From: Aliiroseovarius sp. Z3
Lineage (GTDB): Bacteria; Pseudomonadota; Alphaproteobacteria; Rhodobacterales; Rhodobacteraceae
Length of the DNA: 64,000 bases
Reading direction: 5' to 3'
NCBI RefSeq assembly: GCF_029105185.1
Contig: NZ_JAFMZK010000009.1
Location: 62,001-126,000 of the forward strand
In this document: piece after piece, positions 1-64,000 of the stretch
Layout of the letters: every line of letters begins with the position of its first letter
Numbering within the stretch: the stretch's first letter is position 1
The notes under the pieces: generated by a model
What the model saw: only the letters and a program-made list of their open reading frames with translations
What the model was told of the DNA's origin: nothing
Databases searched by the model: none
Program-made: the position numbers and the translations under genes

Positions 1-506
1 CCTTCCATCTTCGGCATGTTTTCAACCTTGCCGACATCCTTGGTGTCTTCTGCGACCCGCTCAAGAAGTTCGCGACCAAGATTCTGGTGCGCCATCTCGC
101 GCCCCCGGAACCGCAGTGTCACTTTAACCTTGTCGCCGTTTTCCAGAAACTTGAACACGTTCCGCATCTTCACGTTATAGTCATGCGTGTCGGTGTTGGG
201 GCGGAACTTGACCTCTTTCACCTCGATGGTTTTCTGCTTCTTGCGGGCTTCGCTTTCCCGCTTCTGCTGTTCATATTTGAACTTGCCGAAATCCATAATC
301 TTACAGACGGGCGGCGATGCGTTGGGCGAAATTTCCACCAGATCAAGCCCGGCATCTTCGGCCATCAGCATAGCTTGCGCAGGCGTGACAACACCTACGT
401 TTTCGCCATCGGCGCCAATCAGTCGAATTTCGGGGGCCTTGATGCGCTCGTTTACGCGGGGGCCGGTGTCGCGCGTGGGCGGCGCGTTGTGAGGTCTGCG
501 GGCTAT
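1..506 (-). CDS. infC: Translation initiation factor IF-3, 3' end cut by window edge
   Basis: IF-3 binds the 30S subunit, blocks premature 50S joining and checks the start codon and initiator tRNA. About 168 codons are present of a usual 170-180; the C-terminus lies outside the window. Visible landmarks are the N-terminal [13 protein letters not shown] segment, [20 protein letters not shown], the Lys-rich linker ([14 protein letters not shown]) and the start of the C-terminal domain ([17 protein letters not shown]). Start: an in-frame TGA lies eight codons upstream and no ATG, GTG or TTG lies between it and the conserved protein; the only sensible initiator is ATA at 506-504, preceded by AAGGA with good spacing. 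Rare starts are known for infC because IF-3 represses its own mRNA by rejecting them. An out-of-frame ATG GCA CAA TAG overlaps the start. The identity is certain, the start nearly so. Confidence 0.96.
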
Positions 507-615
507 TGTGCCATTCCTTCTGACGTTTCAATATTCTTCGGATGCGGAAGTTAAGGCCCATGCAGGTGTGTTTCAACCCGATAAAACGTTTTGCGAAAGA
601 TTGTTTCCGGTGACT

Positions 616-639
616 GTTGATTTGACGTCAAAAGTCAAC
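616..639. promoter_or_regulatory. Palindrome in the infC / Ala-rich gene divergent region
   Basis: The 300-base gap 507-806 holds no RNA gene or ORF that I can support. It contains a perfect 12-bp palindrome (TTTGACGTCAAA, 621-632) flanked by a further inverted pair, GTTGA (616-620) and TCAAC (635-639). Both strands read TTGAC half-sites, so the element could be an operator or overlapping -35 boxes for the divergent promoters of infC and the gene at 807. Function is inference. Confidence 0.3.
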
Positions 640-806
640 GCGTCCCACGTTTTTTGGCTGATATCTTACGATATTTCCGCTGGATTGGCGTTTTGACGCG
701 CATTGGATGAAACTCCCCTTGCGCTTGATCGGCTTAGCCCTCACATCCCTCTTGGATGCCGTGCAGGTCTGTGCGGCGCATGTATAGACAAGTTGAGGAT
801 GTCGAC

Positions 807-1511
807 ATGAAAAACACCGTTATCGCCGCTGGAATTGTGATCGTTGCCGCCGTGGGCGGCTATATCTGGTACAACAACAACCAGGCCAAGATGATTGCTG
901 AAGAGGCTGCAGCAGAAGCCGCCGCACAAGCAGAAGCTGCCGAGCAAGCAGCAGCTGAGGCCGCTGCAAAAGCCGAAGCAGAAGCCAAAGCGGCCGCGGA
1001 TGCTGCCGCCGAAGAAGCTGCAGCCGCTGAAGCAGCCGCCAAGGAAGCTGCCGAACAGGCCGCCGAAGAAGCCGCCACCGCCGCTGATGCTGCAGGCCAG
1101 GCTGTTCAGGATTCAGCTGATGCCGCTGGTGACGCCGTGCAGGGTGCGGCCGACGCGGTTGGCGACACGCTGAACGAGGCTGGCGAAGCCGTCACCGATG
1201 CCGTTGAAGGTGCGATCGACTCCGTCACCGGAGCCGCCAGCGACGCCGCGGAAACTGCGACACCTGAAGCTGGCACCGATGCCGCCGCCGAAGGTGCTGC
1301 AGAGGCTACGGCAGAGACATCGGCGGACGCCACGCCTGAGGCTCTGACCCAACAGGGTTTTGATGCCGCGAAGGTGAACGAGATGATTGATAACTCGTCG
1401 CTGGGCGAGGCTGAGAAGGCCGGTTTGAAAGCCGCTGTTGAAGCCGCCGCAAGCAATCCGGCCCTTCTGGAAGCTGCGATCAATCAGGTCAAAAGTGCGC
1501 TGGGCATGTAA
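807..1511 (+). CDS. Ala/Glu-rich membrane-anchored protein, function unknown
   Basis: 234 residues. Residues about 4-20 (VIAAGIVIVAAVGGYIW) form one hydrophobic N-terminal anchor, followed by a long Ala/Glu/Lys-rich stretch predicted to be helical or coiled coil (roughly residues 30-170), then a compact non-repetitive C-terminal module of about 60 residues (TQQGFDAAKVNEMIDNSS...VKSALGM). The layout recalls TolA-like or stalk proteins, but no recognised domain is visible, so I give no function. Start ATG 807 has GAGGA eight bases upstream; an upstream in-frame ATG at 756 lacks a site. The gene stands alone and ends in a strong terminator. The low-complexity centre creates large shadow ORFs on the other frames. 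Confidence 0.8.
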   Translation: MKNTVIAAGIVIVAAVGGYIWYNNNQAKMIAEEAAAEAAAQAEAAEQAAAEAAAKAEAEAKAAADAAAEEAAAAEAAAKEAAEQAAEEAATAADAAGQAVQDSADAAGDAVQGAADAVGDTLNEAGEAVTDAVEGAIDSVTGAASDAAETATPEAGTDAAAEGAAEATAETSADATPEALTQQGFDAAKVNEMIDNSSLGEAEKAGLKAAVEAAASNPALLEAAINQVKSALGM

Positions 1512-1531
1512 GCCCCGGTTTTAGAACAGAG

Positions 1532-1566
1532 AAACGCCGCGCAGAATTCTGCGCGGCGTTTTTTTA
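1532..1566 (+). terminator. Rho-independent terminator after the Ala-rich gene
   Basis: Near-perfect stem AAACGCCGCGCAG / CTGCGCGGCGTTT with an AATT loop, followed by a run of T, 20 bases after the stop codon. Confidence 0.9.
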
Positions 1567-1599
1567 TCATCCGTCGGTTCGAGGCGCGGGGGGCGATGA

Positions 1600-2454
1600 T
1601 CAGTCCAGAAACGCCTTTTCAACCACGTATTGCTTGGGTTGCGAGTTCGCCCCTTCCTCAAGGCCCGCCTCTTCCAGCAGTTCCTTGAGCTCCAGATTGA
1701 ACGGCAGGTTGCCGCAGATCATGGCGCGGTCGTTTTCGGGGCAAAGCGGTTCAACACCCAGATCCGCAAACAGCTCGCCCGAGCGGATCAGGTCGGTGAT
1801 GCGGCCCATTTTCGGGCTCTCTTCACGGGTGGTGGTCGGGTAGTATTTGATCTTCTTCCAGAAGCCTTCGCCGATCACCTCGTTTAGAAGCTCGTCGTCC
1901 TTCAACGCCTCGATCAGGTTCGCGCCATAGGTCAGTTCACCCACTTCGCGGCATGTATGGGTGATGATGATCTCGTCATAGTCTTCATAGGTCTGCGGCT
2001 CGCGCAGCAGGGACGCGAAGGGCGCAAAGCCGGTGCCGGTGGCAAAGAACCAGATGCGCTTGCCGGGGATCAGCGCGTCATGCACCAAGGTGCCAACAGG
2101 TTTCGGGCGCAGGATGATCTGATCGCCCGCCTTGATGTGCTGCAATTTCGAGGTCAGCGGGCCGTCCGGCACCTTGATTGAATAAAACTCCAGCTCTTCA
2201 TCCCAAGACGGGCTGGCGATCGAATAGGCGCGCAGAAGCGGTTTCTGCTTGCCTGTTTTGGGGTCCGGGTCGCCCATCAGCCCGATCATCACGAACTCGC
2301 CCGACCGAAAGCGCAGGGTTTGCGGCCGCGTGCAGCGGAACCGGAACAGGCGGTCAGTGTAATGCTCGACCTCGGTCACAGTTTGCGCATCCGGCAGGGT
2401 GGGCACGGGTTTCACTTTGGTTTCAGCATCCATAACGGGCGTCACTTCATTCAT
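1600..2454 (-). CDS. fpr: Ferredoxin--NADP(+) reductase
   Basis: FAD enzyme that passes electrons between NADPH and ferredoxin/flavodoxin; here it probably supplies reduced ferredoxin to the sulfite reductase encoded just upstream. 284 residues. The FAD-binding RxYS-type motif is seen in LLRAYSIASP, the FAD/phosphate segment in RFRSGEFVMIGL, the NADP-binding GTGFAPFASLLR glycine-rich turn and a C-terminal NLPFN..ELL segment followed by KQYVVEKAFLD. Start: ATG 2454 gives the usual N-terminus (MNEVTPV); ATG 2460 and TTG 2463 are possible, none with a strong ribosome site. It is the last gene of the sulfate-assimilation string, separated from the DUF934 gene by about 70 bases. Confidence 0.93.
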   Translation of the reverse strand: MNEVTPVMDAETKVKPVPTLPDAQTVTEVEHYTDRLFRFRCTRPQTLRFRSGEFVMIGLMGDPDPKTGKQKPLLRAYSIASPSWDEELEFYSIKVPDGPLTSKLQHIKAGDQIILRPKPVGTLVHDALIPGKRIWFFATGTGFAPFASLLREPQTYEDYDEIIITHTCREVGELTYGANLIEALKDDELLNEVIGEGFWKKIKYYPTTTREESPKMGRITDLIRSGELFADLGVEPLCPENDRAMICGNLPFNLELKELLEEAGLEEGANSQPKQYVVEKAFLD

Positions 2455-2522
2455 GTGCATCAACGGGGCACGCGGCCCCGTCCTTTTCTGTCAGCGTATA
2501 TAGGGAGGTTCAGGGAAAGGGT

Positions 2523-2933
2523 CTAGCCAGTCAGCCGCGACCTATAGTCATAGGCTTGCCAATCCGCGCGCGACAACCAATCGGCCTCGGGCTGGCGCAA
2601 GGACAGGTTTTCGGTGATCTCGACCTCGTCAAAGCCCGATCGCCGTGCCATGGCATATTGGTCCGAGATCACATGCCCATGGGCGCGCAACCGGCCTGTA
2701 TATCCCAGCAGGCGCAACTGGCGTCCCAGCGTGAAACCACGCCCATCCGCGAATGACGGAAAGTCGATGCGGATCATGTCGACGCCAACCATCAGATGCG
2801 CCAGCGCGGCGGGGTCGGTGTCGGATGACAGATGCAGCCCGCGCGTGTCATTGGCGGCGCGCTCGTCGGTTGTGGCAAAGCCGTTTTCCCAATCGTCATG
2901 GGCAAAGCCCGCGTCGGTTACGATCACAGTCAT
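2523..2933 (-). CDS. DUF934 family protein of the sulfite reductase operon
   Basis: 136 residues, N-terminus MTVIVTDAGFAHDDW, with the family's typical GVDMIRIDFPSFADGRGF block and C-terminal SRADWQAYDYRSRL. DUF934 proteins are found next to cysI/cysH in many proteobacteria and are thought to assist sulfite or sulfate reduction; the chemistry is unknown. Its ATG overlaps the cysH stop by four bases (ATGA), indicating translational coupling. I chose ATG 2933 because the upstream part of the longer frame is the cysH reading region. Confidence 0.9.
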   Translation of the reverse strand: MTVIVTDAGFAHDDWENGFATTDERAANDTRGLHLSSDTDPAALAHLMVGVDMIRIDFPSFADGRGFTLGRQLRLLGYTGRLRAHGHVISDQYAMARRSGFDEVEITENLSLRQPEADWLSRADWQAYDYRSRLTG

Positions 2934-3670
2934 GCGCTTGCTCCTACTCTTACCATTTTGCCATCCACGAAATGGATGCCACATTCCGTTTTTTCCGCCC
3001 CTCTCCAGCGTCCGGCGCGAGGGTCTTCCCCGGGTTTTACCGGCGAGGTGCAGGGCGCACAACCAATGCTGGGGAAGCCCCGGTTCACCAGCGGGTGACG
3101 CGGCAGGCGGTTGTTGATCATGTAGTCGCGCACGTCTTCAGATGCCCAATGGGCCAGCGGGTTGACCTTCAACCGGTCTTCTTCGGCCTCGAAGAATTCC
3201 AAATCGACGCGCTTGCCGCCCTGAAAGCGTTTGCGCCCTGTGATCCAGCCGTCAAAGCCCTGAAGGGCAGTCTCCAGCGGTTCGACCTTGCGCAGCTCGC
3301 AGCAGGCATCGGTGTCAGCCAGATGCAGGATGTTGTCCGGGTCGCGCTTGAACAGCTCGTTTGCGTCCGGATGGATAACGCGCACATCGGTCAGGCCCAG
3401 TTTTTCTGACACCTCGACCTGATAATCCAGCGTCTCCTGAAACAGCATCTGCGTGTCCAGAAAGATCACGGGAACCGAGCGGTCGATATGTGCCACCATA
3501 TGCAGCAAAACGACGCTTTCTGCGCCGAAGCTGGAAACCATGGCCAGAGCGCCGATGGTGCTGTCGGTCAGGGCACGTTCGATCACAGACGTGGCAGAAT
3601 GGTGCTTGTAGCGCGCATTCAACGTCTCGACCCGTTCAGCGGGGGCGGCAAGGGGGGCTTCAAGCGGCAT
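2930..3670 (-). CDS. cysH: Phosphoadenylyl/adenylyl-sulfate reductase
   Basis: Reduces activated sulfate (APS or PAPS) to sulfite with thioredoxin or glutathione. 246 residues. The paired cysteines CC (DACCELRKV) and CAPC (SIGCAPCTSP) that bind a 4Fe-4S cluster are present, together with the catalytic ECGIH near the C-terminus; this cysteine set is typical of the APS-using (plant/bacterial type) reductases. The SSFGAESVVLLHM P-loop-like segment binds the nucleotide. ATG 3670 overlaps the end of cysI by 11 bases, so the two are co-translated. A 5'-phosphate specificity (APS versus PAPS) cannot be proven from the sequence, but the FeS cysteines favour APS. Confidence 0.94.
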   Translation of the reverse strand: MPLEAPLAAPAERVETLNARYKHHSATSVIERALTDSTIGALAMVSSFGAESVVLLHMVAHIDRSVPVIFLDTQMLFQETLDYQVEVSEKLGLTDVRVIHPDANELFKRDPDNILHLADTDACCELRKVEPLETALQGFDGWITGRKRFQGGKRVDLEFFEAEEDRLKVNPLAHWASEDVRDYMINNRLPRHPLVNRGFPSIGCAPCTSPVKPGEDPRAGRWRGAEKTECGIHFVDGKMVRVGASA

Positions 3671-5330
3671 TGGTCTTGGCCTCCTCGGGATAAAGGGCGG
3701 CTTTGAAGGGGGCTTCCCCCAGCCGACGGAAGGCGTCGATGAAGGTTTCGCTCTCATCCTCGCGCAGGTCCAGATAGGCCAGAACCACACGCTCCACAGC
3801 AGGCACGATCTGGTCGTAGGCAAAGCCGGGGCCTGCCCGTTTGCCGATTGCCGTGTCAGGTCCAGCGTCACCACCAAGTGTGATCTGATAATTCTCGACG
3901 CCAGCGCGATCCAAGCCGAGGATGCCGATATGGCCCAGATGGTGGTGGCCGCAGGCGTTGATGCAGCCCGAGATCTTGATTTGCAGATGACCCACGTCGT
4001 GTTCGATCTTCAACGCGTCGAACCGTTCGGCGATCTCTTGCGCGACGGGGATCGAACGGGCGGTGGCCAGCGCGCAGTAATCCATGCCGGGGCAGGCGAT
4101 GATGTCCGAGATCAGACCCGCATTCGCTGTTGCCATGCCGTGATCGCGCAGGGCCGCGTAGATCGCGGGCAGGTCGGCGCGGTGCACATGCGGCAGGATC
4201 ACGTTCTGTTCGTGGCTGATGCGGATGTCGCCATGGCCGTATTGCTCGGCCAGATCGGCGATCACGCGCATCTGGTCGGCGCTTGCATCGCCGGGTGTTG
4301 CGCCATGGGCTTTCATCGAAATGGTAACGATGCCGTACCCTTCCGCGCGGTGGTCATCGACATTGGTGTCGCTCCACGACCGGAACACGGGGTCGGCATC
4401 GCGGGCGGCGTGATAGCCGTCCAGCGCTGCGGTCTTGAATTCGGGTGCCCGGAAGTTGGCAGCGATGTCGGCGAAATGCGCCTGATCGACGCCCGAGAAC
4501 AGCGGACGAAGCTGGGCAAAGCGTGCTTCGACCAATTCGCTGATCTTGTCGATCCCGTTCTCCATCGTGGTGATCTTGATCCGCGCCTTATACTTGTTAT
4601 CGCGACGGCCCAACGTGTTGTAGACGCTGACAATCGCCTCGACATAAGGCAGCAGGTCGGCGCGGGGCAGGAAGTCTTTCAGAACCTGACCGACGACCGG
4701 GGTACGACCAAGGCCGCCACCCACGATGATCTGATAGCCGACCTCGCCCGCGTCGTTCTGGACGATACGGATGCCAATGTCATGGGCCTTGGTGACGGCG
4801 CGATCCGCTTTGGATCCGGTCACGGCGAGCTTGAATTTGCGCGGCAGGAACTGGAATTCCGGGTGATCGGTGGACCACTGGCGCAACAGTTCGGCGGTGG
4901 GGCGGGGGTCTTCGACCTCGTCTGCGGCGGCGCCAGCGAAGTGGTCGGCCGTCACGTTGCGGATCGTGTTGCCCGAGGTTTGGATGGCATGCATCCCCAC
5001 ATCCGCCAAGGCATCCAACATATCTGGAATGTCCGCCAGACGGGGCCAGTTATACTGGATGTTCTGGCGGGTGGTCCAATGGCCGTAACCTTTGTCCCAA
5101 CGCTCGGAAATCATCGCAAGTTGGCGCATCTGGTTGGGATTGAGCGAGCCATAGGGGATCGCCACCCGCAGCATATAGGCATGCAATTGCAGATAGACGC
5201 CGTTCATCAGGCGCAGGGGTTTGAACTCATCCTCGGTCAGTGCGCCGGAAATGCGGCGTGCCACCTGGGCGCGGAACTGGCTGACGCGGTTGCGCACAAA
5301 GCCTTCGTCGAAATTGTTGTAGTCATACAT
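3660..5330 (-). CDS. cysI: Assimilatory sulfite reductase hemoprotein
   Basis: Six-electron reduction of sulfite to sulfide with siroheme and 4Fe-4S. 556 residues. Two nitrite/sulfite-reductase ferredoxin-like half domains (MNGVYLQLHAYMLRVAIPYG near the N-terminus, and GYGIVTISMKAHGATPG later) and two 4Fe-4S/siroheme domains are visible. The cluster cysteines appear as CPGMDYCALA and KISGCINACGHHHLGHIG. Start ATG 5330 (MYDYNNFDEGFVRNR). Upstream DUF2849 overlaps it by eight bases and cysH overlaps its end. The electron donor is likely ferredoxin via the fpr gene downstream. No siroheme synthase gene (cysG) is in this operon. Confidence 0.95.
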   Translation of the reverse strand: MYDYNNFDEGFVRNRVSQFRAQVARRISGALTEDEFKPLRLMNGVYLQLHAYMLRVAIPYGSLNPNQMRQLAMISERWDKGYGHWTTRQNIQYNWPRLADIPDMLDALADVGMHAIQTSGNTIRNVTADHFAGAAADEVEDPRPTAELLRQWSTDHPEFQFLPRKFKLAVTGSKADRAVTKAHDIGIRIVQNDAGEVGYQIIVGGGLGRTPVVGQVLKDFLPRADLLPYVEAIVSVYNTLGRRDNKYKARIKITTMENGIDKISELVEARFAQLRPLFSGVDQAHFADIAANFRAPEFKTAALDGYHAARDADPVFRSWSDTNVDDHRAEGYGIVTISMKAHGATPGDASADQMRVIADLAEQYGHGDIRISHEQNVILPHVHRADLPAIYAALRDHGMATANAGLISDIIACPGMDYCALATARSIPVAQEIAERFDALKIEHDVGHLQIKISGCINACGHHHLGHIGILGLDRAGVENYQITLGGDAGPDTAIGKRAGPGFAYDQIVPAVERVVLAYLDLREDESETFIDAFRRLGEAPFKAALYPEEAKTNAA

Positions 5331-5649
5331 GAGCGAAAGCCTCCTGCGAAGCCGTGGCGGATTGTTTGCCATGGAAGCGGTTCGACGGGCCTTTGGCACG
5401 GAATGCTTCTCGGAAATGGGTTGGTTCGGGGCCGTTTGGACCTGCTTTCGCGTCGGCCAGATAGGGGCCAACAGCGATTTCCGGCTGCGTGTTTGCCAAG
5501 GCAAGCTGTGTTTCGGCTTCGGCCTCGTCCTCGATCAGCCATGCCATACACATGTCGCGCACCCAGGCGCCATTGCGGGCCAGATAAATCACATCACCTT
5601 CAACAAGGTCGTTTGCGGTTACCACTTTGGGTGTGAAGGGGCGGGGCAT
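5323..5649 (-). CDS. DUF2849 domain protein
   Basis: 108 residues, N-terminus MPRPFTPKVVTANDLVEGDV, then AWVRDMCMAWLIEDEAEAE. DUF2849 proteins lie directly upstream of cysI in many Rhodobacteraceae; the role is unknown. It opens the sulfate-assimilation operon, ends inside the first codons of cysI (eight-base overlap) and starts about 140 bases from the divergent Lrp-type gene. The shared region 5650-5789 has a small inverted pair CCCAT/ATGGG at 5695-5706 that could be a regulator half-site. Confidence 0.85.
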   Translation of the reverse strand: MPRPFTPKVVTANDLVEGDVIYLARNGAWVRDMCMAWLIEDEAEAETQLALANTQPEIAVGPYLADAKAGPNGPEPTHFREAFRAKGPSNRFHGKQSATASQEAFAHV

Positions 5650-5789
5650 GGCCGATCCTTTCTTATTGCGTTCCCGCCCTATATAGGACATTTTCCCATC
5701 AATGGGCGATATGCGGCGGCAGATAAGGAACTTTGTTTCGGTTTGGCGATGTCGCAGAACGTATGGACCAAAAGAAGGAAGAAAACGAA

Positions 5790-6251
5790 ATGTCTGTTCG
5801 GCTGGACGAGATTGACCGGAAAATTCTGCGCGAGCTGCAAGGCGACGCGGGTCAGTCACTGGACGTGATCGCCAAGAAAGTCGGGTCGTCCAAGACCCCG
5901 GTCTGGAACCGGATTCGCAAGATGCGCGAAGCTGGTGTGATCGGCAAGAACACAATGGTGATGGATGCCGACAGCCTTGGATTCGAGGCGTGTTTTTTCG
6001 TTCTGATCCGCACGTCGGAACATGATGCCGATTGGCAGGACAGTTTCCTGAAAGCGTTGATGGCACGTCCAGAGGTGATGGAAGCGCACCGTCTGGCGGG
6101 CGAGATCGACTATATCCTGAAGGTCCGCGTAAAGAATGCCCGCGCCTATGACGAATTCTATCAGGCGCTGATTTCCGAGGTGAGGATTTTCAATGTCACC
6201 GCGCTTCTGTCGATGGAAGAGATCAAGTTTTCGACCGAGTTGCCGATCTGA
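5790..6251 (+). CDS. Lrp/AsnC family regulator, probable sulfate-assimilation regulator
   Basis: 153 residues. N-terminal HTH (LDEIDRKILRELQGDAGQ ... IAKKVGSSKTPVWNRIRKM) and a C-terminal RAM/effector domain (EVMEAHRLAGEIDYILKVRV). Lrp-type proteins bind as octamers and sense amino acids; divergent placement against DUF2849-cysI-cysH suggests control of cysteine synthesis. ATG 5790 is preceded by GAAGGAAG; ATG 5763 (MDQKKEEN) is an alternative in the same frame. Effector not inferable. Confidence 0.9.
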   Translation: MSVRLDEIDRKILRELQGDAGQSLDVIAKKVGSSKTPVWNRIRKMREAGVIGKNTMVMDADSLGFEACFFVLIRTSEHDADWQDSFLKALMARPEVMEAHRLAGEIDYILKVRVKNARAYDEFYQALISEVRIFNVTALLSMEEIKFSTELPI

Positions 6252-6284
6252 CGTGACGCTGCTTCGGTGGCCCGCTGCGCGTGC

Positions 6285-6358
6285 CTGAGGGGCGCTGCCC
6301 CTCCGCGCAAAGCCCTTGGCTTCGCGCTTCCCCGGGATATTTTCAGCCAGAAGAAGGG
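6285..6358. repeat. Dispersed intergenic repeat, copy 1
   Basis: Composite element between the Lrp gene and the P450 gene. It has a GGGGCGCTGCCCC palindrome, a second hairpin (GCGCAAAGCC / GGCTTCGCGC) and the core CCCGGGATATTTTCAGCCAG followed by AAGAAG. The same order of parts is found at 15071-15183, and the core alone at 21808-21844. It lies just after the P450 stop and may act as its terminator. Confidence 0.7.
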
Positions 6359-6371
6359 CCTGACGTCCAGA

Positions 6372-7547
6372 TCAGCATCGCACCATGAGCCGTTCAAGCC
6401 CGTGGAAATGATAGACATTGCCATATTGCGGCGGGGCGGTAAGGTGCAGGTCCGGGCAGCGATCAAACAGGATTGGAAGGGCGCGTGACAGTTCCAGACG
6501 CGCCAGCGGCGCGCCGATGCAGAAATGCGCGCCTGCGCCGAAGGATGTGTTGGGTTTGATCGGCCGCGCGGGGTCGAAAATATCGGGATCGTCCCACACA
6601 TCCGGGTCGCGATTTGCCCCGCCCAGCAGCAGACCGATCTTGTCGCCACGCTTCAATTCGTGCCCGTAAAGCACCGTATCCTCATAGACATATCGCGCGA
6701 ACATGTGCAGTGGCGGGTCGAAACGGAGAGTTTCCTCGATCGTTGTATCGCGTGTGTCTGGGGCAAGGGCTGATACGGGCGTCTTCTGTTCCAGAAGGGT
6801 TTTCACCGCGATCGCCATCGCATGAACGGTCGCTTCGTGGCCTGCGTTCAAAAGCAGGATACAGGTCGAGATGAGTTCGTCGCCAGACAGTTTCTCGCCT
6901 TCCGATTCAGCGGCGATCAGCTCGGTGATCAGGTCGTCGCGTGGATCGTTGCGGCGATGCTCGATGTAATCTCGCAAGTAAGCGACGAAGGCTTCGGTCG
7001 CAGCGATCGCCTCGTTTTCGACTGCGCGGGTGCGGCGGGCCTGATACATCGAGACCATGGCGTTTGACCATTTCAGCAAGTCATCCGCCATGCCTTCCGG
7101 GACACCCAGCAATCGGCAGATCAGAATAATGGGAATGCGTGTGGCGAACGCAGGAAGCAGGTCAAATTCGCCGGGTGGAAAGGCGTCAATCAATTGATGG
7201 GCCAGCGCATCAATCTCTGGCCCAAGGCCAGCAATCCGCCGGCTGGTGAAGGCACGCAGCACCAGCTTGCGCAGCCGCGTGTGGCGGGGGGCTTCCAGTT
7301 CCAGCATGGAATGGGCTTCAACCGCATAGAAAGGGGCAAGATGGTCGGGAAACGCGAGTGGTTCAACCGGTTCACGCCCGAACCTGCGGTCGCGCAGAAG
7401 TGTATTCACCGCGCGGAAACTGACCGCCATCGGCATGTCATACTCGTCCCACCAGAAGATATCGCCACCCGCACGGGCACGGTCATAAAACGCATAGGGG
7501 TTCTGGATAAAGTCGGGGTCGGTGGGGGACTGGGGCAGGCGTAACAT
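6372..7547 (-). CDS. Cytochrome P450
   Basis: Heme-thiolate monooxygenase, 391 residues, soluble bacterial class (no membrane anchor). Seen: I-helix LLNAGHEATVHAM with the oxygen-activating AGxxxT, ExxR in TIEETLRFDPP, and the heme-binding loop FGAGAHFCIGAPLARLE with the cysteine ligand. Substrate cannot be deduced, and no ferredoxin or reductase gene adjoins it. It is divergent from dctB; only about 60 bases separate the ATG from the dctB start chosen here, so promoters must overlap coding sequence or be very short. Repeat copy 1 follows its stop. Confidence 0.95.
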   Translation of the reverse strand: MLRLPQSPTDPDFIQNPYAFYDRARAGGDIFWWDEYDMPMAVSFRAVNTLLRDRRFGREPVEPLAFPDHLAPFYAVEAHSMLELEAPRHTRLRKLVLRAFTSRRIAGLGPEIDALAHQLIDAFPPGEFDLLPAFATRIPIILICRLLGVPEGMADDLLKWSNAMVSMYQARRTRAVENEAIAATEAFVAYLRDYIEHRRNDPRDDLITELIAAESEGEKLSGDELISTCILLLNAGHEATVHAMAIAVKTLLEQKTPVSALAPDTRDTTIEETLRFDPPLHMFARYVYEDTVLYGHELKRGDKIGLLLGGANRDPDVWDDPDIFDPARPIKPNTSFGAGAHFCIGAPLARLELSRALPILFDRCPDLHLTAPPQYGNVYHFHGLERLMVRC

Positions 7548-7605
7548 GGGCGCATGGTCGTCAAAGCGGCTGGCCTTTGCAAGCGCGGCTTTCTATTCTT
7601 TGCTC

Positions 7606-9363
7606 ATGTTTCGATACCTGCGCACGAAATGGGTCTTTCCCTTTCTCATCGGCACCCTTGCAATAAGCGCGGGGGTCTGGGCGGTGGCGTGGCGTGCTGC
7701 CTTGTCGCCTCTGGCAGAGCAAGCGGCGTCAGAGCTTGCGTTGGCGTCTGACCAATTGACGCGCCACCTGTTTCGCTATCGCGAGCTGGCGGTCGTGCTG
7801 GCGGAACATCCCGTGCTGCGCAACCGTCTTGGTGGCGAAGCGGACGGGGAGGGTGAGGCGGATCGCCTGTTGCAAGCGATGGCCGGTATGACAGGCGCGC
7901 ACCACCTGTCGCTTGTCGGCCGGGACGGCGTTGTTCTGGCCGCATCGGGTGAGGGGGAAGCGCAGGTTGATCCGCGCGCGCCGCTGATCCACCGCGCACT
8001 GACTGGCGCGTTGGGCGTCGAGGCGCGGTTCCAGCCTTCATCATCCTACGATGCCCAACGCATCTTTTCCTTCGCAGCCCCGATGCACAGCCGTCAGGGC
8101 AAACCCCTGGGCACGGTGGTTGCACGCACCGACCTTCTGGATTTCGAAGAGAACTGGCCGTCGACCGCGGCGGCCCTGTTCTTCACCCTGAACGGCACCC
8201 GCGTGTTTGCGGCAAACCGCTTGGAACTTGCGGGGGCCGAGCGCCCGCGGGAAGGGTTTCTGAAAAACTCGGTCAGCGATTGGACCGGGCACGAGGTCTG
8301 GACGCTTGATGCCGGGCCTTACTTGCCCGACCGCGCGCTGCACCTGACCCGCGATCTGCCGGTGATTGGCCTGACCGGAGAGATTTTGCTGGACACCGCC
8401 CCCGCGGAACGGACTGCCGCGCTGCTTGCGGGGATTGCCGCGGCGATCTGTCTGGGCATCGGGGCCATGTTGCTGGCGGTTGGCGAACGGCGGCGTGCCC
8501 TGAACAAGCAGTTGCGTCTGAAGGCGGCAGCAAACACACGGCTAGAGGCCCGTGTGGCCGAACGCACCAAGGCGCTGTCGGCGGCCAACACGGACCTGTT
8601 GCGCGAAAACCGTGAGCGGCGCGAGGCCGAGGCGGCCTTGAAAAAAGCACAGGCGGATTTGGTGCAGGCGGGCAAGTTGTCGGCCCTTGGCCAAATGTCG
8701 GCGGGCATCAGTCACGAGTTGAACCAGCCCCTTATGGCCATCCGGTCTTTTGCCGATAATGGTATCGAATTTCTAAGGCGCGGACAGGCCGATCAAGCCG
8801 ACAAGAATTTAAGCCGTATTTCGCAACAGGCGGGACGGATGGACCGGATCATCAAAAATCTGCGCGCCTTCGCCCGGCAGGAAAGTGAACCAATCGCCGA
8901 TGTCGATCTGGTGCATGTCGTCGATCAGGCGCTTGAGATGCTTGACCCCCGCATCCAATCGGAACGGGTGCACGTGGATTGGCGGCAGCCGGAAAGCGCG
9001 CCCAAGGTGCGCGGTGGTGAGGTGCGGCTTCAGCAGGTGGTGATGAACCTGATCTCTAACGCGATGGATGCCATGGCAGAGCGCGTTCACAGAAAGATCG
9101 AGATTTCACTGGAACCGTCGACAGATCGGGTCACGCTGTCGGTGCGCGACACCGGGCCGGGCATTGATGAACCCGACCGCATTTTCGATCCGTTCTATAC
9201 CACCAAAGAGGTCAGTCCGACCGAAGGGATGGGGCTGGGCCTGTCGATCTCGTATGGTCTGGTGCAAAGCTTCGGCGGTGCGATCCGCGGGCGAAATCAT
9301 CCGGAAGGCGGGGCGATCTTCACCGTGGAGCTTGATCGCGCCGGCGCGCAGGAGGCGGCATGA
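7606..9363 (+). CDS. dctB: C4-dicarboxylate sensor histidine kinase
   Basis: Membrane kinase that senses dicarboxylates and phosphorylates DctD. 585 residues. TM1 WVFPFLIGTLAISAGVWAV (about residues 9-27), periplasmic PDC-type sensor (about 30-265), TM2 ALLAGIAAAICLGIGAMLL, a coiled-coil linker, HisKA with SAGISHELNQPLMAIRSF (catalytic His) and HATPase with NLISNAMDAM (N box), DTGPGI (G1) and GMGLGLSISYGL (G2). ATG 7606 puts TM1 at the start; ATG 7546 in the same frame overlaps the P450 start codon and would add 20 residues. No strong ribosome site for either. Stop overlaps the dctD ATG by four bases. Confidence 0.93.
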   Translation: MFRYLRTKWVFPFLIGTLAISAGVWAVAWRAALSPLAEQAASELALASDQLTRHLFRYRELAVVLAEHPVLRNRLGGEADGEGEADRLLQAMAGMTGAHHLSLVGRDGVVLAASGEGEAQVDPRAPLIHRALTGALGVEARFQPSSSYDAQRIFSFAAPMHSRQGKPLGTVVARTDLLDFEENWPSTAAALFFTLNGTRVFAANRLELAGAERPREGFLKNSVSDWTGHEVWTLDAGPYLPDRALHLTRDLPVIGLTGEILLDTAPAERTAALLAGIAAAICLGIGAMLLAVGERRRALNKQLRLKAAANTRLEARVAERTKALSAANTDLLRENRERREAEAALKKAQADLVQAGKLSALGQMSAGISHELNQPLMAIRSFADNGIEFLRRGQADQADKNLSRISQQAGRMDRIIKNLRAFARQESEPIADVDLVHVVDQALEMLDPRIQSERVHVDWRQPESAPKVRGGEVRLQQVVMNLISNAMDAMAERVHRKIEISLEPSTDRVTLSVRDTGPGIDEPDRIFDPFYTTKEVSPTEGMGLGLSISYGLVQSFGGAIRGRNHPEGGAIFTVELDRAGAQEAA

Positions 9364-10601
9364 CCAACACCGTTCTTCTGGTCGATGACGACGCCATGGT
9401 GCGGGAGGCGCTGGGTCAGACGCTGGAGCTGGATGGGCTGACGGCAATTCTTGCTGGCAGCTATATCGAAGCGAAGGATCATATCGTGCCGGGGTTTGAC
9501 GGGGTGATCCTGTCTGACATACGGATGCCGGGGAAGGATGGATTTGCCCTGCTTGAACGGGCGCAGTCGGTGGATCCCGAGCTTCCGGTGATCCTGTTGA
9601 CCGGCGAAGGCGATATTCCCACCGCCGTGCGCGGCATCAACGAAGGGGCGTTCGACTTTCTGGAAAAGCCCTGCGAACCCGCCGCCCTTCTGGCTGTTGT
9701 CGGGCGGGCGTTGCGGACCCGCGCCCTGGTGCTTGAGAACCGCGCGTTGAAGGCACGGGCCGAATCCGGCGATGCCGCGGCCCGGTTGCTGTTCGGAGAA
9801 AGCGCCCTGGCCGAGGATTTGCGCAACAGGGTGCGCGCCGCCGCCCGTGCCCAGGCCGAGGTGCTGATCTGCGGCGAGCCGGGGTCGGGCACGTCAAAAG
9901 TGGCCGAGGTTGTGCACCTGCTGTCCGGCGATGCCACGCGCCCCTTCATCAAACTGCCCGCTTCCGGGTTGACAGCCGATGCGCTTGAAGCGGCATTTTC
10001 GCGCGCCGAGGAGGGCACGCTTTTCCTTGATGAAGTGGCTGCCCTTGAGGGGGCAACACAATACCTGTTGCTTGACCTCTTGGACCGGGCCAGCAAAACA
10101 CGGGTCGTGGCGGGTACCTATCGCGATCTTGAGGCCGAGGTCGGCGCGGGGCGGTTCAATCCGGATCTGTTTTACAAGCTTGATGTGCTGCGCATTCGTA
10201 TTCCGGCGTTGCGCGAACGCAAGGACGATATTCCCGTGCTGTTCCGGCATTATGTCTCGATTGCCAGCGAACAGGCGGCTCTGACACCTCCCGAAATCGA
10301 ACATGACGTCATTGCGCAGCTGATGGCGCAGGATTGGCCGGGCAATGCGCGCGCGCTGATGAACGCTGCTATGCGGTTTGCAATGGGGCTGGGACTGGCG
10401 GATGGCGAAGGTGGAGCGTCTGATGCAAGGCCGGGTCTTGCGGAGCAGTTGGCCCATGTTGAACGGTCCTTGTTGATCGAAGCTCTCAGGCGGCACGAGG
10501 GTGGCGCATCGGCGGCGGCGCGCGAGCTGCAACTGCCGCGCAAGACCTTCTATGACAAGCTGGCCCGGCACAGGATTCGGCCCGAAGCCTACCGATCATA
10601 A
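9360..10601 (+). CDS. dctD: DctD-like response regulator with degenerate AAA+ domain
   Basis: 413 residues. Receiver: acidic D9-D11, phosphoacceptor D53 (SDIRMPGKDG), T81, K103. AAA+ region about 145-330: the P-loop reads GEPGSGTSK, with Thr178 where the invariant Lys should be; Walker B TLFLDEV and the sensor segment FYKLDVLRIRIPALRERKDD are intact. The GAFTGA loop, needed to touch sigma-54, is absent: Phe196 to Walker B is only about 25 residues. C-terminal Fis-type HTH is intact (AARELQLPRKTFYDKLARHRI). Gene order dctB-dctD-dctPQM supports control of the TRAP transporter by C4-dicarboxylates. The missing parts suggest activation of sigma-70 promoters, as known for Rhodobacter capsulatus NtrC, which also lacks GAFTGA; that is inference. 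Confidence 0.92.
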   Translation: MTNTVLLVDDDAMVREALGQTLELDGLTAILAGSYIEAKDHIVPGFDGVILSDIRMPGKDGFALLERAQSVDPELPVILLTGEGDIPTAVRGINEGAFDFLEKPCEPAALLAVVGRALRTRALVLENRALKARAESGDAAARLLFGESALAEDLRNRVRAAARAQAEVLICGEPGSGTSKVAEVVHLLSGDATRPFIKLPASGLTADALEAAFSRAEEGTLFLDEVAALEGATQYLLLDLLDRASKTRVVAGTYRDLEAEVGAGRFNPDLFYKLDVLRIRIPALRERKDDIPVLFRHYVSIASEQAALTPPEIEHDVIAQLMAQDWPGNARALMNAAMRFAMGLGLADGEGGASDARPGLAEQLAHVERSLLIEALRRHEGGASAAARELQLPRKTFYDKLARHRIRPEAYRS

Positions 10602-10622
10602 CTGTGCGGATTTTCGCACAGT
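10601..10622. promoter_or_regulatory. Candidate DctD operator (perfect inverted repeat)
   Basis: ACTGTGCG at 10601-10608 and CGCACAGT at 10615-10622, eight-base perfect arms around GATTTT, beginning on the last base of the dctD stop. A further TTGTGCGG-like half-site lies at 10635-10642. The core TGTGCGG...CGCACA is like the sites I recall for rhizobial DctD. No T-run follows, so a terminator is less likely. No sigma-54 GG-N10-GC element was found between here and dctP (10837). Confidence 0.5.
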
Positions 10623-10836
10623 ATTGTGATCTCGTTGTGCGGCGATCCGCTCACTCTTGAAGGGCATCGGTTCCATTTTGCATGAAGCAACCTTCTCAAA
10701 TCTCTGATTTATATTAATAATATTCAATCGCCATATCCGCGTGATAGTTTTTCTTGGTGCGGCGGCAGAACCATGTCCCAATAGATGCAGGCGCCCAACC
10801 GGGCCGCCGGAGGATATCTGTCTGGGAGGACACCTT

Positions 10837-11838
10837 ATGAAATTCCTGACCATGGCCGTGTCAGCGATCGCGCTGACGGCAACTGTGAACACCGCTTCTG
10901 CTGCCTGCGACGAAGGCGAGCTTGTGATCAAGTTCAGCCACGTCACGAACGCTGACAAGCACCCCAAAGGCATCGCGGCCTCGCTGCTGGCCGAACGTGT
11001 GAATGACGAGATGAACGGCAAGGCTTGCATGGAAGTCTATCCGAACTCGACCCTCTACAACGACGATCAGGTGCTTGAGGCGATGTTGCAGGGCGACGTT
11101 CAGTTCGCTGCGCCCTCGCTGTCGAAATTCGAAGCCTTCACCAAGCAGTTCCGTATTTTCGACCTGCCCTTCATGTTCAAGAACATGGAAGCGGTCGACC
11201 AGTTCCAGAACTCCGAAACCGGTCAGGCGATGAAGGAATCGATGGCACGTCGCGGGTTGCTGGGGCTGGAATTCTGGCACAACGGCATGAAGCAATTCTC
11301 GGCCAACAAGCCGCTGATTGCGCCGGAAGATGCCGCAGGCCTCAAGTTCCGGGTTCAGCCGTCTGACGTTCTGGTCGCCCAGATGCAGGCGCTGGGGGCA
11401 AGCCCGCAGCCGATGGCCTTCTCGGAAGTCTATGGTGCGTTGCAGCAGGGCGTTGTTGACGGTCAGGAAAACACCTGGTCGAACATCTATGGCCGCAAGT
11501 TCTTCGAAGTGCAGGACGGCACCACCGAAACCAACCACGGTGTGCTGGATTATCTGGTCGTGACAAATATCGACTGGTGGGAAGGTCTGGACGCGGACGT
11601 GCGTGACCAGCTTGCCACCATCATGCGCGAAGTCACCGAAACCCGGAACGCAGCGGTGGGCGAAGTCGACGCCGAAGCCCGTCAGGCCGTTCTGGATGCC
11701 GGGGGCGAGATTCGCGAGCTGACACCGGAGCAACGCCAGGCATGGGTTGACGCGATGAAACCGGTCTGGACCCAGTTCGAAGCCGATGTCGGCGCCGAGA
11801 ACATCGCCGCGGCCCAAGACATCAACGCGATGTATTAA
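10837..11838 (+). CDS. dctP: TRAP C4-dicarboxylate transporter, periplasmic binding protein
   Basis: Binds malate, fumarate or succinate in the periplasm and delivers it to DctQM. 333 residues with signal peptide (MKFLTMAVSAIALTATVNTASA, cleavage near residue 22). DctP landmarks: KFSHVTNADKHPKG, VQFAAPSLSKF, LGLEFWHNGMKQFSANKPL, LKFRVQPSDVLVAQMQALGA with the ligand-binding Arg, and QQGVVDGQENTWSNIY. Start ATG has GGGAGGA seven bases upstream. A hairpin follows the gene, before dctQ. Confidence 0.96.
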   Translation: MKFLTMAVSAIALTATVNTASAACDEGELVIKFSHVTNADKHPKGIAASLLAERVNDEMNGKACMEVYPNSTLYNDDQVLEAMLQGDVQFAAPSLSKFEAFTKQFRIFDLPFMFKNMEAVDQFQNSETGQAMKESMARRGLLGLEFWHNGMKQFSANKPLIAPEDAAGLKFRVQPSDVLVAQMQALGASPQPMAFSEVYGALQQGVVDGQENTWSNIYGRKFFEVQDGTTETNHGVLDYLVVTNIDWWEGLDADVRDQLATIMREVTETRNAAVGEVDAEARQAVLDAGGEIRELTPEQRQAWVDAMKPVWTQFEADVGAENIAAAQDINAMY

Positions 11839-11849
11839 GCTGCGAGACC

Positions 11850-11876
11850 GTGGCCGGCCCGCAAGGCGCCGGCCAC
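11850..11876 (+). promoter_or_regulatory. Intercistronic hairpin between dctP and dctQ
   Basis: GTGGCCGGC at 11850-11858 pairs perfectly with GCCGGCCAC at 11868-11876 across a nine-base loop, 12 bases after the dctP stop. There is no T-run, so it probably stabilises the dctP 3' end or attenuates, giving more binding protein than permease, a common arrangement in binding-protein operons. Confidence 0.7.
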
Positions 11877-11951
11877 AATCATATCCCCAAAGTTCGACCC
11901 GGCATGTCTGCACAGCCAGGGTTGCACCCCGCATCATGGGAAGGGACAGCC

Positions 11952-12611
11952 ATGAGCCATCATTCTAACGATTCAAACGGGTTCGAGGAAACGGTGATCG
12001 CCGTGATCCTTGGCCTGATGACGATGATCACCTTTGTGAACGTGGTCCTGCGTTACGTCTTCAATTCCTCGCTTATCTGGGGGCTGGAGGTGACGCTGAT
12101 CCTGTTTGCGTGGCTCGTTCTTCTGGGCGTGAGCTATGGTGTGAAAGTCACTGCGCATCTCGGTGTGGATGCCCTGACGAACCTGCTGTCAGACCGGCCA
12201 CGCCGGGTTCTGGCGTTGATCGCCGCCGCGATTTGCATCATCTATTCTTTCCTGCTTCTGAAAGGGGCCTGGGACTATTGGGCGCCCTATGCCGCGCTTG
12301 ACCGCACCTCGGGGCGCTGGTTCCCCACCGGGTTCGAACAGACCCGCGACCAGGCCTGGTATATCACCGATCAGGTGCCCATGCCGGGGTTCCTGCGCTT
12401 TCTGGAAGGCTGGATCAACCAGGGCGAAACCTATGACAAACTGCCCCGCGTGATCCCCTATGCCGTGCTGCCTGTCGGTGTTGCACTGCTGCTGTTTCGC
12501 TTCATCCAGGCGACCATCCGCATCTGGCGTGGTGCGCAGGACAGCCTGATCGTCAGCCACGAGGTGGAAGACGAGATCGAGGGCCTGCAAGACCATCAGA
12601 AGGGGGCATAA
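11952..12611 (+). CDS. dctQ: TRAP transporter small permease
   Basis: 219 residues, four hydrophobic segments (VIAVILGLMTMITFVNVVLRYVF split over the first helix, VTLILFAWLVLLGVSYGV, VLALIAAAICIIYSFLLL, VIPYAVLPVGVALLLF) and the family's LRYVFNSSLIWGLEV and HLGVDAL motifs. Longer than many DctQ because of an about 50-residue loop between helices 3 and 4. ATG 11952 has AAGGGA upstream. Works with DctM to use a sodium or proton gradient. Confidence 0.93.
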   Translation: MSHHSNDSNGFEETVIAVILGLMTMITFVNVVLRYVFNSSLIWGLEVTLILFAWLVLLGVSYGVKVTAHLGVDALTNLLSDRPRRVLALIAAAICIIYSFLLLKGAWDYWAPYAALDRTSGRWFPTGFEQTRDQAWYITDQVPMPGFLRFLEGWINQGETYDKLPRVIPYAVLPVGVALLLFRFIQATIRIWRGAQDSLIVSHEVEDEIEGLQDHQKGA

Positions 12612-12614
12612 GCC

Positions 12615-14006
12615 ATGGACGTCGTATTCCTTTTCGCCATGGTCATCGGGTTCCTGATGATCGGCGTGCCGATCGCGATTGCCCTTGGCATGAGCTCGAT
12701 CATCTTCCTGTTGCTGTTCTCGGACACGTCGCTCGCGTCGGTTGCGCAAAGCTTCTATCAGGCCGAAGCCGGGCACTACACGCTTTTGGCTATCCCGTTC
12801 TTCATCCTTGCCTCAAGCTTCATGTCGACCGGCGGCGTAGCAGCGCGGATCATCCGCTTCTCGATCGCTTGTGTGGGACATTTCCGGGGTGGTCTGGCCA
12901 TCGCGGGTGTGTTCGCCTGTATGCTGTTTGCGGCCCTGTCCGGGTCCAGCCCCGCCACCGTTGTGGCCATCGGGACAATCGTGATCGCCGCCATGCGGCA
13001 AGTCGGCTACACCAAGGATTTCGCCGCCGGCGTGATCTGTAACGCGGGCACCCTGGGTATCCTGATCCCGCCTTCGATCGTCATGGTTGTCTATGCCTCG
13101 ACGGTCGAGGTTTCGGTCGGGCGCATGTTCCTGGCCGGTGTCATTCCGGGCATCATGGCCGGTGTCATGCTGATGATCGCGATCTACGTGATCGCGACGA
13201 TCAAGGACATGCCAAAGGGTGACTTCGCGGGTTGGAAGGAAATCGCCTCCAGCTTCTCGGACGCGCTTTGGGGCTTGCTGCTGATCGTGATCATCATGGT
13301 CGGGATCTATGGCATCCCCGGCATCACCGGGGCACTGTTCACGCCCACCGAAGCCGCCGCGGTTGCATCCGTGTATGCGTTCCTTGTAGCCACCTTCATC
13401 TATCGTGACATGGGTCCGCTGGCCGACAAGGGCAACGGCAAGAAAAACCTGTTTCAGAAGCCGCAGGCCCTGATCACCGCGTTCTTCCACGCCGACACGC
13501 GCCGGACCCTGTTCGACGCGGGCAAGCTGACCATCACGCTGATGTTCATTATTGCCAACGCGCTGATCCTGAAACACGTGTTGACGGACGAGCAGATCCC
13601 GCAGCAGATCGCCGGTGCGATGCTGTCGGCAGGGTTCGGCAAGATCATGTTCCTGATCGTCGTGAACGTCATCCTTCTGATCGGCGGGCAGTTCATGGAG
13701 CCTTCGGGCCTGATCGTGATCGTCGCCCCCCTGGTGTTCCCGATTGCCATCGAACTGGGCGTTGACCCCATTCACCTTGGGATCATCATGGTGGTGAATA
13801 TGGAGATCGGGATGATCACGCCTCCGGTCGGGCTGAACCTGTTTGTCACCTCTGGCGTGGCCGGAATGCCAATGATGAAGGTGGTGAAGGCGGCGTTGCC
13901 CTTTCTGGCCGTGCTGTTCGTCTTCCTGATCATGGTCACATACATCCCCTTCCTGTCGACATGGTTGCCGACAACGCTGATGGGACCAGAGATCATCACC
14001 AAATAG
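12615..14006 (+). CDS. dctM: TRAP transporter large permease
   Basis: 463 residues, a dozen or so transmembrane helices; the transport subunit of the DctPQM system. Family landmarks: AIPFFILASSFMSTGG, FAALSGSSPATVVAIGTI, GILIPPSIVMVVY, GAMLSAGFGK, and the C-terminal GIIMVVNMEIGMITPPVGLN. Starts three bases after the dctQ stop, with AGAAGGGGG inside dctQ as ribosome site. A strong terminator ends the operon. Confidence 0.96.
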   Translation: MDVVFLFAMVIGFLMIGVPIAIALGMSSIIFLLLFSDTSLASVAQSFYQAEAGHYTLLAIPFFILASSFMSTGGVAARIIRFSIACVGHFRGGLAIAGVFACMLFAALSGSSPATVVAIGTIVIAAMRQVGYTKDFAAGVICNAGTLGILIPPSIVMVVYASTVEVSVGRMFLAGVIPGIMAGVMLMIAIYVIATIKDMPKGDFAGWKEIASSFSDALWGLLLIVIIMVGIYGIPGITGALFTPTEAAAVASVYAFLVATFIYRDMGPLADKGNGKKNLFQKPQALITAFFHADTRRTLFDAGKLTITLMFIIANALILKHVLTDEQIPQQIAGAMLSAGFGKIMFLIVVNVILLIGGQFMEPSGLIVIVAPLVFPIAIELGVDPIHLGIIMVVNMEIGMITPPVGLNLFVTSGVAGMPMMKVVKAALPFLAVLFVFLIMVTYIPFLSTWLPTTLMGPEIITK

Positions 14007-14046
14007 GAACAGGCGGGCTGCAACTGCGGCCTGTCCCAAAAAACAC

Positions 14047-14074
14047 AACGCCGGGCGGATGACGCCCGGCGTTT
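14047..14074 (+). terminator. Terminator of the dct operon
   Basis: AACGCCGGGCG (14047-14057) pairs with CGCCCGGCGTT (14063-14073), five-base loop, short T tail. About 40 bases after dctM. Confidence 0.85.
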
Positions 14075-14126
14075 ACAGTTTCACTCGCTACACCATTGGA
14101 TTAGCAGCCAAAGGTTGCGAAATGCT

Positions 14127-14321
14127 TTAGTTCCTGAGTTTGCAAGTGTTGATCCCAAGAAGGGAATACAGCGCACAAAATCCCAGCGCACCCGTGGCCA
14201 GCGGCACGATGCCGATCAGGGCCCAGATCGGCCCTCCAGCGAAGAAGTACCAGCCCAGAAGGGCAAGGCCGACAATGACCCGGATGATGCGGTCAATGTT
14301 ACCTGTGTTTGTCTTGAACAT
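14127..14321 (-). CDS. DUF2892 small membrane protein
   Basis: 64 residues: MFKTNTGNIDRIIRVIVG, then two hydrophobic stretches (LALLGWYFFAGG and IWALIGIVPLATGALGFC) and the C-terminal ALYSLLGINTC. This is the DUF2892 (YgaP TM-like) pattern; such proteins are often near sulfur or redox genes, but the role is unknown. Transcribed with the Crp-type gene upstream (80 bases). Confidence 0.88.
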   Translation of the reverse strand: MFKTNTGNIDRIIRVIVGLALLGWYFFAGGPIWALIGIVPLATGALGFCALYSLLGINTCKLRN

Positions 14322-14400
14322 GGTCAGCTCCTTTCTCCATTCGCCTCATATTAGAAGGGGGCAGGGGAAAAGGCATGTGACGTGGTCACATTGGAAACGG

Positions 14401-15060
14401 TCAAAATGCCGCGCCGCGCAGAACCTCGGCCAGGGCCTTGCGGTCAAGAATGGTCACGGTACCGCGTTCATGGGTGACGCTGCCCGCCTGTGCCAGCTTG
14501 TCCAGCCGACGCGATACGACCTCGCGCGCCGTGCCGATGGCGGTGGCCATCTCTGCTTGCGTCATAAGCAGGCAACCGTCCGGCCCCGCGCGATCCAGAA
14601 GCAAAGCTGCCAGTCTTGCACTCACCGACATGAAGGACACGTTTTCAATCAGTTGCATCATGGATTGCATTCGTTCGGCGAAGGCCGAGAACACCATACG
14701 CCGAAATCCGGGAGAGCTGTCGAGCAGCGCAAAGAAAACATCGCTTGGTATAAGCACCAACCGGGCCGGGGTCTCGGCCATGGCTTCGGCCGTGTAAGCG
14801 TCACCACCCAGAAGACCCAAGGTGGATTGAATGCAGCTTTGTCCGGGTGCGACGCGATATAACAGAATGTCGCGGGCATTCGGACCAATCAGGTTCACAT
14901 CCACCTGTCCGGACAGCATGACCACGTAACCCTTGACGGCCTCGCCGGGGCGGAACAGGACCGCACCCTTCGGCACTTCGACAGGATCAAGGGTGTCCAG
15001 AAGCGCACGTGCCGGCGCATCGAGGGCGGCAAACTCATCACTATCGTCGGTCCAACTCAT
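14401..15060 (-). CDS. Crp/Fnr family transcriptional regulator
   Basis: 219 residues. Cyclic-nucleotide-type beta barrel (VPKGAVLFRPGEAVKGYVVMLSG ... GQSCIQSTLGLLGGDAY), dimerisation helix and winged HTH (LLMTQAEMATAIGTAREVVSRRLDKL). There is no Fnr-type cysteine cluster, so not an oxygen sensor of that kind; the effector is unknown. ATG 15060 (MSWTDD) chosen; the GGAGG that serves as its ribosome site, 11 bases upstream, lies inside repeat copy 2. A longer frame starting at 15096 would translate the repeat and is unlikely. The DUF2892 gene follows. Confidence 0.92.
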   Translation of the reverse strand: MSWTDDSDEFAALDAPARALLDTLDPVEVPKGAVLFRPGEAVKGYVVMLSGQVDVNLIGPNARDILLYRVAPGQSCIQSTLGLLGGDAYTAEAMAETPARLVLIPSDVFFALLDSSPGFRRMVFSAFAERMQSMMQLIENVSFMSVSARLAALLLDRAGPDGCLLMTQAEMATAIGTAREVVSRRLDKLAQAGSVTHERGTVTILDRKALAEVLRGAAF

Positions 15061-15070
15061 CGGATTTTGT

Positions 15071-15183
15071 GCCTCCGGCGGGGATATTTGGAACAAGAAA
15101 AGCGCAGACGTTCTTTTTCTTGTTCCAAATATCCCGGGGGAGGCGGGCCCCGCAAGGGGCGCGCCGTAGGGGCAGCGCCCCTG
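15071..15183. repeat. Dispersed repeat, copy 2, with a 21-bp perfect hairpin
   Basis: Arms 15081-15101 and 15115-15135 are perfectly complementary over 21 bases, loop 15102-15114; the outer ten bases on each side (15071-15080, 15135-15144) pair with two mismatches. A GC module follows to 15183, ending in GGGGCAGCGCCCC. The arms carry the GGGATATTTGGAACAAG core in both orientations, so this site is an inverted pair of the element at 6285. It lies between the mmsB stop and the Crp-type start and can serve as bidirectional terminator. Confidence 0.85.
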
Positions 15184-15193
15184 ATCTCATATC

Positions 15194-16066
15194 TCAGTCG
15201 CGCGAGCGTTTTTCGAAGCGCGGCAACATGGCCGAGAAATCCATGCCGCGGCCATCTTCAACCTCGACGAATTGCTCATAGAGTGCGGTGGCGGCCTGCC
15301 CAAGCGGTGTGTCAGCATCGGCTGTTTCGGCCGCTTGCTGACTCAGGCGCAGGTCTTTCAGCATCAGTTCGGCGGCGAAGCCGGGCTTGTAGTCATTGTC
15401 GGCAGGTGATTGTGGACCCACACCGGGGGCAGGGCAATAGGCGTTCATGGACCAGCTGTAACCGGACGAGGTGGACACGACGTCGAACATTTTCTGGCGA
15501 TCCAGTCCCAGTTTGTCAGCCAGCGCGAAGGCTTCGCAGGTGCCAATCATGGTGATACCCAAGATCATATTGTTGCAGATCTTGGCGGCCTGACCCGCGC
15601 CGCTATCGCCGCAATGAACGGCCTTCTGCCCCATAATGTCGAACAGCGGTTTGGCTTTCGCGAAGGCTTGGGCCGAGCCGCCCGCCATGAAGGTCAGCGT
15701 GCCGCCCGATGCGCCGCCAACCCCGCCAGATACCGGGGCATCAACGGGCAGCAATCCGGCATCGGCTGCCTGTTTGGCCACGTCGCGGGCGCTTTCGACA
15801 TCCACGGTCGAGCAGTCGACGAAGGCCGTGCCTTTGTCCATGGCCGGGACGATTTCGTTTGCGACGGCGCGCAGGATCTGGCCATTGGGAAGCATGGTGA
15901 TCACCACGTCCCGCCCTTTGGCAGCCTCGGCGCCGGAAGCCGCCATTGTGACGCCCTCGATATCGACGGGAGCCATGTCGAAGCCTGTGACATCATGCCC
16001 AGCTTTGGCAAGGTTTGCGGCCATCGGGCCGCCCATATTACCCAGTCCGATAAATCCGATTTTCAT
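15194..16066 (-). CDS. mmsB: 3-Hydroxyisobutyrate dehydrogenase
   Basis: NAD-dependent oxidation of 3-hydroxyisobutyrate to methylmalonate semialdehyde in valine breakdown. 290 residues. N-terminal GLGNMGGPMAANLAKAGHDV Rossmann motif, DAPVSGGVGGASGGTL substrate-binding segment, and the catalytic lysine in GQAAKICNNMILG. Last gene of the isobutyryl-CoA operon; starts 11 bases after the hydrolase. Product is the substrate of MmsA at 20191-21690. Confidence 0.95.
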   Translation of the reverse strand: MKIGFIGLGNMGGPMAANLAKAGHDVTGFDMAPVDIEGVTMAASGAEAAKGRDVVITMLPNGQILRAVANEIVPAMDKGTAFVDCSTVDVESARDVAKQAADAGLLPVDAPVSGGVGGASGGTLTFMAGGSAQAFAKAKPLFDIMGQKAVHCGDSGAGQAAKICNNMILGITMIGTCEAFALADKLGLDRQKMFDVVSTSSGYSWSMNAYCPAPGVGPQSPADNDYKPGFAAELMLKDLRLSQQAAETADADTPLGQAATALYEQFVEVEDGRGMDFSAMLPRFEKRSRD

Positions 16067-16077
16067 GGCAGGTCTCC

Positions 16078-17106
16078 TTAGAATGTCAGTGTGTTGTCGC
16101 CCAAGGGCGCGAGCATCTGTGTGACAGCGTCGTCGGGCAAGTCATCCAGATCGTGTTTCCAGTTCGGGGTGCGGTCTTTGTCGATGACGGCGGCACGTAT
16201 GCCTTCCATCAGGTCGGACTGTTTCAACGCGCGATAGACGAACCGATATTCCATTTCCAGCGAGGCCCTCACGTCATGGGCGGTCGACAGGCGGTGAATC
16301 ATCTCGACCGTGCAGGCCATCGAAAGGGGGGAGTTACGCCCCAGAACGTCAAGGGTGTTGGACGCGAATGCACTGTCTTCGCTGCGCAGCGAAGACAGGA
16401 TCTCGCCCAGGCTGCCGCCTCCGAAGTGAGCGTCGATCATCGGTTGCATGGCCGACAGATTGCCCGGGATCGCCGGGATCGCAGCCTCGTTGATGTGGCA
16501 GGGGTCGCCGGTTCGGATCAAATCAGCCTTCAGCGCAGGCCATTCCGCCTGCCGGATCACGTAATCCGCAAACCCCGCGTGGATTGCATCGCCCGGTGCC
16601 ATCCGCGCGCCGGTCATACCGATAAATTCGCCCAATCGTCCCGGTGCGTGGGCGAGGATCAGCGATCCACCCACGTCTGGCACCAAGCCAATGGCGCATT
16701 CCGGCATCGCCATGCGAGATGATCGCGCCATGATCCTGTGCGACGCGTGGCAGCCTACGCCCACGCCTCCGCCCATTGTGAACCCTTGCATGAAGCTGAC
16801 GATCGGCTTGGGAAATTCAAACAGGCGCGCGTTCATCCGGTATTCGTCACGCCAGAAGTTTTGCGCGCGGGTGGGATCGCCGGACTTGCCGATCTCGTAT
16901 ATCTCGCGGATGTCCCCGCCGGCGCAGAAGGCGCGGTCACCTTCTGCGTCGATGATGATCATCGTGACATCGTCGTCATCTGCCCAGTCGATCAGGGCCG
17001 CGTCTATCGCAAGGCACATGTCATAGGACAGGGCATTCAGGGCATCAGGGCGGGTCAGGGTGATCCGCCCGGCTTTTCCTTCTTTTCGGATCGAGATATC
17101 CGACAT
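16078..17106 (-). CDS. 3-Hydroxyisobutyryl-CoA hydrolase (enoyl-CoA hydratase superfamily)
   Basis: Releases CoA from 3-hydroxyisobutyryl-CoA in valine catabolism. 342 residues, longer than simple enoyl-CoA hydratases (about 260) and of the hydrolase length. Crotonase oxyanion-hole segments: GDRAFCAGGDIREIYE and QGFTMGGGVGVGCHAS; the hydrolase-type MPECAIGLVPDVGGS with Glu and Asp is present. ATG at 17106 shares one base with the TAA of the upstream acyl-CoA dehydrogenase. Function follows from this context plus length; distant alternatives are other crotonases. Confidence 0.9.
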   Translation of the reverse strand: MSDISIRKEGKAGRITLTRPDALNALSYDMCLAIDAALIDWADDDDVTMIIIDAEGDRAFCAGGDIREIYEIGKSGDPTRAQNFWRDEYRMNARLFEFPKPIVSFMQGFTMGGGVGVGCHASHRIMARSSRMAMPECAIGLVPDVGGSLILAHAPGRLGEFIGMTGARMAPGDAIHAGFADYVIRQAEWPALKADLIRTGDPCHINEAAIPAIPGNLSAMQPMIDAHFGGGSLGEILSSLRSEDSAFASNTLDVLGRNSPLSMACTVEMIHRLSTAHDVRASLEMEYRFVYRALKQSDLMEGIRAAVIDKDRTPNWKHDLDDLPDDAVTQMLAPLGDNTLTF

Positions 17107-18257
17107 TAGCCGCGGTCGCGTTCGGCCAGCAGTTGACGGGCGACGATCAGGCGCATGATCTCGTTCGTGCCTTCCAAAATCTGGTGCACCCGTAGGTCAC
17201 GCACGATCTTTTCGATCCCGTAGTCGGCCAGATAGCCATAGCCGCCATGCAGTTGCAGACAGCCATTGGCCACATCAAAGGCCGCATCGGTCACCATCAG
17301 TTTCGCCATGGCACAGAATTTCGAAGCGTCGGGCGCTTTGTTGTCGAGCTTCCATGCGGCCTGGCGCAAGAACGTGCGCGCGGCTTGCAAGCGGGTTTCG
17401 TATTCCGCCAGCCTGAATTGCAGCGCCTGGAACTGGTCGATGGTTTTGCCAAACGCCTTGCGTTCACCCATGTATTGCAGGGTCAGGTCCAGCGCCTTTT
17501 GCGCGCCCCCCAGCGCCCCGGCCGAGATGTTCAGACGGCCACCGTCCAGCCCGGCCATGGCATAGGTGAAGCCTTTGCCCTCTTCGCCCAGCAGGTTTTC
17601 ATGCGGCACGGCGCAATCGTCGAATTGCACCTGGGAAGTCGGCTGCGCCTTCCAGCCCATTTTGCGTTCGCTTGCCCCGAAGCTGAGCCCGGGGGTGCCC
17701 GCCTCGACAACCACGGTCGAGATGCCTTTGGGCCCATCATCGCCAGTGCGGCACATGGTGACATAGACGTCGGAGTAATTGCCGCCCGATATGAACGCTT
17801 TGTTGCCGGTCAGCACATAGCTGTCATTGGTCTTTTGGGCGCGGGTTTTCAGGGCCGCTGCATCCGAGCCGGAGCCGGGTTCCGTCAGGCAGTAAGAGAA
17901 CACTTTTTCCATTGAGCAGAGCGCGGGAAGCCATTTCTGCTTGTCTTCTTCCTTGCCAAATTTGTCGATCATACCGCCGCACATATTGTGGATGGACAAG
18001 AACGATCCGACCGCGGGATCCGCCATCGCAAGTGCTTCGAACACCAATGTCGCGTCCAAACGAGACAGGCCCGAGCCACCATATTCTTCCGAGACATAGA
18101 TACCTCCGAAGCCCAGCTCGGCCAGTTGCGGCCAAAGCTCTTTCGGGATTGTGCCCTCGGCCTCCCATTTTTCAGAGTTGGGGGCGATGTTTTCTTCGCC
18201 AAACCCTTTGGCCATGTCGAAGATGAGGGTCTGTTCCTCGGAAAGCGCGAAATCCAT
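17106..18257 (-). CDS. Acyl-CoA dehydrogenase, probable isobutyryl-CoA dehydrogenase
   Basis: FAD enzyme oxidising isobutyryl-CoA to methacrylyl-CoA. 383 residues. Family signatures: YCLTEPGSGSDAAALKTRA, the FAD/CoA-binding GERKAFGKTIDQFQALQF, and C-terminal QLHGGYGYLADYGIEKIVRD then the LEGTNEIMRL segment with the usual catalytic Glu. First gene of acad-hydrolase-mmsB. A methacrylyl-CoA hydratase step is not encoded next to it. The substrate is assigned from operon context. Confidence 0.92.
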   Translation of the reverse strand: MDFALSEEQTLIFDMAKGFGEENIAPNSEKWEAEGTIPKELWPQLAELGFGGIYVSEEYGGSGLSRLDATLVFEALAMADPAVGSFLSIHNMCGGMIDKFGKEEDKQKWLPALCSMEKVFSYCLTEPGSGSDAAALKTRAQKTNDSYVLTGNKAFISGGNYSDVYVTMCRTGDDGPKGISTVVVEAGTPGLSFGASERKMGWKAQPTSQVQFDDCAVPHENLLGEEGKGFTYAMAGLDGGRLNISAGALGGAQKALDLTLQYMGERKAFGKTIDQFQALQFRLAEYETRLQAARTFLRQAAWKLDNKAPDASKFCAMAKLMVTDAAFDVANGCLQLHGGYGYLADYGIEKIVRDLRVHQILEGTNEIMRLIVARQLLAERDRG

Positions 18258-18391
18258 GTATCTCTCCCGTCCACGTATTGCTGCGTCACGATATGGCGCA
18301 ATTCTTACAGGAGTTTTTCAAGGCGGTGGAGAGTTCCGTCGCGTCGCAAGTTGCCGTTACGTTACCGTTTCGTCCCCGGATCAGCCTTCGA

Positions 18392-19525
18392 TCACAAATC
18401 GGTATGGTATTCGTCAATCAAGTGCCGCACAACATCTTGAAGCGCATAGTCTTTCGGTTTCTCGGCCTGAAGGCTGTCGTGAAAGACCGTGCGTTGCCGG
18501 TCGGATGAAATGCCTGTTTCAAGGATACTGCGTGCCGCTTCCACTTCGACCGTGCAGCCAAGCGCCTCGGCATCCTGTTCGATGAGCTTGAGCAAATCCT
18601 CAAGCAGGTGCGGGAAGTCCACGATCTCGCCGACGCCGAAGTCAATCAGCCCGCCGCCAATGCCGTATCGTTGTGCCCGCCAGCGGTTCTCGGCCACCAG
18701 AAAATTGTCGTAAAGCCGCCAGCGTTGGTTTTTGGCTTTCAACCTCCACAGCATGCGCGCCAGACATTGGGTCAGCGCGGCAAGGCTGACGGTGTGTTCC
18801 AGGCGCGGTTGCACATCGCAGATGCGGCTTTCAATGGTCGGAAAACGTGATGACGGGCGCAGATCCCACCAGATTTTCGAACTGTCTTCGATGACACCGA
18901 TATCAACCAGCGCCTGCACCGAGCGTTCAAATTCGGACCATCCCGACAATTGCGGTGGCAGACCCGTGCGCGGCAGATTGTCGAAAACCGTCAGACGATA
19001 GGAGGCAAGCCCAGTATCGTCACCTTGCCAGAAGGGCGAACTGCCAGACAAGGCAAGAAGGTGGGGCAGAAAATAGCTGAGCTGATTGACAAGATCGATC
19101 CGTGTGTCGGGGTCAGGAATGCCGATATGTACATGCATTCCGCAGATCAACATCCGGCGCACGACCCCGGCCAAGTCTCGTTTCAGATCGTTGTATCGGT
19201 CCTTGTCGACATGGTGTTGGTCTTTCCAATCTGCAAACGGATGGCACGACGCCGCAATCGGAGCCAGCCCATAGGTTTTCGCGTGTTTGGCAACGGTTGA
19301 TCGCAGACGTTTCAGATCTTCGCGCGCTTCAGACACGTTTGCGCAGACACGGGTGCCAATTTCGATCTGGCATTGCAGGAACTCTGGGCTGACCTGACCT
19401 TCAAGCTCGGCTTTGCAGTCATTCATCAAACGGTCAGGCGCCCGCGCGAGGGCGTAGCTTTCGCGATCCACCAGCAGATATTCTTCTTCGACACCAATCG
19501 AAAAAGGTGGTTCCTTAAGGGCCAT
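18392..19525 (-). CDS. Glutamate-cysteine ligase-like (GCS2/YbdK) carboxylate-amine ligase
   Basis: ATP-dependent carboxylate-amine ligase of the GCS2 family, 377 residues. N-terminal [17 protein letters not shown], central [18 protein letters not shown] and [20 protein letters not shown] are the family hallmarks (metal/ATP-binding acidic residues). E. coli YbdK has weak glutamate-cysteine ligase activity; the true substrate is unknown. ATG 19525 has AAAGGA at good spacing; the longer in-frame start at 19621 adds 32 unlike residues. An eight-base-stem hairpin (19593-19612) lies in its leader. Its place between the valine genes is not explained by function. Confidence 0.9.
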
Positions 19526-19703
19526 CAGCTGTCCTTTCGGTGTTATCAGAACCAGCTTTGCATCATTGTGGTCACGCGACAAGCATCCGACGCAACCAAG
19601 ACCCCTTGGTTGGCGTTCCACGCGGAAAGCCGTGAATAGATGGTTGACCTAAGGTAAGGATGTGGGTTTGTTTAATCTGGCGCAATCGCGCTGGGGTTGA
19701 ATA

Positions 19704-20138
19704 ATGTACGCTGCCACCTATTTTGACGCACAAAAGTTTTTACATGTCCGCTGTTCAGCACATATTCATTTCGCCAGTTTAACGGCTCGGATCGCTGAAT
19801 GGCTCATCGCAATTGACGCGCCTTTGGGGCGTAGGGTGCTTGTTGATCTGCGCCAGTTGCACTCTGTTGACCGTCCGATTGATGGATCTGCGGAATACGT
19901 GCAAATGCAGCGGAAACTGTCTTGTGAATTCCCATCGGCAAGTAAGCTCGCGCTGCTGGCTCCGCGACCTGAAGTCTTTGTTTTGGCGCGGATATTCGAA
20001 CAATCTGCGCAAGATCATCTTCCAACCGAGATTGATGTATTTCGTGACGACGCGGATGCGCTGGAATTTCTGGGCTTTGCGGCGGAAGAGGTGGACGAAT
20101 TCGTCAATTCGTTGGGAGAGGGACGGGAGTTGAGCTGA
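19704..20138 (+). CDS. Hypothetical protein, possible SpoIIAA/STAS-like fold
   Basis: 144 residues with no motif that I can name. The alternation of short strands and helices, with RRVLVDLRQLHSVDRPIDG followed by about 60 residues and SKLALLAPRPEVFVLARIFEQ, resembles SpoIIAA/STAS-like cytosolic proteins, but this is weak. ATG 19704 without an obvious ribosome site. Ends four bases before the terminator that it shares with mmsA. Confidence 0.65.
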   Translation: MYAATYFDAQKFLHVRCSAHIHFASLTARIAEWLIAIDAPLGRRVLVDLRQLHSVDRPIDGSAEYVQMQRKLSCEFPSASKLALLAPRPEVFVLARIFEQSAQDHLPTEIDVFRDDADALEFLGFAAEEVDEFVNSLGEGRELS

Positions 20139-20166
20139 AAAGCCCCGGTCGGTGAACCGGGGCTTT
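20139..20166. terminator. Bidirectional terminator between 19704 gene and mmsA
   Basis: Perfect 11-base stem, AAAGCCCCGGT (20139-20149) and ACCGGGGCTTT (20156-20166), six-base loop, with A/T tails on both sides. Serves the two convergent genes. Confidence 0.88.
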
Positions 20167-20190
20167 GTCGTTGTGATTGGCAGCGATCGG

Positions 20191-21690
20191 TTAGTCCATC
20201 GCTTTGAAGTTGAACTCTCCACCTTCGCGGATGCCTGACGGCCAGCGTGATGTCACGGTCTTCGTGCGTGTGTAGAACTTGAACGCGTCCGGGCCGTGCT
20301 GGTTCAGATCACCAAACCCGGATTTTTTCCAACCGCCAAAGGTGTGATAGGCCAGCGGAACCGGGATCGGGACATTGATGCCGACCATGCCGATGTTGAT
20401 CCGGTTGGCGAAGTCACGGGCGGTGTCACCATCGCGGGTGAAGATCGCGGTACCATTGCCATATTCGTGGTTCATCGCGTGACCGATCGCCTCTTCATAG
20501 CTCTGTGCGCGGACCATCGACAGGACAGGGCCGAAAATCTCGGTCTTGTAGATGTCCATGTCGGTGGTGACATTGTCAAACAGGTGCGGGCCGACGAAGA
20601 AGCCGTCTTCATAGCCTTGCAGGCTGAAGTTGCGGTTGTCCACGACAAGGTCCGCACCCTGCTCGACACCCGAATTGATCAGGCGCAGGATGTTTTCCTT
20701 GGCAGCAGCGGTCACGACGGGGCCATAGTCCACGTCGTCGCCAGCAGTGTAGGGGGCAACTTTCAGCTTCTCGATGCGCGGGACCAGAGCGTCACGCAGC
20801 CTATCTGCGGTTTCGTTGCCCACAGGCACAGCGACCGAGATCGCCATGCAGCGTTCGCCTGCGGCACCGAAGCCTGCGCCGACCAGAGCGTCGGCAGCTT
20901 GCTCCATATCCGCGTCGGGCATCACGATCATGTGGTTCTTGGCGCCACCGAAACACTGCGCGCGTTTGCCGTTGGCGGTGGCGCGCGAGTAGATGTAATG
21001 GGCAATCGGGGTCGAGCCGACGAAGGCCACAGCCTGAACGGTTTCGTTGTCCAAGATTGCGTCCACCGCATCCTTGTCGCCGTTCACCACCTGCAACACG
21101 CCGTCGGGCAGGCCAGCTTCTTTGCACAGCTCAGCCAGCATCAGTGGAACCGAGGGGTCACGCTCGGACGGTTTCAGGATCATCGCGTTGCCCGCGGCCA
21201 GAGCCGGACCCATGCCCCAGAGCGGGATCATGGCGGGGAAGTTGAACGGGGTGATCGAGGCCACAACGCCCAAAGGCTGACGCATGGAATACATGTCGAT
21301 GCCGGGGCCGGCGCTGTCGGTGAACTCGCCCTTCATCATCTGGGCCGCACCGATGCAGTATTCGATCACTTCCAGACCACGTTGAACGTCGCCCTTCGCG
21401 TCAGGGATGGTTTTACCATGCTCGCGCGACAGGGCTTCGGCCAGCTTGTCCATGTCACGGTTCAGAAGGCCAACCAGAGCCATCATCACGCGGCCGCGTT
21501 TCTGCGGGTTGGTGGCCCCCCAGGCTTTCTGAGCCTCGGCGGCTTTGGCGACGGCGTCATCCAGTTCGGCCTGTGAGGCCAACGCGACCTTGGCCTGAAC
21601 CTCGCCGGTGGCGGGATTGTAAATGTCTGCTGTGCGGCCCGAGCTTCCATCGACCAATTGGCCGTTGATCCAGTGTCCAAGTGTCTTCAT
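20191..21690 (-). CDS. mmsA: Methylmalonate-semialdehyde dehydrogenase (CoA-acylating)
   Basis: Converts methylmalonate semialdehyde to propionyl-CoA, NAD and CoA dependent; completes the valine route begun by the genes at 15194-18257. 499 residues. ALDH landmarks: VASITPFNFPAMIPLWGMG, catalytic Cys in AAGERCMAISVAV, ATANGKRAQCFGGAKNHMIV typical of the MmsA subfamily (no general-base Glu in the usual ELGG position), and FGDLNQHGPDAFKFYTRTKT near the end. Divergent from a LysR gene 186 bases away that probably controls it. Confidence 0.96.
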   Translation of the reverse strand: MKTLGHWINGQLVDGSSGRTADIYNPATGEVQAKVALASQAELDDAVAKAAEAQKAWGATNPQKRGRVMMALVGLLNRDMDKLAEALSREHGKTIPDAKGDVQRGLEVIEYCIGAAQMMKGEFTDSAGPGIDMYSMRQPLGVVASITPFNFPAMIPLWGMGPALAAGNAMILKPSERDPSVPLMLAELCKEAGLPDGVLQVVNGDKDAVDAILDNETVQAVAFVGSTPIAHYIYSRATANGKRAQCFGGAKNHMIVMPDADMEQAADALVGAGFGAAGERCMAISVAVPVGNETADRLRDALVPRIEKLKVAPYTAGDDVDYGPVVTAAAKENILRLINSGVEQGADLVVDNRNFSLQGYEDGFFVGPHLFDNVTTDMDIYKTEIFGPVLSMVRAQSYEEAIGHAMNHEYGNGTAIFTRDGDTARDFANRINIGMVGINVPIPVPLAYHTFGGWKKSGFGDLNQHGPDAFKFYTRTKTVTSRWPSGIREGGEFNFKAMD

Positions 21691-21766
21691 GGTCAGTCTC
21701 CCATCTGTTCGGCAGGAAGATAGCCTTGCAATTATGCTGGGAAAAGAGGCAGTTTTCCAAAAAGGT

Positions 21767-21782
21767 TTTGCAAAAATGCAAA
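21767..21782. promoter_or_regulatory. Candidate LysR operator in the mmsA/LysR gap
   Basis: TTTGCA (21767-21772) and TGCAAA (21777-21782) around AAAA fit a T-N11-A LysR box. A second TTGCAATTATGC half-palindrome is at 21726-21737. Both lie in the divergent region of mmsA and the LysR gene. Confidence 0.4.
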
Positions 21783-21807
21783 GCTGGGCGTGGATGCGCG
21801 GTTGGGG

Positions 21808-21844
21808 ATGCCTCCGGCGGGGATATTTTTGGGCCAGAAGAAAC
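21808..21844. repeat. Dispersed repeat, copy 3 (core only)
   Basis: GGATGCCTCCGGCGGGGATA and the following TTTTTGGGCCAGAAGAA match the core of the elements at 6331-6356 and 15071-15100. The GC-rich hairpin module is missing here. It lies between the LysR operator candidate and the LysR gene. Confidence 0.75.
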
Positions 21845-21876
21845 GCGAGCGATGAGAAGAACAGGCGAGGTTGTGA

Positions 21877-22767
21877 ATGGATTGGGATGATTTGAGGGTT
21901 TTCTTGGCGGTTGCGCGGGCAGAAAGTCTGTCGCGCGCGGGTAAGGTACTGCGGCGCGACGCCGCGACCGTTGGGCGGCGGGTGGCGAAGCTGGAGGGGG
22001 ATCTGGGACAGCCATTGTTCACTAAGTCACCGCAGGGATACGCACTGACCGAAGCGGGCGCGCGCTTGCTGTCCCATGCGGAACGGGCCGAGCAGGCGGT
22101 GTTGTCGGGGGCGGACGAGTTGGCCGGGCAATCCGGGCAATTGTCGGGGCAGGTGCGTATTGGTGCGACCGATGGCTGCGCCAGCTATATTCTGCCGCAA
22201 GTGTGCACAGCGATCCAGAAAGAGCACCCCGAACTGGAATTGCAGATTGTGGCGCTGCCGCGTGTGATCAACCTGTCGAAGCGTGAGGCTGACATGGCGA
22301 TCACGGTGTCCCCGCCGCAGACCGGGCGCATCACGGTGCAGAAAATCACAGATTACCACCTGCATCTCGCGGCCGCACGGGAATACCTGGCCGATGCACC
22401 GCCATTGACCTGTCTGGAGGATCTGCGGGCCCATCCTGTCGTGGGATATATTCAGGACATGATCTTCTATCCGGAGCTCGATTTCCTGACCGGGATGGGG
22501 ATCGAAAAGGTGGCGCTGGCGTCGAATCTGGTTTCGGTGCAACTGGGTATGGTGCGGCAGGGTGGGGGGATCGGCATCACCCATGATTTCATTCTGCCTT
22601 TTGCGCAAAATCTGGAACGCGTGCTGACCGATGAGATCTCGGTCACCAGATCGTTTTATCTGATCCGGCACGAAGGCGATGCGCGGGTTGAGCGGTTCAC
22701 GCGCGTGGCCGAAGAGTTGGCGCGTGGCATCCGTGACGAAGTGGCGCGGCTGGAAGCAATGGTTTAG
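21877..22767 (+). CDS. LysR family regulator, divergent from mmsA
   Basis: 296 residues. N-terminal HTH (MDWDDLRVFLAVARAESLSR ... LRRDAATVGRRVAKLEGDLG) and a periplasmic-binding-like effector domain starting near residue 90 (QVRIGATDGCASYILPQV). ATG 21877 has GAGG upstream. The divergent position suggests control of mmsA; effector unknown. The HTH has ATVGRRVAKLE in place of the common AVSRRIRxLE, typical of one LysR subgroup. Confidence 0.92.
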   Translation: MDWDDLRVFLAVARAESLSRAGKVLRRDAATVGRRVAKLEGDLGQPLFTKSPQGYALTEAGARLLSHAERAEQAVLSGADELAGQSGQLSGQVRIGATDGCASYILPQVCTAIQKEHPELELQIVALPRVINLSKREADMAITVSPPQTGRITVQKITDYHLHLAAAREYLADAPPLTCLEDLRAHPVVGYIQDMIFYPELDFLTGMGIEKVALASNLVSVQLGMVRQGGGIGITHDFILPFAQNLERVLTDEISVTRSFYLIRHEGDARVERFTRVAEELARGIRDEVARLEAMV

Positions 22768-22874
22768 GTGCTATTTCCTTTGCTGCAATTGCAAACACCC
22801 CTTGACATATTGTTGCGCTTGGGGTGACGCTAAAGACAGAAAAATACAAGAATTTCACTAGAATGGAGGGCCAC

Positions 22875-23309
22875 ATGCTCATTCACCAGATACTGAAAAA
22901 TAAAACGCTGGCGGGTGTTGCGACGGTCAAGCCGGGTAGCAAAGTAGCGGATGCGGCGAACCTTCTGTCCGAGAAGAAAATCGGTGCGGTGATTGTATCG
23001 GAAGACGGTGTGCGCCCGGCTGGCATCCTATCAGAACGCGATATCGTGTCGGCATTGGGTAAGGTGGGTGTTGGATGTCTGGACCAGCCGGTTGACGATT
23101 TGATGACGTCCAAGCTGGTGACCTGCGCGCCGGGGGATCGCGCCATTCAGGTTCTGCAGACCATGACCGAGGGTCGTTTTCGTCACATGCCGGTATTGGA
23201 TGGCGAAGAAATGATCGGATTGGTGTCGATCGGCGACGTTGTCAAGGCACGGCTGGATGAGCTGTCACAACAAGCTGACGCCTTGAAAAACATGATCATG
23301 GGTTACTAA
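22875..23309 (+). CDS. CBS-domain protein
   Basis: 144 residues, two CBS repeats (about 10-65 and 75-135) with KIGAVIVSEDGVRPAGILSERD and RFRHMPVLDGEEMIGLVSIGDVV. CBS pairs bind adenine nucleotides; the target process is unknown. ATG 22875 has GGAGGG upstream. The region before it (22768-22874) carries TTGACA at 22803-22808 but I could not fix a -10. About 105 bases precede coaD, with a hairpin between. Confidence 0.9.
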   Translation: MLIHQILKNKTLAGVATVKPGSKVADAANLLSEKKIGAVIVSEDGVRPAGILSERDIVSALGKVGVGCLDQPVDDLMTSKLVTCAPGDRAIQVLQTMTEGRFRHMPVLDGEEMIGLVSIGDVVKARLDELSQQADALKNMIMGY

Positions 23310-23335
23310 CCGGATCGTTTGGACCAGCAGACAAT

Positions 23336-23373
23336 GCCCTGTGCATTGCGTATCAGAACTTGCAATGCAGGGC
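23336..23373 (+). promoter_or_regulatory. Hairpin between the CBS gene and coaD
   Basis: GCCCTG-TG-CATTGC on the left pairs with GCAATGCAGGGC on the right, one two-base bulge, 12-base loop. No T-run follows. It may terminate, attenuate or stabilise the coaD transcript. Confidence 0.4.
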
Positions 23374-23413
23374 GCGGTAAAATTGCGTGCCCGCATTGAA
23401 GAAAGGCCAGAAC

Positions 23414-23905
23414 ATGCGTGTCGGACTGTATCCCGGAACCTTCGATCCCATTACCTTGGGCCATACCGACATCATCCGTCGCGGGTGTGCTTTGGTGGAC
23501 CGGCTGGTGATCGGGATTGCGATCAACACGGGGAAAAACCCGATGTTCTCGCTGGCAGAGCGGGTCGCGATGGTCGAGGCGGAATGCGCCAGGCTGACCG
23601 AGGAAACCGGCACAGAGATTGTTGCTCATCCGTTTGAGAATCTGTTGATTGATTGTGCCCATGATGTTGGCGCGCAGATCATCATTCGCGGCCTGCGGGC
23701 CGTGACTGATTTTGAGTATGAATATCAAATGGTTGGTATGAACCGCGCGATGGATGACAGCGTGGAAACCGTGTTCCTGATGGCCGAGGCGAAGTATCAG
23801 GCCATTGCTTCGAAGCTGGTGAAAGAAATTGCGCGACTTGGGGGGGATGTGTCGAAATTCGTGAACCCAAGTGTGAAGGATCAGTTGCTGGCCAAGATCG
23901 GATAG
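23414..23905 (+). CDS. coaD: Phosphopantetheine adenylyltransferase
   Basis: Penultimate step of coenzyme A synthesis. 163 residues. Nucleotidyltransferase motif GLYPGTFDPITLGHTDII, IIIRGLRAVTDFEYEYQM and the C-terminal SKLVKEIARLGGDVSKFV. ATG 23414 has AAAGG just upstream; the longer frame at 23387 is not needed. Convergent with dnaE2. Confidence 0.95.
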   Translation: MRVGLYPGTFDPITLGHTDIIRRGCALVDRLVIGIAINTGKNPMFSLAERVAMVEAECARLTEETGTEIVAHPFENLLIDCAHDVGAQIIIRGLRAVTDFEYEYQMVGMNRAMDDSVETVFLMAEAKYQAIASKLVKEIARLGGDVSKFVNPSVKDQLLAKIG

Positions 23906-24013
23906 GCCGTGGTGTGGACGCATAACAGTGCGAGCCGGGCGGATATATCCTGATGTTTGAAATCTGCTTAGCGTCCGTATCGACGGATGCCGCATTCTTG
24001 TTAGATGATAGCT

Positions 24014-27000
24014 TCAATGGAAATCGCGGCTTGGAAAGAGGCGTTTTGCTTGGTCGCGGGGGTGCATGGCGCGGGAGGGATAGCGCGATTGCTTGGGGGT
24101 ATCATCGGCGCGGGGGCCTTCGGTGGTCAGGGCTTCTGGCTCTGGGTGGCCCAGTTCGAAGAGCATATGCGACATATCCCGAATATCCTGCGCAATTAGG
24201 TGTACAACGATGCCTTCGCGTTGCAGATAGCCTGTAACACGCAAGAGCCGCGCCCCCATCACGATACGCCGAAAACGTTCATAGACAGTCCGCCAGACCA
24301 CAATATTGCTGACGCCGGTTTCATCCTCAAGCGTCAGGAAAATCACGCCGGATGCCGTTCCGGGGCGCTGCCGGGTGATGACGAGGCCGCAGACGGTACA
24401 GCGCCCCAGAGCAACATCTTGCAAAGACGCATGTGTGACGAGGCCGGGAAGCGCAGGGCGCAGAAGTTCCATCGGATGGGCACGCAGGGTCAGGCGAGTG
24501 GAAACGTAATCTTCCACCACCTCTTCGCCCAATTGCATGATTGGCAGGGCGACCTGTGGTTCGTGGATGTTCTCCCCGTCAATCGGATCATTGAACAGGG
24601 GCAAGGGTTTGGGGCTCTGGATGGCCTTGATCCGCCACAGCGCGTCGCGGCGCGTGAGTCCCATATCAGAGAACGCGTCAGCCTCGGCCAGCCGCGTCAA
24701 CACATCCGGGCGCAGGCCCGCACGAAGCCACAGCGCCTCTGGGTCAGGGTAGCCATTGCCTCGGGCTGCTATTATCCAGTCGGCATCTTCTTCTTTGAAA
24801 CCTTTGATTTGGCGAAAGCCGAGTCTCAGCGCCAAAGCACCATCAGAGCGGCGTTCCAGCGTGTTGTCCCATTCGGAATGGTTGACGCATATGGGCCGTG
24901 TCTCGACCCCGTGCTCACGCACATCTCGCACGATCTGGGCCGGAGCATAAAACCCCATAGGTTGGGAATTCAGCAAGGCGCAGGCAAAAATCGCTGGGTG
25001 GTGGCATTTCAGCCAGGCCGACACATAGGCCAACATGGCAAAGGCGGCGGCATGGCTTTCGGGGAAGCCGTAATCGGCAAAGCCTTCGATCTGGCCGAAA
25101 CAACGCTCGGCCACCTCGGGGGGATATCCGTTCTTCAACATGCCAGCGATGAACTTGTCCCGATATTTGCCAATGGTTCCCATGCGCCGGAAAGAGGCAA
25201 GGGAACGGCGCAGGTGGTCAGCCTCTTCCGCGGTAAAGCCGGCACCCACAACCGCAATTCGCAGGGCCTGCTCTTGAAAGAGAGGTACGCCTAGTGTGCG
25301 CGCGGTGACCTCTTCCAGGGCGGGGCCGAAGGGTTCGGGTTTTTCCAGCCCTTGCCTGCGCTTGATATAGGGCTGCACCATGCCGCCCTGAATGGGGCCG
25401 GGGCGCACGATGGCGACCTCGATTACCAGATCATAGAATTTGCGCGGACGCATGCGGGGCAGGAAATTCATCTGTGCACGGCTTTCCACCTGAAACACCC
25501 CAATCGCATCGGCGCGACACAGCATGTCATAGGTCGGGGTGTCGCCCTGCGGGATCGAGGCGATGGTGTGCGCCAGCCCCTCGTGATGGTCCATCAGCTC
25601 AAAGGCTTTGCGGATGCAACTGAGCATCCCCAGCCCCAATACATCCACCTTGAGGATTCCCAAGGCGTCGATGTCGTCCTTGTCCCAACAGATCACGGTG
25701 CGATCTTCCATCGCGGCGTTCTCGATAGGGGCAAGCTCATCAAGCCGTCCACGGGTAATGACAAAACCGCCCACATGCTGCGAGAGGTGGCGCGGAAAGC
25801 CGATGATTTCACCAATCAAACGGATGGTCTGCATCAGGCGGCGGTCATTCGGGTCAAGGCCAAGCTCGCGGATGCGGTCCAGATCCACGCCCCCATTGGT
25901 CATGCCCCATATCTGGCTGGACAGTCCGGCGGTCACATCCTGACTAAGCCCCATGGCCTTGCCCACTTCGCGGATGGCGGCACGTGTGCGAAAGTGGATT
26001 ACCGTGGCACAGAGCCCGGCGCGGTGACGGCCGTATTTCTCATAAATCCACTGGATCACCTCTTCGCGCCGTTCGTGTTCGAAATCCACGTCGATATCCG
26101 GCGGCTCACCCCGATGCTTTGAGATAAAGCGCTCAAAGACCATTGCGATCATATCGGGGCTGACATCGGTGATACCCAAGAGATAACAGAGGATCGAATT
26201 GGCGGCAGATCCGCGTCCCTGACATAAAATGCCCTTCGATTTCGCGAATTGCACAATGTCATGCACGGTCAGGAAATAGGCGGGGAAGTTCAGCTCCTTC
26301 ACCACGGCCAGTTCTTTTTGCATTAGCTCAAGCGCCCTGTCGGGCGGCCCATCGGGATAGCGGCGTTTCAGGCCCTCTTGTGCAAGACGTTCCAGCCGGG
26401 CCTGCGGGGTTTCCCCTTCCGTTTCCTCATGCGGGTATTCATAGGACAGTTCGCTCAGATCAAAACTGCACTTGTCGGCAATCTCCAATGTCCGCCGCAG
26501 CGCAGCCGGGTGATTTCGAAAGAGGCGCGTCATGTCGGCCCCGGCCTTCAGGCGGCGTTCCCCATTGGGCAGCGCACGGGTGCCGATCTGATCAATGGTG
26601 ATATGTTCGCGCATACAGGTCAGCACATCTGCAAGCTGCCTGCGGTTGGCCCGGTGCATCAGTACATCTCCAACGGCGACCATCGGGGCCGAGGTTTTTT
26701 TCGCCGCCTGTGCACATGTATTCAGATAGGCTTCGTCGCTTCCGTCGTAACACGGAGCGGCGCCCAGAAAGACATGGTTGGGGAAATTCTGCCGTAGTCT
26801 TCGAATGTCGGGTATGGCCTTGCTTAAACACACCTGCGGCAGGGCGATCAGGATCATGCCTTTGCAGGCAGCCATCATATCTTTGGTGTAAAGAATACAC
26901 TCGCCCTTTTCCGCCCGGCGCTTGCCCAGGGTCAGAAGGCGCGTCAGGCGTTTATAGGCGGCCCGGTCGCGCGGCAGGGCGATCCAGTCGACTGGGCTGT

Positions 27001-27397
27001 CCTGCAGTACCAACCGACACCCGACAATGAGCTTTGGAAGCGACATGTTGCTTGGCTTGGCAATCGGAGCGTTGCGGCCAACCTCTTGCCGAGATGAAGA
27101 ATCGATACGTTGCTGCGAGCGTATCTGCACGGTTTCCTGCATTTCGTGCTGCAATTCCTTCAAGGCAGACCAGGCCCGCACCACCCCCGCAAGCGAATTG
27201 CGATCTGTAATCGCCATGGCGGACAGGCCCAGCTCTGCGGCGCGCACCACCAATTCTTCGGGGTGGGAGGCCCCCGTCAGAAAGGTGAAGTTCGTGGTGA
27301 TGCAAAGCTCGGCATAATCCTGCCCCTGCATTCGGCTGTCCAGCATATCCCGACGAAGGGCTTCGACCGGGCGATGGGTGCGATTAACCTCGATCAT
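24014..27397 (-). CDS. dnaE2: Error-prone DNA polymerase DnaE2 (ImuC)
   Basis: Lesion-bypass C-family polymerase acting with ImuA and ImuB in damage-induced mutagenesis. 1127 residues. PHP domain (YAELCITTNFTFLTGASHPE), polymerase active-site blocks (GRGSAANSILCYLLGITDVSP, PPDIDVDFEHERREEVIQWI), finger and beta-binding segments, and a C-terminal OB fold (GRCTVCGLVITRQRPGTASGVIF). ATG 27397 overlaps the imuB stop by four bases (ATGA). Confidence 0.96.
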   Translation of the reverse strand: MIEVNRTHRPVEALRRDMLDSRMQGQDYAELCITTNFTFLTGASHPEELVVRAAELGLSAMAITDRNSLAGVVRAWSALKELQHEMQETVQIRSQQRIDSSSRQEVGRNAPIAKPSNMSLPKLIVGCRLVLQDSPVDWIALPRDRAAYKRLTRLLTLGKRRAEKGECILYTKDMMAACKGMILIALPQVCLSKAIPDIRRLRQNFPNHVFLGAAPCYDGSDEAYLNTCAQAAKKTSAPMVAVGDVLMHRANRRQLADVLTCMREHITIDQIGTRALPNGERRLKAGADMTRLFRNHPAALRRTLEIADKCSFDLSELSYEYPHEETEGETPQARLERLAQEGLKRRYPDGPPDRALELMQKELAVVKELNFPAYFLTVHDIVQFAKSKGILCQGRGSAANSILCYLLGITDVSPDMIAMVFERFISKHRGEPPDIDVDFEHERREEVIQWIYEKYGRHRAGLCATVIHFRTRAAIREVGKAMGLSQDVTAGLSSQIWGMTNGGVDLDRIRELGLDPNDRRLMQTIRLIGEIIGFPRHLSQHVGGFVITRGRLDELAPIENAAMEDRTVICWDKDDIDALGILKVDVLGLGMLSCIRKAFELMDHHEGLAHTIASIPQGDTPTYDMLCRADAIGVFQVESRAQMNFLPRMRPRKFYDLVIEVAIVRPGPIQGGMVQPYIKRRQGLEKPEPFGPALEEVTARTLGVPLFQEQALRIAVVGAGFTAEEADHLRRSLASFRRMGTIGKYRDKFIAGMLKNGYPPEVAERCFGQIEGFADYGFPESHAAAFAMLAYVSAWLKCHHPAIFACALLNSQPMGFYAPAQIVRDVREHGVETRPICVNHSEWDNTLERRSDGALALRLGFRQIKGFKEEDADWIIAARGNGYPDPEALWLRAGLRPDVLTRLAEADAFSDMGLTRRDALWRIKAIQSPKPLPLFNDPIDGENIHEPQVALPIMQLGEEVVEDYVSTRLTLRAHPMELLRPALPGLVTHASLQDVALGRCTVCGLVITRQRPGTASGVIFLTLEDETGVSNIVVWRTVYERFRRIVMGARLLRVTGYLQREGIVVHLIAQDIRDMSHMLFELGHPEPEALTTEGPRADDTPKQSRYPSRAMHPRDQAKRLFPSRDFH

Positions 27398-28872
27398 GCG
27401 AATTCCCCCTGCACAAACCAACCGGGATTTTGCGGTGTATAAAACAGCCAGAGCCGCCGCCCCTCACGCGTTTCCACCCGCCAATAATCGCGCAAACCAG
27501 ATCGCCAGTTTTCGTCTTCCAGCCACCATTCGGGGGCAATGCGTTCAGGCCCGATGGTGCGAGCGCAGGTCAAGGCCATGCGCCGCCAACGAAATCGTGT
27601 GGGTGGGCGCGCATCTGCCCCCGCAATCGGCTCTGGTGGGAACAGGCAGATCGGGCGCGGCTGCGCGCTGACCCAACCACTCGCCGGGTCTGAATAGGCC
27701 GCAGGTGCCACGATAAAACTACGTTCCGGGATATGGCTGTCAGCGGGTAGGAACCGTTGGATGTTCTCCAGCCCGATCCGTGTGCCAAGACGCGAGATCA
27801 GGTCATCCAGCTTGTCTTTTCCGCCACCCGAGACATGGCTGATCTGTTGCGCCGGCAGGGTTTCCACCCATGTTGCCTCTAACCGCAACTGATCAATACC
27901 GAACCCTGCATCAACCTCGCTCAGCCCCCGTTCGAAGAGCGGCAAAATGCGCTGTGGGTCGCGCAGAGGGCGGGCCAGCTGCAGCTCAACCCGTTGGCAC
28001 CCCTGATCCACCCGGCGCAGGGTGATGCACAGGTTCCGTGCGCCCACTTCCTGCGTTCTCAATTTCGCACAGAGCTGGACAAGAAGCCGCTCGGCCCCTG
28101 CCATCACATCCGACAGCAGGCCGATCGGTTCTGGCAGTGTCATCCGCACCGCATAATGTGGTGGGTCGGCATAGGGGGAAATCTCTTCGGGCTGCGTGCC
28201 CAAAGCCTGATCCAATCGCAGCAAAAGACCGGGGCCAAACCGGCGGGTCAGCGGTGCGCGCGCAGTTTGTGCCAGATCGCCAATTGTGTGCAGCCCTAAC
28301 CGTCGCAACGTGATCGACATGCGATCGTCAATTCGCAATGCCGCAACAGGCAAAGACTTTAGGGCAGGGAGTGCATCACCACCCGGGGCAACCCCCTCGC
28401 CATAATGCGCCAAAGCCCAAGCCGCCCCACGCGTATCCGCAAGACCGATTTGTGCCGATAACCCGGCACGCATCAGACCCATGCGCATGTCTGCCAGCAT
28501 GGCCTCTTCGCCACCAAACAGATGCGCTGACCCGGTGATATCCATCACCAGACCATCCTCGCCCTCAAGCCCAACCCATGGGCAGTAACGTGTCGCCCAG
28601 CGACGTAGCGTATGCAAGAAGCGCCGATCCTGCTCGGGTTGCGCCATTCGGCTTTGCAGGCTTGGACAAAAGGCACGAGCATCAGCATAAGGCATACCCT
28701 GATGCAAACCTTGTTGCGCGGCGGCAGCATTCAGACAATAAATCCGGTTGGCATTTTGCTGTTTCAGCGTCAGGGCAAAGGGCCCTTCAACCGGGTGCAG
28801 GCGCAAAGCCCGGTCACTTGCGAGCCGGGGAAACCATAGTGATACGACGCGACGCTGTATCCCATCGAACAT
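27394..28872 (-). CDS. imuB: ImuB, Y-family polymerase-like clamp adaptor
   Basis: Inactive Y-family polymerase relative that links DnaE2 to the beta clamp. 492 residues. N-terminal VVSLWFPRLASDRAL, a short LVMDITGSAHLFGGEEAML that replaces the catalytic carboxylate set of active polymerases, and the HhH-like RRLGLHTIGDLAQTARAPL. ATG 28872 has AGG at eight bases; GTG 28881 is an alternative. Overlaps the imuA end by 59 bases. No LexA site was found for the operon. Confidence 0.9.
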   Translation of the reverse strand: MFDGIQRRVVSLWFPRLASDRALRLHPVEGPFALTLKQQNANRIYCLNAAAAQQGLHQGMPYADARAFCPSLQSRMAQPEQDRRFLHTLRRWATRYCPWVGLEGEDGLVMDITGSAHLFGGEEAMLADMRMGLMRAGLSAQIGLADTRGAAWALAHYGEGVAPGGDALPALKSLPVAALRIDDRMSITLRRLGLHTIGDLAQTARAPLTRRFGPGLLLRLDQALGTQPEEISPYADPPHYAVRMTLPEPIGLLSDVMAGAERLLVQLCAKLRTQEVGARNLCITLRRVDQGCQRVELQLARPLRDPQRILPLFERGLSEVDAGFGIDQLRLEATWVETLPAQQISHVSGGGKDKLDDLISRLGTRIGLENIQRFLPADSHIPERSFIVAPAAYSDPASGWVSAQPRPICLFPPEPIAGADARPPTRFRWRRMALTCARTIGPERIAPEWWLEDENWRSGLRDYWRVETREGRRLWLFYTPQNPGWFVQGEFA

Positions 28873-29368
28873 GCCAGACACCTAATGTTCCTGATTTGTT
28901 CTTAATAAGCTCCCACTTCTGTAAAGTCGAGTCTTTGGGGTCGAACACAGGGGTACAGCGCCACCGCGTTTCCGCCGCATTGCTGCCCATTCCTTCGGGA
29001 ATAATGGCCAATCCCGTGGACATTCCATCCCGCGCCGCCAATTGCAGCCGCCGTCCTTCTGTCAGGCCCAAGGGCTGGTTAAGAGACATGACAACCAGAG
29101 ACACAGCGCCAGATCGCAGGGCCTCTTCGGCAACCGCAAGCGTTTCTGTGTGTTTCCCTGTGTTACAGACCGTTAGTACCGAGGGCTCCACGAAATCTAC
29201 AAAACCTGTTGGGTTGATCTGAGTGCTATCCCAATTCTCGCGAACCCACATCGTATAGCCAGCCAATCGCGCCGCAAGCGCGAAGGCAAACACATATGCG
29301 CCCGCCCCACAAACCTCATGTGTGCGGGATGCGGTGGGAGGGAAGAATGGAACCTCGGCATGCTGCAT
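28814..29368 (-). CDS. imuA: ImuA-like protein of the mutasome
   Basis: RecA/SulA-like regulatory partner of ImuB and DnaE2. 184 residues from ATG 29368 (MQHAEVPFF). The segment HEVCGAGAYVFAFALAARLA and SVLTVCNTGKHTETLAVAEEAL ... VVMSLNQPLGLTEGRRLQLAA matches the RecA-like core, without a clear Walker A. First gene of imuA-imuB-dnaE2. The identity rests on order plus this core; start not certain (TTG 29407 is an alternative). Confidence 0.85.
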   Translation of the reverse strand: MQHAEVPFFPPTASRTHEVCGAGAYVFAFALAARLAGYTMWVRENWDSTQINPTGFVDFVEPSVLTVCNTGKHTETLAVAEEALRSGAVSLVVMSLNQPLGLTEGRRLQLAARDGMSTGLAIIPEGMGSNAAETRWRCTPVFDPKDSTLQKWELIKNKSGTLGVWHVRWDTASRRITMVSPARK

Positions 29369-29470
29369 GGGTAATATGTAGCGAGAAACACCGGGGCCAA
29401 ACAACACCGGATCTTAGCGCGCGCCGCAGCGAAAGCGCGCTTTGTCCCGCGCAACCAATGGCGCCTGCGC

Positions 29471-29501
29471 AAAAAAAAAGCCGGGAGCGATGTCCCGGCT
29501 T
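29471..29501 (-). terminator. Terminator of the gap gene at 29524
   Basis: AAGCCGGGA (29478-29486) pairs with TCCCGGCTT (29493-29501), six-base loop; on the minus strand it is followed by nine T (A-run 29471-29479). Confidence 0.9.
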
Positions 29502-29523
29502 CTTAGCAGTTGCGCGCAGCGCC

Positions 29524-30522
29524 TCACAGATGCTTGGCCATCTCGGCCGCTGTATCCAACATGCGACAGCTGAAGCCCCATTCGTTGTCATACCAGGTAA
29601 GCACGCGCACCATGTTGCCACCGAGTACCTTGGTTTGGTCCAGTGCGAAACTTGAAGAGTGGGGGTCATGGTTGAAGTCGCTTGAGACCAGCGGGCGGTC
29701 GACCACGCCGAGCACCCCCTTCAGCGGGCCATTGGCTGCGGCGATGATGGCCGCATTGACCTCGTCCACTGTTGTCTCGCGCGCTGCCTCGAACGTCAGG
29801 TCCACGCAGGAGACGTTGGGGGTGGGTACGCGGATTGCGACGCCGTCCAGTTTGCCCGCCAGTTCGGGCAGGACAAGCCCCACGGCGCGGGCGGCCCCGG
29901 TGGTGGTGGGGATCATGCTAAGGGCGGCTGCACGGGCGCGATAGAAATCCTTGTGCATTGTATCCAGTGTTGGCTGGTCGCCGGTATAGCTGTGGATGGT
30001 CGTCATGAAGCCCTTGTTGATGCCGATGGCGTCTTGCAGAACTTTGGCAACCGGTGACAGGCAGTTGGTCGTGCACGAGGCATTGGACACATGCACATCT
30101 GCCGAGGTCAGCGTGTCGTGGTTCACCCCAAAAGCGATGGTTTTGTCCGCACCCTTGGACGGGGCTGAAACCAGAACGCGGCTGGCACCGTTTTCAAGGT
30201 GGACCTTGGCTTTATCGCCGGTGAAGATACCCGTGCACTCCAGCACGATGTCCACGTCGCCCCAGGGCAGCTCGGCGGGATTGCGGATTGCGGTGACACG
30301 GATTGGGCCGCGCCCGGCGTCGATGGTGTCGTCGGTGAATGTCACCTCGTTCGGGAAGCGGCCATGCACACTGTCGAACTGAAGCAGGTGGGCGTTCATT
30401 TCGACCGGGCCAAGGTCGTTGATTGCCACGACGTCGATGTCATCGCGACCAGTTTCATGCAGGGCGCGCAGCACCAGTCGTCCGATCCGTCCAAATCCGT
30501 TGATGGCCACTTTGACTGTCAT
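29524..30522 (-). CDS. gap: Glyceraldehyde-3-phosphate dehydrogenase, NAD-type signature
   Basis: 332 residues from ATG 30522, which has AAGGA at eight bases; ATG 30531 overlaps that site. GINGFGRIG-type Rossmann motif, catalytic SNASCTTNCLSP, and FYRARAAALSMIPTTTGAA. The cofactor loop after beta-2 reads AINDLGP: Asp36 contacts the adenosine ribose and excludes NADP, as in glycolytic enzymes. Second of two paralogues, 126 bases from the small ORF between them. Confidence 0.95.
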   Translation of the reverse strand: MTVKVAINGFGRIGRLVLRALHETGRDDIDVVAINDLGPVEMNAHLLQFDSVHGRFPNEVTFTDDTIDAGRGPIRVTAIRNPAELPWGDVDIVLECTGIFTGDKAKVHLENGASRVLVSAPSKGADKTIAFGVNHDTLTSADVHVSNASCTTNCLSPVAKVLQDAIGINKGFMTTIHSYTGDQPTLDTMHKDFYRARAAALSMIPTTTGAARAVGLVLPELAGKLDGVAIRVPTPNVSCVDLTFEAARETTVDEVNAAIIAAANGPLKGVLGVVDRPLVSSDFNHDPHSSSFALDQTKVLGGNMVRVLTWYDNEWGFSCRMLDTAAEMAKHL

Positions 30523-30647
30523 GTTCTTCATCCTTGCATGCGGCGGGCGCGCCGACGGTCCGGCGCAGCTGACCTGAATATGTGAGCGCTAACATCAACA
30601 TTTCAGCCAAAAGGTCAAGAGAAGATCACTTGCCGCGCGGATGGTGA

Positions 30648-30791
30648 TCAGCGCCAGAAGGCGATCCATTCGGTAAATTCGAGGAATTTTCTGGATAGAA
30701 ACAACAGGGTGCGACCGTCTGCAAGCAGAAGATCAGCACCGATCAAACCCACGATCAAAATACCAAGGGTCAGTGCGATCTGGTTTGTCAA
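30648..30791 (-). CDS. 47-residue one-TM protein between the two gap genes
   Basis: Too short for the usual length cutoff and with a TTG start (30791) preceded by AGGAG at six bases. The 47 codons read M(TTG)TNQIALTLGILIVGLIGA as a single transmembrane helix, then DLLLADGRTLLFLSRKF and the end FTEWIAFWR. The aromatic C-terminus and the FLSRKF...EW..FWR pattern look like a conserved small membrane protein rather than chance. Same strand as both gap genes. Function unknown; I recall similar genes next to gap in roseobacters, which should be checked. Confidence 0.72.
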   Translation of the reverse strand: MTNQIALTLGILIVGLIGADLLLADGRTLLFLSRKFLEFTEWIAFWR

Positions 30792-30850
30792 AGTTTGCTC
30801 CTGCCTGTTTGGGCACATTGTTGCAATGGCATCGGGGTAGGGGCAAGGGC

Positions 30851-30884
30851 AAAAGAAAACCCCGCCTCATGACTGGGCGGGGTT
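30851..30884 (-). terminator. Terminator after gap2
   Basis: AACCCCGCC (30858-30866) and GGCGGGGTT (30876-30884) form a nine-base stem; on the minus strand TTTTCTTTT follows. It lies between gap2 and the 47-residue gene, so the latter may need readthrough or its own promoter. Confidence 0.85.
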
Positions 30885-30907
30885 CCGAATTTCATATGAT
30901 GAGGTGA

Positions 30908-31906
30908 CTAGAATGAGCCCATTTTCACCGCGACATCGGCCATGCGGGTCGAGAAGCCCCATTCGTTGTCATACCAGCCCATCACGCGCACGGTGCGTCC
31001 GCCCACGACCTTGGTTTGGTCCGGTGCGAAGATCGAGCTTTGTTCGGTGTGGTTGAAGTCGATCGAGACCTTGGGTTCGGGGTCATAGCCCAGCACCCGC
31101 GACATGGTACCTTCTGCGGCGGCGCGCACAATCTCGTTCACTTCTTCGACCGAGGTATCGCGCCCGGCTTCGAACGTCAGATCAATGGCGGATACGTTCG
31201 GGGTGGGCACGCGCATGGCGGTTCCGTCCAGCTTGCCTGCGAGTTCCGGCATAACCTCGCCCAAGGCTTTGGCGGCACCGGTCGAGGTTGGGATGATCGC
31301 CATGGCGGCGGCGCGGGCGCGGTAAAGGTCGCTGTGGCGGCGGTCCAGCGTTGGCTGGTCGCCAGTATAGGAATGGATCGTGGTCATGATCCCACGCTCG
31401 ATCCCCAGAGCCTCGTGCAGCACCTTGGCCAGCGGAGCCAGCCCGTTCGTCGTGCACGACCCGTTCGAGACCATATTGTGATGGGCCTGAAGCTCTTTGT
31501 CGTTCACGCCCAGAACGATGGTTTTCTGCACGTTCTTCGCGGGGGCCGAGATCAGAACCTTGCGGGCACCCTGTTCGATGTGGCGTTTGGCTTTCTCGCC
31601 GTCGTTGAAGTTGCCGGTGCATTCCAGCACGACATCGCAACCGGTCCAGTCCAGCGCGCCCATGTCATAGGTGGACATCATCTGCATCGGGCCACGGCCC
31701 ACATCCATGGTTTTATCGCCCAGCGTGATCTGGTTCGGGAACCGGCCATGGATGCTGTCGTATTTCAGCAGGTGTGCCGCGGTTTCCAGCGGGCCGGTTG
31801 CGTTGACTTTGACCACGTTGATGTCGTTGCGACCCGATGCGGCGATCTGTGCCAGGGTGCAGCGGCCGATACGGCCAAATCCATTGATACCCACTGTGAC
31901 GGTCAT
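30908..31906 (-). CDS. gap2: Glyceraldehyde-3-phosphate dehydrogenase, NADP-type signature
   Basis: 332 residues from ATG 31906. GINGFGRIGRCTL, catalytic SNGSCTTNGLAP, IHSYTGDQPTLDRRHSDLY. The cofactor loop reads VNATGP: the Asp36 of the NAD enzymes is Ala, the same change seen in the gluconeogenic GapB of Bacillus, and the pair near the adenosine site is RR, where NAD enzymes have LP or similar. Preference for NADP is therefore likely but not proven. The gene opens a short run that ends in a terminator before the small ORF. Confidence 0.94.
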   Translation of the reverse strand: MTVTVGINGFGRIGRCTLAQIAASGRNDINVVKVNATGPLETAAHLLKYDSIHGRFPNQITLGDKTMDVGRGPMQMMSTYDMGALDWTGCDVVLECTGNFNDGEKAKRHIEQGARKVLISAPAKNVQKTIVLGVNDKELQAHHNMVSNGSCTTNGLAPLAKVLHEALGIERGIMTTIHSYTGDQPTLDRRHSDLYRARAAAMAIIPTSTGAAKALGEVMPELAGKLDGTAMRVPTPNVSAIDLTFEAGRDTSVEEVNEIVRAAAEGTMSRVLGYDPEPKVSIDFNHTEQSSIFAPDQTKVVGGRTVRVMGWYDNEWGFSTRMADVAVKMGSF

Positions 31907-32154
31907 GCGTCTTCCCCTCAGGTTTTGGCCCGATGGCCACGAAACTTTCCGCTGATATAGCGACCGATGCGCATTGGCCCAACCCGCAAAACGCGTTTGA
32001 CACCAGCTTGTTAGCGAAAACATGGCCAGCGATCCGGTCGTTAGCGCAAACGACATGCGCCAACAGTCCTGATGATCGCTTCGGCGCGCAAATGCTTCAC
32101 GCCGTGCGCGAAAGCCATTATTGTCGCGATCAACACAAGCACAGGGGCAGGTTC

Positions 32155-33117
32155 ATGAGTGGTTTGATTGCGCTGTTGGATGACGTGGCGGGCATTGCGA
32201 AAATCGCGGCGGCGTCGGTCGATGACGTGGCCGGGCAGGCGGCCAAGGCAGGGGCAAAGGCGGCGGGCGCCGTGATTGACGATGCCGCAGTCACGCCGAA
32301 ATATGTTCAGGGGTTCGAAGCCAAGCGCGAGCTGCCGATCATCGGGCGGATTGCTTGGGGGTCGATCAAGAACAAGCTGATCATTCTTCTGCCAATCGGT
32401 TTGCTGTTGTCATCCTTCGCTCCCTGGGTGATCCCTCCGCTTCTGATGCTGGGCGGGGCCTATCTGTGTTTTGAAGGCGCCGAAAAGGTCTGGCATGTGT
32501 TGTTCCCGCACGAAGAAACGTGGGACCATGCCGAGCATGATATCGGCGATCCGGCCCATCTTGAGCAGGAAAAGGTCGCAGGTGCGATCAAGACCGATTT
32601 TATCCTGTCCGCCGAGATCATGACCATATCGCTTGCCGCCATACCCGAAAGCAACATCTGGATGGAGGCCGCGACCCTGGCCGTCGTTGCCGTCGGAATC
32701 ACGGTCGTCGTCTATGGCTCGGTGGCCTTGATCGTCAAAATGGATGATCTGGGATTGTTCATGGCTCAACGCGGTCGGCTGTCGACCACCCGCGCCTTCG
32801 GGCGTGGCATCGTCAACGCCATGCCCGGCTTTCTGAAACTCTTGATGATCATTGGAACGGCCGCGATGATCTGGGTCGGCGGCTCGATCATCATTCACGG
32901 GCTGCACGAGTTGGGGGTGCATCAACCCTATCAGATCATCCACGATATCGCGGTGGCGGCGGCACAGGCCGTGCCCAGCATGCCCGGATTTGTCGAATGG
33001 GCGGTGACGGCCACGCTTGACGGCATTGTCGGGCTGGCGCTGGGGGTGATGATCATTCCGCTTGCGACCCGCGTGATCGGACCGATTTGGCAAGCGGTGT
33101 TCAAGGGAAAGGCTTAA
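32155..33117 (+). CDS. DUF808 (YedI-like) membrane protein
   Basis: 320 residues. N-terminal SGLIALLDDVAGIAKIAAAS is the family's mark, followed by Ala/Lys-rich linker, then several hydrophobic segments (about residues 75-105, 175-205, 225-250, 280-310). Function unknown in all members. Ends four bases inside the convergent DMT gene. A run-in frame upstream (31933) is shadow. Confidence 0.88.
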   Translation: MSGLIALLDDVAGIAKIAAASVDDVAGQAAKAGAKAAGAVIDDAAVTPKYVQGFEAKRELPIIGRIAWGSIKNKLIILLPIGLLLSSFAPWVIPPLLMLGGAYLCFEGAEKVWHVLFPHEETWDHAEHDIGDPAHLEQEKVAGAIKTDFILSAEIMTISLAAIPESNIWMEAATLAVVAVGITVVVYGSVALIVKMDDLGLFMAQRGRLSTTRAFGRGIVNAMPGFLKLLMIIGTAAMIWVGGSIIIHGLHELGVHQPYQIIHDIAVAAAQAVPSMPGFVEWAVTATLDGIVGLALGVMIIPLATRVIGPIWQAVFKGKA

Positions 33118-33974
33118 GCTGCGGGCCGGCTGCGCGCCAGTAGAAACAGACCACTGGACACGATGACCATCCCGCCAATCAGCGTCCACTGATCGGGGCG
33201 TTCGCCAAACACGGCGATGCCAAGGACAAGCGCAAACAGCAGACGGGAATAGCGGAACGGGGTCACGACCGAGACCTCTCCGGTCCGCATCGCGCGCGTC
33301 AGTGCAGAATAGGCGAACACGCCGACGATGGTGGCCAGCGCCACAAAGGCCAGACTGGCCGCGCTGGGAGCTGTGAAACCGCCCGAAAACGCCAGCAGGG
33401 TGCCTCCTGCCATGGTTAGCACGATGAAACCTGCCACACCCAGTTGTGCCGACGACATCGACACGGGGCTTGCCCGCGTCGCAAGATCGCGCCCGGCGAA
33501 GCCGATCATCCCCAAGACCGCAAAGATGGACAAGGGATCAAAGCTGTCCAGCCCCGGTTGCAGGATCATCAGCACGCCGACGAAGCCCGCGAAGATAGCC
33601 ATCCAGCGACGCCAACCCACCTGTTCGCCGAACACAAACACAGCCCCCAATGCGACCACCAATGGCGTCGCCTGCAAGATTGCCGACGCGCTGGACAAAG
33701 GGGTCAGGGCAATGGCGAGCGCATAAAACAGCCTGCCCGAAATCTCGAACCCTGACCGGATGATCAGGACTTTGCCCAGAAACGCCGGATGAAAAACAGG
33801 GGCGCCCTGAGCCTTCGCCAGCCCGGCAAAGACCAAGGTGCCTGCCACGCCGAACATCAACACGGCCTGACCGATTGGGATGTCGCGGGCCGCAGCCTTC
33901 AAGGCCATATCTTCAAGCGCGAACGCTGCCATTGCGAGCACCATGAACAGTGCGCCGCGTAAATTGTCGGTCAT
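33114..33974 (-). CDS. DMT superfamily (EamA) exporter
   Basis: 286 residues, ten predicted helices in two EamA repeats (about 1-135 and 150-280). Repeat ends show SAILQATPLVVALGAVFVFGE and VTPFRYSRLLFALVLGIAVFGE. Substrate unknown; relatives export amino acids or metabolites. Stop overlaps the stop of the DUF808 gene by four bases. Confidence 0.9.
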   Translation of the reverse strand: MTDNLRGALFMVLAMAAFALEDMALKAAARDIPIGQAVLMFGVAGTLVFAGLAKAQGAPVFHPAFLGKVLIIRSGFEISGRLFYALAIALTPLSSASAILQATPLVVALGAVFVFGEQVGWRRWMAIFAGFVGVLMILQPGLDSFDPLSIFAVLGMIGFAGRDLATRASPVSMSSAQLGVAGFIVLTMAGGTLLAFSGGFTAPSAASLAFVALATIVGVFAYSALTRAMRTGEVSVVTPFRYSRLLFALVLGIAVFGERPDQWTLIGGMVIVSSGLFLLARSRPAA

Positions 33975-34037
33975 GAAAGGCCCCTTTTGTCGCGCAATGC
34001 GGCCAAGGTGTCAGAAATTCGTCTGCCTGCAACAGAA

Positions 34038-34069
34038 AACGCCCCGACAGGCGGTGCTGACGGGGCGTT
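34038..34069 (-). terminator. Terminator of tkt
   Basis: AACGCCCCG (34038-34046) and CGGGGCGTT (34061-34069), 14-base loop; minus-strand T-tail TTTTCTG. About 22 bases after the tkt stop. Confidence 0.82.
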
Positions 34070-34091
34070 GTCGTTTTAAGTGAGGGCGGTG

Positions 34092-36116
34092 TTAACCCAA
34101 CAGATCTTTCGCTTTCGCCACGACGTTATCGGCGGTGATGCCGAATTTCTCGAACAAAACACCTGCCGGGGCTGAAGCGCCGAAGCTGTCCATCCCCACG
34201 AAGGCGGCTTTTGCTTCGCGCCCACGTTCGCCCAGCAGCCAGCGATCCCATCCGCCGTCGCGAACGGCAGCCTCAACGCCAACACGCACCGGGCCTGCGG
34301 GCAGGACCTTGCGGCGATAGGCTTCGTCCTGCTCGGCAAACAGCTCCATGCAGGGCATGGAGACAACGCGCGTGCCGATGCCCTGGGCTTCAAGCGCGGA
34401 GCGGGCTTCCATCGCCAGCGACACTTCCGACCCAGTGGCGATCAGGATCACCTGACGTTTCCCTGCCTCGGCATCCGCCAGCACATAAGCGCCCTGAGCG
34501 GTCAGGTTCTTCTGCTTATACTCGGTGCGCACGGTCGGCAGGTTCTGACGGGTCAGCACCAGCGTCGACGGTGTCTCTTTCGCTGACAGCGCCAGTTCCC
34601 AGGCCTCTGCCGTTTCTACCGTATCCGCAGGGCGGAACGTATAGCTGTTGGGCGTGGCGCGGCAGATGGCCAGATGCTCGACCGGCTGGTGGGTCGGGCC
34701 GTCCTCGCCAACCCCGATACTGTCGTGGGTCATCACGAAGACGGTCGGGATCTTCATCAGCGACGCCAAACGCATGGCCGGGCGTGCATAGTCGGTGAAG
34801 CAGAAGAACGTGCCGCCATAGGGGCGCATACCGCCATGCAAGGTCATGCCGTTCATAGCGGCAGCCATGCCGTGTTCGCGAATGCCCCAATAAATGTAAC
34901 GTCCCTTGCGATTGTCCGTGTCAAACACGCCAAGATCGCCAGTCTTGGTGTTGTTGGATCCGGTCAGGTCGGCGGACCCGCCCACGGTTTCCGGCATCAC
35001 CGGGTTAATCACCTCAAGCGCCATTTCAGACGACTTGCGGGTGGCCACCGCGGGTTGGCTTTCGGCGACCTGACGTTTCAGGGCGCGCACGACGCCGCCC
35101 AGCTTCTTGGGCACATCCAGCGCGTAGGCGCGGTTGAACTCGGCCTGTTTGCGCTCGCTGATCGAGGCAAAGCGGGCTTCCCATTCTGCGCGGGCTTCGG
35201 CCCCTTTGGACCCGATGGATTCCCACGCGGCTTTAACATCATCTTCGACCTGGAAGTCGCCGATTGGCGCGCCATAGGCCTCTTTCGCGGCTTTCAATTG
35301 TTCTGCATCCGTCAGCGCGCCGTGGCCTTTCGAGGTGTCCTGCGCGGCGTGACCCAACGCGATATGCGTCTTGCACGCGATCATCGACGGCTTGTTGGTT
35401 GACTTGGCTTTGGCAATCGCCGCGTCGATCTGTTCGGGATCGTGGCCATCGATTTCCTGCACGTGCCAGCCTGCTGCTTTGAAGCGCATGACCTGATTGG
35501 TGCGGTCAGACAGTGAGACCTTGCCGTCAATGGTGATGTCGTTGTTGTCCCAGAACACAATCAGTTTGCTCAGTTGGTGACGTCCGGCCAGACCGATGGC
35601 TTCGTGGCTGATACCTTCCATCAGGCACCCGTCACCGGCGATCACATAAGTGTAGTGATCGACGATCTTCTTACCGAACCGCGCGCGTTGAATTTCCTCG
35701 GCCATGGCGAAGCCGACCGCGTTGGCAATGCCCTGGCCCAGCGGGCCAGTGGTCGTTTCGACGCCCGAGACGTGACCGTATTCCGGGTGACCGGCAGTAA
35801 TCGCGCCCCATTGGCGAAAATCCTTGATCTGCTGAAGCGTGACATCTTCATACCCAGTCAGGTGCAACAGCGAATAGATCAGCATCGAGCCGTGGCCGGC
35901 TGACAAGATGAACCGGTCGCGGTCTGCCCAACGCGGGGCGGAGGCGTCGAATTTCAGGTGGTTTTCAAAAAGCACCGTTGCCACATCGGCCATGCCCATC
36001 GGCATTCCAGAGTGACCCGAGTTCGCGGCGGCAACCGCATCCAGCGTCAGCGAACGGATCGCAGTGGCTTTTTTCCAATGATCGGGGTGACTTTTGCGAA
36101 GCGTAGCGATGTCCAA
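34092..36116 (-). CDS. tkt: Transketolase
   Basis: Thiamine-diphosphate enzyme of the pentose phosphate and Calvin-type routes. 674 residues. TPP-binding [18 protein letters not shown]...[24 protein letters not shown], ThDP-Glu region [19 protein letters not shown], and [17 protein letters not shown]. The start is TTG at 36116 ([14 protein letters not shown]) because TGA lies two codons upstream; AAGGA is ten bases before it. Divergent from the zapA gene group, 241 bases away. The only RNA-like or ORF signal that I see in that gap is a weak TTGTCA/TGACAA pair. Confidence 0.95.
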
Positions 36117-36357
36117 CGGTCAACATCCTTTGACAAAGTTGAGGTTGGACCCCTGATAGCAGTCATTTGCCAAGGGTCAAGCCAAGCTGCATGTTGCAGG
36201 CCAAGTGTTTGGAAAAGAACGAGGGGGCGCATTTTGGGGTTGGGTCGGCTAAGATCGCCATACCAACACACATCGCCGATTCGCTCGCATCTCTTGCGTT
36301 GTCAGCTCGGCAGGCATGTGACAAGATTGGGTAAACAATACTGGTTCAGGGCAGAAC

Positions 36358-36879
36358 ATGACCGATATTTCCGAATTGGAAACCCGAATTACCACCGCAC
36401 TTGAACGGATAAGCAGCGGTCTGGCTGCGCTGTCCAATCAGCCAGGCAGTTCGGATGAAGATATTGCGCAACTGAAGGCGCTGTTGGAAGAAGAACGGAC
36501 GGCGAATAGCCAATTGTCTGAGCGGGTGAAAGCTCTGCAACAAAACCGCGCTGACGAGGTGGACAAGCTGCAGGGCGAACTTGGTCGTCTGACCGCTCAG
36601 CTTGAGACGGACGAAGTGGTTTTGTCCAAGATGCGGCAGGTGAACGCCGATCTGCGTGCCAACAACGATGCGTTGCGCAAGGCGATTGCTGACGGTGGTG
36701 TGACCGCCGAATTGGTAAATGACGCGATCGCTGCCGAGTTGGAAGGTTTGCGTGTCGCGCAATCCGCCGATCGTGCCGAGCTGGATGCCGTTCTGGGCGA
36801 ACTCGGGCAGTTGATCAACGACAACAGCAGCGGTGCACAAACGCATTCGTCAACCGGGCGGGAGGGTGCCGATGCCTGA
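36358..36879 (+). CDS. Coiled-coil protein upstream of zapA (ZauP-like)
   Basis: 173 residues, almost fully alpha-helical with heptad-like Leu and Ala/Glu pattern from about residue 30 to 130 (e.g. LKALLEEERTANSQLSERVKA). No enzymatic motif. In Caulobacter a coiled-coil protein encoded upstream of zapA, ZauP, binds ZapA and helps organise the Z ring; this gene is in the same position and its stop overlaps the zapA start by eight bases. Assignment by position and structure only; sequence identity to ZauP was not tested. Confidence 0.75.
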   Translation: MTDISELETRITTALERISSGLAALSNQPGSSDEDIAQLKALLEEERTANSQLSERVKALQQNRADEVDKLQGELGRLTAQLETDEVVLSKMRQVNADLRANNDALRKAIADGGVTAELVNDAIAAELEGLRVAQSADRAELDAVLGELGQLINDNSSGAQTHSSTGREGADA

Positions 36880-37255
36880 TATCAATATCACCATTGGAAG
36901 TCGCAATTTCGATGTGGCCTGTCAGGAAGGCGAAGAACATTTCCTGCTTGCTGCGGCCAAGATGCTGGACAACGAGGCATCGGTTCTTGTGAGCCAGATG
37001 AGCAATCTGACCGAGAGCCGTATGTTGTTGATGGCTGGCTTGATGCTGGCCGACAAGACGGCGGGAATGGAAGACAAGGTCAAACTGGCCGACAAGAAGG
37101 TCGCGGACCTTGAAGCGCAGCTTTATGCAGCGCAAAACGCAGCCCCACAGAAGGTCGAAGTTCCCGTGATTCCTGATGCAGTGACCGACACACTGGCCGA
37201 AATTGCGGCCCGTGCCGAAGCTGTCGCGGCGGAAATCGAAGAACGTGCTTCTTAG
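36872..37255 (+). CDS. zapA: Cell division protein ZapA
   Basis: FtsZ-bundling protein, 127 residues. N-terminal globular part PDINITIGSRNFDVACQEGEEHFLLAAAKMLDNE followed by the coiled-coil tail; typical length for alphaproteobacterial ZapA (E. coli 109). GGGAGGG lies before ATG 36872. Translationally coupled to the coiled-coil gene upstream, and its end overlaps the MliC-like gene by 11 bases. Confidence 0.92.
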   Translation: MPDINITIGSRNFDVACQEGEEHFLLAAAKMLDNEASVLVSQMSNLTESRMLLMAGLMLADKTAGMEDKVKLADKKVADLEAQLYAAQNAAPQKVEVPVIPDAVTDTLAEIAARAEAVAAEIEERAS

Positions 37256-37607
37256 GGTTTCGTTGACGCGTGGTGGCGTCACTCTTGTGCTGCCTCTTTT
37301 GGCCTTGATGTCCGAAGCTGCATCCGCAGCCCCGTCGATCCAGACCATTCCGTATGAATGTGAACGCGGCGCGGTTGTGTGGGCGACCTATGTCAACGCA
37401 GCCGACGGATCATTTGCCGTGGTGCAAACAGAAGGGCAGCAGGTGGCCACGACGAACGTGCCGTCAGGTTCGGGGGCCAAATATGCGCAGGCCCCCAATG
37501 GGGCTGGCTATGTCTGGTGGACCAAGGGCGACGAAGCGTTTCTGGCGTGGGAGGATGTCCCAAATGGCACAGATGAAACGCTTTTGTCGCAATGTCAGGC
37601 GAAGTAA
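37245..37607 (+). CDS. MliC-like secreted protein (lysozyme inhibitor domain)
   Basis: 120 residues from GTG 37245. N-terminal signal region (VSLTRGGVTLVLPLLALMSEAASA) and an MliC-type domain with the Cys pair (YECERG ... LLSQCQAK), GSGAKYAQAPNGAGYVWWTKGDEAFL. MliC proteins inhibit C-type lysozyme in the periplasm or outer membrane. Start: GTG 37245 overlaps zapA by 11 bases; ATG 37203 would lie inside zapA and add 14 basic residues before the signal. Both are possible. Confidence 0.78.
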   Translation: MLLRVSLTRGGVTLVLPLLALMSEAASAAPSIQTIPYECERGAVVWATYVNAADGSFAVVQTEGQQVATTNVPSGSGAKYAQAPNGAGYVWWTKGDEAFLAWEDVPNGTDETLLSQCQAK

Positions 37608-37613
37608 GCGGGC

Positions 37614-37976
37614 CTAGCCGTTCGCTTCGCGGATCTTGTCGGCAGCGTCTTTGTCATAGGCGACACCGTTTTCATCAAACAGCGTGTCAAGCTCACCCGA
37701 CAAGGTCATTTCAGTGATGATGTCACAGCCGCCCACGAATTCGCCTTTGACATAAAGCTGCGGGATGGTCGGCCAGTCGGAATAATCCTTGATGCCTTGG
37801 CGGATTTCTTCGTCCGCCAGCACGTTCACATCGGCGAAGTTAACGCCCATGAAGTTCAGAACACCGGCAACGCGCGAGGAAAACCCGCATTGCGGCATTT
37901 CTTTCGTGCCTTTCATGTAAAGCACAACATCGTTGGCTTTGACGGTTTCGTCGATACGGGTTTTTGCGTCGGTCAT
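37614..37976 (-). CDS. grxD: Monothiol glutaredoxin GrxD
   Basis: 120 residues. CGFS active site in [28 protein letters not shown] glutathione/FeS-binding segment. Grx4-type proteins hold a 2Fe-2S cluster together with BolA, whose gene lies 47 bases upstream on the same strand. Role in iron-sulfur delivery and iron sensing. Confidence 0.96.
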
Positions 37977-38023
37977 GTCATTTCCTTGATATCAATTATC
38001 GGGCCGGGCATCTCCGGGCGTGT

Positions 38024-38266
38024 CTAATCAGGCACTTTGGTCGTCAGTGCCAGCGCGTGTAACTCGCCCTGACTGCCGGCCATCTTGTCCTTCAGCGCGG
38101 CATAGACGGCGCGTTGTTGTTGCACACGGTTTTGGCCGCGAAAGCTCTCGTCCACCACCTCGGCGGCATAGTGGTTTCCGTCACCCGCCAGATCGGTGAT
38201 GGTGATGCTTGCGTCCGGGAATGCCTCGCGGATGAGGGCTTCGATTTCGGAAGCTTCCATGGCCAT
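38024..38266 (-). CDS. BolA family protein
   Basis: 80 residues: EIEALIREAFPDASITITDLAGDGNHYAAEVV, then RVQQQRAVYAALKD and the short C-terminus. BolA/IbaG class; the conserved His of the BolA fold is present. Partner of GrxD by position. GAGG precedes the start. Length and gene order are those usual for alphaproteobacteria. Confidence 0.9.
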   Translation of the reverse strand: MAMEASEIEALIREAFPDASITITDLAGDGNHYAAEVVDESFRGQNRVQQQRAVYAALKDKMAGSQGELHALALTTKVPD

Positions 38267-38326
38267 GGTCAGAACCTCGTTTCTGTTTCATTGCAATCTA
38301 TGGTCGGGACCGGGGGGCCGCAAGGG

Positions 38327-38863
38327 CTAGCGACGTGTTGCGGCATCACGAAAACTGGACAAGACAGCGCGGGCGTCGGACAGAAGGCCGCCCATTTCGG
38401 CCTGTGCCAATGTATCGGCGGTCCATGCCGTTTGGGGTAAAAGACGGTCCAGCATGTCCCGCCGTGCTGTTTCCTGAGAGGGTGACAGCGGAAGATTTTC
38501 GGCCACGCGAAACAGTTCGATCATATCGCAGATCGCGCGCATTCGGCGGTATGCTTCGGCGATCGCTTCAAGCGTCTCGCGGTCCTTGCGCCACCGTTTG
38601 CGCGGAAAGATATGCTGCATCACATAGGGGCCAGCCCCTTTGCAATCGAACCGTGCGCAGCCCGGAAAGCCCTGATCTTCCAACGTTTCATGGATGCGGC
38701 ACAGGTTATCGGACCCAAGATGGCGGCAGGGGGCAAGAGCGCGCTTGTCGAACGCGAAGTCGTCACCGGCATCAAAGCCCGGTGCCACGCAACACAGCCC
38801 GGCACAGGCGGCGCAGTCCGCCACCAGTGCCGACAAGTCTTGCGGGTCAGGGGTGGTCGCCAT
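38327..38863 (-). CDS. Cysteine-rich (YkgJ/zinc-ribbon-like) protein of unknown function
   Basis: 178 residues. N-terminal cysteine motif DCAACAGLCCVAPGF, then ALAPCRHLGSDNLCRIHETL and GCARFDCKGAGPYV, nine Cys in about 65 residues, as in metal- or cluster-binding YkgJ-type proteins. The C-terminal half is helical without motif. ATG 38863; a TTG three bases before is in frame. It starts three bases after the purL stop, so it is in the purL transcript. Function not known. Confidence 0.72.
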   Translation of the reverse strand: MATTPDPQDLSALVADCAACAGLCCVAPGFDAGDDFAFDKRALAPCRHLGSDNLCRIHETLEDQGFPGCARFDCKGAGPYVMQHIFPRKRWRKDRETLEAIAEAYRRMRAICDMIELFRVAENLPLSPSQETARRDMLDRLLPQTAWTADTLAQAEMGGLLSDARAVLSSFRDAATRR

Positions 38864-38866
38864 CAA

Positions 38867-41026
38867 TCAACGATGTGCTTGATCAAATCCGGTGCGGAAG
38901 ATTTCGGCCAGTTCTGCAAGCGGAGCTTCCGAACCACCCATTTTGACCGTGTCCCCGGTAAAGCGACCAACCGACGCGATGGGGATGCCGTGCTTGCCTG
39001 CTTCGATCATCAGTGCTTCGGCCTGATCAAAATTGCAGGCAACAAGATAACGCGCCTGATCTTCGCCAAACAGGGTGGGCGTGTCGGACGCGTCAAGGAT
39101 GACCCCCACGCCACCCGCTTCGGCCATCTCGAACGCAGCCATGGCAAGTCCGCCGTCAGACACGTCGGAACAGGCTTTTATCAGTTCACGATTCGCACGA
39201 ATGAAATCGCCGTGCTTCTTTTCGGCGGCAAGGTCCACATGCGGCGCGTCGCCGTCTTCACGATTGAACACCTCGGCCAGCAAGGCAGATTGGCCCAGGT
39301 GCCCTGCAGTCTCACCCACAACCATCGCGACATGACCATCACGGGCCACGCCGCCGATCATGTCGTCAAGGCTCTCCAGAAGCCCGACAGCGCCGATGGT
39401 TGGCGTGGGCAGGATACCTTGCCCGTCTGTTTCGTTATAAAGCGACACGTTGCCCGACACGATGGGCATGTCCAGCGCGGCAACGGCTTCGCCGATGCCT
39501 TTGATGGCCCCGACGAACTGGCCCATGATTTCAGGCTTCTCGGGGTTGCCGAAGTTCAGGTTGTCGGTGGTTGCCAGTGGCTTGGCCCCAACGGCGGTCA
39601 GGTTGCGATAGGTTTCCGCCACCGCCTGCTTGCCGCCTTCGAATGGGTTGGCCTGCACATAACGCGGCGTCACGTCCGAGGTGAAGGCAATGGCCTTGTC
39701 GGTGCCGTGCACACGCACGATACCCGCACCCAGTCCGGGTGCGCGCACCGTGTCGGCCATGACCATATGGTCATATTGTTCATAGACCCACTGTTTCGCG
39801 GCGTAGTTGGGCGACCCGATCAGAGCCCGCAACCCGTCAATCGGATCAATCTCGGGGACGTCGGACAGGGGATCAGCGGCGGGGGTTTCGATCCAGGGGC
39901 GGTCATACTCAGGCGCGCGACCCGAGAGGGGCGACAGCGGCAGGTCGGCTTTCACTTCGCCATTGTGCATGATCAGGAAGCGATCTTCGGCAAGGGTTTC
40001 ACCGACAATTGCGAAGTCCAGATCCCACTTTTCGAACACCGCGCGGGCTTCAGCCTCTTTTTCCGGTTTCAGCACCATGAGCATCCGCTCCTGGCTTTCG
40101 GACAGCATCATTTCATAGGCTGTCATGTTATCTTCGCGCTGGGGCACGTCTTCAAGGTTCAGCTTTACGCCCAAACCACCTTTGTCGCCCATTTCAACGG
40201 CGGAACAAGTCAGGCCAGCCGCCCCCATATCCTGAATCGAAATCACGGCGCCGGTTTGCATCAGCTCCAGCGTGGCTTCCATCAGGCGCTTTTCGGTGAA
40301 GGGATCGCCAACTTGCACGGTGGGGCGTTTGTCTTCGATCGTGTCGTCGAACTCGGCCGAGGCCATGGTGGCGCCGCCCACGCCGTCACGGCCTGTCTTG
40401 GCGCCCAGATAGACGACGGGCATCCCGACGCCGCTTGCCGCCGAATAGAAAATCTTGTCGGTGTCAGCCAACCCGGCCGCAAAGGCGTTCACAAGGCAGT
40501 TGCCGTTATAGGCCGGGTGGAACCGGACCTCGCCGCCCACATTGGGCACGCCGAAGCAGTTGCCATATCCGCCGATACCTTCGACCACGCCGTTCACAAG
40601 CTGCTTGGTCTTGGGGTGATCAACCTCACCAAAAGAAAGCGAGTTCATGGCTGCAATCGGCCGCGCGCCCATGGTGAAGACGTCGCGCAGAATGCCGCCA
40701 ACACCGGTCGCGGCCCCTTGATAGGGTTCGATGTAAGACGGGTGGTTGTGGCTTTCCATTTTGAAGACCACGGCCTGACCATCGCCAATATCGACGATGC
40801 CAGCGTTTTCACCGGGACCACAGATCACTTGCGGGCCTTCGGTGGGCAGGGTGCGCAGCCATTTCTTGGAGGATTTATAGGAACAATGTTCGTTCCACAT
40901 TGCCGAGAAGATACCAAGCTCGGTGAATGTCGGCTCGCGGCCAATGATTTCGAGGAGCAGGTCGTATTCATCAGGCTTCAGCCCATGCGCTGCAATCAGG
41001 TCCTCGGTGATCTTCGGCTCGGTCAT
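38867..41026 (-). CDS. purL: Phosphoribosylformylglycinamidine synthase subunit PurL
   Basis: ATP-dependent step of purine synthesis. 719 residues, the short form that needs separate PurS and PurQ. FGAM-synthetase marks: [61 protein letters not shown], and [18 protein letters not shown] 41026 ([16 protein letters not shown]). Upstream frame 41027-41230 is not coding; the sRNA and its terminator lie there. Downstream order purL, Cys-rich, BolA, GrxD is conserved-looking. Confidence 0.96.
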
Positions 41027-41128
41027 GCCCGTTTCCCCCTTAGGCTTTGGTTGGCGCCTTTTATGCGATGCGTGCGTGATGGGAAAGAGCAAACGCATTG
41101 GTGGCAAAGGCCCAAACAGGCGTTTGCG

Positions 41129-41155
41129 AAAAAAAAGGCCGGGCAAAGCCCGGCC
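41129..41155 (-). terminator. Terminator of the sRNA
   Basis: GGCCGGGC (41137-41144) and GCCCGGCC (41148-41155) with an AAA (UUU) loop; minus-strand tail of eight T (A-run 41129-41136). No protein gene ends directly before it. Confidence 0.9.
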
Positions 41156-41212
41156 AAGTCCAACAGGGAGGTAAAAACCGACTAGAGCAAAGCTCAACCA
41201 TCGGCTTTGAGT
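41129..41212 (-). ncRNA. Candidate trans-acting sRNA (about 84 nt, CCUCCCUGUU linker)
   Basis: On the minus strand a promoter-like TTGATC-N17-TAATTC precedes a 5' stem-loop (CCGA...GAGC UUU GCUC...UCGG), a single-stranded linker with UUUUUACCUCCCUGUUGGAC and a perfect GGCCGGGC/GCCCGGCC terminator with eight U. This two-hairpin layout, length and anti-Shine-Dalgarno linker resemble the alphaproteobacterial MmgR/alpha-r8 (suhB-type) small RNAs, 77 nt in Sinorhizobium; I rely on memory for that. The 5' end is estimated. The rest of the gap, 41213-41466, shows nothing else. No ORF here makes sense. Confidence 0.6.
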
Positions 41213-41466
41213 AAGAATTAGGTTTCTCATGGGTGCGGATCAAGGGAAATTGCTGCATTGCAGCTATGCAAGGGATGCATAGCCGCGTGGGGAAAATGGG
41301 ACGCAATCGCGAATAGGTAGAGTTGGGCCGTGATATTCCCTGACTTTAGAGCAGGTTAAGGAAATTGTTGGGTCGACATTGGCATACAATGCAGTATGGC
41401 CGCAAATTTCGGGTGTTGCGAAAATACACCATTCATCTGGCTGGGGGCGTGCTATCGGCAAGAAAG

Positions 41467-42360
41467 CTAGTCCTGTCGACCTTTGCGATGTTCGATCAGC
41501 TCTTCCACAACAAAGTCCCGGAAGGCTTCGATCCGCTTGGAGGATCGCAGTTCTTCGGGATAGGCAAGGAAAACGGGAATCTCTTTGCTTTCAACATCGG
41601 GAAGCACCCGTTGCACACCCGGTATGTCTTGCGTGACATAATCCGGCAGCATCCCGATGCCGAGATTGTGCAGCACTGCCTGAAGCACACCGAAGTAATT
41701 GTTTACGGTCAGCAAGGACTTAACGTCATAGGTCAGCAACTCCCGCGCAAGATCTGCGCCCGCCCGGACTTGCGCCGAGGAGGTGTTTTGACAAATCAAA
41801 CGGTGTTCAGACAGGTCTTCCAGCGTTTCGGGCGTTCCGTTCTCTTCAAGATATGCAGGCGTTGCATACAGCCGCATATGCACATCCATCAGGCGCTTGC
41901 GGATCAGATCGGCCTGGCTTGGTTCTTTCATCCGAATCGCGACATCAGCCTCGCGCATGGGCAGGTCGAGCACGTGTTCTTCCAACATCAGGTCGATTTT
42001 CAGGTCGGGATACTTTTCATAAAGTTTTGGCAGGCGCGGGGCCAGCCACAACGATCCGAAGGCGGTCGTGGTCGTGACGCGCAGTTCGCCGAACACTTCT
42101 TCCTTGCTGTCGCGAATGCGCGCGACCGCGGCTTCGATTCGCTGGTTGATGGCGCGGGATGCGTCAAACAACAACTCGCCTTGTTCGGTAAGAATCAGTC
42201 CACGCGCATGCCGATGAAAAAGCGTGGCATTCAGGCTTTCTTCCAGCGCCCGGATCTGGCGAGACACAGCCGATTGCGACAGGTGCAGCGCATCACCGGC
42301 ATGGGTCAGCGACCCGGCATCCGCCACCGCGTGAAATATTCTGAGCTTGTCCCAATCCAT
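41467..42360 (-). CDS. LysR family regulator, divergent from indolepyruvate oxidoreductase
   Basis: 297 residues. HTH MDWDKLRIFHAVADAGSLTH ... LHLSQSAVSRQIRALEESL and effector domain from about residue 90. Divergent from the oxidoreductase gene (167 bases between), so a likely regulator of aromatic amino acid breakdown. The sRNA terminator follows 310 bases after the stop. Effector unknown. Confidence 0.92.
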   Translation of the reverse strand: MDWDKLRIFHAVADAGSLTHAGDALHLSQSAVSRQIRALEESLNATLFHRHARGLILTEQGELLFDASRAINQRIEAAVARIRDSKEEVFGELRVTTTTAFGSLWLAPRLPKLYEKYPDLKIDLMLEEHVLDLPMREADVAIRMKEPSQADLIRKRLMDVHMRLYATPAYLEENGTPETLEDLSEHRLICQNTSSAQVRAGADLARELLTYDVKSLLTVNNYFGVLQAVLHNLGIGMLPDYVTQDIPGVQRVLPDVESKEIPVFLAYPEELRSSKRIEAFRDFVVEELIEHRKGRQD

Positions 42361-42455
42361 CCTGAAAGAACCACAATTTGTTAGCGCCTAAAACTTACAC
42401 AGTGTTATCATCAGAAACGTTATGATTTCCAGCACGGATTGTGATGCAAAATGAT

Positions 42456-42484
42456 TTGATAGGTCATAAGTTTTGACCTATAAT
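42456..42484 (+). promoter_or_regulatory. Promoter with operator in its spacer, before the oxidoreductase gene
   Basis: TTGATA (42456-42461), 17 bases, TATAAT (42479-42484); this predicts a start near 42491 and a leader of about 36 bases. Perfect inverted repeat TAGGTCA (42460-42466) and TGACCTA (42474-42480), spacer TAAGTTT, sits almost wholly between the -35 and -10 boxes. A bound protein would block RNA polymerase (repressor or MerR-like twist). The LysR product is one candidate. Confidence 0.62.
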
Positions 42485-42526
42485 TCCTCCAATCCAGTGA
42501 AGACTATAACGTATGGGAGGTGCGTC

Positions 42527-45500
42527 ATGGGCAAGCCAGACATCACTCTGAACGACCGATTTGATTTGACCAAGAAGCACGTGCTGTTGAACGGCACGCA
42601 AGCTCTGGTGCGCCTGATGCTCATGCAAAAGGAACGCGACCGGGTGGCGGGGCTGAACACAGCAGGCTATGTGACCGGTTATCGCGGCTCACCGCTGGGC
42701 GCGGTGGATTTGTGGATGGGGCGGTCCAAGAAGGTTCTGGAGCCCAATGACATCAAGTTTCACCCCGGTTTGAACGAAGATCTTGCGGCGACCGCCCTTT
42801 GGGGAAGCCAGCAAGCAGAGCTGCGCGGCGAAGGTACCCATGATGGCGTGTTTGGCCTGTGGTATGGCAAAGGGCCGGGTGTGGATCGCACCGGTGACGT
42901 GATGCGTCACGCCAACATGGCTGGCACCAGCCCGCACGGTGGTGTGTTGATGGCAATGGGGGATGACCACACCGGCGAAAGCTCGACCGTGCTGCACCAA
43001 TCCGATTGGGCGATGGTGGACGCCTATATTCCGGTTCTTAGCCCCGCAGGTGTGCAGGAAATTCTGGACTATGGCGTCTATGGGTATGGGCTGAGCCGTT
43101 TTGCAGGGGTCTGGGCGGGTCTGAAGGTCATGAAAGACACGGTCGAGGCGACCTCGGTTGTGGACGGACGTCCTGACCGGATGCAGCTTGTCACGCCTGA
43201 ATTTGAGATGCCCGAAGGCGGGTTGAATATCCGATTGGGCGACCAGCCCGTGCCGCAAGAGGCGCGGATGATTGATTACAAGCGGTTCGCGGCCGAAGCA
43301 TACGCCCGCGCCAACCGCATTGACCAACGCAAGTGGGGCAAAGCCGGTGCTAAAATCGGCTTTGTTGCGGCGGGTAAGAACTGGCTGGATCTGGTGCACG
43401 CGCTGGGTTTGCTGGGCATTGATGAGGCCGAGGCCGAACGTCTGGGCATCACAACCTATAAGGTCGGGCAGACGTTTCCTCTGGACATGGAAAGCTTCCA
43501 CGAATGGGCCGAAGGGCTGGATCTGATCGTGGTCGTGGAAGAAAAACGCAAGCTGATGGAAGTGCAGATCAAGGAAGCGATCTTTGACGACCGCGACGGT
43601 CGGCGCGTCTATGGCTGGCACAAGGGCGACACGTGGGAAAACGGTCGCCGGTTGGAATTGTTCCCAACCCGCTATGCGCTGGATCCGATCATGATTGCCG
43701 AGAAAATCGGTGAAATTCTGATCGAAGAGGGACGCGGCACGGAATCCGTGAAAGCAGGGTTGACCATGCTGGCCGAAGCAAAGGCATCCGATAACGCCCC
43801 TAATATCGCCGCCCGCCTGCCGTTTTTCTGCTCAGGCTGTCCGCACAACACGTCGACCAAACTGCCGGACGGATCGCGCGCTTATGCCGGGATCGGTTGT
43901 CACTACATGGTCCAATGGATGGACCGCGATACCGTTGGGTTCACACAGATGGGCGGCGAGGGTGCCAATTGGATTGGTGAAGCGCCGTTCTCAAAAACCG
44001 GACACGTGTTTCAGAACCTGGGGGACGGAACGTATAACCACTCGGGCAATTTGGCGATCCGCGCGGCGTTGGCGTCAGATGCCAACATCACCTACAAAAT
44101 CCTGTATAACGATGCGGTCGCCATGACGGGCGGGCAAGACAACGAAGGCGATCTGGATGCGCCGCGTATTGCCCGCGAGGTGATCGCGATGGGGGTGAAA
44201 AACCTGTTTGTTGTCTATGATGACAAAGAGGATGTGGATCAGGCGATGTTCCCATCAGGCTTGGCATTTCACGAGCGTGCAGAATTGCTGTCCGTTGAGA
44301 AGAAGTGTCGCGATATCAAGGGTGTGTCGGTCATTCTTTACATCCAGACCTGCGCGGCCGAAAAACGCCGCCGTCGTAAGCGCGGCCAGTTCCCCGACCC
44401 AGACAAGCGCGTGTTCATCAACACCGATGTGTGTGAGGGCTGCGGGGATTGCGGTGTGCAGTCGAACTGCGTGTCCATCGTTCCGGTGGAAACGGAACTG
44501 GGCCGCAAGCGCGCAATTGATCAATCAAGCTGCAACAAGGATTTCAGCTGCGTTAACGGCTTCTGCCCCAGCTTTGTCACCGTCGAAGGTGCCAAACTGA
44601 AGAAAGCGGCGACGGCCGAGGTCGATCTGCCTGATCTTCCAGCCCCGACGCTTCCGTCCATCGACGGCACGTTCAACACCGTGATCACCGGCGTCGGCGG
44701 AACGGGTGTTGTGACCATCGGCGCGATCATGGCGCAGGCAGCCCATATCGACGGCAAAGGCGTTGGTATGATGGAGATGGCTGGTCTGGCCCAGAAAGGC
44801 GGGGCCGTGACCGTGCATCTGCGTCTGGCCAACCAGCCCGAAGACATCTCGGCCATTCGGGTGGCGACGGGCGAGTGTGACGCGCTGATCGGTTGTGATC
44901 TGGTGGTGTCTGCCGCGTCAACCACCTTGGGCCTGACCAAGACCGGACGCACAGGGGCCGTCGTGGACAGTCACGAAACGGTCACCGGAGAATTCACCCG
45001 CAACACAGATTTCGCCATCCCCGGCGACCGTCTGCAACTGTCGCTTGAAGCCCGTCTGCGCGAACGTGTGTCGATGTTCGACGCGACCGAGTTGGCGCGT
45101 GTTTTGATGGGGGACAGCATCTTCTCGAACATGATGGTTCTGGGGGCAAGCTGGCAGGCCGGGATCGTGCCGCTGACTTATGACGCGCTGATGTATGCCA
45201 TTGAATTGAATGGTCAGGCGATCGACCGCAACAAGCACGCTTTCGAACTGGGACGTTGGGCCGTGCTGCACCCGGAAGAAGCTGCGAAGATGGTCGTGGG
45301 GGAGGTCGTTGAAAAACCCAAAACCTTGGCTGAAATTATTGATTTCCGTGCAGATCACCTGACGACGTATCAAAATACGCGTCTTGCCAAGCGTTATCGT
45401 GCCTTTGTCGATCAAATGCCCGCAGCGTTGAAAGAACCGGTGGCGAGAAGCTATCACAAGCTCTTGGCTTATAAGGATGAATACGAGGTCGCGCGCATGT

Positions 45501-45943
45501 TGTGTGACACCCGCGCGAAGGCTGAAGCCGAGTTCGATGGTGACTTGAAACTGACCTATCACCTTGCTCCGCCGATCTTGACGGGCACCGACGCCAATGG
45601 GCGACCCAAGAAGCGAGGCTTCGGTGGTTGGTTTGAAACCGCGGCACCCTGGCTGGCCAAGATGAAGGTCTTGCGGGGGACGCCGTTCGACCCGTTTGGC
45701 CGATCTCAGGAGCGTCGCACCGAACGTGCTTTGATTGCCGAGTTTGAAGCGGATATGAAAGCTGTCGCAGCGGGTCTGAGCGATGACAATTTGGCGATCG
45801 CAGAAGAGTTGGCGGCGCTGCCCTTAACGATCCGGGGCTTTGGCCCGGTGAAAGAGGCCAACGTCGAGAAAGCCGCTGCGCGCCGTGCTGAACTGCTGGC
45901 CCAGTTTGGTGGTGCGGCACCGTTGGCTCACGCCGCTGAATGA
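42527..45943 (+). CDS. Indolepyruvate ferredoxin oxidoreductase, fused alpha-beta subunit
   Basis: Oxidative decarboxylation of aryl-pyruvates to acyl-CoA with ferredoxin, TPP and FeS. 1138 residues, both subunits fused. TPP region FFCSGCPHNTSTKLPDG ... GIGCHYMVQWMDRDT and GGEGANWIGEAPF; ferredoxin-type cysteines CEGCGDCGVQSNC; gamma-like module GVGGTGVVTIGAIMAQAAHIDGKG after residue 720; C-terminal DUF6537-like region. ATG 42527 has GGGAGG at seven bases and follows the promoter described. Substrates: phenylpyruvate or indolepyruvate from Phe/Trp; fits a PaaG-like gene at 53083. Confidence 0.94.
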   Translation: MGKPDITLNDRFDLTKKHVLLNGTQALVRLMLMQKERDRVAGLNTAGYVTGYRGSPLGAVDLWMGRSKKVLEPNDIKFHPGLNEDLAATALWGSQQAELRGEGTHDGVFGLWYGKGPGVDRTGDVMRHANMAGTSPHGGVLMAMGDDHTGESSTVLHQSDWAMVDAYIPVLSPAGVQEILDYGVYGYGLSRFAGVWAGLKVMKDTVEATSVVDGRPDRMQLVTPEFEMPEGGLNIRLGDQPVPQEARMIDYKRFAAEAYARANRIDQRKWGKAGAKIGFVAAGKNWLDLVHALGLLGIDEAEAERLGITTYKVGQTFPLDMESFHEWAEGLDLIVVVEEKRKLMEVQIKEAIFDDRDGRRVYGWHKGDTWENGRRLELFPTRYALDPIMIAEKIGEILIEEGRGTESVKAGLTMLAEAKASDNAPNIAARLPFFCSGCPHNTSTKLPDGSRAYAGIGCHYMVQWMDRDTVGFTQMGGEGANWIGEAPFSKTGHVFQNLGDGTYNHSGNLAIRAALASDANITYKILYNDAVAMTGGQDNEGDLDAPRIAREVIAMGVKNLFVVYDDKEDVDQAMFPSGLAFHERAELLSVEKKCRDIKGVSVILYIQTCAAEKRRRRKRGQFPDPDKRVFINTDVCEGCGDCGVQSNCVSIVPVETELGRKRAIDQSSCNKDFSCVNGFCPSFVTVEGAKLKKAATAEVDLPDLPAPTLPSIDGTFNTVITGVGGTGVVTIGAIMAQAAHIDGKGVGMMEMAGLAQKGGAVTVHLRLANQPEDISAIRVATGECDALIGCDLVVSAASTTLGLTKTGRTGAVVDSHETVTGEFTRNTDFAIPGDRLQLSLEARLRERVSMFDATELARVLMGDSIFSNMMVLGASWQAGIVPLTYDALMYAIELNGQAIDRNKHAFELGRWAVLHPEEAAKMVVGEVVEKPKTLAEIIDFRADHLTTYQNTRLAKRYRAFVDQMPAALKEPVARSYHKLLAYKDEYEVARMLCDTRAKAEAEFDGDLKLTYHLAPPILTGTDANGRPKKRGFGGWFETAAPWLAKMKVLRGTPFDPFGRSQERRTERALIAEFEADMKAVAAGLSDDNLAIAEELAALPLTIRGFGPVKEANVEKAAARRAELLAQFGGAAPLAHAAE

Positions 45944-46067
45944 TCCGACCTGCCGCTGCGGCGCCGCACTTGGGCGGATAATCGTCGCAGCGCGCAATCG
46001 GTGATGGATTTCCGTGGAAAACGGACCTATGGCTTGCACCATGACAACACGGACGGGACCATAGGAC

Positions 46068-46880
46068 ATGGCAGTTGGGGTATTCGATTCAGGGCTTGGT
46101 GGGTTGACGGTGCTGGACGCCGTGGCCAAACGCCTGCCCGAGGTTGATTTCGTCTATTATGCAGACAGTGCCCACGCGCCCTATGGCGTCCGGGACAGCG
46201 ATGACATTTATGACCTGACCACCAATGCCGTACAGGCCTTGTGGGACGAGGGATGCGACCTGGTCATTCTGGCCTGCAACACAGCCTCAGCCGCCGCGCT
46301 TCGGAGAATGCAGGAAAGCTGGATCCCCAAGGACAAGCGGGTGTTGGGTGTGTTCGTGCCGCTGATCGAGGCGTTGACCGAGCGGGATTGGGGCGACAAC
46401 TCGCCCCCGCGTGAGGTGGCGGTGAAACATGTGGCATTGTTTGCGACCCCTGCGACCGTGTCCAGCCGGGCGTTCCAGCGGGAACTGGCCTTTCGCGCCA
46501 TTGGGGTTGATGTCGAAGCGCAAGCCTGTGGTGGTGTGGTCGACGCAATCGAGGAAGGCGATATGATCCTTGCCGAAGCCTTGGTCCGCAGCCACGTGGA
46601 TGCGCTGAAACGTAAGATGCCCAAGCCAGAAGCGGCCATTCTGGGCTGCACACACTACCCGTTGATGGAAGACGCCTTCCAGAGCGCTTTGGGTGATGAT
46701 GTGCAGGTGTATAGCCAAGCCAATTTGGTTGCCGAAAGCCTTGCCTTCTATCTGGACCGTCACCCCGAGATGAGGGGCACAGGCACCGCATCGAAGTTCC
46801 TGACCACGGGTGATCCGGACCGCGTGTCGAATAGTGCGACCCAGTTTCTGCGACGAAAGATCACGTTCGAAGCGGCCTGA
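46068..46880 (+). CDS. murI: Glutamate racemase
   Basis: Makes D-glutamate for peptidoglycan. 270 residues. [11 protein letters not shown], catalytic Cys pair in [13 protein letters not shown] and [12 protein letters not shown], and [13 protein letters not shown] 46068. Follows the oxidoreductase by 124 bases with no recognisable RNA or promoter between. Leads into argC with a 55-base gap. Confidence 0.95.
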
Positions 46881-46935
46881 TTGAAGCCGGCCTTCAAAAC
46901 CACTACATCTTTCGACGAACCCGCAGGAGGTCTTG

Positions 46936-47964
46936 ATGACCCATAAAATCGCCATTCTAGGCGCGTCTGGTTACACCGGCGCTGAACTTGTCCGGCTGAT
47001 CGCCACCCACCCGACGATGGAGATCGTCGCTCTGTCCGCCGACCGTAAAGCGGGGATGGAGATGTCGGATGTGTATCCGCATCTGCGCCACCTTGATCTG
47101 CCCAAACTCACCACGATGGACGAGATCGACTTTAGCAATGTTGATCTGGCCTTTGCGGCCTTGCCGCATGGGCTGAGCCAGGCCTTGGTGCGCGATCTGC
47201 CGGAAACAGTGAAAGTCGTCGATCTGGGGGCTGATTTCCGGCTGCGCGATCCGGCAGAGTACCAGAAATGGTACGGCGCCCCGCATGTGGCGACCGAGCT
47301 TCAGAAAGAAGCGGTCTATGGTCTGACCGAATTTTACCGCGATGACATCAAGTCTGCGCGTCTGGTGGCGGGCACGGGTTGCAACGCGGCGACCGTGCAA
47401 TACGCGCTGCGTCCCTTGATCTCGGAAGGGTTGATCGACCTTGACCGGATCATTTGCGATTTGAAGAACGGGGTGTCCGGGGCCGGGCGGTCGCTGAAGG
47501 AAAACATGCTGTTTGCTGAACGTTCGACCAATGTGCAAGGCTATGCACAAGGCGGCACCCACCGGCATTTGGGCGAATTTGATCAGGAGTTTTCCCTGCT
47601 GGCCGGGCGTCCGGTCCAGATTATGTTCACCCCCCATCTTGTACCGGTGAACCGGGGTATTCTGGCCAATTGCTATGTCGATGGGGACGCTGATAAGATC
47701 CATGTGGCTCTGGTTGAGCAATATCAAGACGAGCCGTTTGTGACTGTGCTACCCAAGGGACAGTTGCCGGGTATGGGGCATGTGACGGGGTCGAACCAAT
47801 GCCACTTGGGTGTTGCGGGCGACCGTGTGCCGGGGCGTGCTTTGATCGTGTCAACGCTGGACAACCTGTGCAAGGGATCGTCCGGTCAGGCGATGCAAAA
47901 CGCGAACCTCATGCTGGGTGAGGATGAGACGACGGCGCTGATGATGCCTCCGGTCTATCCCTAA
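46936..47964 (+). CDS. argC: N-acetyl-gamma-glutamyl-phosphate reductase
   Basis: Arginine synthesis, NADPH-dependent. 342 residues. [18 protein letters not shown] Rossmann segment, catalytic Cys in [18 protein letters not shown], and [15 protein letters not shown] 46936 has AGGAGG six bases before; TTG 46933 is too close. Long form with DUF-type C-terminal [17 protein letters not shown]. The ccmE gene follows after 21 bases. Confidence 0.96.
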
Positions 47965-47985
47965 GGGTTTGAAAAGGAGCCGATT

Positions 47986-48438
47986 ATGGCTGGTTTGAAA
48001 AGTCTGAAGAAAACACGGCGGATCCAGATCATCATTCTGGCATTTGTCGCGCTTGCGATCTCGACCGGTTTGATCGGCTATGCGCTGAAAGACGGGATCA
48101 ACTATTACCGGTCCCCGACCGAAGTGTTGGCTGAACCACCTAGCGAAAACGAGGTGTTTCGCATGGGGGGATTGGTAGCGGACGGGAGTTTGGTGCGCGG
48201 TCAAAGTGAGACCGTGACGTTCTCCGTGACCGACGGGGCGGCCGTTGTGCCTGTTGCCTATACCGGCGTGTTGCCTGACCTTTTTGGTGAAAACCAAGGT
48301 ATGATCGGGACTGGCACATATGTAGATGGCACCTTTCAAGCCACGGAAATCCTTGCCAAACACGACGAAGACTACATGCCGAAAGAGGTTCTGGATAGCC
48401 TCAAGGAAAGCGGTGTCTACGTCGAGCCGACCTCTTGA
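47986..48438 (+). CDS. ccmE: Cytochrome c maturation heme chaperone CcmE
   Basis: Carries heme in the periplasm before transfer to apocytochrome c. 150 residues. One N-terminal TM (IQIIILAFVALAISTGLIG), beta-barrel OB domain, and the covalent heme histidine in LAKHDEDYMP. AAGGAG precedes the start. A five-gene lysis-like cassette comes between this gene and ccmF. Confidence 0.96.
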   Translation: MAGLKSLKKTRRIQIIILAFVALAISTGLIGYALKDGINYYRSPTEVLAEPPSENEVFRMGGLVADGSLVRGQSETVTFSVTDGAAVVPVAYTGVLPDLFGENQGMIGTGTYVDGTFQATEILAKHDEDYMPKEVLDSLKESGVYVEPTS

Positions 48439-48504
48439 TTTGAGGTTTCTTAACGCTTCTTAACCAGCCTGTGCCCCGTATTCCTTATGCGGGGTCAGGT
48501 GTTG

Positions 48505-49116
48505 ATGAAAAGCGTTGAAGAGATCGCGACCGAGATTGTCGCCCGAGAGGGCGGCTTTGTGAACGACCCGGACGACCCGGGCGGCGCGACGAAATACGGT
48601 GTGACCATACACACCATGCGCCGGTTGGGGCTGGATCTGGATCGGGACGGACAGATCACCGCTGGCGACGTGAAGCGGCTGACCCGAGATCAGGCCCGCG
48701 ATATCTTTCTGAAAAACTATTTCCGGAAACCCAGGCTGGCGGAGTTGCCAAAGGCGCTGCAAGCGTCGGTTTTCGACATGTATGTGAATGCGGGCAGCAA
48801 TGCCGTGCGCATCCTGCAAGAGCTGTTTCGCAAGATGGGGTACGAGCTGTCCGTGGACGGGGTGCTTGGGCCGCAGACACTCGGTATTGCGCGCGATGCA
48901 ATCCGCCGCGCCCCCGATCATCTGGTCGATGCTTATGGAATCGAACGGCGCAACTACTACTATCGTCTGGCCGATCGCCGCCCGAGCTCTCGCAAATATG
49001 CGTGTCGACGGGATGGTGGAAAGGGTGGGTGGATCACCCGCGCCGAAGCATTCCTGTCCTCCAAATACCACTTCACTGATCAAAATCACCGCGAAAGGAT
49101 TGCCGCATGGGGATGA
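48505..49116 (+). CDS. GH108 N-acetylmuramidase with peptidoglycan-binding domain
   Basis: 203 residues. Catalytic EGG motif at residues 15-17 (AREGGFVNDPDDPGGATKYG) of the GH108 family, then TLGIARDA-type PG_binding_3 repeat (SVDGVLGPQTLGIARDA). No signal peptide, as in phage endolysins that cross through holins; the next gene is a holin-family protein and the ends overlap by ten bases. ATG 48505 (MKSVEEIATEI) is favoured; ATG 48487 is in frame. Start of a five-gene overlapping set between ccmE and ccmF. Confidence 0.9.
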   Translation: MKSVEEIATEIVAREGGFVNDPDDPGGATKYGVTIHTMRRLGLDLDRDGQITAGDVKRLTRDQARDIFLKNYFRKPRLAELPKALQASVFDMYVNAGSNAVRILQELFRKMGYELSVDGVLGPQTLGIARDAIRRAPDHLVDAYGIERRNYYYRLADRRPSSRKYACRRDGGKGGWITRAEAFLSSKYHFTDQNHRERIAAWG

Positions 49117-49697
49117 TTGGGGCTGTCGTCGACATCCTGTTTGGACGTCGCGGAAACATCATTCGCGAGACCGCAGAGGTGTTTCGTGAAAACTCCGAGG
49201 CTGCGGCCATTCGCGATACCGATGTGCAACAGGCCGCGATAGACGCATTTCGTGCCGAGTTCATTGCGTCGCAAGGCGGTTGGTTCAATCGTTTCATGGA
49301 TGGTGTAAACCGGGTGCCGCGACCGGCCTTGGCGTTGTCCACAATCGCCCTGTTTGCCGCCGCCATGATCAATCCCGATTGGTTCGCCACGCGAATGCAG
49401 GGTGTGGCGGTGGTCCCCGAACCGCTTTGGTGGCTGATGGGCGTGGTTGTCAGCTTCTATTTCGGCGCGCGATACCAGGTGAAAGGGCAAGAATTTCAAC
49501 GGGCCATTGCCGCGAGCTTGATGCGGGATCTGGAGACAACGCGCGTGCGATCTGATCGCTCTGGCCTGCCATCTGTGTTCGGGGCGAAGCGTGAGGCAAC
49601 TCATGTGCCTGAGCGGACCCCCAACACGTATGGGACGGTTGACGCGACCGACAATGCCGCGCTGGCAGATTGGCAGGAGGTCACGCGTGGCCAGTGA
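49107..49697 (+). CDS. Holin family protein
   Basis: 196 residues. Two clear hydrophobic helices, ALALSTIALFAAAMINPDW (about 74-92) and PLWWLMGVVVSFYFGARYQV (about 106-125), with an N-terminal amphipathic part MIGAVVDILFGRRGN. This matches the holin (3TM) family found next to GH108 muramidases in roseobacters. Charged C-terminus (about 70 residues). Overlaps the muramidase by ten bases and the next gene by 11. Function as pore for the muramidase is inferred. Confidence 0.83.
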   Translation: MGMIGAVVDILFGRRGNIIRETAEVFRENSEAAAIRDTDVQQAAIDAFRAEFIASQGGWFNRFMDGVNRVPRPALALSTIALFAAAMINPDWFATRMQGVAVVPEPLWWLMGVVVSFYFGARYQVKGQEFQRAIAASLMRDLETTRVRSDRSGLPSVFGAKREATHVPERTPNTYGTVDATDNAALADWQEVTRGQ

Positions 49698-49881
49698 TAT
49701 GCTTTTGAATCTGGTGGCCGAACATGGGCCGTGGGTGCTGTTGGTGTTCTACTTGCTATATCGCGACCTGCAGAAAGATCAGGCGACGCGGGCGGTGTTG
49801 GACAAAAACTCTTCTATTCTGATCGAGATCACGACGATCATCCGCGAACGCTTGCCGTCAGCCGGGGGGCGGGTCGGATGA
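49687..49881 (+). CDS. One-TM holin-like small protein
   Basis: 64 residues from GTG 49687, six bases after AGGAGG (49675-49680). One TM helix near the N-terminus (HGPWVLLVFYLLYRDLQ), then a charged helical tail (KDQATRAVLDKNSSILIEITTIIRERL). The layout is like BhlA/UviB bacteriocin-export holin-like peptides; similarity is by shape. ATG 49699 is an alternative start. The end overlaps the next gene by four bases. Confidence 0.75.
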   Translation: MASDMLLNLVAEHGPWVLLVFYLLYRDLQKDQATRAVLDKNSSILIEITTIIRERLPSAGGRVG

Positions 49882-50015
49882 TGGCGGTGCTTTGGCGGTT
49901 TCGATCCCGCCTTTGGGCGATGTTGGTGGGCACACGCTTCCAACGATCAGTTGAACAAAACGAACATGCAGCAGCGGAACTGGACGCTGCTGTGCGGGAG
50001 GTCTTGCAGAAATGA
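49878..50015 (+). CDS. 45-residue basic amphipathic peptide
   Basis: MMAVLWRFRSRLWAMLVGTR then FQRSVEQNEHAAAELDAAVREVLQK. Basic, aromatic N-terminal half, possible membrane-surface helix, and acidic C-terminal helix. Start and stop overlap neighbours by four bases each (ATGA), so coupled translation is likely. No known family. It could be a regulator or partner of the holin-like proteins. Confidence 0.62.
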   Translation: MMAVLWRFRSRLWAMLVGTRFQRSVEQNEHAAAELDAAVREVLQK

Positions 50016-50434
50016 AACAAGCGTTTGGTTTGATGATGTGCCTCGCCGTCATGTTGCAGCTTGGCTATCTGGTGGCGGGATATGACGCGATGTATCAGAT
50101 TGGATATGGCGCGATCACCCTTATGGGGCTGATGATCTCGCTGACGTTTCTGTGGCTTTATGTGCAGCGCGCGACGCCGTTGGCACTTGGCATGGCTTAC
50201 AGTTGGTCGGGGGCCAGCCTTGTCCTGGGCTGGTGGTGGATATTTGCCTTGGCAGGCGAGCCAGCAATCATGTCGCACAGCGCGGCGCATTTCGTGCCTC
50301 TGGCGTTGTATCTGTCCGGCGCATTCCTGCACTTCAGTGTCATTCACCGATCATTCGGTTGCCACGGGGCAACATTCCTTTGGCCGGTGCTGGTGGCGGT
50401 GGTGGTGTCCACCGCGATCTTTCTGGTCGTTTGA
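50012..50434 (+). CDS. Five-TM protein of the lysis-like cassette
   Basis: 140 residues, five hydrophobic segments: MKQAFGLMMCLAVMLQLGYL, YGAITLMGLMISLTFLWLYV, MAYSWSGASLVLGWWWIFAL, FVPLALYLSGAFLHFSVIH and TFLWPVLVAVVVSTAIFLVV. No family recognised. Overlaps the 45-residue gene by four bases and ends about 95 bases before ccmF. Location suggests a link to either the muramidase/holin set or to CcmF. Confidence 0.7.
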   Translation: MKQAFGLMMCLAVMLQLGYLVAGYDAMYQIGYGAITLMGLMISLTFLWLYVQRATPLALGMAYSWSGASLVLGWWWIFALAGEPAIMSHSAAHFVPLALYLSGAFLHFSVIHRSFGCHGATFLWPVLVAVVVSTAIFLVV

Positions 50435-50491
50435 TGACCACAATGCCGTGACCTGACGCCGCACGGGGCTAGGCCCGAACGGCGACTCCGT

Positions 50492-50509
50492 TTATGGTCG
50501 CGACCATAA
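50492..50509. promoter_or_regulatory. Perfect 18-bp palindrome upstream of ccmF
   Basis: TTATGGTCG/CGACCATAA, no spacer. A direct copy of the half, TGGTCGCGA, is repeated at 50518-50526 next to the ccmF start. Gap 50435-50528 holds no gene. Likely operator or promoter element separating the ccmF-ccmH part from the cassette. Confidence 0.5.
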
Positions 50510-50528
50510 TAACAGAGTGGTCGCGAAC

Positions 50529-52499
50529 ATGATTACAGAACTCGGACATTTTGCGCTGATCCTGGCGCTGGGCGTGGCGGCCGTGCAGATGATCGTGCCG
50601 CTGGTTGGGGCGCATAAAGGGTGGCAAGGCTGGATGGAAATGGCCGTGCCAGCCGCGACCATCCAATTTCTGCTGGTGTTCGCATCGTTCCTTGCGCTGA
50701 CCTATGCGTTTGTGACCTCTGACTTTTCTGTCCAACTGGTCACGCTGAACTCGCACTCGGCCAAACCCATGCTGTACAAAGTGTCGGGTGTGTGGGGCAA
50801 CCACGAAGGTTCGATGCTGCTGTGGGTGCTGATCGTGTCGCTGTTTGGCGCCATGGCCGCATGGTTCGGTGGCAACCTGCCGCAACGGTTGAAAGCCCGC
50901 GTGCTTGCGGTGCAAAGCTCGATCGCAGTGGCGTTTCTGGGCTTTGTTCTGTTCACGTCCAACCCGTTCATCCGCATCGCGCAACCGCCCTTTGACGGGC
51001 GTGACCTGAACCCGCTTCTGCAAGACCCCGGTTTGGCGTTCCATCCACCCTTCCTGTATCTAGGTTATGTGGGCCTTTCGATGGCGTTTTCATTCGCCGT
51101 CGCCGCCCTGATCGAAGGACGGATTGATGCGGCCTGGGGGCGCTGGGTGCGCCCGTGGACGCTGGCGGCATGGATATTCCTGACCATCGGGATCGCATTG
51201 GGCAGCTGGTGGGCTTATTACGAGCTTGGCTGGGGCGGGTTCTGGTTCTGGGATCCGGTCGAAAACGCGTCCTTCATGCCTTGGTTGTTTGCCGCCGCCC
51301 TTCTTCATTCGGCCATTGTTGTCGAAAAACGTGAAAGCCTGAAAAGCTGGACGATCCTGCTGGCAATCCTTGCCTTCGGTTTCTCGCTGATCGGCACATT
51401 TATCGTGCGGTCGGGCGTGATCACGTCGGTGCATGCCTTTGCATCCGACCCGGAGCGTGGTGTCTTTATCCTGATGATCCTTGCGGTCTTCACGGGCGGC
51501 GCGCTGACGTTGTTTGCGGCACGCGCAAGCTCGATGGAGGCACGTGGTGTCTTTGGTTTCATCAGCCGGGAAAGTGCGCTGGTGGCCAACAACATATTGC
51601 TTGCGGTTTCGTCGTTCGTCGTCTTCGTTGGTACAATCTGGCCGTTGATCGGCGAAATTTTCGGCCGCAAAATCTCGGTCGGAGCGCCGTTTTTCGAAGC
51701 AGCCTTTACCCCCTTCATGGTGGTGCTGGCACTGATCCTTCCAGTGGGCGCGATGCTGCCCTGGAAACGCGCCAAACTTGGTCGTGTCGTCAAATCTCTT
51801 GTACCGGCTTTCGTTCTGGCGGTGGCCGTCGGGGCGTTGGTTTGGGCAATGCAGACGGGCAAAACGGCCCTGGGCCCGATTGGTATGTTCCTTGGCACAT
51901 GGCTGGTGGCCGGGGCACTTGTGGACATTGCCAGCCGCACGGGGCGTGGCGCTGTGACGAACCGCTTGTCGCGACTGACCCGCCTGCCGCGTTCGGACTG
52001 GGGAAAACTCGCCGCACATGCCGGGTTTGGGATCACGATGATGGGTATCTCGGGCCTGATGGCCTGGAGCGTTGAGGACATTCGTGTTGCCCACATTGGC
52101 GACACCTTTCAGGTGGCCGACTATGACATCACCTTAGAACGTGTGGAGCGTGATCAGGGGCCGAACTATGTTTCGACAAAGGCAACCATTATTGTCTCGC
52201 AACACGATGACGCGATCGCTGTTCTGCATCCTGAAAAACGCGTCTATCCGGTGCAAGCCATGCCTACGACCGAGGCGGCGATTTCAAACGGCTTCTGGCG
52301 GGACATCTATCTGGTGATCGGCGATCCGCAGGATGATGGGGCTTGGGCTGTTCGAACCTTCATCAAACCGTTTACCAACTGGATATGGGCAGGCTGTATC
52401 TTGATGGCGCTGGGCGGGGTGTTGAGCCTGACAGACCGCCGATTCCGAGTTGCCGCAGGCGCGGCCAAGTCACGAATGCAAGGGGTGCCAGCCGAATGA
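50529..52499 (+). CDS. ccmF: Cytochrome c-type biogenesis protein CcmF
   Basis: Heme lyase component that transfers heme from CcmE to apocytochrome. 656 residues, about 15 TM helices. WWD domain WGGFWFWDPVENASFMPWL and the conserved periplasmic His regions (HSAKPMLYK, HPPFLYLGYVG). ATG 50529; GTG 50517 in frame. The stop overlaps ccmH by four bases. Confidence 0.96.
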   Translation: MITELGHFALILALGVAAVQMIVPLVGAHKGWQGWMEMAVPAATIQFLLVFASFLALTYAFVTSDFSVQLVTLNSHSAKPMLYKVSGVWGNHEGSMLLWVLIVSLFGAMAAWFGGNLPQRLKARVLAVQSSIAVAFLGFVLFTSNPFIRIAQPPFDGRDLNPLLQDPGLAFHPPFLYLGYVGLSMAFSFAVAALIEGRIDAAWGRWVRPWTLAAWIFLTIGIALGSWWAYYELGWGGFWFWDPVENASFMPWLFAAALLHSAIVVEKRESLKSWTILLAILAFGFSLIGTFIVRSGVITSVHAFASDPERGVFILMILAVFTGGALTLFAARASSMEARGVFGFISRESALVANNILLAVSSFVVFVGTIWPLIGEIFGRKISVGAPFFEAAFTPFMVVLALILPVGAMLPWKRAKLGRVVKSLVPAFVLAVAVGALVWAMQTGKTALGPIGMFLGTWLVAGALVDIASRTGRGAVTNRLSRLTRLPRSDWGKLAAHAGFGITMMGISGLMAWSVEDIRVAHIGDTFQVADYDITLERVERDQGPNYVSTKATIIVSQHDDAIAVLHPEKRVYPVQAMPTTEAAISNGFWRDIYLVIGDPQDDGAWAVRTFIKPFTNWIWAGCILMALGGVLSLTDRRFRVAAGAAKSRMQGVPAE

Positions 52500-52960
52500 G
52501 AGGTATGATTTTCCCCGCACTTCTGGCGCTGGTTGTGGTTTCTACCCCGGCGCTGGCGGTCAATCCTGACGAAGTGCTTAGCGATCCGGTATTGGAACAA
52601 CGTGCCCGGGATATCTCGGCCGACCTCAGATGCGTGGTCTGCCGGGGCGAGAATATTGACGAGAGCAATGCCGCGATTGCGCGTGACCTGCGCCTTCTGG
52701 TGCGCGAACGTCTTGTCGATGGTGACAGCAATGATGAGGTGGTGGACTTCATCGTCGAACGCTATGGCGAATACGTTTTGATGAAGCCAAACACGTCCGG
52801 TGCAAATATCCTGCTTTGGGCCGCGGGTCCGGCCTTGTTTCTGGTCGCACTGATTTCTGGCGTTGTCTATCTGCGCCGCCGCTCTCAAGCCCGCGACGGC
52901 GCGGTGGCCTTGTCTTCGGACGAGGAAGCGCGCCTGAAAGAACTCCTGAAAGACGGCTGA
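52496..52960 (+). CDS. ccmH: Cytochrome c-type biogenesis protein CcmH
   Basis: Thioredoxin-like heme-handling protein that reduces the CXXCH cysteines. 154 residues. Signal peptide (FPALLALVVVSTPALA), LRCVVC motif (RCxxC), ENIDESNAAIARDLR, and a C-terminal TM (ILLWAAGPALFLVALISGVVYL). The short type without the TPR domain of E. coli CcmH; a separate CcmI would be elsewhere. Translationally coupled to ccmF by ATGA. Confidence 0.94.
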   Translation: MRGMIFPALLALVVVSTPALAVNPDEVLSDPVLEQRARDISADLRCVVCRGENIDESNAAIARDLRLLVRERLVDGDSNDEVVDFIVERYGEYVLMKPNTSGANILLWAAGPALFLVALISGVVYLRRRSQARDGAVALSSDEEARLKELLKDG

Positions 52961-53047
52961 GACCTTTTTGCCCGGCAGGCCAATCCGCGGTCCGGGGCGA
53001 ATGTTTTTCGCGAGTGACGGAGCGTTCGTCTTTACCTGACTGCTTGG

Positions 53048-53064
53048 TCGGGTATTCTACCCGA
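53048..53064. promoter_or_regulatory. Inverted repeat before the enoyl-CoA hydratase gene
   Basis: TCGGGT (53048-53053) and ACCCGA (53059-53064), five-base spacer, 18 bases before the ATG and overlapping the region where a leader should be. Possible operator; the regulator is unknown. Confidence 0.35.
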
Positions 53065-53082
53065 AATTTGCGGGAGGACCGA

Positions 53083-53859
53083 ATGAACTACGAAACGATC
53101 ACGCTGGAGACCACCGACGGGTTGGCAGTGCTGACCCTGAACCGCGCCGATGTGATGAATGCGCTGAACACGCAGATGCGGGCGGAAATCACTCATGCGG
53201 TCAAAGACGCAGGTCAGAACGCGCGCGCTTTGGTTATCACCGGGGCAGGGCGGGCGTTTTGCTCGGGTCAAGATCTGGGCGATCGGGCGAACGCTGCCCA
53301 TGTCGATCTGGAACGGACCTTGCGCGATGAATACGAACCACTGTTGGACGCGATTTATAACTGTCCGGTCCCGACCATCTCGGCGGTGAACGGGGCAGCT
53401 GCCGGGGCTGGGGCGAATATTGCTTTGGCTGCGGATGTGGTCATTGCAGCGGAAAGCGCGTTTTTCATGCAGGCGTTCTCTCGTATCGGTCTTATCCCTG
53501 ATGCCGGAGGCACCTATTGGATGCCGCGCCAGATGGGCTTTGCCAAGGCGATGGGCGCGGCCCTGTTTGCTGAAAAGATGCCCGCCCGCGAGGCCGCCGA
53601 GCAGGGTTTGATCTGGGAATGCGTGGCAGATGATGATTTTGCCGCCACTTGGCGCAAGCGTGGAGAGCAATTGGCAAAAGGACCAACGCTGTCCTATCGC
53701 AATATCAAGAAGGCCTTGCGCGCTTCAATGAGCAATACGCTGGATCAGCAACTGGCGCTTGAGGCGAAATTGCAGGGTGAATGCGGCAACTCGCGCGATT
53801 TCAAAGAAGGCGTGTTGGCGTTTCTGGAAAAGCGCAGCCCGAATTACGAAGGGCGTTGA
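53083..53859 (+). CDS. Enoyl-CoA hydratase/isomerase, PaaG-like
   Basis: 258 residues, crotonase fold. ITGAGRAFCSGQDLGDRAN and NGAAAGAGANIALAADVVIAAES oxyanion-hole segments, IGLIPDAGGTYWMPR, and the C-terminal FLEKRSPNYEGR like PaaG. PaaG-type enzymes isomerise ring-epoxide CoA intermediates of phenylacetate degradation; a generic hydratase is the alternative. GGGAGGA precedes ATG 53083. The indolepyruvate oxidoreductase at 42527 would feed aryl-acetyl-CoA to the same route, but no other paa genes are here. Confidence 0.85.
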   Translation: MNYETITLETTDGLAVLTLNRADVMNALNTQMRAEITHAVKDAGQNARALVITGAGRAFCSGQDLGDRANAAHVDLERTLRDEYEPLLDAIYNCPVPTISAVNGAAAGAGANIALAADVVIAAESAFFMQAFSRIGLIPDAGGTYWMPRQMGFAKAMGAALFAEKMPAREAAEQGLIWECVADDDFAATWRKRGEQLAKGPTLSYRNIKKALRASMSNTLDQQLALEAKLQGECGNSRDFKEGVLAFLEKRSPNYEGR

Positions 53860-53881
53860 GCAAAAGGGTAGGAACGGGTGA

Positions 53882-54403
53882 TCACGCCCCCGCTTTCGCA
53901 TCTGTAGGACGTGGCAGTGCCATATAAACGCTGTCCGTCCACACGCCATCCACACAATATGTGTTCTCGGCTGTGCCGGTTTCATGAAAACCCAACGACA
54001 ACAGCAGGCCTTTAGACGCCTTGTTTCTCGGATCAAGATCGGCGGTCAGGTCGGGATAATCCGTTGTCTGCCAAAGGTGGTCGATGGTGGCCAGCATCGC
54101 CTCTTTCGCGATGCCTTTTCCCCAGACATCCGGGTGCAGGATAAAGCCAACCTCGTTGCCGGTATGCGCTCCACAATTGCCGACAACCCGCCCCTGCTGG
54201 ACGATCGCAAAATAATAGGGCGCGGTGGGGAAGCCAGAAAGCCACCTGTCAAGACGGGCCTGTGTTACCGATTTGTCCGGATGGGGCGGAGTGGACCAAT
54301 AGGTCATCGCACGTGGATCCCCATAGATCGCAAACAAATCATCAAGATCAGAAGGGCGCGGCCCACGCAGGGTCAGGCGCTTTGTGGTCAGTTCCGGTCC
54401 CAA
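53882..54403 (-). CDS. GNAT family acetyltransferase (RimJ-like)
   Basis: 173 residues. RLTLRGPRPSDLDDLFAIYGD N-terminal domain and acetyl-CoA-binding NEVGFILHPDVWGKGIAKEAM then NKASKGLLLSLGFHETG. Target unknown. The start is TTG at 54403, as no ATG or GTG precedes the conserved N-terminus in this frame. Overlaps the GFA gene by 16 bases. Confidence 0.85.
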   Translation of the reverse strand: MGPELTTKRLTLRGPRPSDLDDLFAIYGDPRAMTYWSTPPHPDKSVTQARLDRWLSGFPTAPYYFAIVQQGRVVGNCGAHTGNEVGFILHPDVWGKGIAKEAMLATIDHLWQTTDYPDLTADLDPRNKASKGLLLSLGFHETGTAENTYCVDGVWTDSVYMALPRPTDAKAGA

Positions 54404-54762
54404 GGTTGTCGCCCACTTTCAAAGACATCTTCGCCGCGTTCAAACAGGGCGGGATCATCTAACGCGCCTGCATAGATGGCAATGGCATCCGGCATACGCG
54501 ACGTGGCCTTGAGCAGCGGCGATCCGCAATCCCGGCAGAATATGAACTCCAACATGGACCCGGAATCCGCCCTTTGGCGATAGGTTTTCGTGGGGCCTTT
54601 GGTCAACAGTTTATCGCGATCGACCATCATTTGCGGGGCATGTCCCGCACCGGTGACGTGTTGGCAATCCCGGCAATAGCATTGGATGCTGAAGCGAACA
54701 TCGCCGGTATAGTCAAATTGACATGCACCGCACAGACATTTTCCAGTGATATACTGAGACAT
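54388..54762 (-). CDS. GFA family zinc-binding protein
   Basis: 124 residues. Zinc motifs GKCLCGACQF, YCRDCQHVTG and FCRDCGSPLL of the glutathione-dependent formaldehyde-activating (GFA) family. Relatives rarely have this activity proven. Ends within the GNAT gene. ATG 54762. Confidence 0.9.
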   Translation of the reverse strand: MSQYITGKCLCGACQFDYTGDVRFSIQCYCRDCQHVTGAGHAPQMMVDRDKLLTKGPTKTYRQRADSGSMLEFIFCRDCGSPLLKATSRMPDAIAIYAGALDDPALFERGEDVFESGRQPWDRN

Positions 54763-54814
54763 GCCAACCCCCCTTGGGTGTTCAGACTAGCGCGTGCCGT
54801 TTGTCGTGCCAGCA

Positions 54815-54848
54815 AAACAAAAAAAGCCGCCGGGTTTCGGCGGCTTTT
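54815..54848 (-). terminator. Terminator of gltA
   Basis: AAAAGCCGCCG (54822-54832) and CGGCGGCTTTT (54838-54848), 11-base stem, five-base loop; minus-strand T-run TTTTTTT from the A-run. Sixteen bases from the gltA stop. Confidence 0.92.
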
Positions 54849-54864
54849 CTCTGGTGTTTCGGTC

Positions 54865-56160
54865 TTAGCGTTTTGCGACATCCACATAATCGCGCATTGT
54901 TTCGCCCAGATACAACTGGCGCGGACGGCCGATTTTTTGGCCCGGATCGCCCAGCATTTCTTTCCACTGCGAAATCCAGCCGACAGTGCGCGACAGCGCG
55001 AAGATCGGGGTGAACATCGAGGTGGGGAAGCCCATCGCCTCAAGAATAATACCCGAATAAAAGTCCACGTTCGGGTACAGTTTCTTTTCGACGAAATACG
55101 GATCTTCCAGCGCGATGCGCTCCAGCTCCTTGGCAACTTTCAGCGTCTCGTTGTTCTCGATCCCCAACAGACCCAGCACCTCGTCGGCGCTTTCTTTCAT
55201 GACTTTCGCGCGCGGGTCGAAGTTCTTGTAAACGCGGTGTCCAAAGCCCATCAGGCGGAACGGGTCTTTCTTGTCCTTGGCGCGGGCGACGTATTCGGGG
55301 ATACGGTCCACGGTGCCAATCTCGCGCAGCATTTCAAGGCAGGCCTGGTTGGCGCCACCATGGGCCGGTCCCCACAGGCAGGCGATGCCAGCGGCGATAC
55401 AGGCGAACGGGTTGGCACCGGATGACCCCGCCAGGCGCACCGTCGAGGTCGATGCGTTCTGTTCGTGGTCAGCATGAAGCGTGAAGATGCGGTCCATCGC
55501 TTTGGACAGGATCGGGTTCACCTCGTATTCCTCAGCCGGGACAGCAAAGCACATGCGCAGGAAGTTCGATGCGTAGTCCAGATCGTTCTTGGGATACACG
55601 AAGGGTTGACCAACCGAATATTTGAACGCCATGGCGCAAATGGTCGGCAGCTTGGCAATCATGCGGATCGCGGCGACTTCACGCTGCCACGGGTCATTCA
55701 CATCGGTCGAATCGTGATAGAAGGCCGACATCGCACCGACAACACCGGTGATGATCGCCATCGGGTGTGCGTCACGGCGGAAACCCGAGAAGAATTTTGT
55801 CATCTGCTCGTGCACCATCGTGTGATTGGTCACACGGCTTTCGAAATCTTCCAGCTCGGTTGCGTTCGGCAATTCACCGTACAACAGCAGATAGCACACC
55901 TCGAGGTAGTGTGATTTCTCGGCCAGTTGATCAATGGGATAGCCGCGATACAACAGCTCGCCCTTGTCGCCGTCGATAAAGGTGATGGTCGAATCGCAGC
56001 TGGCCGTCGATGTGAAGCCCGGGTCGTACGTGAAAACATCGCCTTGGGCATACAGTTTTCTGATGTCGATCACGTCGGGCCCTGCCGTGGGCGAAAATAT
56101 CGGCAGCTCCAGTTCTTGATCACCAAAGGTGAGCTTTGCAGTTCCGGTTGGTTTGGCCAT
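54865..56160 (-). CDS. gltA: Citrate synthase
   Basis: Condenses acetyl-CoA with oxaloacetate. 431 residues, type II (hexameric, NADH-sensitive in relatives). Active-site His in [15 protein letters not shown] and [33 protein letters not shown] near the C-terminus. ATG 56160 has AAGGGA. Preceded by gltX on the same strand, 67 bases. Confidence 0.97.
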
Positions 56161-56227
56161 CTTAGTATCCCTTCGTGTTCGTATCCTGTCGCGCCAACCC
56201 CGGACGGATCGGTCACGTTTGCTTATC

Positions 56228-57631
56228 CTATGCGCTTGCGTCCTCAAGGCGCGCGATGGATTCCTCGCGTCCAAGAACAAGCATCATATCGAAAACGCTG
56301 GGGGTCACGGCGCGACCGGCAAGTGCTGCGCGCAAGGGTGCAGCCAGTTTGCCAAATTTGGTCCCGTGAGCTTCGGCAAGCCCGTTCAGGATCCCTTCCA
56401 GCGTGTCGCGGTTCCAGCTAGCATTTTGCAGCTGCGGCGTCAATTCTTTCAGTATACCACGGGATACTTCATCCAGGGATTTCGCCGCTTTTTCGTCTTG
56501 TTGAATAGGGCGTGAAGTGATTGCAAAATTTGCCTTTTCAATGAGTTGTGGGAATGTCTTCGCCCCCGCCTTCAGCGCATAAAGCGCATCCGCCAAAAGT
56601 TGACGTTGCTGCGGTTGCAAAGGGCTTTGCCCGGTTGCGGCCAGAAATGCCTCAAGCTCGATCATCACGTCGGCGTCGTCCATCGCGGCAAGGTGCTGCC
56701 CCGATAGATTGTCCAGCTTTTTGAAGTCAAACCGCGCCGGACTTTTGCCGATTCCCGACAGGTCGAACCACTCCAGCGCCTGTGCGTCGGTGAAGTATTC
56801 ATCGTCCCCGTGGCTCCACCCCAGACGGGCCAGATAGTTGCGCATCGCGCGGGCCGGGTATCCCATCGCCTGATATTCTTCGACACCCAATGCGCCGTGA
56901 CGTTTCGACAGTTTCTTGCCGTCAGGTCCATGGATCAGCGGAATATGTGCCCAAACCGGCACGTCCCAACCCATCGCTTGATAGACCAACTGTTGGCGGG
57001 CCGCGTTGTTCAGGTGATCATCGCCCCGGATGGCATGGGTCACACCCATATCGTGATCGTCTACGACAACAGCAAGCATATAGGTGGGTGTGCCATCGGA
57101 ACGTAAACAAATCATGTCGTCCAGTTGATCGTTTCGGATTGTGACATCGCCCTGCACCTGATCGCGGATCACGGTCGCCCCGTCGCGCGGGGCTTTCAGG
57201 CGGATGACGAAGGGGGCATTGGGGTGTGTCGACGGGTCCGCATCACGCCACGGCGATTGATAAAGCGTCGATCTACCCTCGGCACGGGCGGCGTCGCGGA
57301 ACGCCTGAATCTCGTCCTGTGTTGCAAAACATTTGTAAGCATGACCATTCGCCAACATCTCGTGCGCCACCTCGGCGTGACGGTCGGCACGGTCGAACTG
57401 GCTGATAACCTCGCCGTCATGGTCCAGTCCCAGCCACGCCATGCCCTTCAGGATCGCTTCGGTTGCCTCGGGGGTCGACCGGGCACGGTCGGTGTCCTCG
57501 ATCCTCAGCAGGAATTTTCCGCCGCGCCCACGGGCATAGAGCCAGTTGAACAAGGCTGTGCGGGCGCCGCCAATATGCAGATAACCGGTGGGCGAAGGGG
57601 CGAAACGGGTGACGATCTGGTCGGTGGACAT
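56228..57631 (-). CDS. gltX: Glutamyl-tRNA synthetase
   Basis: 467 residues, class I. HIGH-type [20 protein letters not shown]-type [13 protein letters not shown]. Rhodobacteraceae commonly carry two gltX copies, one non-discriminating; which one this is cannot be told. Starts ATG 57631; runs into gltA. Confidence 0.96.
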
Positions 57632-57786
57632 GTGACGTTAACCTTTTGGAAACCATGCGGGCGTTACTCAGGTCTCAACACGCGTGGTGCGCGAAAGACC
57701 GTCGGCCTGTGGGCGAGGGGGTATGACACCGCTCGGCGCAGGCCTGTCCCGACAGGCTTTACGCAAAAGGGAGGCCGTGAACAAGG

Positions 57787-59838
57787 GTGCTGGTCCACAA
57801 GTTCCTGACCCGGATCGAGGAAGAGCGGGGACATCTGCTGCACTGGGCACCGTTGTTTCTGGGAGCAGGGATTGGAATATACTTCGGGCTTCTGAGCGAA
57901 CCGACCGTGCCGGTCTATGCGGGGCTGGTCCTGTTGATCGTGATCTGTGCCGTGACTGCGCGCCTTTGGCCCTGGGGGATCGGGCCGCTGGCCATCGCCA
58001 TTGGATTGGTGGCCCTGGGTGTCTGTCTGGCAGGAGCACGGGCGCATCTGGTGGCCGAGCCGGTGATGGGCTTTCGCTATTATGGCCCGGTGGAAGGTCG
58101 GATCGTGAACATTGATCGGTCGCAATCTGATGCGGTGCGCCTGACGCTGGATCAGGTGCGGCTGGATGATGTGGGGCCGCGAAACCGTGCGACCACCGTG
58201 CGGGTGTCTTTGCATGGGGACCAGCGGTTTCTGTCCCCGGCCATCGGTCAGCGCATTGCGTTAACGGCCCATCTGTCCGGCCCCAATGGCCCCGTTGAAC
58301 CCGGTGGTTTCGATTTCCAGCGTATGGCGTGGTTTCGTGGTATCGGGGCCGTCGGATACACCCGCGTACCAGCCTTGTTGCTGAAACCGCCCGAACCTGG
58401 CGTCGCACTGGCGGTGGCGCGCTTGCGTCAGGCAATCTCGGGTTGGGTGCGGGGCGTGTTGCCGGACGAAACCGGGGCGTTCGCCGCTGCGATCACCACC
58501 GGAGACCGATCCACCATGGACCGATCGACAATTGAGGCGCTGCGGGCCTCGAATCTTGCCCACCTACTGGCGATCTCTGGCTTGCATATGGGCCTGCTGA
58601 CCGGGTTCATATTTCAGGCCACCCGGATGCTGCTTAGCCTTTGGCAGCGTATCGCCCTGCGGTTTCCCATCAAGAAACTCGCAGCCTGCGTGGCAATCCT
58701 GTCGGGCGGTTTTTATCTGGCGCTGTCTGGCGGCAATATCGCGACCGAACGGGCCTTCATCATGGTTGCGACCATGTTCGTGGCGATCCTGTTCGACCGC
58801 CGTGCCTTGTCGCTGCGCGCTGTCGCCATGGCCGCGATCATCGTCATGACCCTGCACCCCGAGGCGCTGGTCGAGCCGGGCTTCCAGATGTCCTTTGCGG
58901 CAACAACGGCGCTGGTTGCGGTGTTTGGCTGGCTTCGGGATCGAACACAGGATGAACGGGCGTGGCGTGCTCCAAAGTGGTCACGCCCCGTGCTTGCCGT
59001 GGTGATTTCGTCCTTCGTGGCGGGGCTGGCCACCGCGCCATTTGGGGCCGCGCATTTCAACCAGATCAGCCATTTTGGCTTGCTGGCCAACCTTCTGTCC
59101 GTGCCGGTCATGGGGGCGTTGATCATGCCGCTGGCGGTGCTGGCGGCGCTTCTGTCTCCGATCGGTCTGGGGTGGCTGCCCCTGAAACTGATGGGACCGG
59201 CAATCGACTGGATCATCGGGGTGGCGCGCTTCGTTTCGTCGCTGGATGGGGCGACGGGTCAGGTGCCTGCACCGCCCGAAGCGGTGCTGCCGCTCGTCGC
59301 ATTGGGGGGCATCTTGGCCACGCTGCTGAAGACCCGCGCGCGGTGGATGGCGCTGGTGCCATTTGCCTTCGCGGGGGTGTTGTGGTCCCAAACCGTGCGC
59401 CCACCTGTCCTGATCAGTGCGACCGGTGGCTTGGTCGGGGTGATGACTGATCAGGGCCGTGCTTTATCCAAACCGCGTGGCGAGAGTTTCGCCGCGCTGT
59501 CGTGGCTTGAGAATGACGGCGATCCTGCGGATCAGAAGACGGCTTTCGCCCGCGCCGGCTTTACGGGAACCAAAGGACAGATGCGTGTCGAGGTTTCAGG
59601 GGTGACCTTGGTCCACCTGACGGGGCGGGGCGCCGGGGATCGGGTGGCTGAGGTATGTGCTGATGCCGATCTGGTGGTGCTGTCCGGCAAAATGACCAAA
59701 CCCGCCCCGCCGGGTTGCGTTGTGCTGGACCGTGCAACCCTGACCGAAATGGGCGCGGTCGCGCTGTGGCCCGATGCCAAGGAAATTCGCATCGAAACAG
59801 CCCGCGCACGATCCGGCGACCGGTTGTGGACGCGTTGA
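57787..59838 (+). CDS. comEC: ComEC/Rec2 family DNA-uptake channel protein
   Basis: Inner-membrane channel of natural transformation. 683 residues, many TM helices; ComEC core SNLAHLLAISGLHMGLLTG and ATERAFIMVATMFVAILFDRRALSLRA. The C-terminal region has no complete metallo-beta-lactamase motif, as in shorter members. Start GTG 57787 is the first possible because TGA (57778-57780) lies just upstream in frame; GGGAGG is 12 bases before. Divergent from gltX with 155 bases between. Confidence 0.9.
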   Translation: MLVHKFLTRIEEERGHLLHWAPLFLGAGIGIYFGLLSEPTVPVYAGLVLLIVICAVTARLWPWGIGPLAIAIGLVALGVCLAGARAHLVAEPVMGFRYYGPVEGRIVNIDRSQSDAVRLTLDQVRLDDVGPRNRATTVRVSLHGDQRFLSPAIGQRIALTAHLSGPNGPVEPGGFDFQRMAWFRGIGAVGYTRVPALLLKPPEPGVALAVARLRQAISGWVRGVLPDETGAFAAAITTGDRSTMDRSTIEALRASNLAHLLAISGLHMGLLTGFIFQATRMLLSLWQRIALRFPIKKLAACVAILSGGFYLALSGGNIATERAFIMVATMFVAILFDRRALSLRAVAMAAIIVMTLHPEALVEPGFQMSFAATTALVAVFGWLRDRTQDERAWRAPKWSRPVLAVVISSFVAGLATAPFGAAHFNQISHFGLLANLLSVPVMGALIMPLAVLAALLSPIGLGWLPLKLMGPAIDWIIGVARFVSSLDGATGQVPAPPEAVLPLVALGGILATLLKTRARWMALVPFAFAGVLWSQTVRPPVLISATGGLVGVMTDQGRALSKPRGESFAALSWLENDGDPADQKTAFARAGFTGTKGQMRVEVSGVTLVHLTGRGAGDRVAEVCADADLVVLSGKMTKPAPPGCVVLDRATLTEMGAVALWPDAKEIRIETARARSGDRLWTR

Positions 59839-59898
59839 TGCGCAAGCCTGTTGCCCGCCACGCCCAAAATCCCTAGCTTTCCCGCAAAGGAGTTGGGA

Positions 59899-60861
59899 AT
59901 GGTTGAAACAGCCGGGCGTATCACCCTTTGGGGGGTCGAAGTCTTCGTGGCTGCGGCTGACGAACGCTCGATTTCTGTGGCGGCACGCAGGTTGGGGGCC
60001 AGCCCGTCCTCGGTCAGCCAGCAATTGACCAATCTGGAAACCGCGCTGGGCACCACGCTTCTGGACCGATCCGCCCGTCCGATGAACCTGACACCTGCCG
60101 GGGCGCTGTTTTTGAAACGTGCGCAGGCGATCCTGAACGAGGCCGAACAGGCGCGCGCTGAACTGGCGCTGGGGGCCATGTCACAATTGTCGCGCCTGCG
60201 CCTTGGCATGATCGAGGATTTCGACGCCGATGTGACGCCGCGACTGCTGTCGGAACTTGCGATTGAACTGCGATCCACCCGATTTCTTTTGGAAACCGGC
60301 GCTTCGCACCGGCTGCATGACCAGTTGGATGCGCGCGCGCTGGATGTGATCATCGCCGCTGATACGGGCGCATCGGCGGACTGGATGGAAGTGCACGCCT
60401 TGATGGAGGAACCCTTCGTCGCCGCCGTGCCGAAGGGCGTGATCGACACGGCGAACCCGACCCAGACTCTGCAGGATCTGCCGCTGGTGCAGTACACGGC
60501 GCGTCACCACATGGGGCGGGTGATCTCGGATCATCTGGCCCGGCAGAACATCCACCTGCACAACCGGTTCGAGTTGGACAGCTATCACGCCATCATGGCG
60601 ATGGTCGCGGCGGGTGCGGGCTGGACGATCATAACACCGTTGGGGTTTTTCCATGCCCAACGGTTTCGGGCACAGACAGAGTTGATCGAACTGCCCTTCG
60701 CACCCATGACCCGCCGGATCAATCTGACGGCGCGCGAGGGTGTGTTGGGAAAGTTGCCACATGACATGGCAAGCCGTGCCCGGACCATCCTGACCGACAT
60801 GATCGTTGAACCTGCCGCGCAGGCTTATCCTTGGTTGCGCGACAAGCTGGTCGTGCTTTAG
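59899..60861 (+). CDS. LysR family regulator
   Basis: 320 residues. HTH ITLWGVEVFVAAADERSISV ... RRLGASPSSVSQQLTNLET and effector domain. ATG 59899 with AAAGGA. Its last four bases overlap the stop of the convergent aminotransferase gene. No target inferred; it may act on the aminotransferase and glutamine synthetase genes next to it. Confidence 0.9.
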   Translation: MVETAGRITLWGVEVFVAAADERSISVAARRLGASPSSVSQQLTNLETALGTTLLDRSARPMNLTPAGALFLKRAQAILNEAEQARAELALGAMSQLSRLRLGMIEDFDADVTPRLLSELAIELRSTRFLLETGASHRLHDQLDARALDVIIAADTGASADWMEVHALMEEPFVAAVPKGVIDTANPTQTLQDLPLVQYTARHHMGRVISDHLARQNIHLHNRFELDSYHAIMAMVAAGAGWTIITPLGFFHAQRFRAQTELIELPFAPMTRRINLTAREGVLGKLPHDMASRARTILTDMIVEPAAQAYPWLRDKLVVL

Positions 60862-62078
60862 GCGGCGTTCGTCTTGGCAGACGGTGCTTTTACATCCGCT
60901 GCCGCCGCAACCAACGCATCCGCAATGAAATCCAGATCGGGCCGTTTCAGCCGCACGGGAAGGCGCGTGTCACAGGCGCGCATCAACATGTCGCGGGTCT
61001 GTGGCAACTCGCCCTGATCGCCGATGAAATGCCAGTTCCAGAAGGCGCGCGCGTTGTCCGTGCTCATCCCGAACACCTGGACCGAGACACCGCGCTGCTT
61101 CGCGGCGTCCTGAAAGGCGCGGGTGTCGTCGTCGCTCATGCCAACAAGGTTGAACTGGATGGAATCCGGCGCGCGGGTTTCCGGGGAAAGAGGTGGCGGT
61201 ACGTCGATCCACGGGCTTTGGTTCAGCTTCTCGGCGACGTAATCGTGGTTCTTCAGCCCATCTGTCACCCGGCGCTGCAACTCGCCCAACTGGGGCCGGA
61301 TAACCGCCGCCGACAGGTTCGACAGGCGCGTGTTATACAGCGGCAATTGGTTCTGCCAGCGTGCAAATGCGTCCTCTAGGCTTGATGTATTGTCGCCGTG
61401 CGGGGCTTTGTGCTTTTTCCAATTGTGCTCATACGCGCCCGACATGATGACGGCGCGGGCAATCAGATCGGCATCATCTGTGATCAGGATCCCGCCTTCG
61501 CCTGCGTTCAGCATCTTGTAGGACTGGAACGAGAAACAGCCGATCTTGCCGATGGTTCCGATCTTGCACCCGTGCCACAATGTGCCCAGCGAATGGGCGG
61601 CGTCTTCGATCACCGGAACGCCCGCCGCATCGCACAGCGCCATGATGGCGTCCATGTCGGACGTATGCCCGCGCATGTGACTGATGATCACCGCCTTGAC
61701 GTCACCGGTCAGCTTGGCCGCGAAATCATCCATGTCGATGCGGTAATTGTCTTTGACCTCAACCAGCACCGGTTGGCAATCGGCATGCACGACCGAGCTT
61801 GGCACGGCGGCAAAGGTGAAGGCCGGGATCAGAACCTTGGCATCGCGTGGCAGGTTCAGCGCCTTCAGCGACAGAAACAGCGCGGCTGAGCAGCTGGCCA
61901 CGGCCAGCGCATATTTTGCGCCCATCATCTCGGCAAATTCGGCCTCTAGCAGGCTGACAGGGGCATCTTCGGGTGCGGTGTATCGAAACAGGTCGCCGGA
62001 TTGCAAAAGCCGGTCAATCTCGGCGCGGGCGGCTTCGGGGATGGGTTCGGCGTCATAGACGTTGGGGGCAAGGGTCAA
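60858..62078 (-). CDS. DegT/DnrJ/EryC1 family PLP-dependent aminotransferase
   Basis: 406 residues. PLP site lysine in SFQSYKMLNAGEGG, IEDAAHSLGTLWHG aspartate, FTFAAVPSSVVHADCQPV. Sugar or amino-compound aminotransferase; substrate unknown. TTG 62078 chosen, as AGGAG is six bases before and no ATG precedes the conserved NVYDAEPIPEAARAE. Downstream of the glutamine-synthetase-like gene with 200 bases and a hairpin between. Confidence 0.88.
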   Translation of the reverse strand: MTLAPNVYDAEPIPEAARAEIDRLLQSGDLFRYTAPEDAPVSLLEAEFAEMMGAKYALAVASCSAALFLSLKALNLPRDAKVLIPAFTFAAVPSSVVHADCQPVLVEVKDNYRIDMDDFAAKLTGDVKAVIISHMRGHTSDMDAIMALCDAAGVPVIEDAAHSLGTLWHGCKIGTIGKIGCFSFQSYKMLNAGEGGILITDDADLIARAVIMSGAYEHNWKKHKAPHGDNTSSLEDAFARWQNQLPLYNTRLSNLSAAVIRPQLGELQRRVTDGLKNHDYVAEKLNQSPWIDVPPPLSPETRAPDSIQFNLVGMSDDDTRAFQDAAKQRGVSVQVFGMSTDNARAFWNWHFIGDQGELPQTRDMLMRACDTRLPVRLKRPDLDFIADALVAAAADVKAPSAKTNAA

Positions 62079-62241
62079 AGTCGGCTCCTGCTCGTGTGGA
62101 CGAGAATCGGGTCGATTTCGATTTGCCGAAACTCTTCTTCGGATAATCCGTAGATGAGTTGCCCCCGAAAAACCAGAGAAATGTGCCGGTCCGGGTGGTC
62201 TGAACACGCACCCGCCGATGATTGCCCGACTGCGAAACCGT

Positions 62242-62270
62242 CAGGGCGCGTCGTTTCCCGACGCGCCCTG
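62242..62270 (-). terminator. Strong hairpin after the glutamine-synthetase-like gene
   Basis: CAGGGCGCGTCG (62242-62253) and CGACGCGCCCTG (62259-62270), perfect 12-base stem, five-base loop. Little T-run on the minus strand (ACGGTTT), so termination may be partial and the aminotransferase could still be transcribed from the same promoter. Confidence 0.65.
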
Positions 62271-62277
62271 CCTTGTC

Positions 62278-63657
62278 TTAGACGTTCAACAGAAGATGTT
62301 CGCGTTCCCATGGGCTGATAACCTGAAGGAACTCGTTGTATTCGGTCTGTTTCACGATCGAATAAACGCGCGCAAATTCCGGCCCCAGAACCTCATGCAG
62401 GCTTGTTGCCTTGTCAAAAAGTTCAAGCGCGAAGCCCAGATCGCGGGGAATATCTTCATCCCCTTCATAGGCGTCACCGCGATATTGCGCGGTCGGCCGC
62501 TTTTCTTCCACAAGGCCAAGATAACCCGCAGCGAGGCTGGCAGCGATCCCGAGATAGGGGTTGCAATCCATGCCTGCGATACGATTTTCCACCCGCCGGG
62601 CCTTGGGCGAGGACAACGGCACGCGGATGCCCGTTGTGCGGTTGTCACGGCCCCATTCCAGATTGATGGGGGCGGCATTGTCTTTCACATAACGGCGATA
62701 GCTGTTCACATATGGCGCCAGCACCGCCACCGCGCTGGGCAGGTGGTTCTGCATCCCGGCGATAAAGTGGAAAAACGCGTCCGTGTCGCCGCCCTGCGGT
62801 CCGGCAAAGATGTTTTCGCCGGTTTTGCGATCCAGAACCGAGTGGTGGATATGCATGGCCGAACCCGGTTCTTCGGCGATCGGCTTCGCCATGAAGGTGG
62901 CAAAGCAATCGTGACGCAATGCTGCCTCGCGGATCAGGCGTTTGAAATAGAAAACTTCGTCCGCCAGCTTGATCGGGTCGCCGTGGATCAGGTTGATCTC
63001 CAACTGTCCCGCACCGCCTTCCTGGGTGATGCCGTCGATCTCAAACCCTTGCGCTTCGGCGAAATCATAGATGTCGTCAATGACAGGGCCAAATTCATCG
63101 ACCGCCGTCATCGAATAGGCCTGACGTGCAGCAGCAGGGCGGCCCGAGCGGCCCATCATCGGCTTGATCTTCTCAGCCGGGTCAATGTTGCGCGCGACCA
63201 GATAGAACTCCATCTCGGGCGCGACGATCGGCTCCCATCCCTTGGCGTGATACAAATCAACCACCCGCCGCAGCACATTGCGCGGGCTGAAGGGGATCGG
63301 GTTCTTCTTGCGATCAAACGCATCATGGATGACCTGAAGCGTCCAGTCGCCTGTCCAGGGCGCGGCGGTGGCGGTGGACATGTCGGGCACCAGTGTCATG
63401 TCACGCTCGATGAACCCTTCATCGCCCGCGGCTTCGCCCCAATCCCCGGTGATGGTCTGATAAAACACACTGTCGGGCAGGTGGAAGTAATCCTGCCGCG
63501 CGAACTTGCCAGCGGGCACGGCCTTTCCGCGTGCAATGCCGGGCAGGTCCGAGATGATACACTCAACCTCGTCCAGCCGCTTGCCATCAAGATATTGCTG
63601 TGCGGCTTCGGGCAGGTCTTGCATCCACGTGTTGGGATCTGTCTTCGAACTGTCCAT
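62278..63657 (-). CDS. Glutamine synthetase family protein (gamma-glutamylputrescine synthetase-like)
   Basis: 459 residues. GS fold marks: APEMEFYLVARN (Glu metal ligands), GGAGQLEINLIHGDP, GSAMHIHHSVLD, and NRTTGIRVPLSS, NRIAGMDCNPYLGIAASLAAGYLG. Longer amide-ligase loops than GlnA fit the PuuA group that gamma-glutamylates amines. ATG 63657 shares one base with the stop of the upstream amidotransferase (TGATG). Works with that gene in polyamine or other amine metabolism by context. Confidence 0.9.
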   Translation of the reverse strand: MDSSKTDPNTWMQDLPEAAQQYLDGKRLDEVECIISDLPGIARGKAVPAGKFARQDYFHLPDSVFYQTITGDWGEAAGDEGFIERDMTLVPDMSTATAAPWTGDWTLQVIHDAFDRKKNPIPFSPRNVLRRVVDLYHAKGWEPIVAPEMEFYLVARNIDPAEKIKPMMGRSGRPAAARQAYSMTAVDEFGPVIDDIYDFAEAQGFEIDGITQEGGAGQLEINLIHGDPIKLADEVFYFKRLIREAALRHDCFATFMAKPIAEEPGSAMHIHHSVLDRKTGENIFAGPQGGDTDAFFHFIAGMQNHLPSAVAVLAPYVNSYRRYVKDNAAPINLEWGRDNRTTGIRVPLSSPKARRVENRIAGMDCNPYLGIAASLAAGYLGLVEEKRPTAQYRGDAYEGDEDIPRDLGFALELFDKATSLHEVLGPEFARVYSIVKQTEYNEFLQVISPWEREHLLLNV

Positions 63658-64000
63658 CACTTGTCCCCTTTATTCAGGATCTGTGCCATCTGGTCTGCGA
63701 ATTTGTCGGCGTCTATGGTCTGTGTCAGCCCGTCTTGGGCGTGGGACAGTATGTCCTCGGATATGTTGCCGCGACCGCGGTATTTGATCAAAGCGTCGAT
63801 CATCTTGGCGGTAAATTCCGGGTGGGGCTGGATTGTCATGATCTTGTCGCCAATCATCAACCCGGCATTCTGGCAAAAATCGTTCGAGGCAAAGACACGC
63901 GCCCCTTCGGGCAGCTCGGTCACCTGATCCTGATGCCACGCATTCAAGGCGACCTGTTCGCCGTCAATGTCATAGACCTGACGCCCTACGGCCCAGCCGC
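63657..64000 (-). CDS. Class I glutamine amidotransferase-like protein, 5' end beyond window
   Basis: C-terminal 114 codons only; the nucleophile Cys lies outside. The His-Glu pair (IMTIQPHPEF) and NAWHQDQV, FASNDFCQNAG match GMP-synthase-like class I amidotransferases, the type that is paired with PuuA-like enzymes (PuuD role is cleavage of the gamma-glutamyl bond). TGATG overlap with the synthetase-like gene. Function follows from family and neighbour. Confidence 0.82.
   Translation of the reverse strand, partial: GWAVGRQVYDIDGEQVALNAWHQDQVTELPEGARVFASNDFCQNAGLMIGDKIMTIQPHPEFTAKMIDALIKYRGRGNISEDILSHAQDGLTQTIDADKFADQMAQILNKGDK

Follow-up and report, generated by a model that had tools for sequence, protein, structure and literature searches.

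The window analysed here, a stretch of 64,000 nucleotides from Aliiroseovarius sp. Z3, raises the question of how a set of genes resembling a lysis cassette is maintained and controlled inside a cytochrome c maturation locus. Five overlapping open reading frames were confirmed on the forward strand, with overlaps of 10, 11, 4 and 4 nt: a GH108 endolysin (48505-49116, 203 aa), a holin (49107-49697, 196 aa), the small protein p64 (49687-49881, 64 aa, with a GTG start and one transmembrane segment predicted by reading the sequence), the short basic protein p45 (49878-50015, 45 aa) and the membrane protein p140 (50012-50434, 140 aa), the last two regarded as accessory. Their position between ccmE (47986-48438, forward strand; PF03100, E 7.6e-31) and ccmF (50517-52499, forward strand; PF16327, E 8.5e-118), reported in the initial annotation, was confirmed by coordinates and Pfam matches; argC (46933-47964) lies upstream of ccmE. 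On sequence comparison, the five frames are more than chance frames, since the endolysin matched GH108 with E 4.4e-27, the holin matched GTA_holin_3TM (PF11351) with E 4.8e-23, and the gene order p64-p45-p140 was met again when the loci of other genera were compared. The distance between the endolysin and holin starts was 602 nt (the 10-nt overlap) in 166 of the 172 scorable loci, the window's included.

The endolysin scored 355.7 bits over residues 4-203 against NF040573 (holin-associated N-acetylmuramidase; curated cut-off, 240 bits) and belonged to the Pfam families PF05838/PF09374, so that by family it would be a muramidase. The motif EGG[YFW] near the N-terminus, which we take to be the GH108 catalytic motif, or the form E.GG[YFW], was found in the endolysin of 124/124 loci and reads REGGF in the window. 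Solved structural relatives were 2nr7, 7dnp, 6v3z, 2is5, 2ikb and 6v40, and no signal peptide was seen when the sequence was read by eye. An alternative in-frame ATG, at 48487, would lengthen the protein to 209 aa; the start at 48505 was preferred because it agrees with the family model and because the length is constant, at 203-204 aa, in all 124 loci. The holin scored 82.4 bits against PF11351 (gathering cut-off 24.8), for which the Pfam description is 'Holin of 3TMs, for gene-transfer release', and was the single match to this family in the whole genome. The NF040573 and PF11351 matches bore out the earlier reading of these two genes as a holin-endolysin lysis pair.

The last three genes are, as far as their sequences tell, a lineage extension of this pair. 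p64 was present in 20 of the 292 genomes of the order, and in other genera p45 again lay between p64 and p140 (one row, L149, was excluded from the small-protein comparison because it had been read from the wrong strand). The commonest weak Pfam match of p64 was PF10960 (BhlA), seen in 15 of 18 members with a best E of 0.016; this likeness to BhlA-type holins stayed under the gathering cut-off of 22.6 bits in the window, where p64 scored 12.4 bits (E 0.16). The structure model of p140 (pLDDT 94) contained five long helices plus a short one, in agreement with its previous description as a five-transmembrane protein. Neither the PDB nor the viral structures gave a match to its fold at E ≤ 0.001; the top viral hit was an unnamed protein (E 0.04, with a TM of 0.74 normalised to the query length). 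The proposal that the three small proteins fall outside known systems held for p45, which has no Pfam family, and p140, which has no known family; p64 is weakly BhlA-like.

The pair was widely distributed. NF040573 was detected in 283/292 genomes of the order Rhodobacterales, endolysin and holin occurred together in all 124 loci of the G set, and 121 of these had ccmE no more than 1 kb upstream of the pair or ccmF no more than 3.5 kb downstream, which confirmed that the ccm-side placement is conserved. For the comparisons, 100 stretches were hand-picked among the best-scoring NF040573 matches listed, and the 80 named loci were the best 80 of at least 553. From this near-universal presence and constant neighbourhood, the cassette is, by sequence, a fixed chromosomal operon and not a fresh phage insertion, consistent with the initial annotation, which had argued against a prophage remnant. 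A recent phage insertion was also rejected on the divergence of the pair, which tracks that of ccmE: the Mantel r was 0.27 (n=97) for the endolysin and 0.47 (n=79) for the holin, with p 0.001 in each case. Phage endolysins were, among the matches listed (15 of 588), at most 35% identical to the cassette endolysin, and none of the holin, p64 and p140 was matched in the phage collection within the limits applied.

The endolysin and holin are the probable counterpart of rcc00555/rcc00556, the lysis pair of the Rhodobacter capsulatus gene transfer agent (RcGTA). Since the R. capsulatus locus was not found, the orthology to rcc00555 was drawn from primers and position. The published rcc00555 forward primer (PMC6854486, in the part consulted) encodes IVIDLKA, and it was split, by our own reading, into a 5' tail and a genomic 20-mer. 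This 20-mer was present in 0/390 genomes, R. capsulatus being absent from the set or missed by it. Its best match fell inside argC in 42 of the 157 scored loci; with three mismatches or fewer, 6/6 matches were in argC, all at offset 516, and in L013 a single mismatch was found, 1046 nt upstream of the endolysin. When reversed, the 20-mer never gave fewer than 5 mismatches. The adjacent pair of the window also lies downstream of argC, as in the RcGTA cassette, with which it further shares the lack of linkage to the GTA head-tail cluster and a GTTAACC upstream, a motif contained in the rcc00555 reverse primer. It differs from that cassette in the three extra overlapping genes and the ccmE-ccmF location. 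Literature searches returned nothing on rcc00553/554/557, nor on GTA, endolysin and cytochrome c together in Rhodobacterales. The family names, the excerpted RcGTA literature and the primer site in argC made the earlier suggestion of gene-transfer-agent release a plausible one.

Upstream of the endolysin, a promoter-like footprint was observed. In the window, CtrA-like half-sites TTAAC-N5-TTAACC occupy 48450-48465 of the forward strand, the second TTAACC lying at 48460-48465. Among 168 non-redundant endolysin leaders (205 before those at least 75% identical were removed), 137 had a TTAAC starting within -75 to -30, against 5.1 expected, and the same range held it in only 1/108 ccmE, 1/137 ccmF and 0/63 argC leaders. 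The paired form TTAA-N6/7-TTAA was found in 15 of 91 leaders, most leaders holding the half-site alone. A CGNACG element lay at a fixed distance, 22 nt upstream of the half-site, in 80/168 leaders, but the window copy is without it. Furthermore, CG.ACG[GC] occurred no more than about 270 nt upstream of the first GTA gene (g1) in 16 of 21 genomes, this one included, against 3.6 expected, several g1 starts having been estimated from g2. The CGNACG element may be the GafA element. In the accessible portions of the R. capsulatus literature, expression of the RcGTA cassette is CtrA- and GafA-dependent, GafA binding the lysis-cassette promoter and requiring CtrA (PMC6363796), with CtrA half-sites at rcc00555/6 (PMC9638019). 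No gafA candidate was recognised beside lipA in the 18 kb around that gene.

Between this footprint and the endolysin, a leader hairpin was predicted, with a core at 48467-48500 (forward strand), pairing that reaches 48461-48504 and a 3' arm that contains the endolysin ribosome-binding region. Its stability was -23.4 kcal/mol (z -4.79), and 0/200 shuffles were equally stable. The mean z of the family was -2.28, with 88/168 leaders below -2 and 80/168 falling short. The region -15 to -5 was unpaired at 0.28 in endolysin leaders versus 0.47 in shuffled ones, and an arm-swap test for kept pairing gave p 1e-18, a value that, like the others here, overstates independence because the leaders come from related genomes; the sequence drifts and the pairing stays. 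The leaders of ccmE, ccmF and argC were flat, and no Rfam family was matched in 46000-53000. A further control set, likewise flat, comprised 18 rows, several of them mechanical opposite-strand ORFs, its endolysin row (with the upstream start) being left out.

The strength of the hairpin followed the upstream context: the mean z was -2.47 with ccmE at most 170 nt upstream (n=134) and -1.20 without upstream ccmE (n=21; p 7.5e-4). Even the ccmE-less loci may still receive read-through, since 19 of the 21 list a co-directional ORF of at least 80 aa ending within 250 nt (by a mechanical ORF call) and 3 have strong hairpins. GTA-less genomes averaged -1.42 (n=16, including the capsid-bearing G091) versus -2.29 (n=81), a difference that was not significant (p 0.079); without G091 the values were -1.50 (n=15) and -2.27 (n=82; p 0.14).

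A comparable lock is known from gene e of phage T4, where a leader helix hides the Shine-Dalgarno sequence of a lysis gene in read-through transcripts and, in the available part of the source, structured transcripts yield 100-fold less lysozyme (PMC3014915). The cassette hairpin, predicted with covariation, differs in being host-chromosomal, covarying across an order and associated with a CtrA-like promoter type. T4 escapes by a start internal to the helix; for the cassette there is a promoter-like footprint. No TATAAT-like -10 inside the hairpin was evident in the endolysin leaders, and if the conserved CA at TTAAC+15/+16 were the start, the hairpin would be complete in the dedicated mRNA, and an escape of the T4 type would fail.

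The reading that we favour, with moderate confidence, is that of a separately controlled chromosomal lysis operon at the ccmE-ccmF junction, insulated by the hairpin from ccm read-through. Holes made by the holin would give the muramidase access to the wall, and the cell would burst. The operon would have its own switch, a promoter with a CtrA-like half-site and often CGNACG, an element that is also enriched ahead of the GTA structural genes. The argC-ccmE biosynthetic operon ahead of it is presumably expressed in ordinary growth, and this location would be the reason for the lock: in transcripts running on from ccmE, the endolysin ribosome-binding region would fold into the hairpin, little endolysin would be made from stray ccm mRNA, and the cells may thus be kept from accidental bursting. 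Expression by plain co-transcription with ccmE appears unlikely, given the footprint and the presumably inhibitory hairpin in between. Dedicated transcripts would be translated either because, like T4 lysozyme mRNA, they begin within the hairpin, or through their abundance or a factor opening it. A minority of genera would add p64 as a BhlA-like second holin, together with p45 and p140, probably to tune or complete lysis.

It could be argued that this is an ordinary GTA lysis pair, whose sole purpose is particle release and whose hairpin merely tunes weak initiation. The Pfam and NCBIfam names point that way, as do the GTA cluster of this genome (capsid PF05065, portal PF04860, PF09343 and PF13547) and, in the consulted parts of the sources, the lowered gene transfer after rcc00555 disruption (Hynes et al., 2012, cited in PMC3423380) and the co-expression of the pair with RcGTA genes (PMC4158056). 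Nevertheless, of the 26 genomes lacking an intact GTA-like capsid, 24 kept the endolysin, a GTA capsid match was found in 7 of the 9 endolysin-less genomes, and presence of the two was not associated (Fisher p 0.19). The three closest GTA-less pairs gave a dN/dS of 0.08-0.11, and EGG[YFW] was intact in 19/19 GTA-less loci; the length filters of this comparison left 97 ccmE frames and 103 holin frames out of 124. GTA status outside the 42 capsid-checked genomes was defined by PF13547 alone, and every G-set locus off the GTA-less list was counted as positive in the GTA-less versus GTA-positive statistics. On these data a purely GTA-bound purpose appears unlikely and, being retained without GTA, the operon probably has another role in release or lysis.

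This independence from GTA would also suit the earlier idea that the pair helps cytochrome c maturation by opening peptidoglycan locally, as would the presence of ccmE and/or ccmF at nearly all loci. That role was not upheld: the 9 endolysin-less genomes keep ccmF in 9/9 and ccmE in 8/9 cases, with ccmF beginning about 108 nt past ccmE in one (L245) and a 27-residue endolysin match all that remains after ccmE in another (L243, G232). Conversely, in some loci (for example L044, L045 and L078) no ccmE or ccmF was found near the pair, over 10 kb in either direction or as far as the contig reaches, and a promoter-like footprint with an inhibitory hairpin would be odd for a ccm co-factor, which leaves this explanation scarcely credible. 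Slightly less improbable, although still very doubtful, is that the inverted repeat acts as DNA, as the operator of some regulator, and not as structured RNA. Its 5' arm does start 8 nt (median) past the TTAACN half-site; however, one would expect the sequence of an operator to be conserved, and here it varies between genomes while the pairing persists, and the 3' arm meets the ribosome-binding region.

The lysis operon described above belongs, as a lysis pair, to a known kind; its leader hairpin, TTAAC/CGNACG footprint and retention without GTA were not found in the portions of the literature searched, and those on the RcGTA cassette mention neither such a hairpin nor such retention. The initial annotation had noted none of these three features, nor the near-universal conservation of the pair. 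We propose, tentatively, that the order may keep a self-lysis operon within a housekeeping operon, made safe by the hairpin, for altruistic or programmed lysis even where GTA is absent. If true, this would explain how a lethal gene survives behind a housekeeping operon, and the hairpin would be an RNA element open to reporter testing. With the CGNACG/TTAACC footprint as a signature, genomes could be searched for the late GTA regulon. The lysis module would be separable from gene transfer agents, being kept where the agent is gone, and GTA-less Rhodobacterales would serve as natural test strains for the lysis pair's own role.

The five overlapping forward-strand genes that the initial annotation had placed between ccmE (47986-48438) and ccmF (50517-52499) were confirmed, with overlaps of 10, 11, 4 and 4 nt. 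The first gene (48505-49116), the endolysin, was a GH108 muramidase in the Pfam profile search (PF05838, E 4.4e-27; PF09374, E 1.6e-20) and scored 355.7 bits against NF040573, "holin-associated N-acetylmuramidase" (cut-off 240). An in-frame ATG at 48487, inside the leader hairpin, gives an alternative endolysin of 209 aa and could mislead gene callers. The second gene (49107-49697) corresponded to PF11351, GTA_holin_3TM (E 4.8e-23), and no second PF11351 match was found genome-wide. Among the accessory genes, p64 (49687-49881) weakly resembled PF10960 (E 0.16 for the window copy), and no Pfam family at E <= 1 was obtained for p45 (49878-50015) or p140 (50012-50434). Within the 292 Rhodobacterales genomes, p64 was found in 20, from 9 of 112 genera, and lay within about 1.3 kb of the endolysin in all 15 of these with a listed endolysin position. 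Its conservation exceeded that of the holin (for example, 96% vs 56% in locus L004), and PF10960 (BhlA) came up as its weak hit for 15 of the 18 members. The p140 model contained five long helices, with no fold relatives at E <= 0.001 among PDB and viral structures. Our best guess is that the accessory genes provide a second holin and lysis tuners. The p64 match carries one stop codon each in genomes G261 and G052, where the gene may be decaying.

NF040573 was present in 283 of the 292 genomes, in 282 of them above cut-off. A non-random sample of 124 loci (L082-L205) was drawn from the listed top matches and from genomes without gene transfer agent (GTA) markers. In this sample endolysin and holin were always adjacent, ccmE lay at most 1 kb upstream in 106 loci and ccmF at most 3.5 kb downstream in 97, both flanked the pair in 82 and at least one of them in 121. 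As to how often the cassette keeps its place, a question raised by the initial annotation, the order ccmE-endolysin-holin-ccmF was found in 66 of the 80 named loci (the best 80 of at least 553); in some named loci, such as L044, L045 and L078, no ccm gene could be detected close to the pair. Additional DNA was seen between the accessory genes and ccmF in L015, L019, L031 and L046 (roughly 0.9-1.7 kb), and between ccmE and the endolysin in L023, L028 and L066 (about 0.8-2.8 kb). In the phage collection, the 588 endolysin relatives were all distant (<60% identity; at most 35% in the 15 listed), and at the limits used neither the holin nor p64 nor p140 had a match. The operon has long been fixed in the chromosome.

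The endolysin-holin pair as such is already known. According to the available sections of the cited papers, rcc00555/rcc00556 of Rhodobacter capsulatus is located outside the GTA cluster (PMC6854486), disruption of rcc00555 lowers gene transfer (Hynes et al., 2012, as cited in PMC3423380), its direct lytic activity had not been demonstrated as of PMC3423380, and the promoter is bound by GafA, with CtrA required (PMC6363796), and carries CtrA half-sites (PMC9638019). The R. capsulatus locus was sought with a genomic 20-mer, encoding IVIDLKA, left after trimming the presumed 5' tail of the rcc00555 forward primer (our own split); none of 390 genomes contained it. Among 157 scored loci, the best match fell inside argC (46933-47964 in the window) in 42 and elsewhere in 115. 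The closest match, in L013, had one mismatch and lay 1046 nt 5' of the endolysin, and the reversed 20-mer, used as a control, always gave at least 5 mismatches. Since all six loci with at most 3 mismatches matched inside argC, at offset 516, rcc00555 is, judging from the primer and its position, very probably the positional counterpart of the window's endolysin. The window's own genome also encodes a GTA cluster, located on a different contig (capsid PF05065, E 6.1e-90; portal PF04860, E 1.9e-86; further markers PF09343 and PF13547). The fixed ccm position, the leader hairpin, the shared element and the GTA-independent retention were not found in the accessible portions of the literature searched, including PMC3423380, PMC6854486, PMC11409702, PMC9638019, PMC4158056, PMC6363796, PMC6473078 and PMC3014915.

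Just 5' of the endolysin, 48461-48507 was predicted to fold at -23.4 kcal/mol (z -4.79; 0 of 200 shuffles equally stable; hairpin core 48467-48500), and 48469-48540, which begins within the 5' arm and extends into the gene, reached just z -1.52. The 168 non-redundant endolysin leaders had a mean dinucleotide-shuffle z of -2.28 (88 below -2, 121 below -1), with control means of -0.25 for ccmE (n=108), -0.44 for ccmF (n=137) and -0.02 for argC (n=63), and between -0.80 and 0.41 for another 18 ORFs from this region, some of which were mechanical calls. The unpaired probability at -15..-5 was 0.28 vs 0.47 when shuffled (controls, 0.46-0.52). No Rfam match was obtained on scanning 46000-53000. Hairpins were stronger where ccmE lay at most 170 nt upstream (mean z -2.47, n=134) than where none was found (-1.20, n=21; p 7.5e-4), the 13 loci with a more distant ccmE averaging -2.05. 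This contrast is qualified by the 21 ccmE-less loci themselves: in 19 of them some ORF in the same direction ends no more than 250 nt away, and three (L085, L107 and L111) have strong hairpins. In GTA-less genomes the hairpins were somewhat weaker (p 0.079; p 0.14 excluding G091, which has a GTA-like capsid).

Such an inverted repeat could also be a DNA operator, but its sequence drifts among genomes. When arms were swapped, same-genome arms averaged -15.7 kcal/mol vs -11.5 between genomes (p 1e-18), with no significant effect for ccmE (p 0.35) or ccmF (p 0.18) and a small opposite difference for argC (p 0.026); pairing is therefore maintained despite the drift, which favours an RNA structure over an operator. 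The initial annotation had also suggested a role in cytochrome c assembly. This was not borne out, as the nine endolysin-less genomes retain ccmF in all cases and ccmE in eight, the exception being G013, an assembly of 90 contigs; in the endolysin-less locus L245, ccmF starts about 108 nt past ccmE. The lysis pair is very probably not a cytochrome factor. In L243, from a 2.6-Mb genome (G232) without GTA markers and lysis pair, a 27-residue endolysin match persists after ccmE.

A promoter-like footprint accompanied the hairpin (in the window, the CtrA-like half-sites TTAAC-N5-TTAACC, 48450-48465). Of the 168 endolysin leaders, 137 had a TTAAC starting at -75..-30, where 5.1 would be expected, compared with 1/108 ccmE, 1/137 ccmF and 0/63 argC leaders; the complete TTAA-N6/7-TTAA pair occurred in just 15 of 91. 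Exactly 22 nt 5' of TTAAC, C-G-N-A-C-G was conserved (four positions with 1.2-1.4 bits, the A with 0.6) and present in 80 of the 168. TTAAC was found in 18/20 GTA-less leaders (G091 among them) vs 85/104 other leaders of the 124-locus sample, and the upstream element, in a slightly looser search, in 9/20 (again with G091) vs 50/104. CG.ACG[GC] was also enriched 5' of GTA g1 (16 of 21 genomes, 3.6 expected), in several genomes inside a CTTGAC...GTATAA promoter spacer, with a further copy about 44 nt upstream in some. From these motifs, CGNACG is proposed as a candidate GafA element. In four g1 loci (L210, L211, L226, L227) two copies of CGNACGG are spaced by about 44 bp, and the second copy lies between CTTGAC and a -10-like stretch; the doubling is possibly a paired GafA site. 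In the available text of PMC6363796 gafA usually neighbours lipA; no gafA candidate was recognised beside lipA in the own genome (L208, G000:C1:184000-202000).

PF13547 (GTA g15) was missing in 12 of the 292 genomes and weak (E 1e-25 to 1e-41) in 15. The own genome's capsid protein was searched in these 27 and in 15 others including the own genome (42 genomes). Among the 27, a GTA-like capsid was found in G091 alone, 23 gave no match, G251 had a remnant containing a stop, and G110 and G078 had more distant phage-like matches; the other 15 all matched (G145 as a partial frame, G227 in two pieces). PF09343 was found in none of the 19 tested of the 27. The endolysin was kept in 24 of 26 genomes without an intact GTA-like capsid, and the holin in 17 of the 18 first-chosen PF13547-missing/weak genomes (G091 included) and in 0 of 8 further endolysin-less ones; a GTA capsid match was present in 7 of the 9 endolysin-less genomes. 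Endolysin presence did not differ significantly with GTA status (24/2 vs 259/7, Fisher p 0.19, all other genomes being counted GTA-positive on PF13547 alone). In GTA-less genomes the endolysin measured 203 aa and the EGG[YFW] motif was present in 19/19. Its dN/dS in the GTA-less pairs G007-G009, G102-G111 and G160-G027 was 0.105 (dS 0.82), 0.076 (dS 1.78) and 0.103 (dS 1.91), with 0.088, 0.031 and 0.060 for ccmE, and 0.11-0.25 in more distant pairs where computable. Divergence relative to ccmE was not significantly higher in GTA-less than in other genomes for the endolysin (median 1.55 vs 1.29, p 0.22) or the holin (2.52 vs 2.28, p 0.29). The lysis pair would appear INDEPENDENCE from the GTA, being kept where the GTA was lost, a claim limited by the age of these losses.

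In phage T4, as described in the available part of PMC3014915, long read-through transcripts hide the ribosome-binding site of the lysozyme mRNA, lowering lysozyme about 100-fold, and late-promoter transcripts are made without the 5' arm. The window's operon has comparable needs: its lysis gene follows a set of biosynthetic genes and apparently has a dedicated promoter. On this model, read-through transcripts would bury the ribosome-binding site in the hairpin; the conserved CA at TTAAC+15/+16, if it is the start site, would place the start before or at the hairpin base. Our confidence in what follows is moderated, as almost half of the leaders do not reach z -2 and the majority have the half-site alone. 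The best explanation, which we consider reasonably probable, is a separately controlled lysis operon with a hairpin lock against ccm read-through. More tentatively, these bacteria may carry, within a housekeeping operon, a hairpin-silenced self-lysis operon that is used for programmed lysis even without a GTA.
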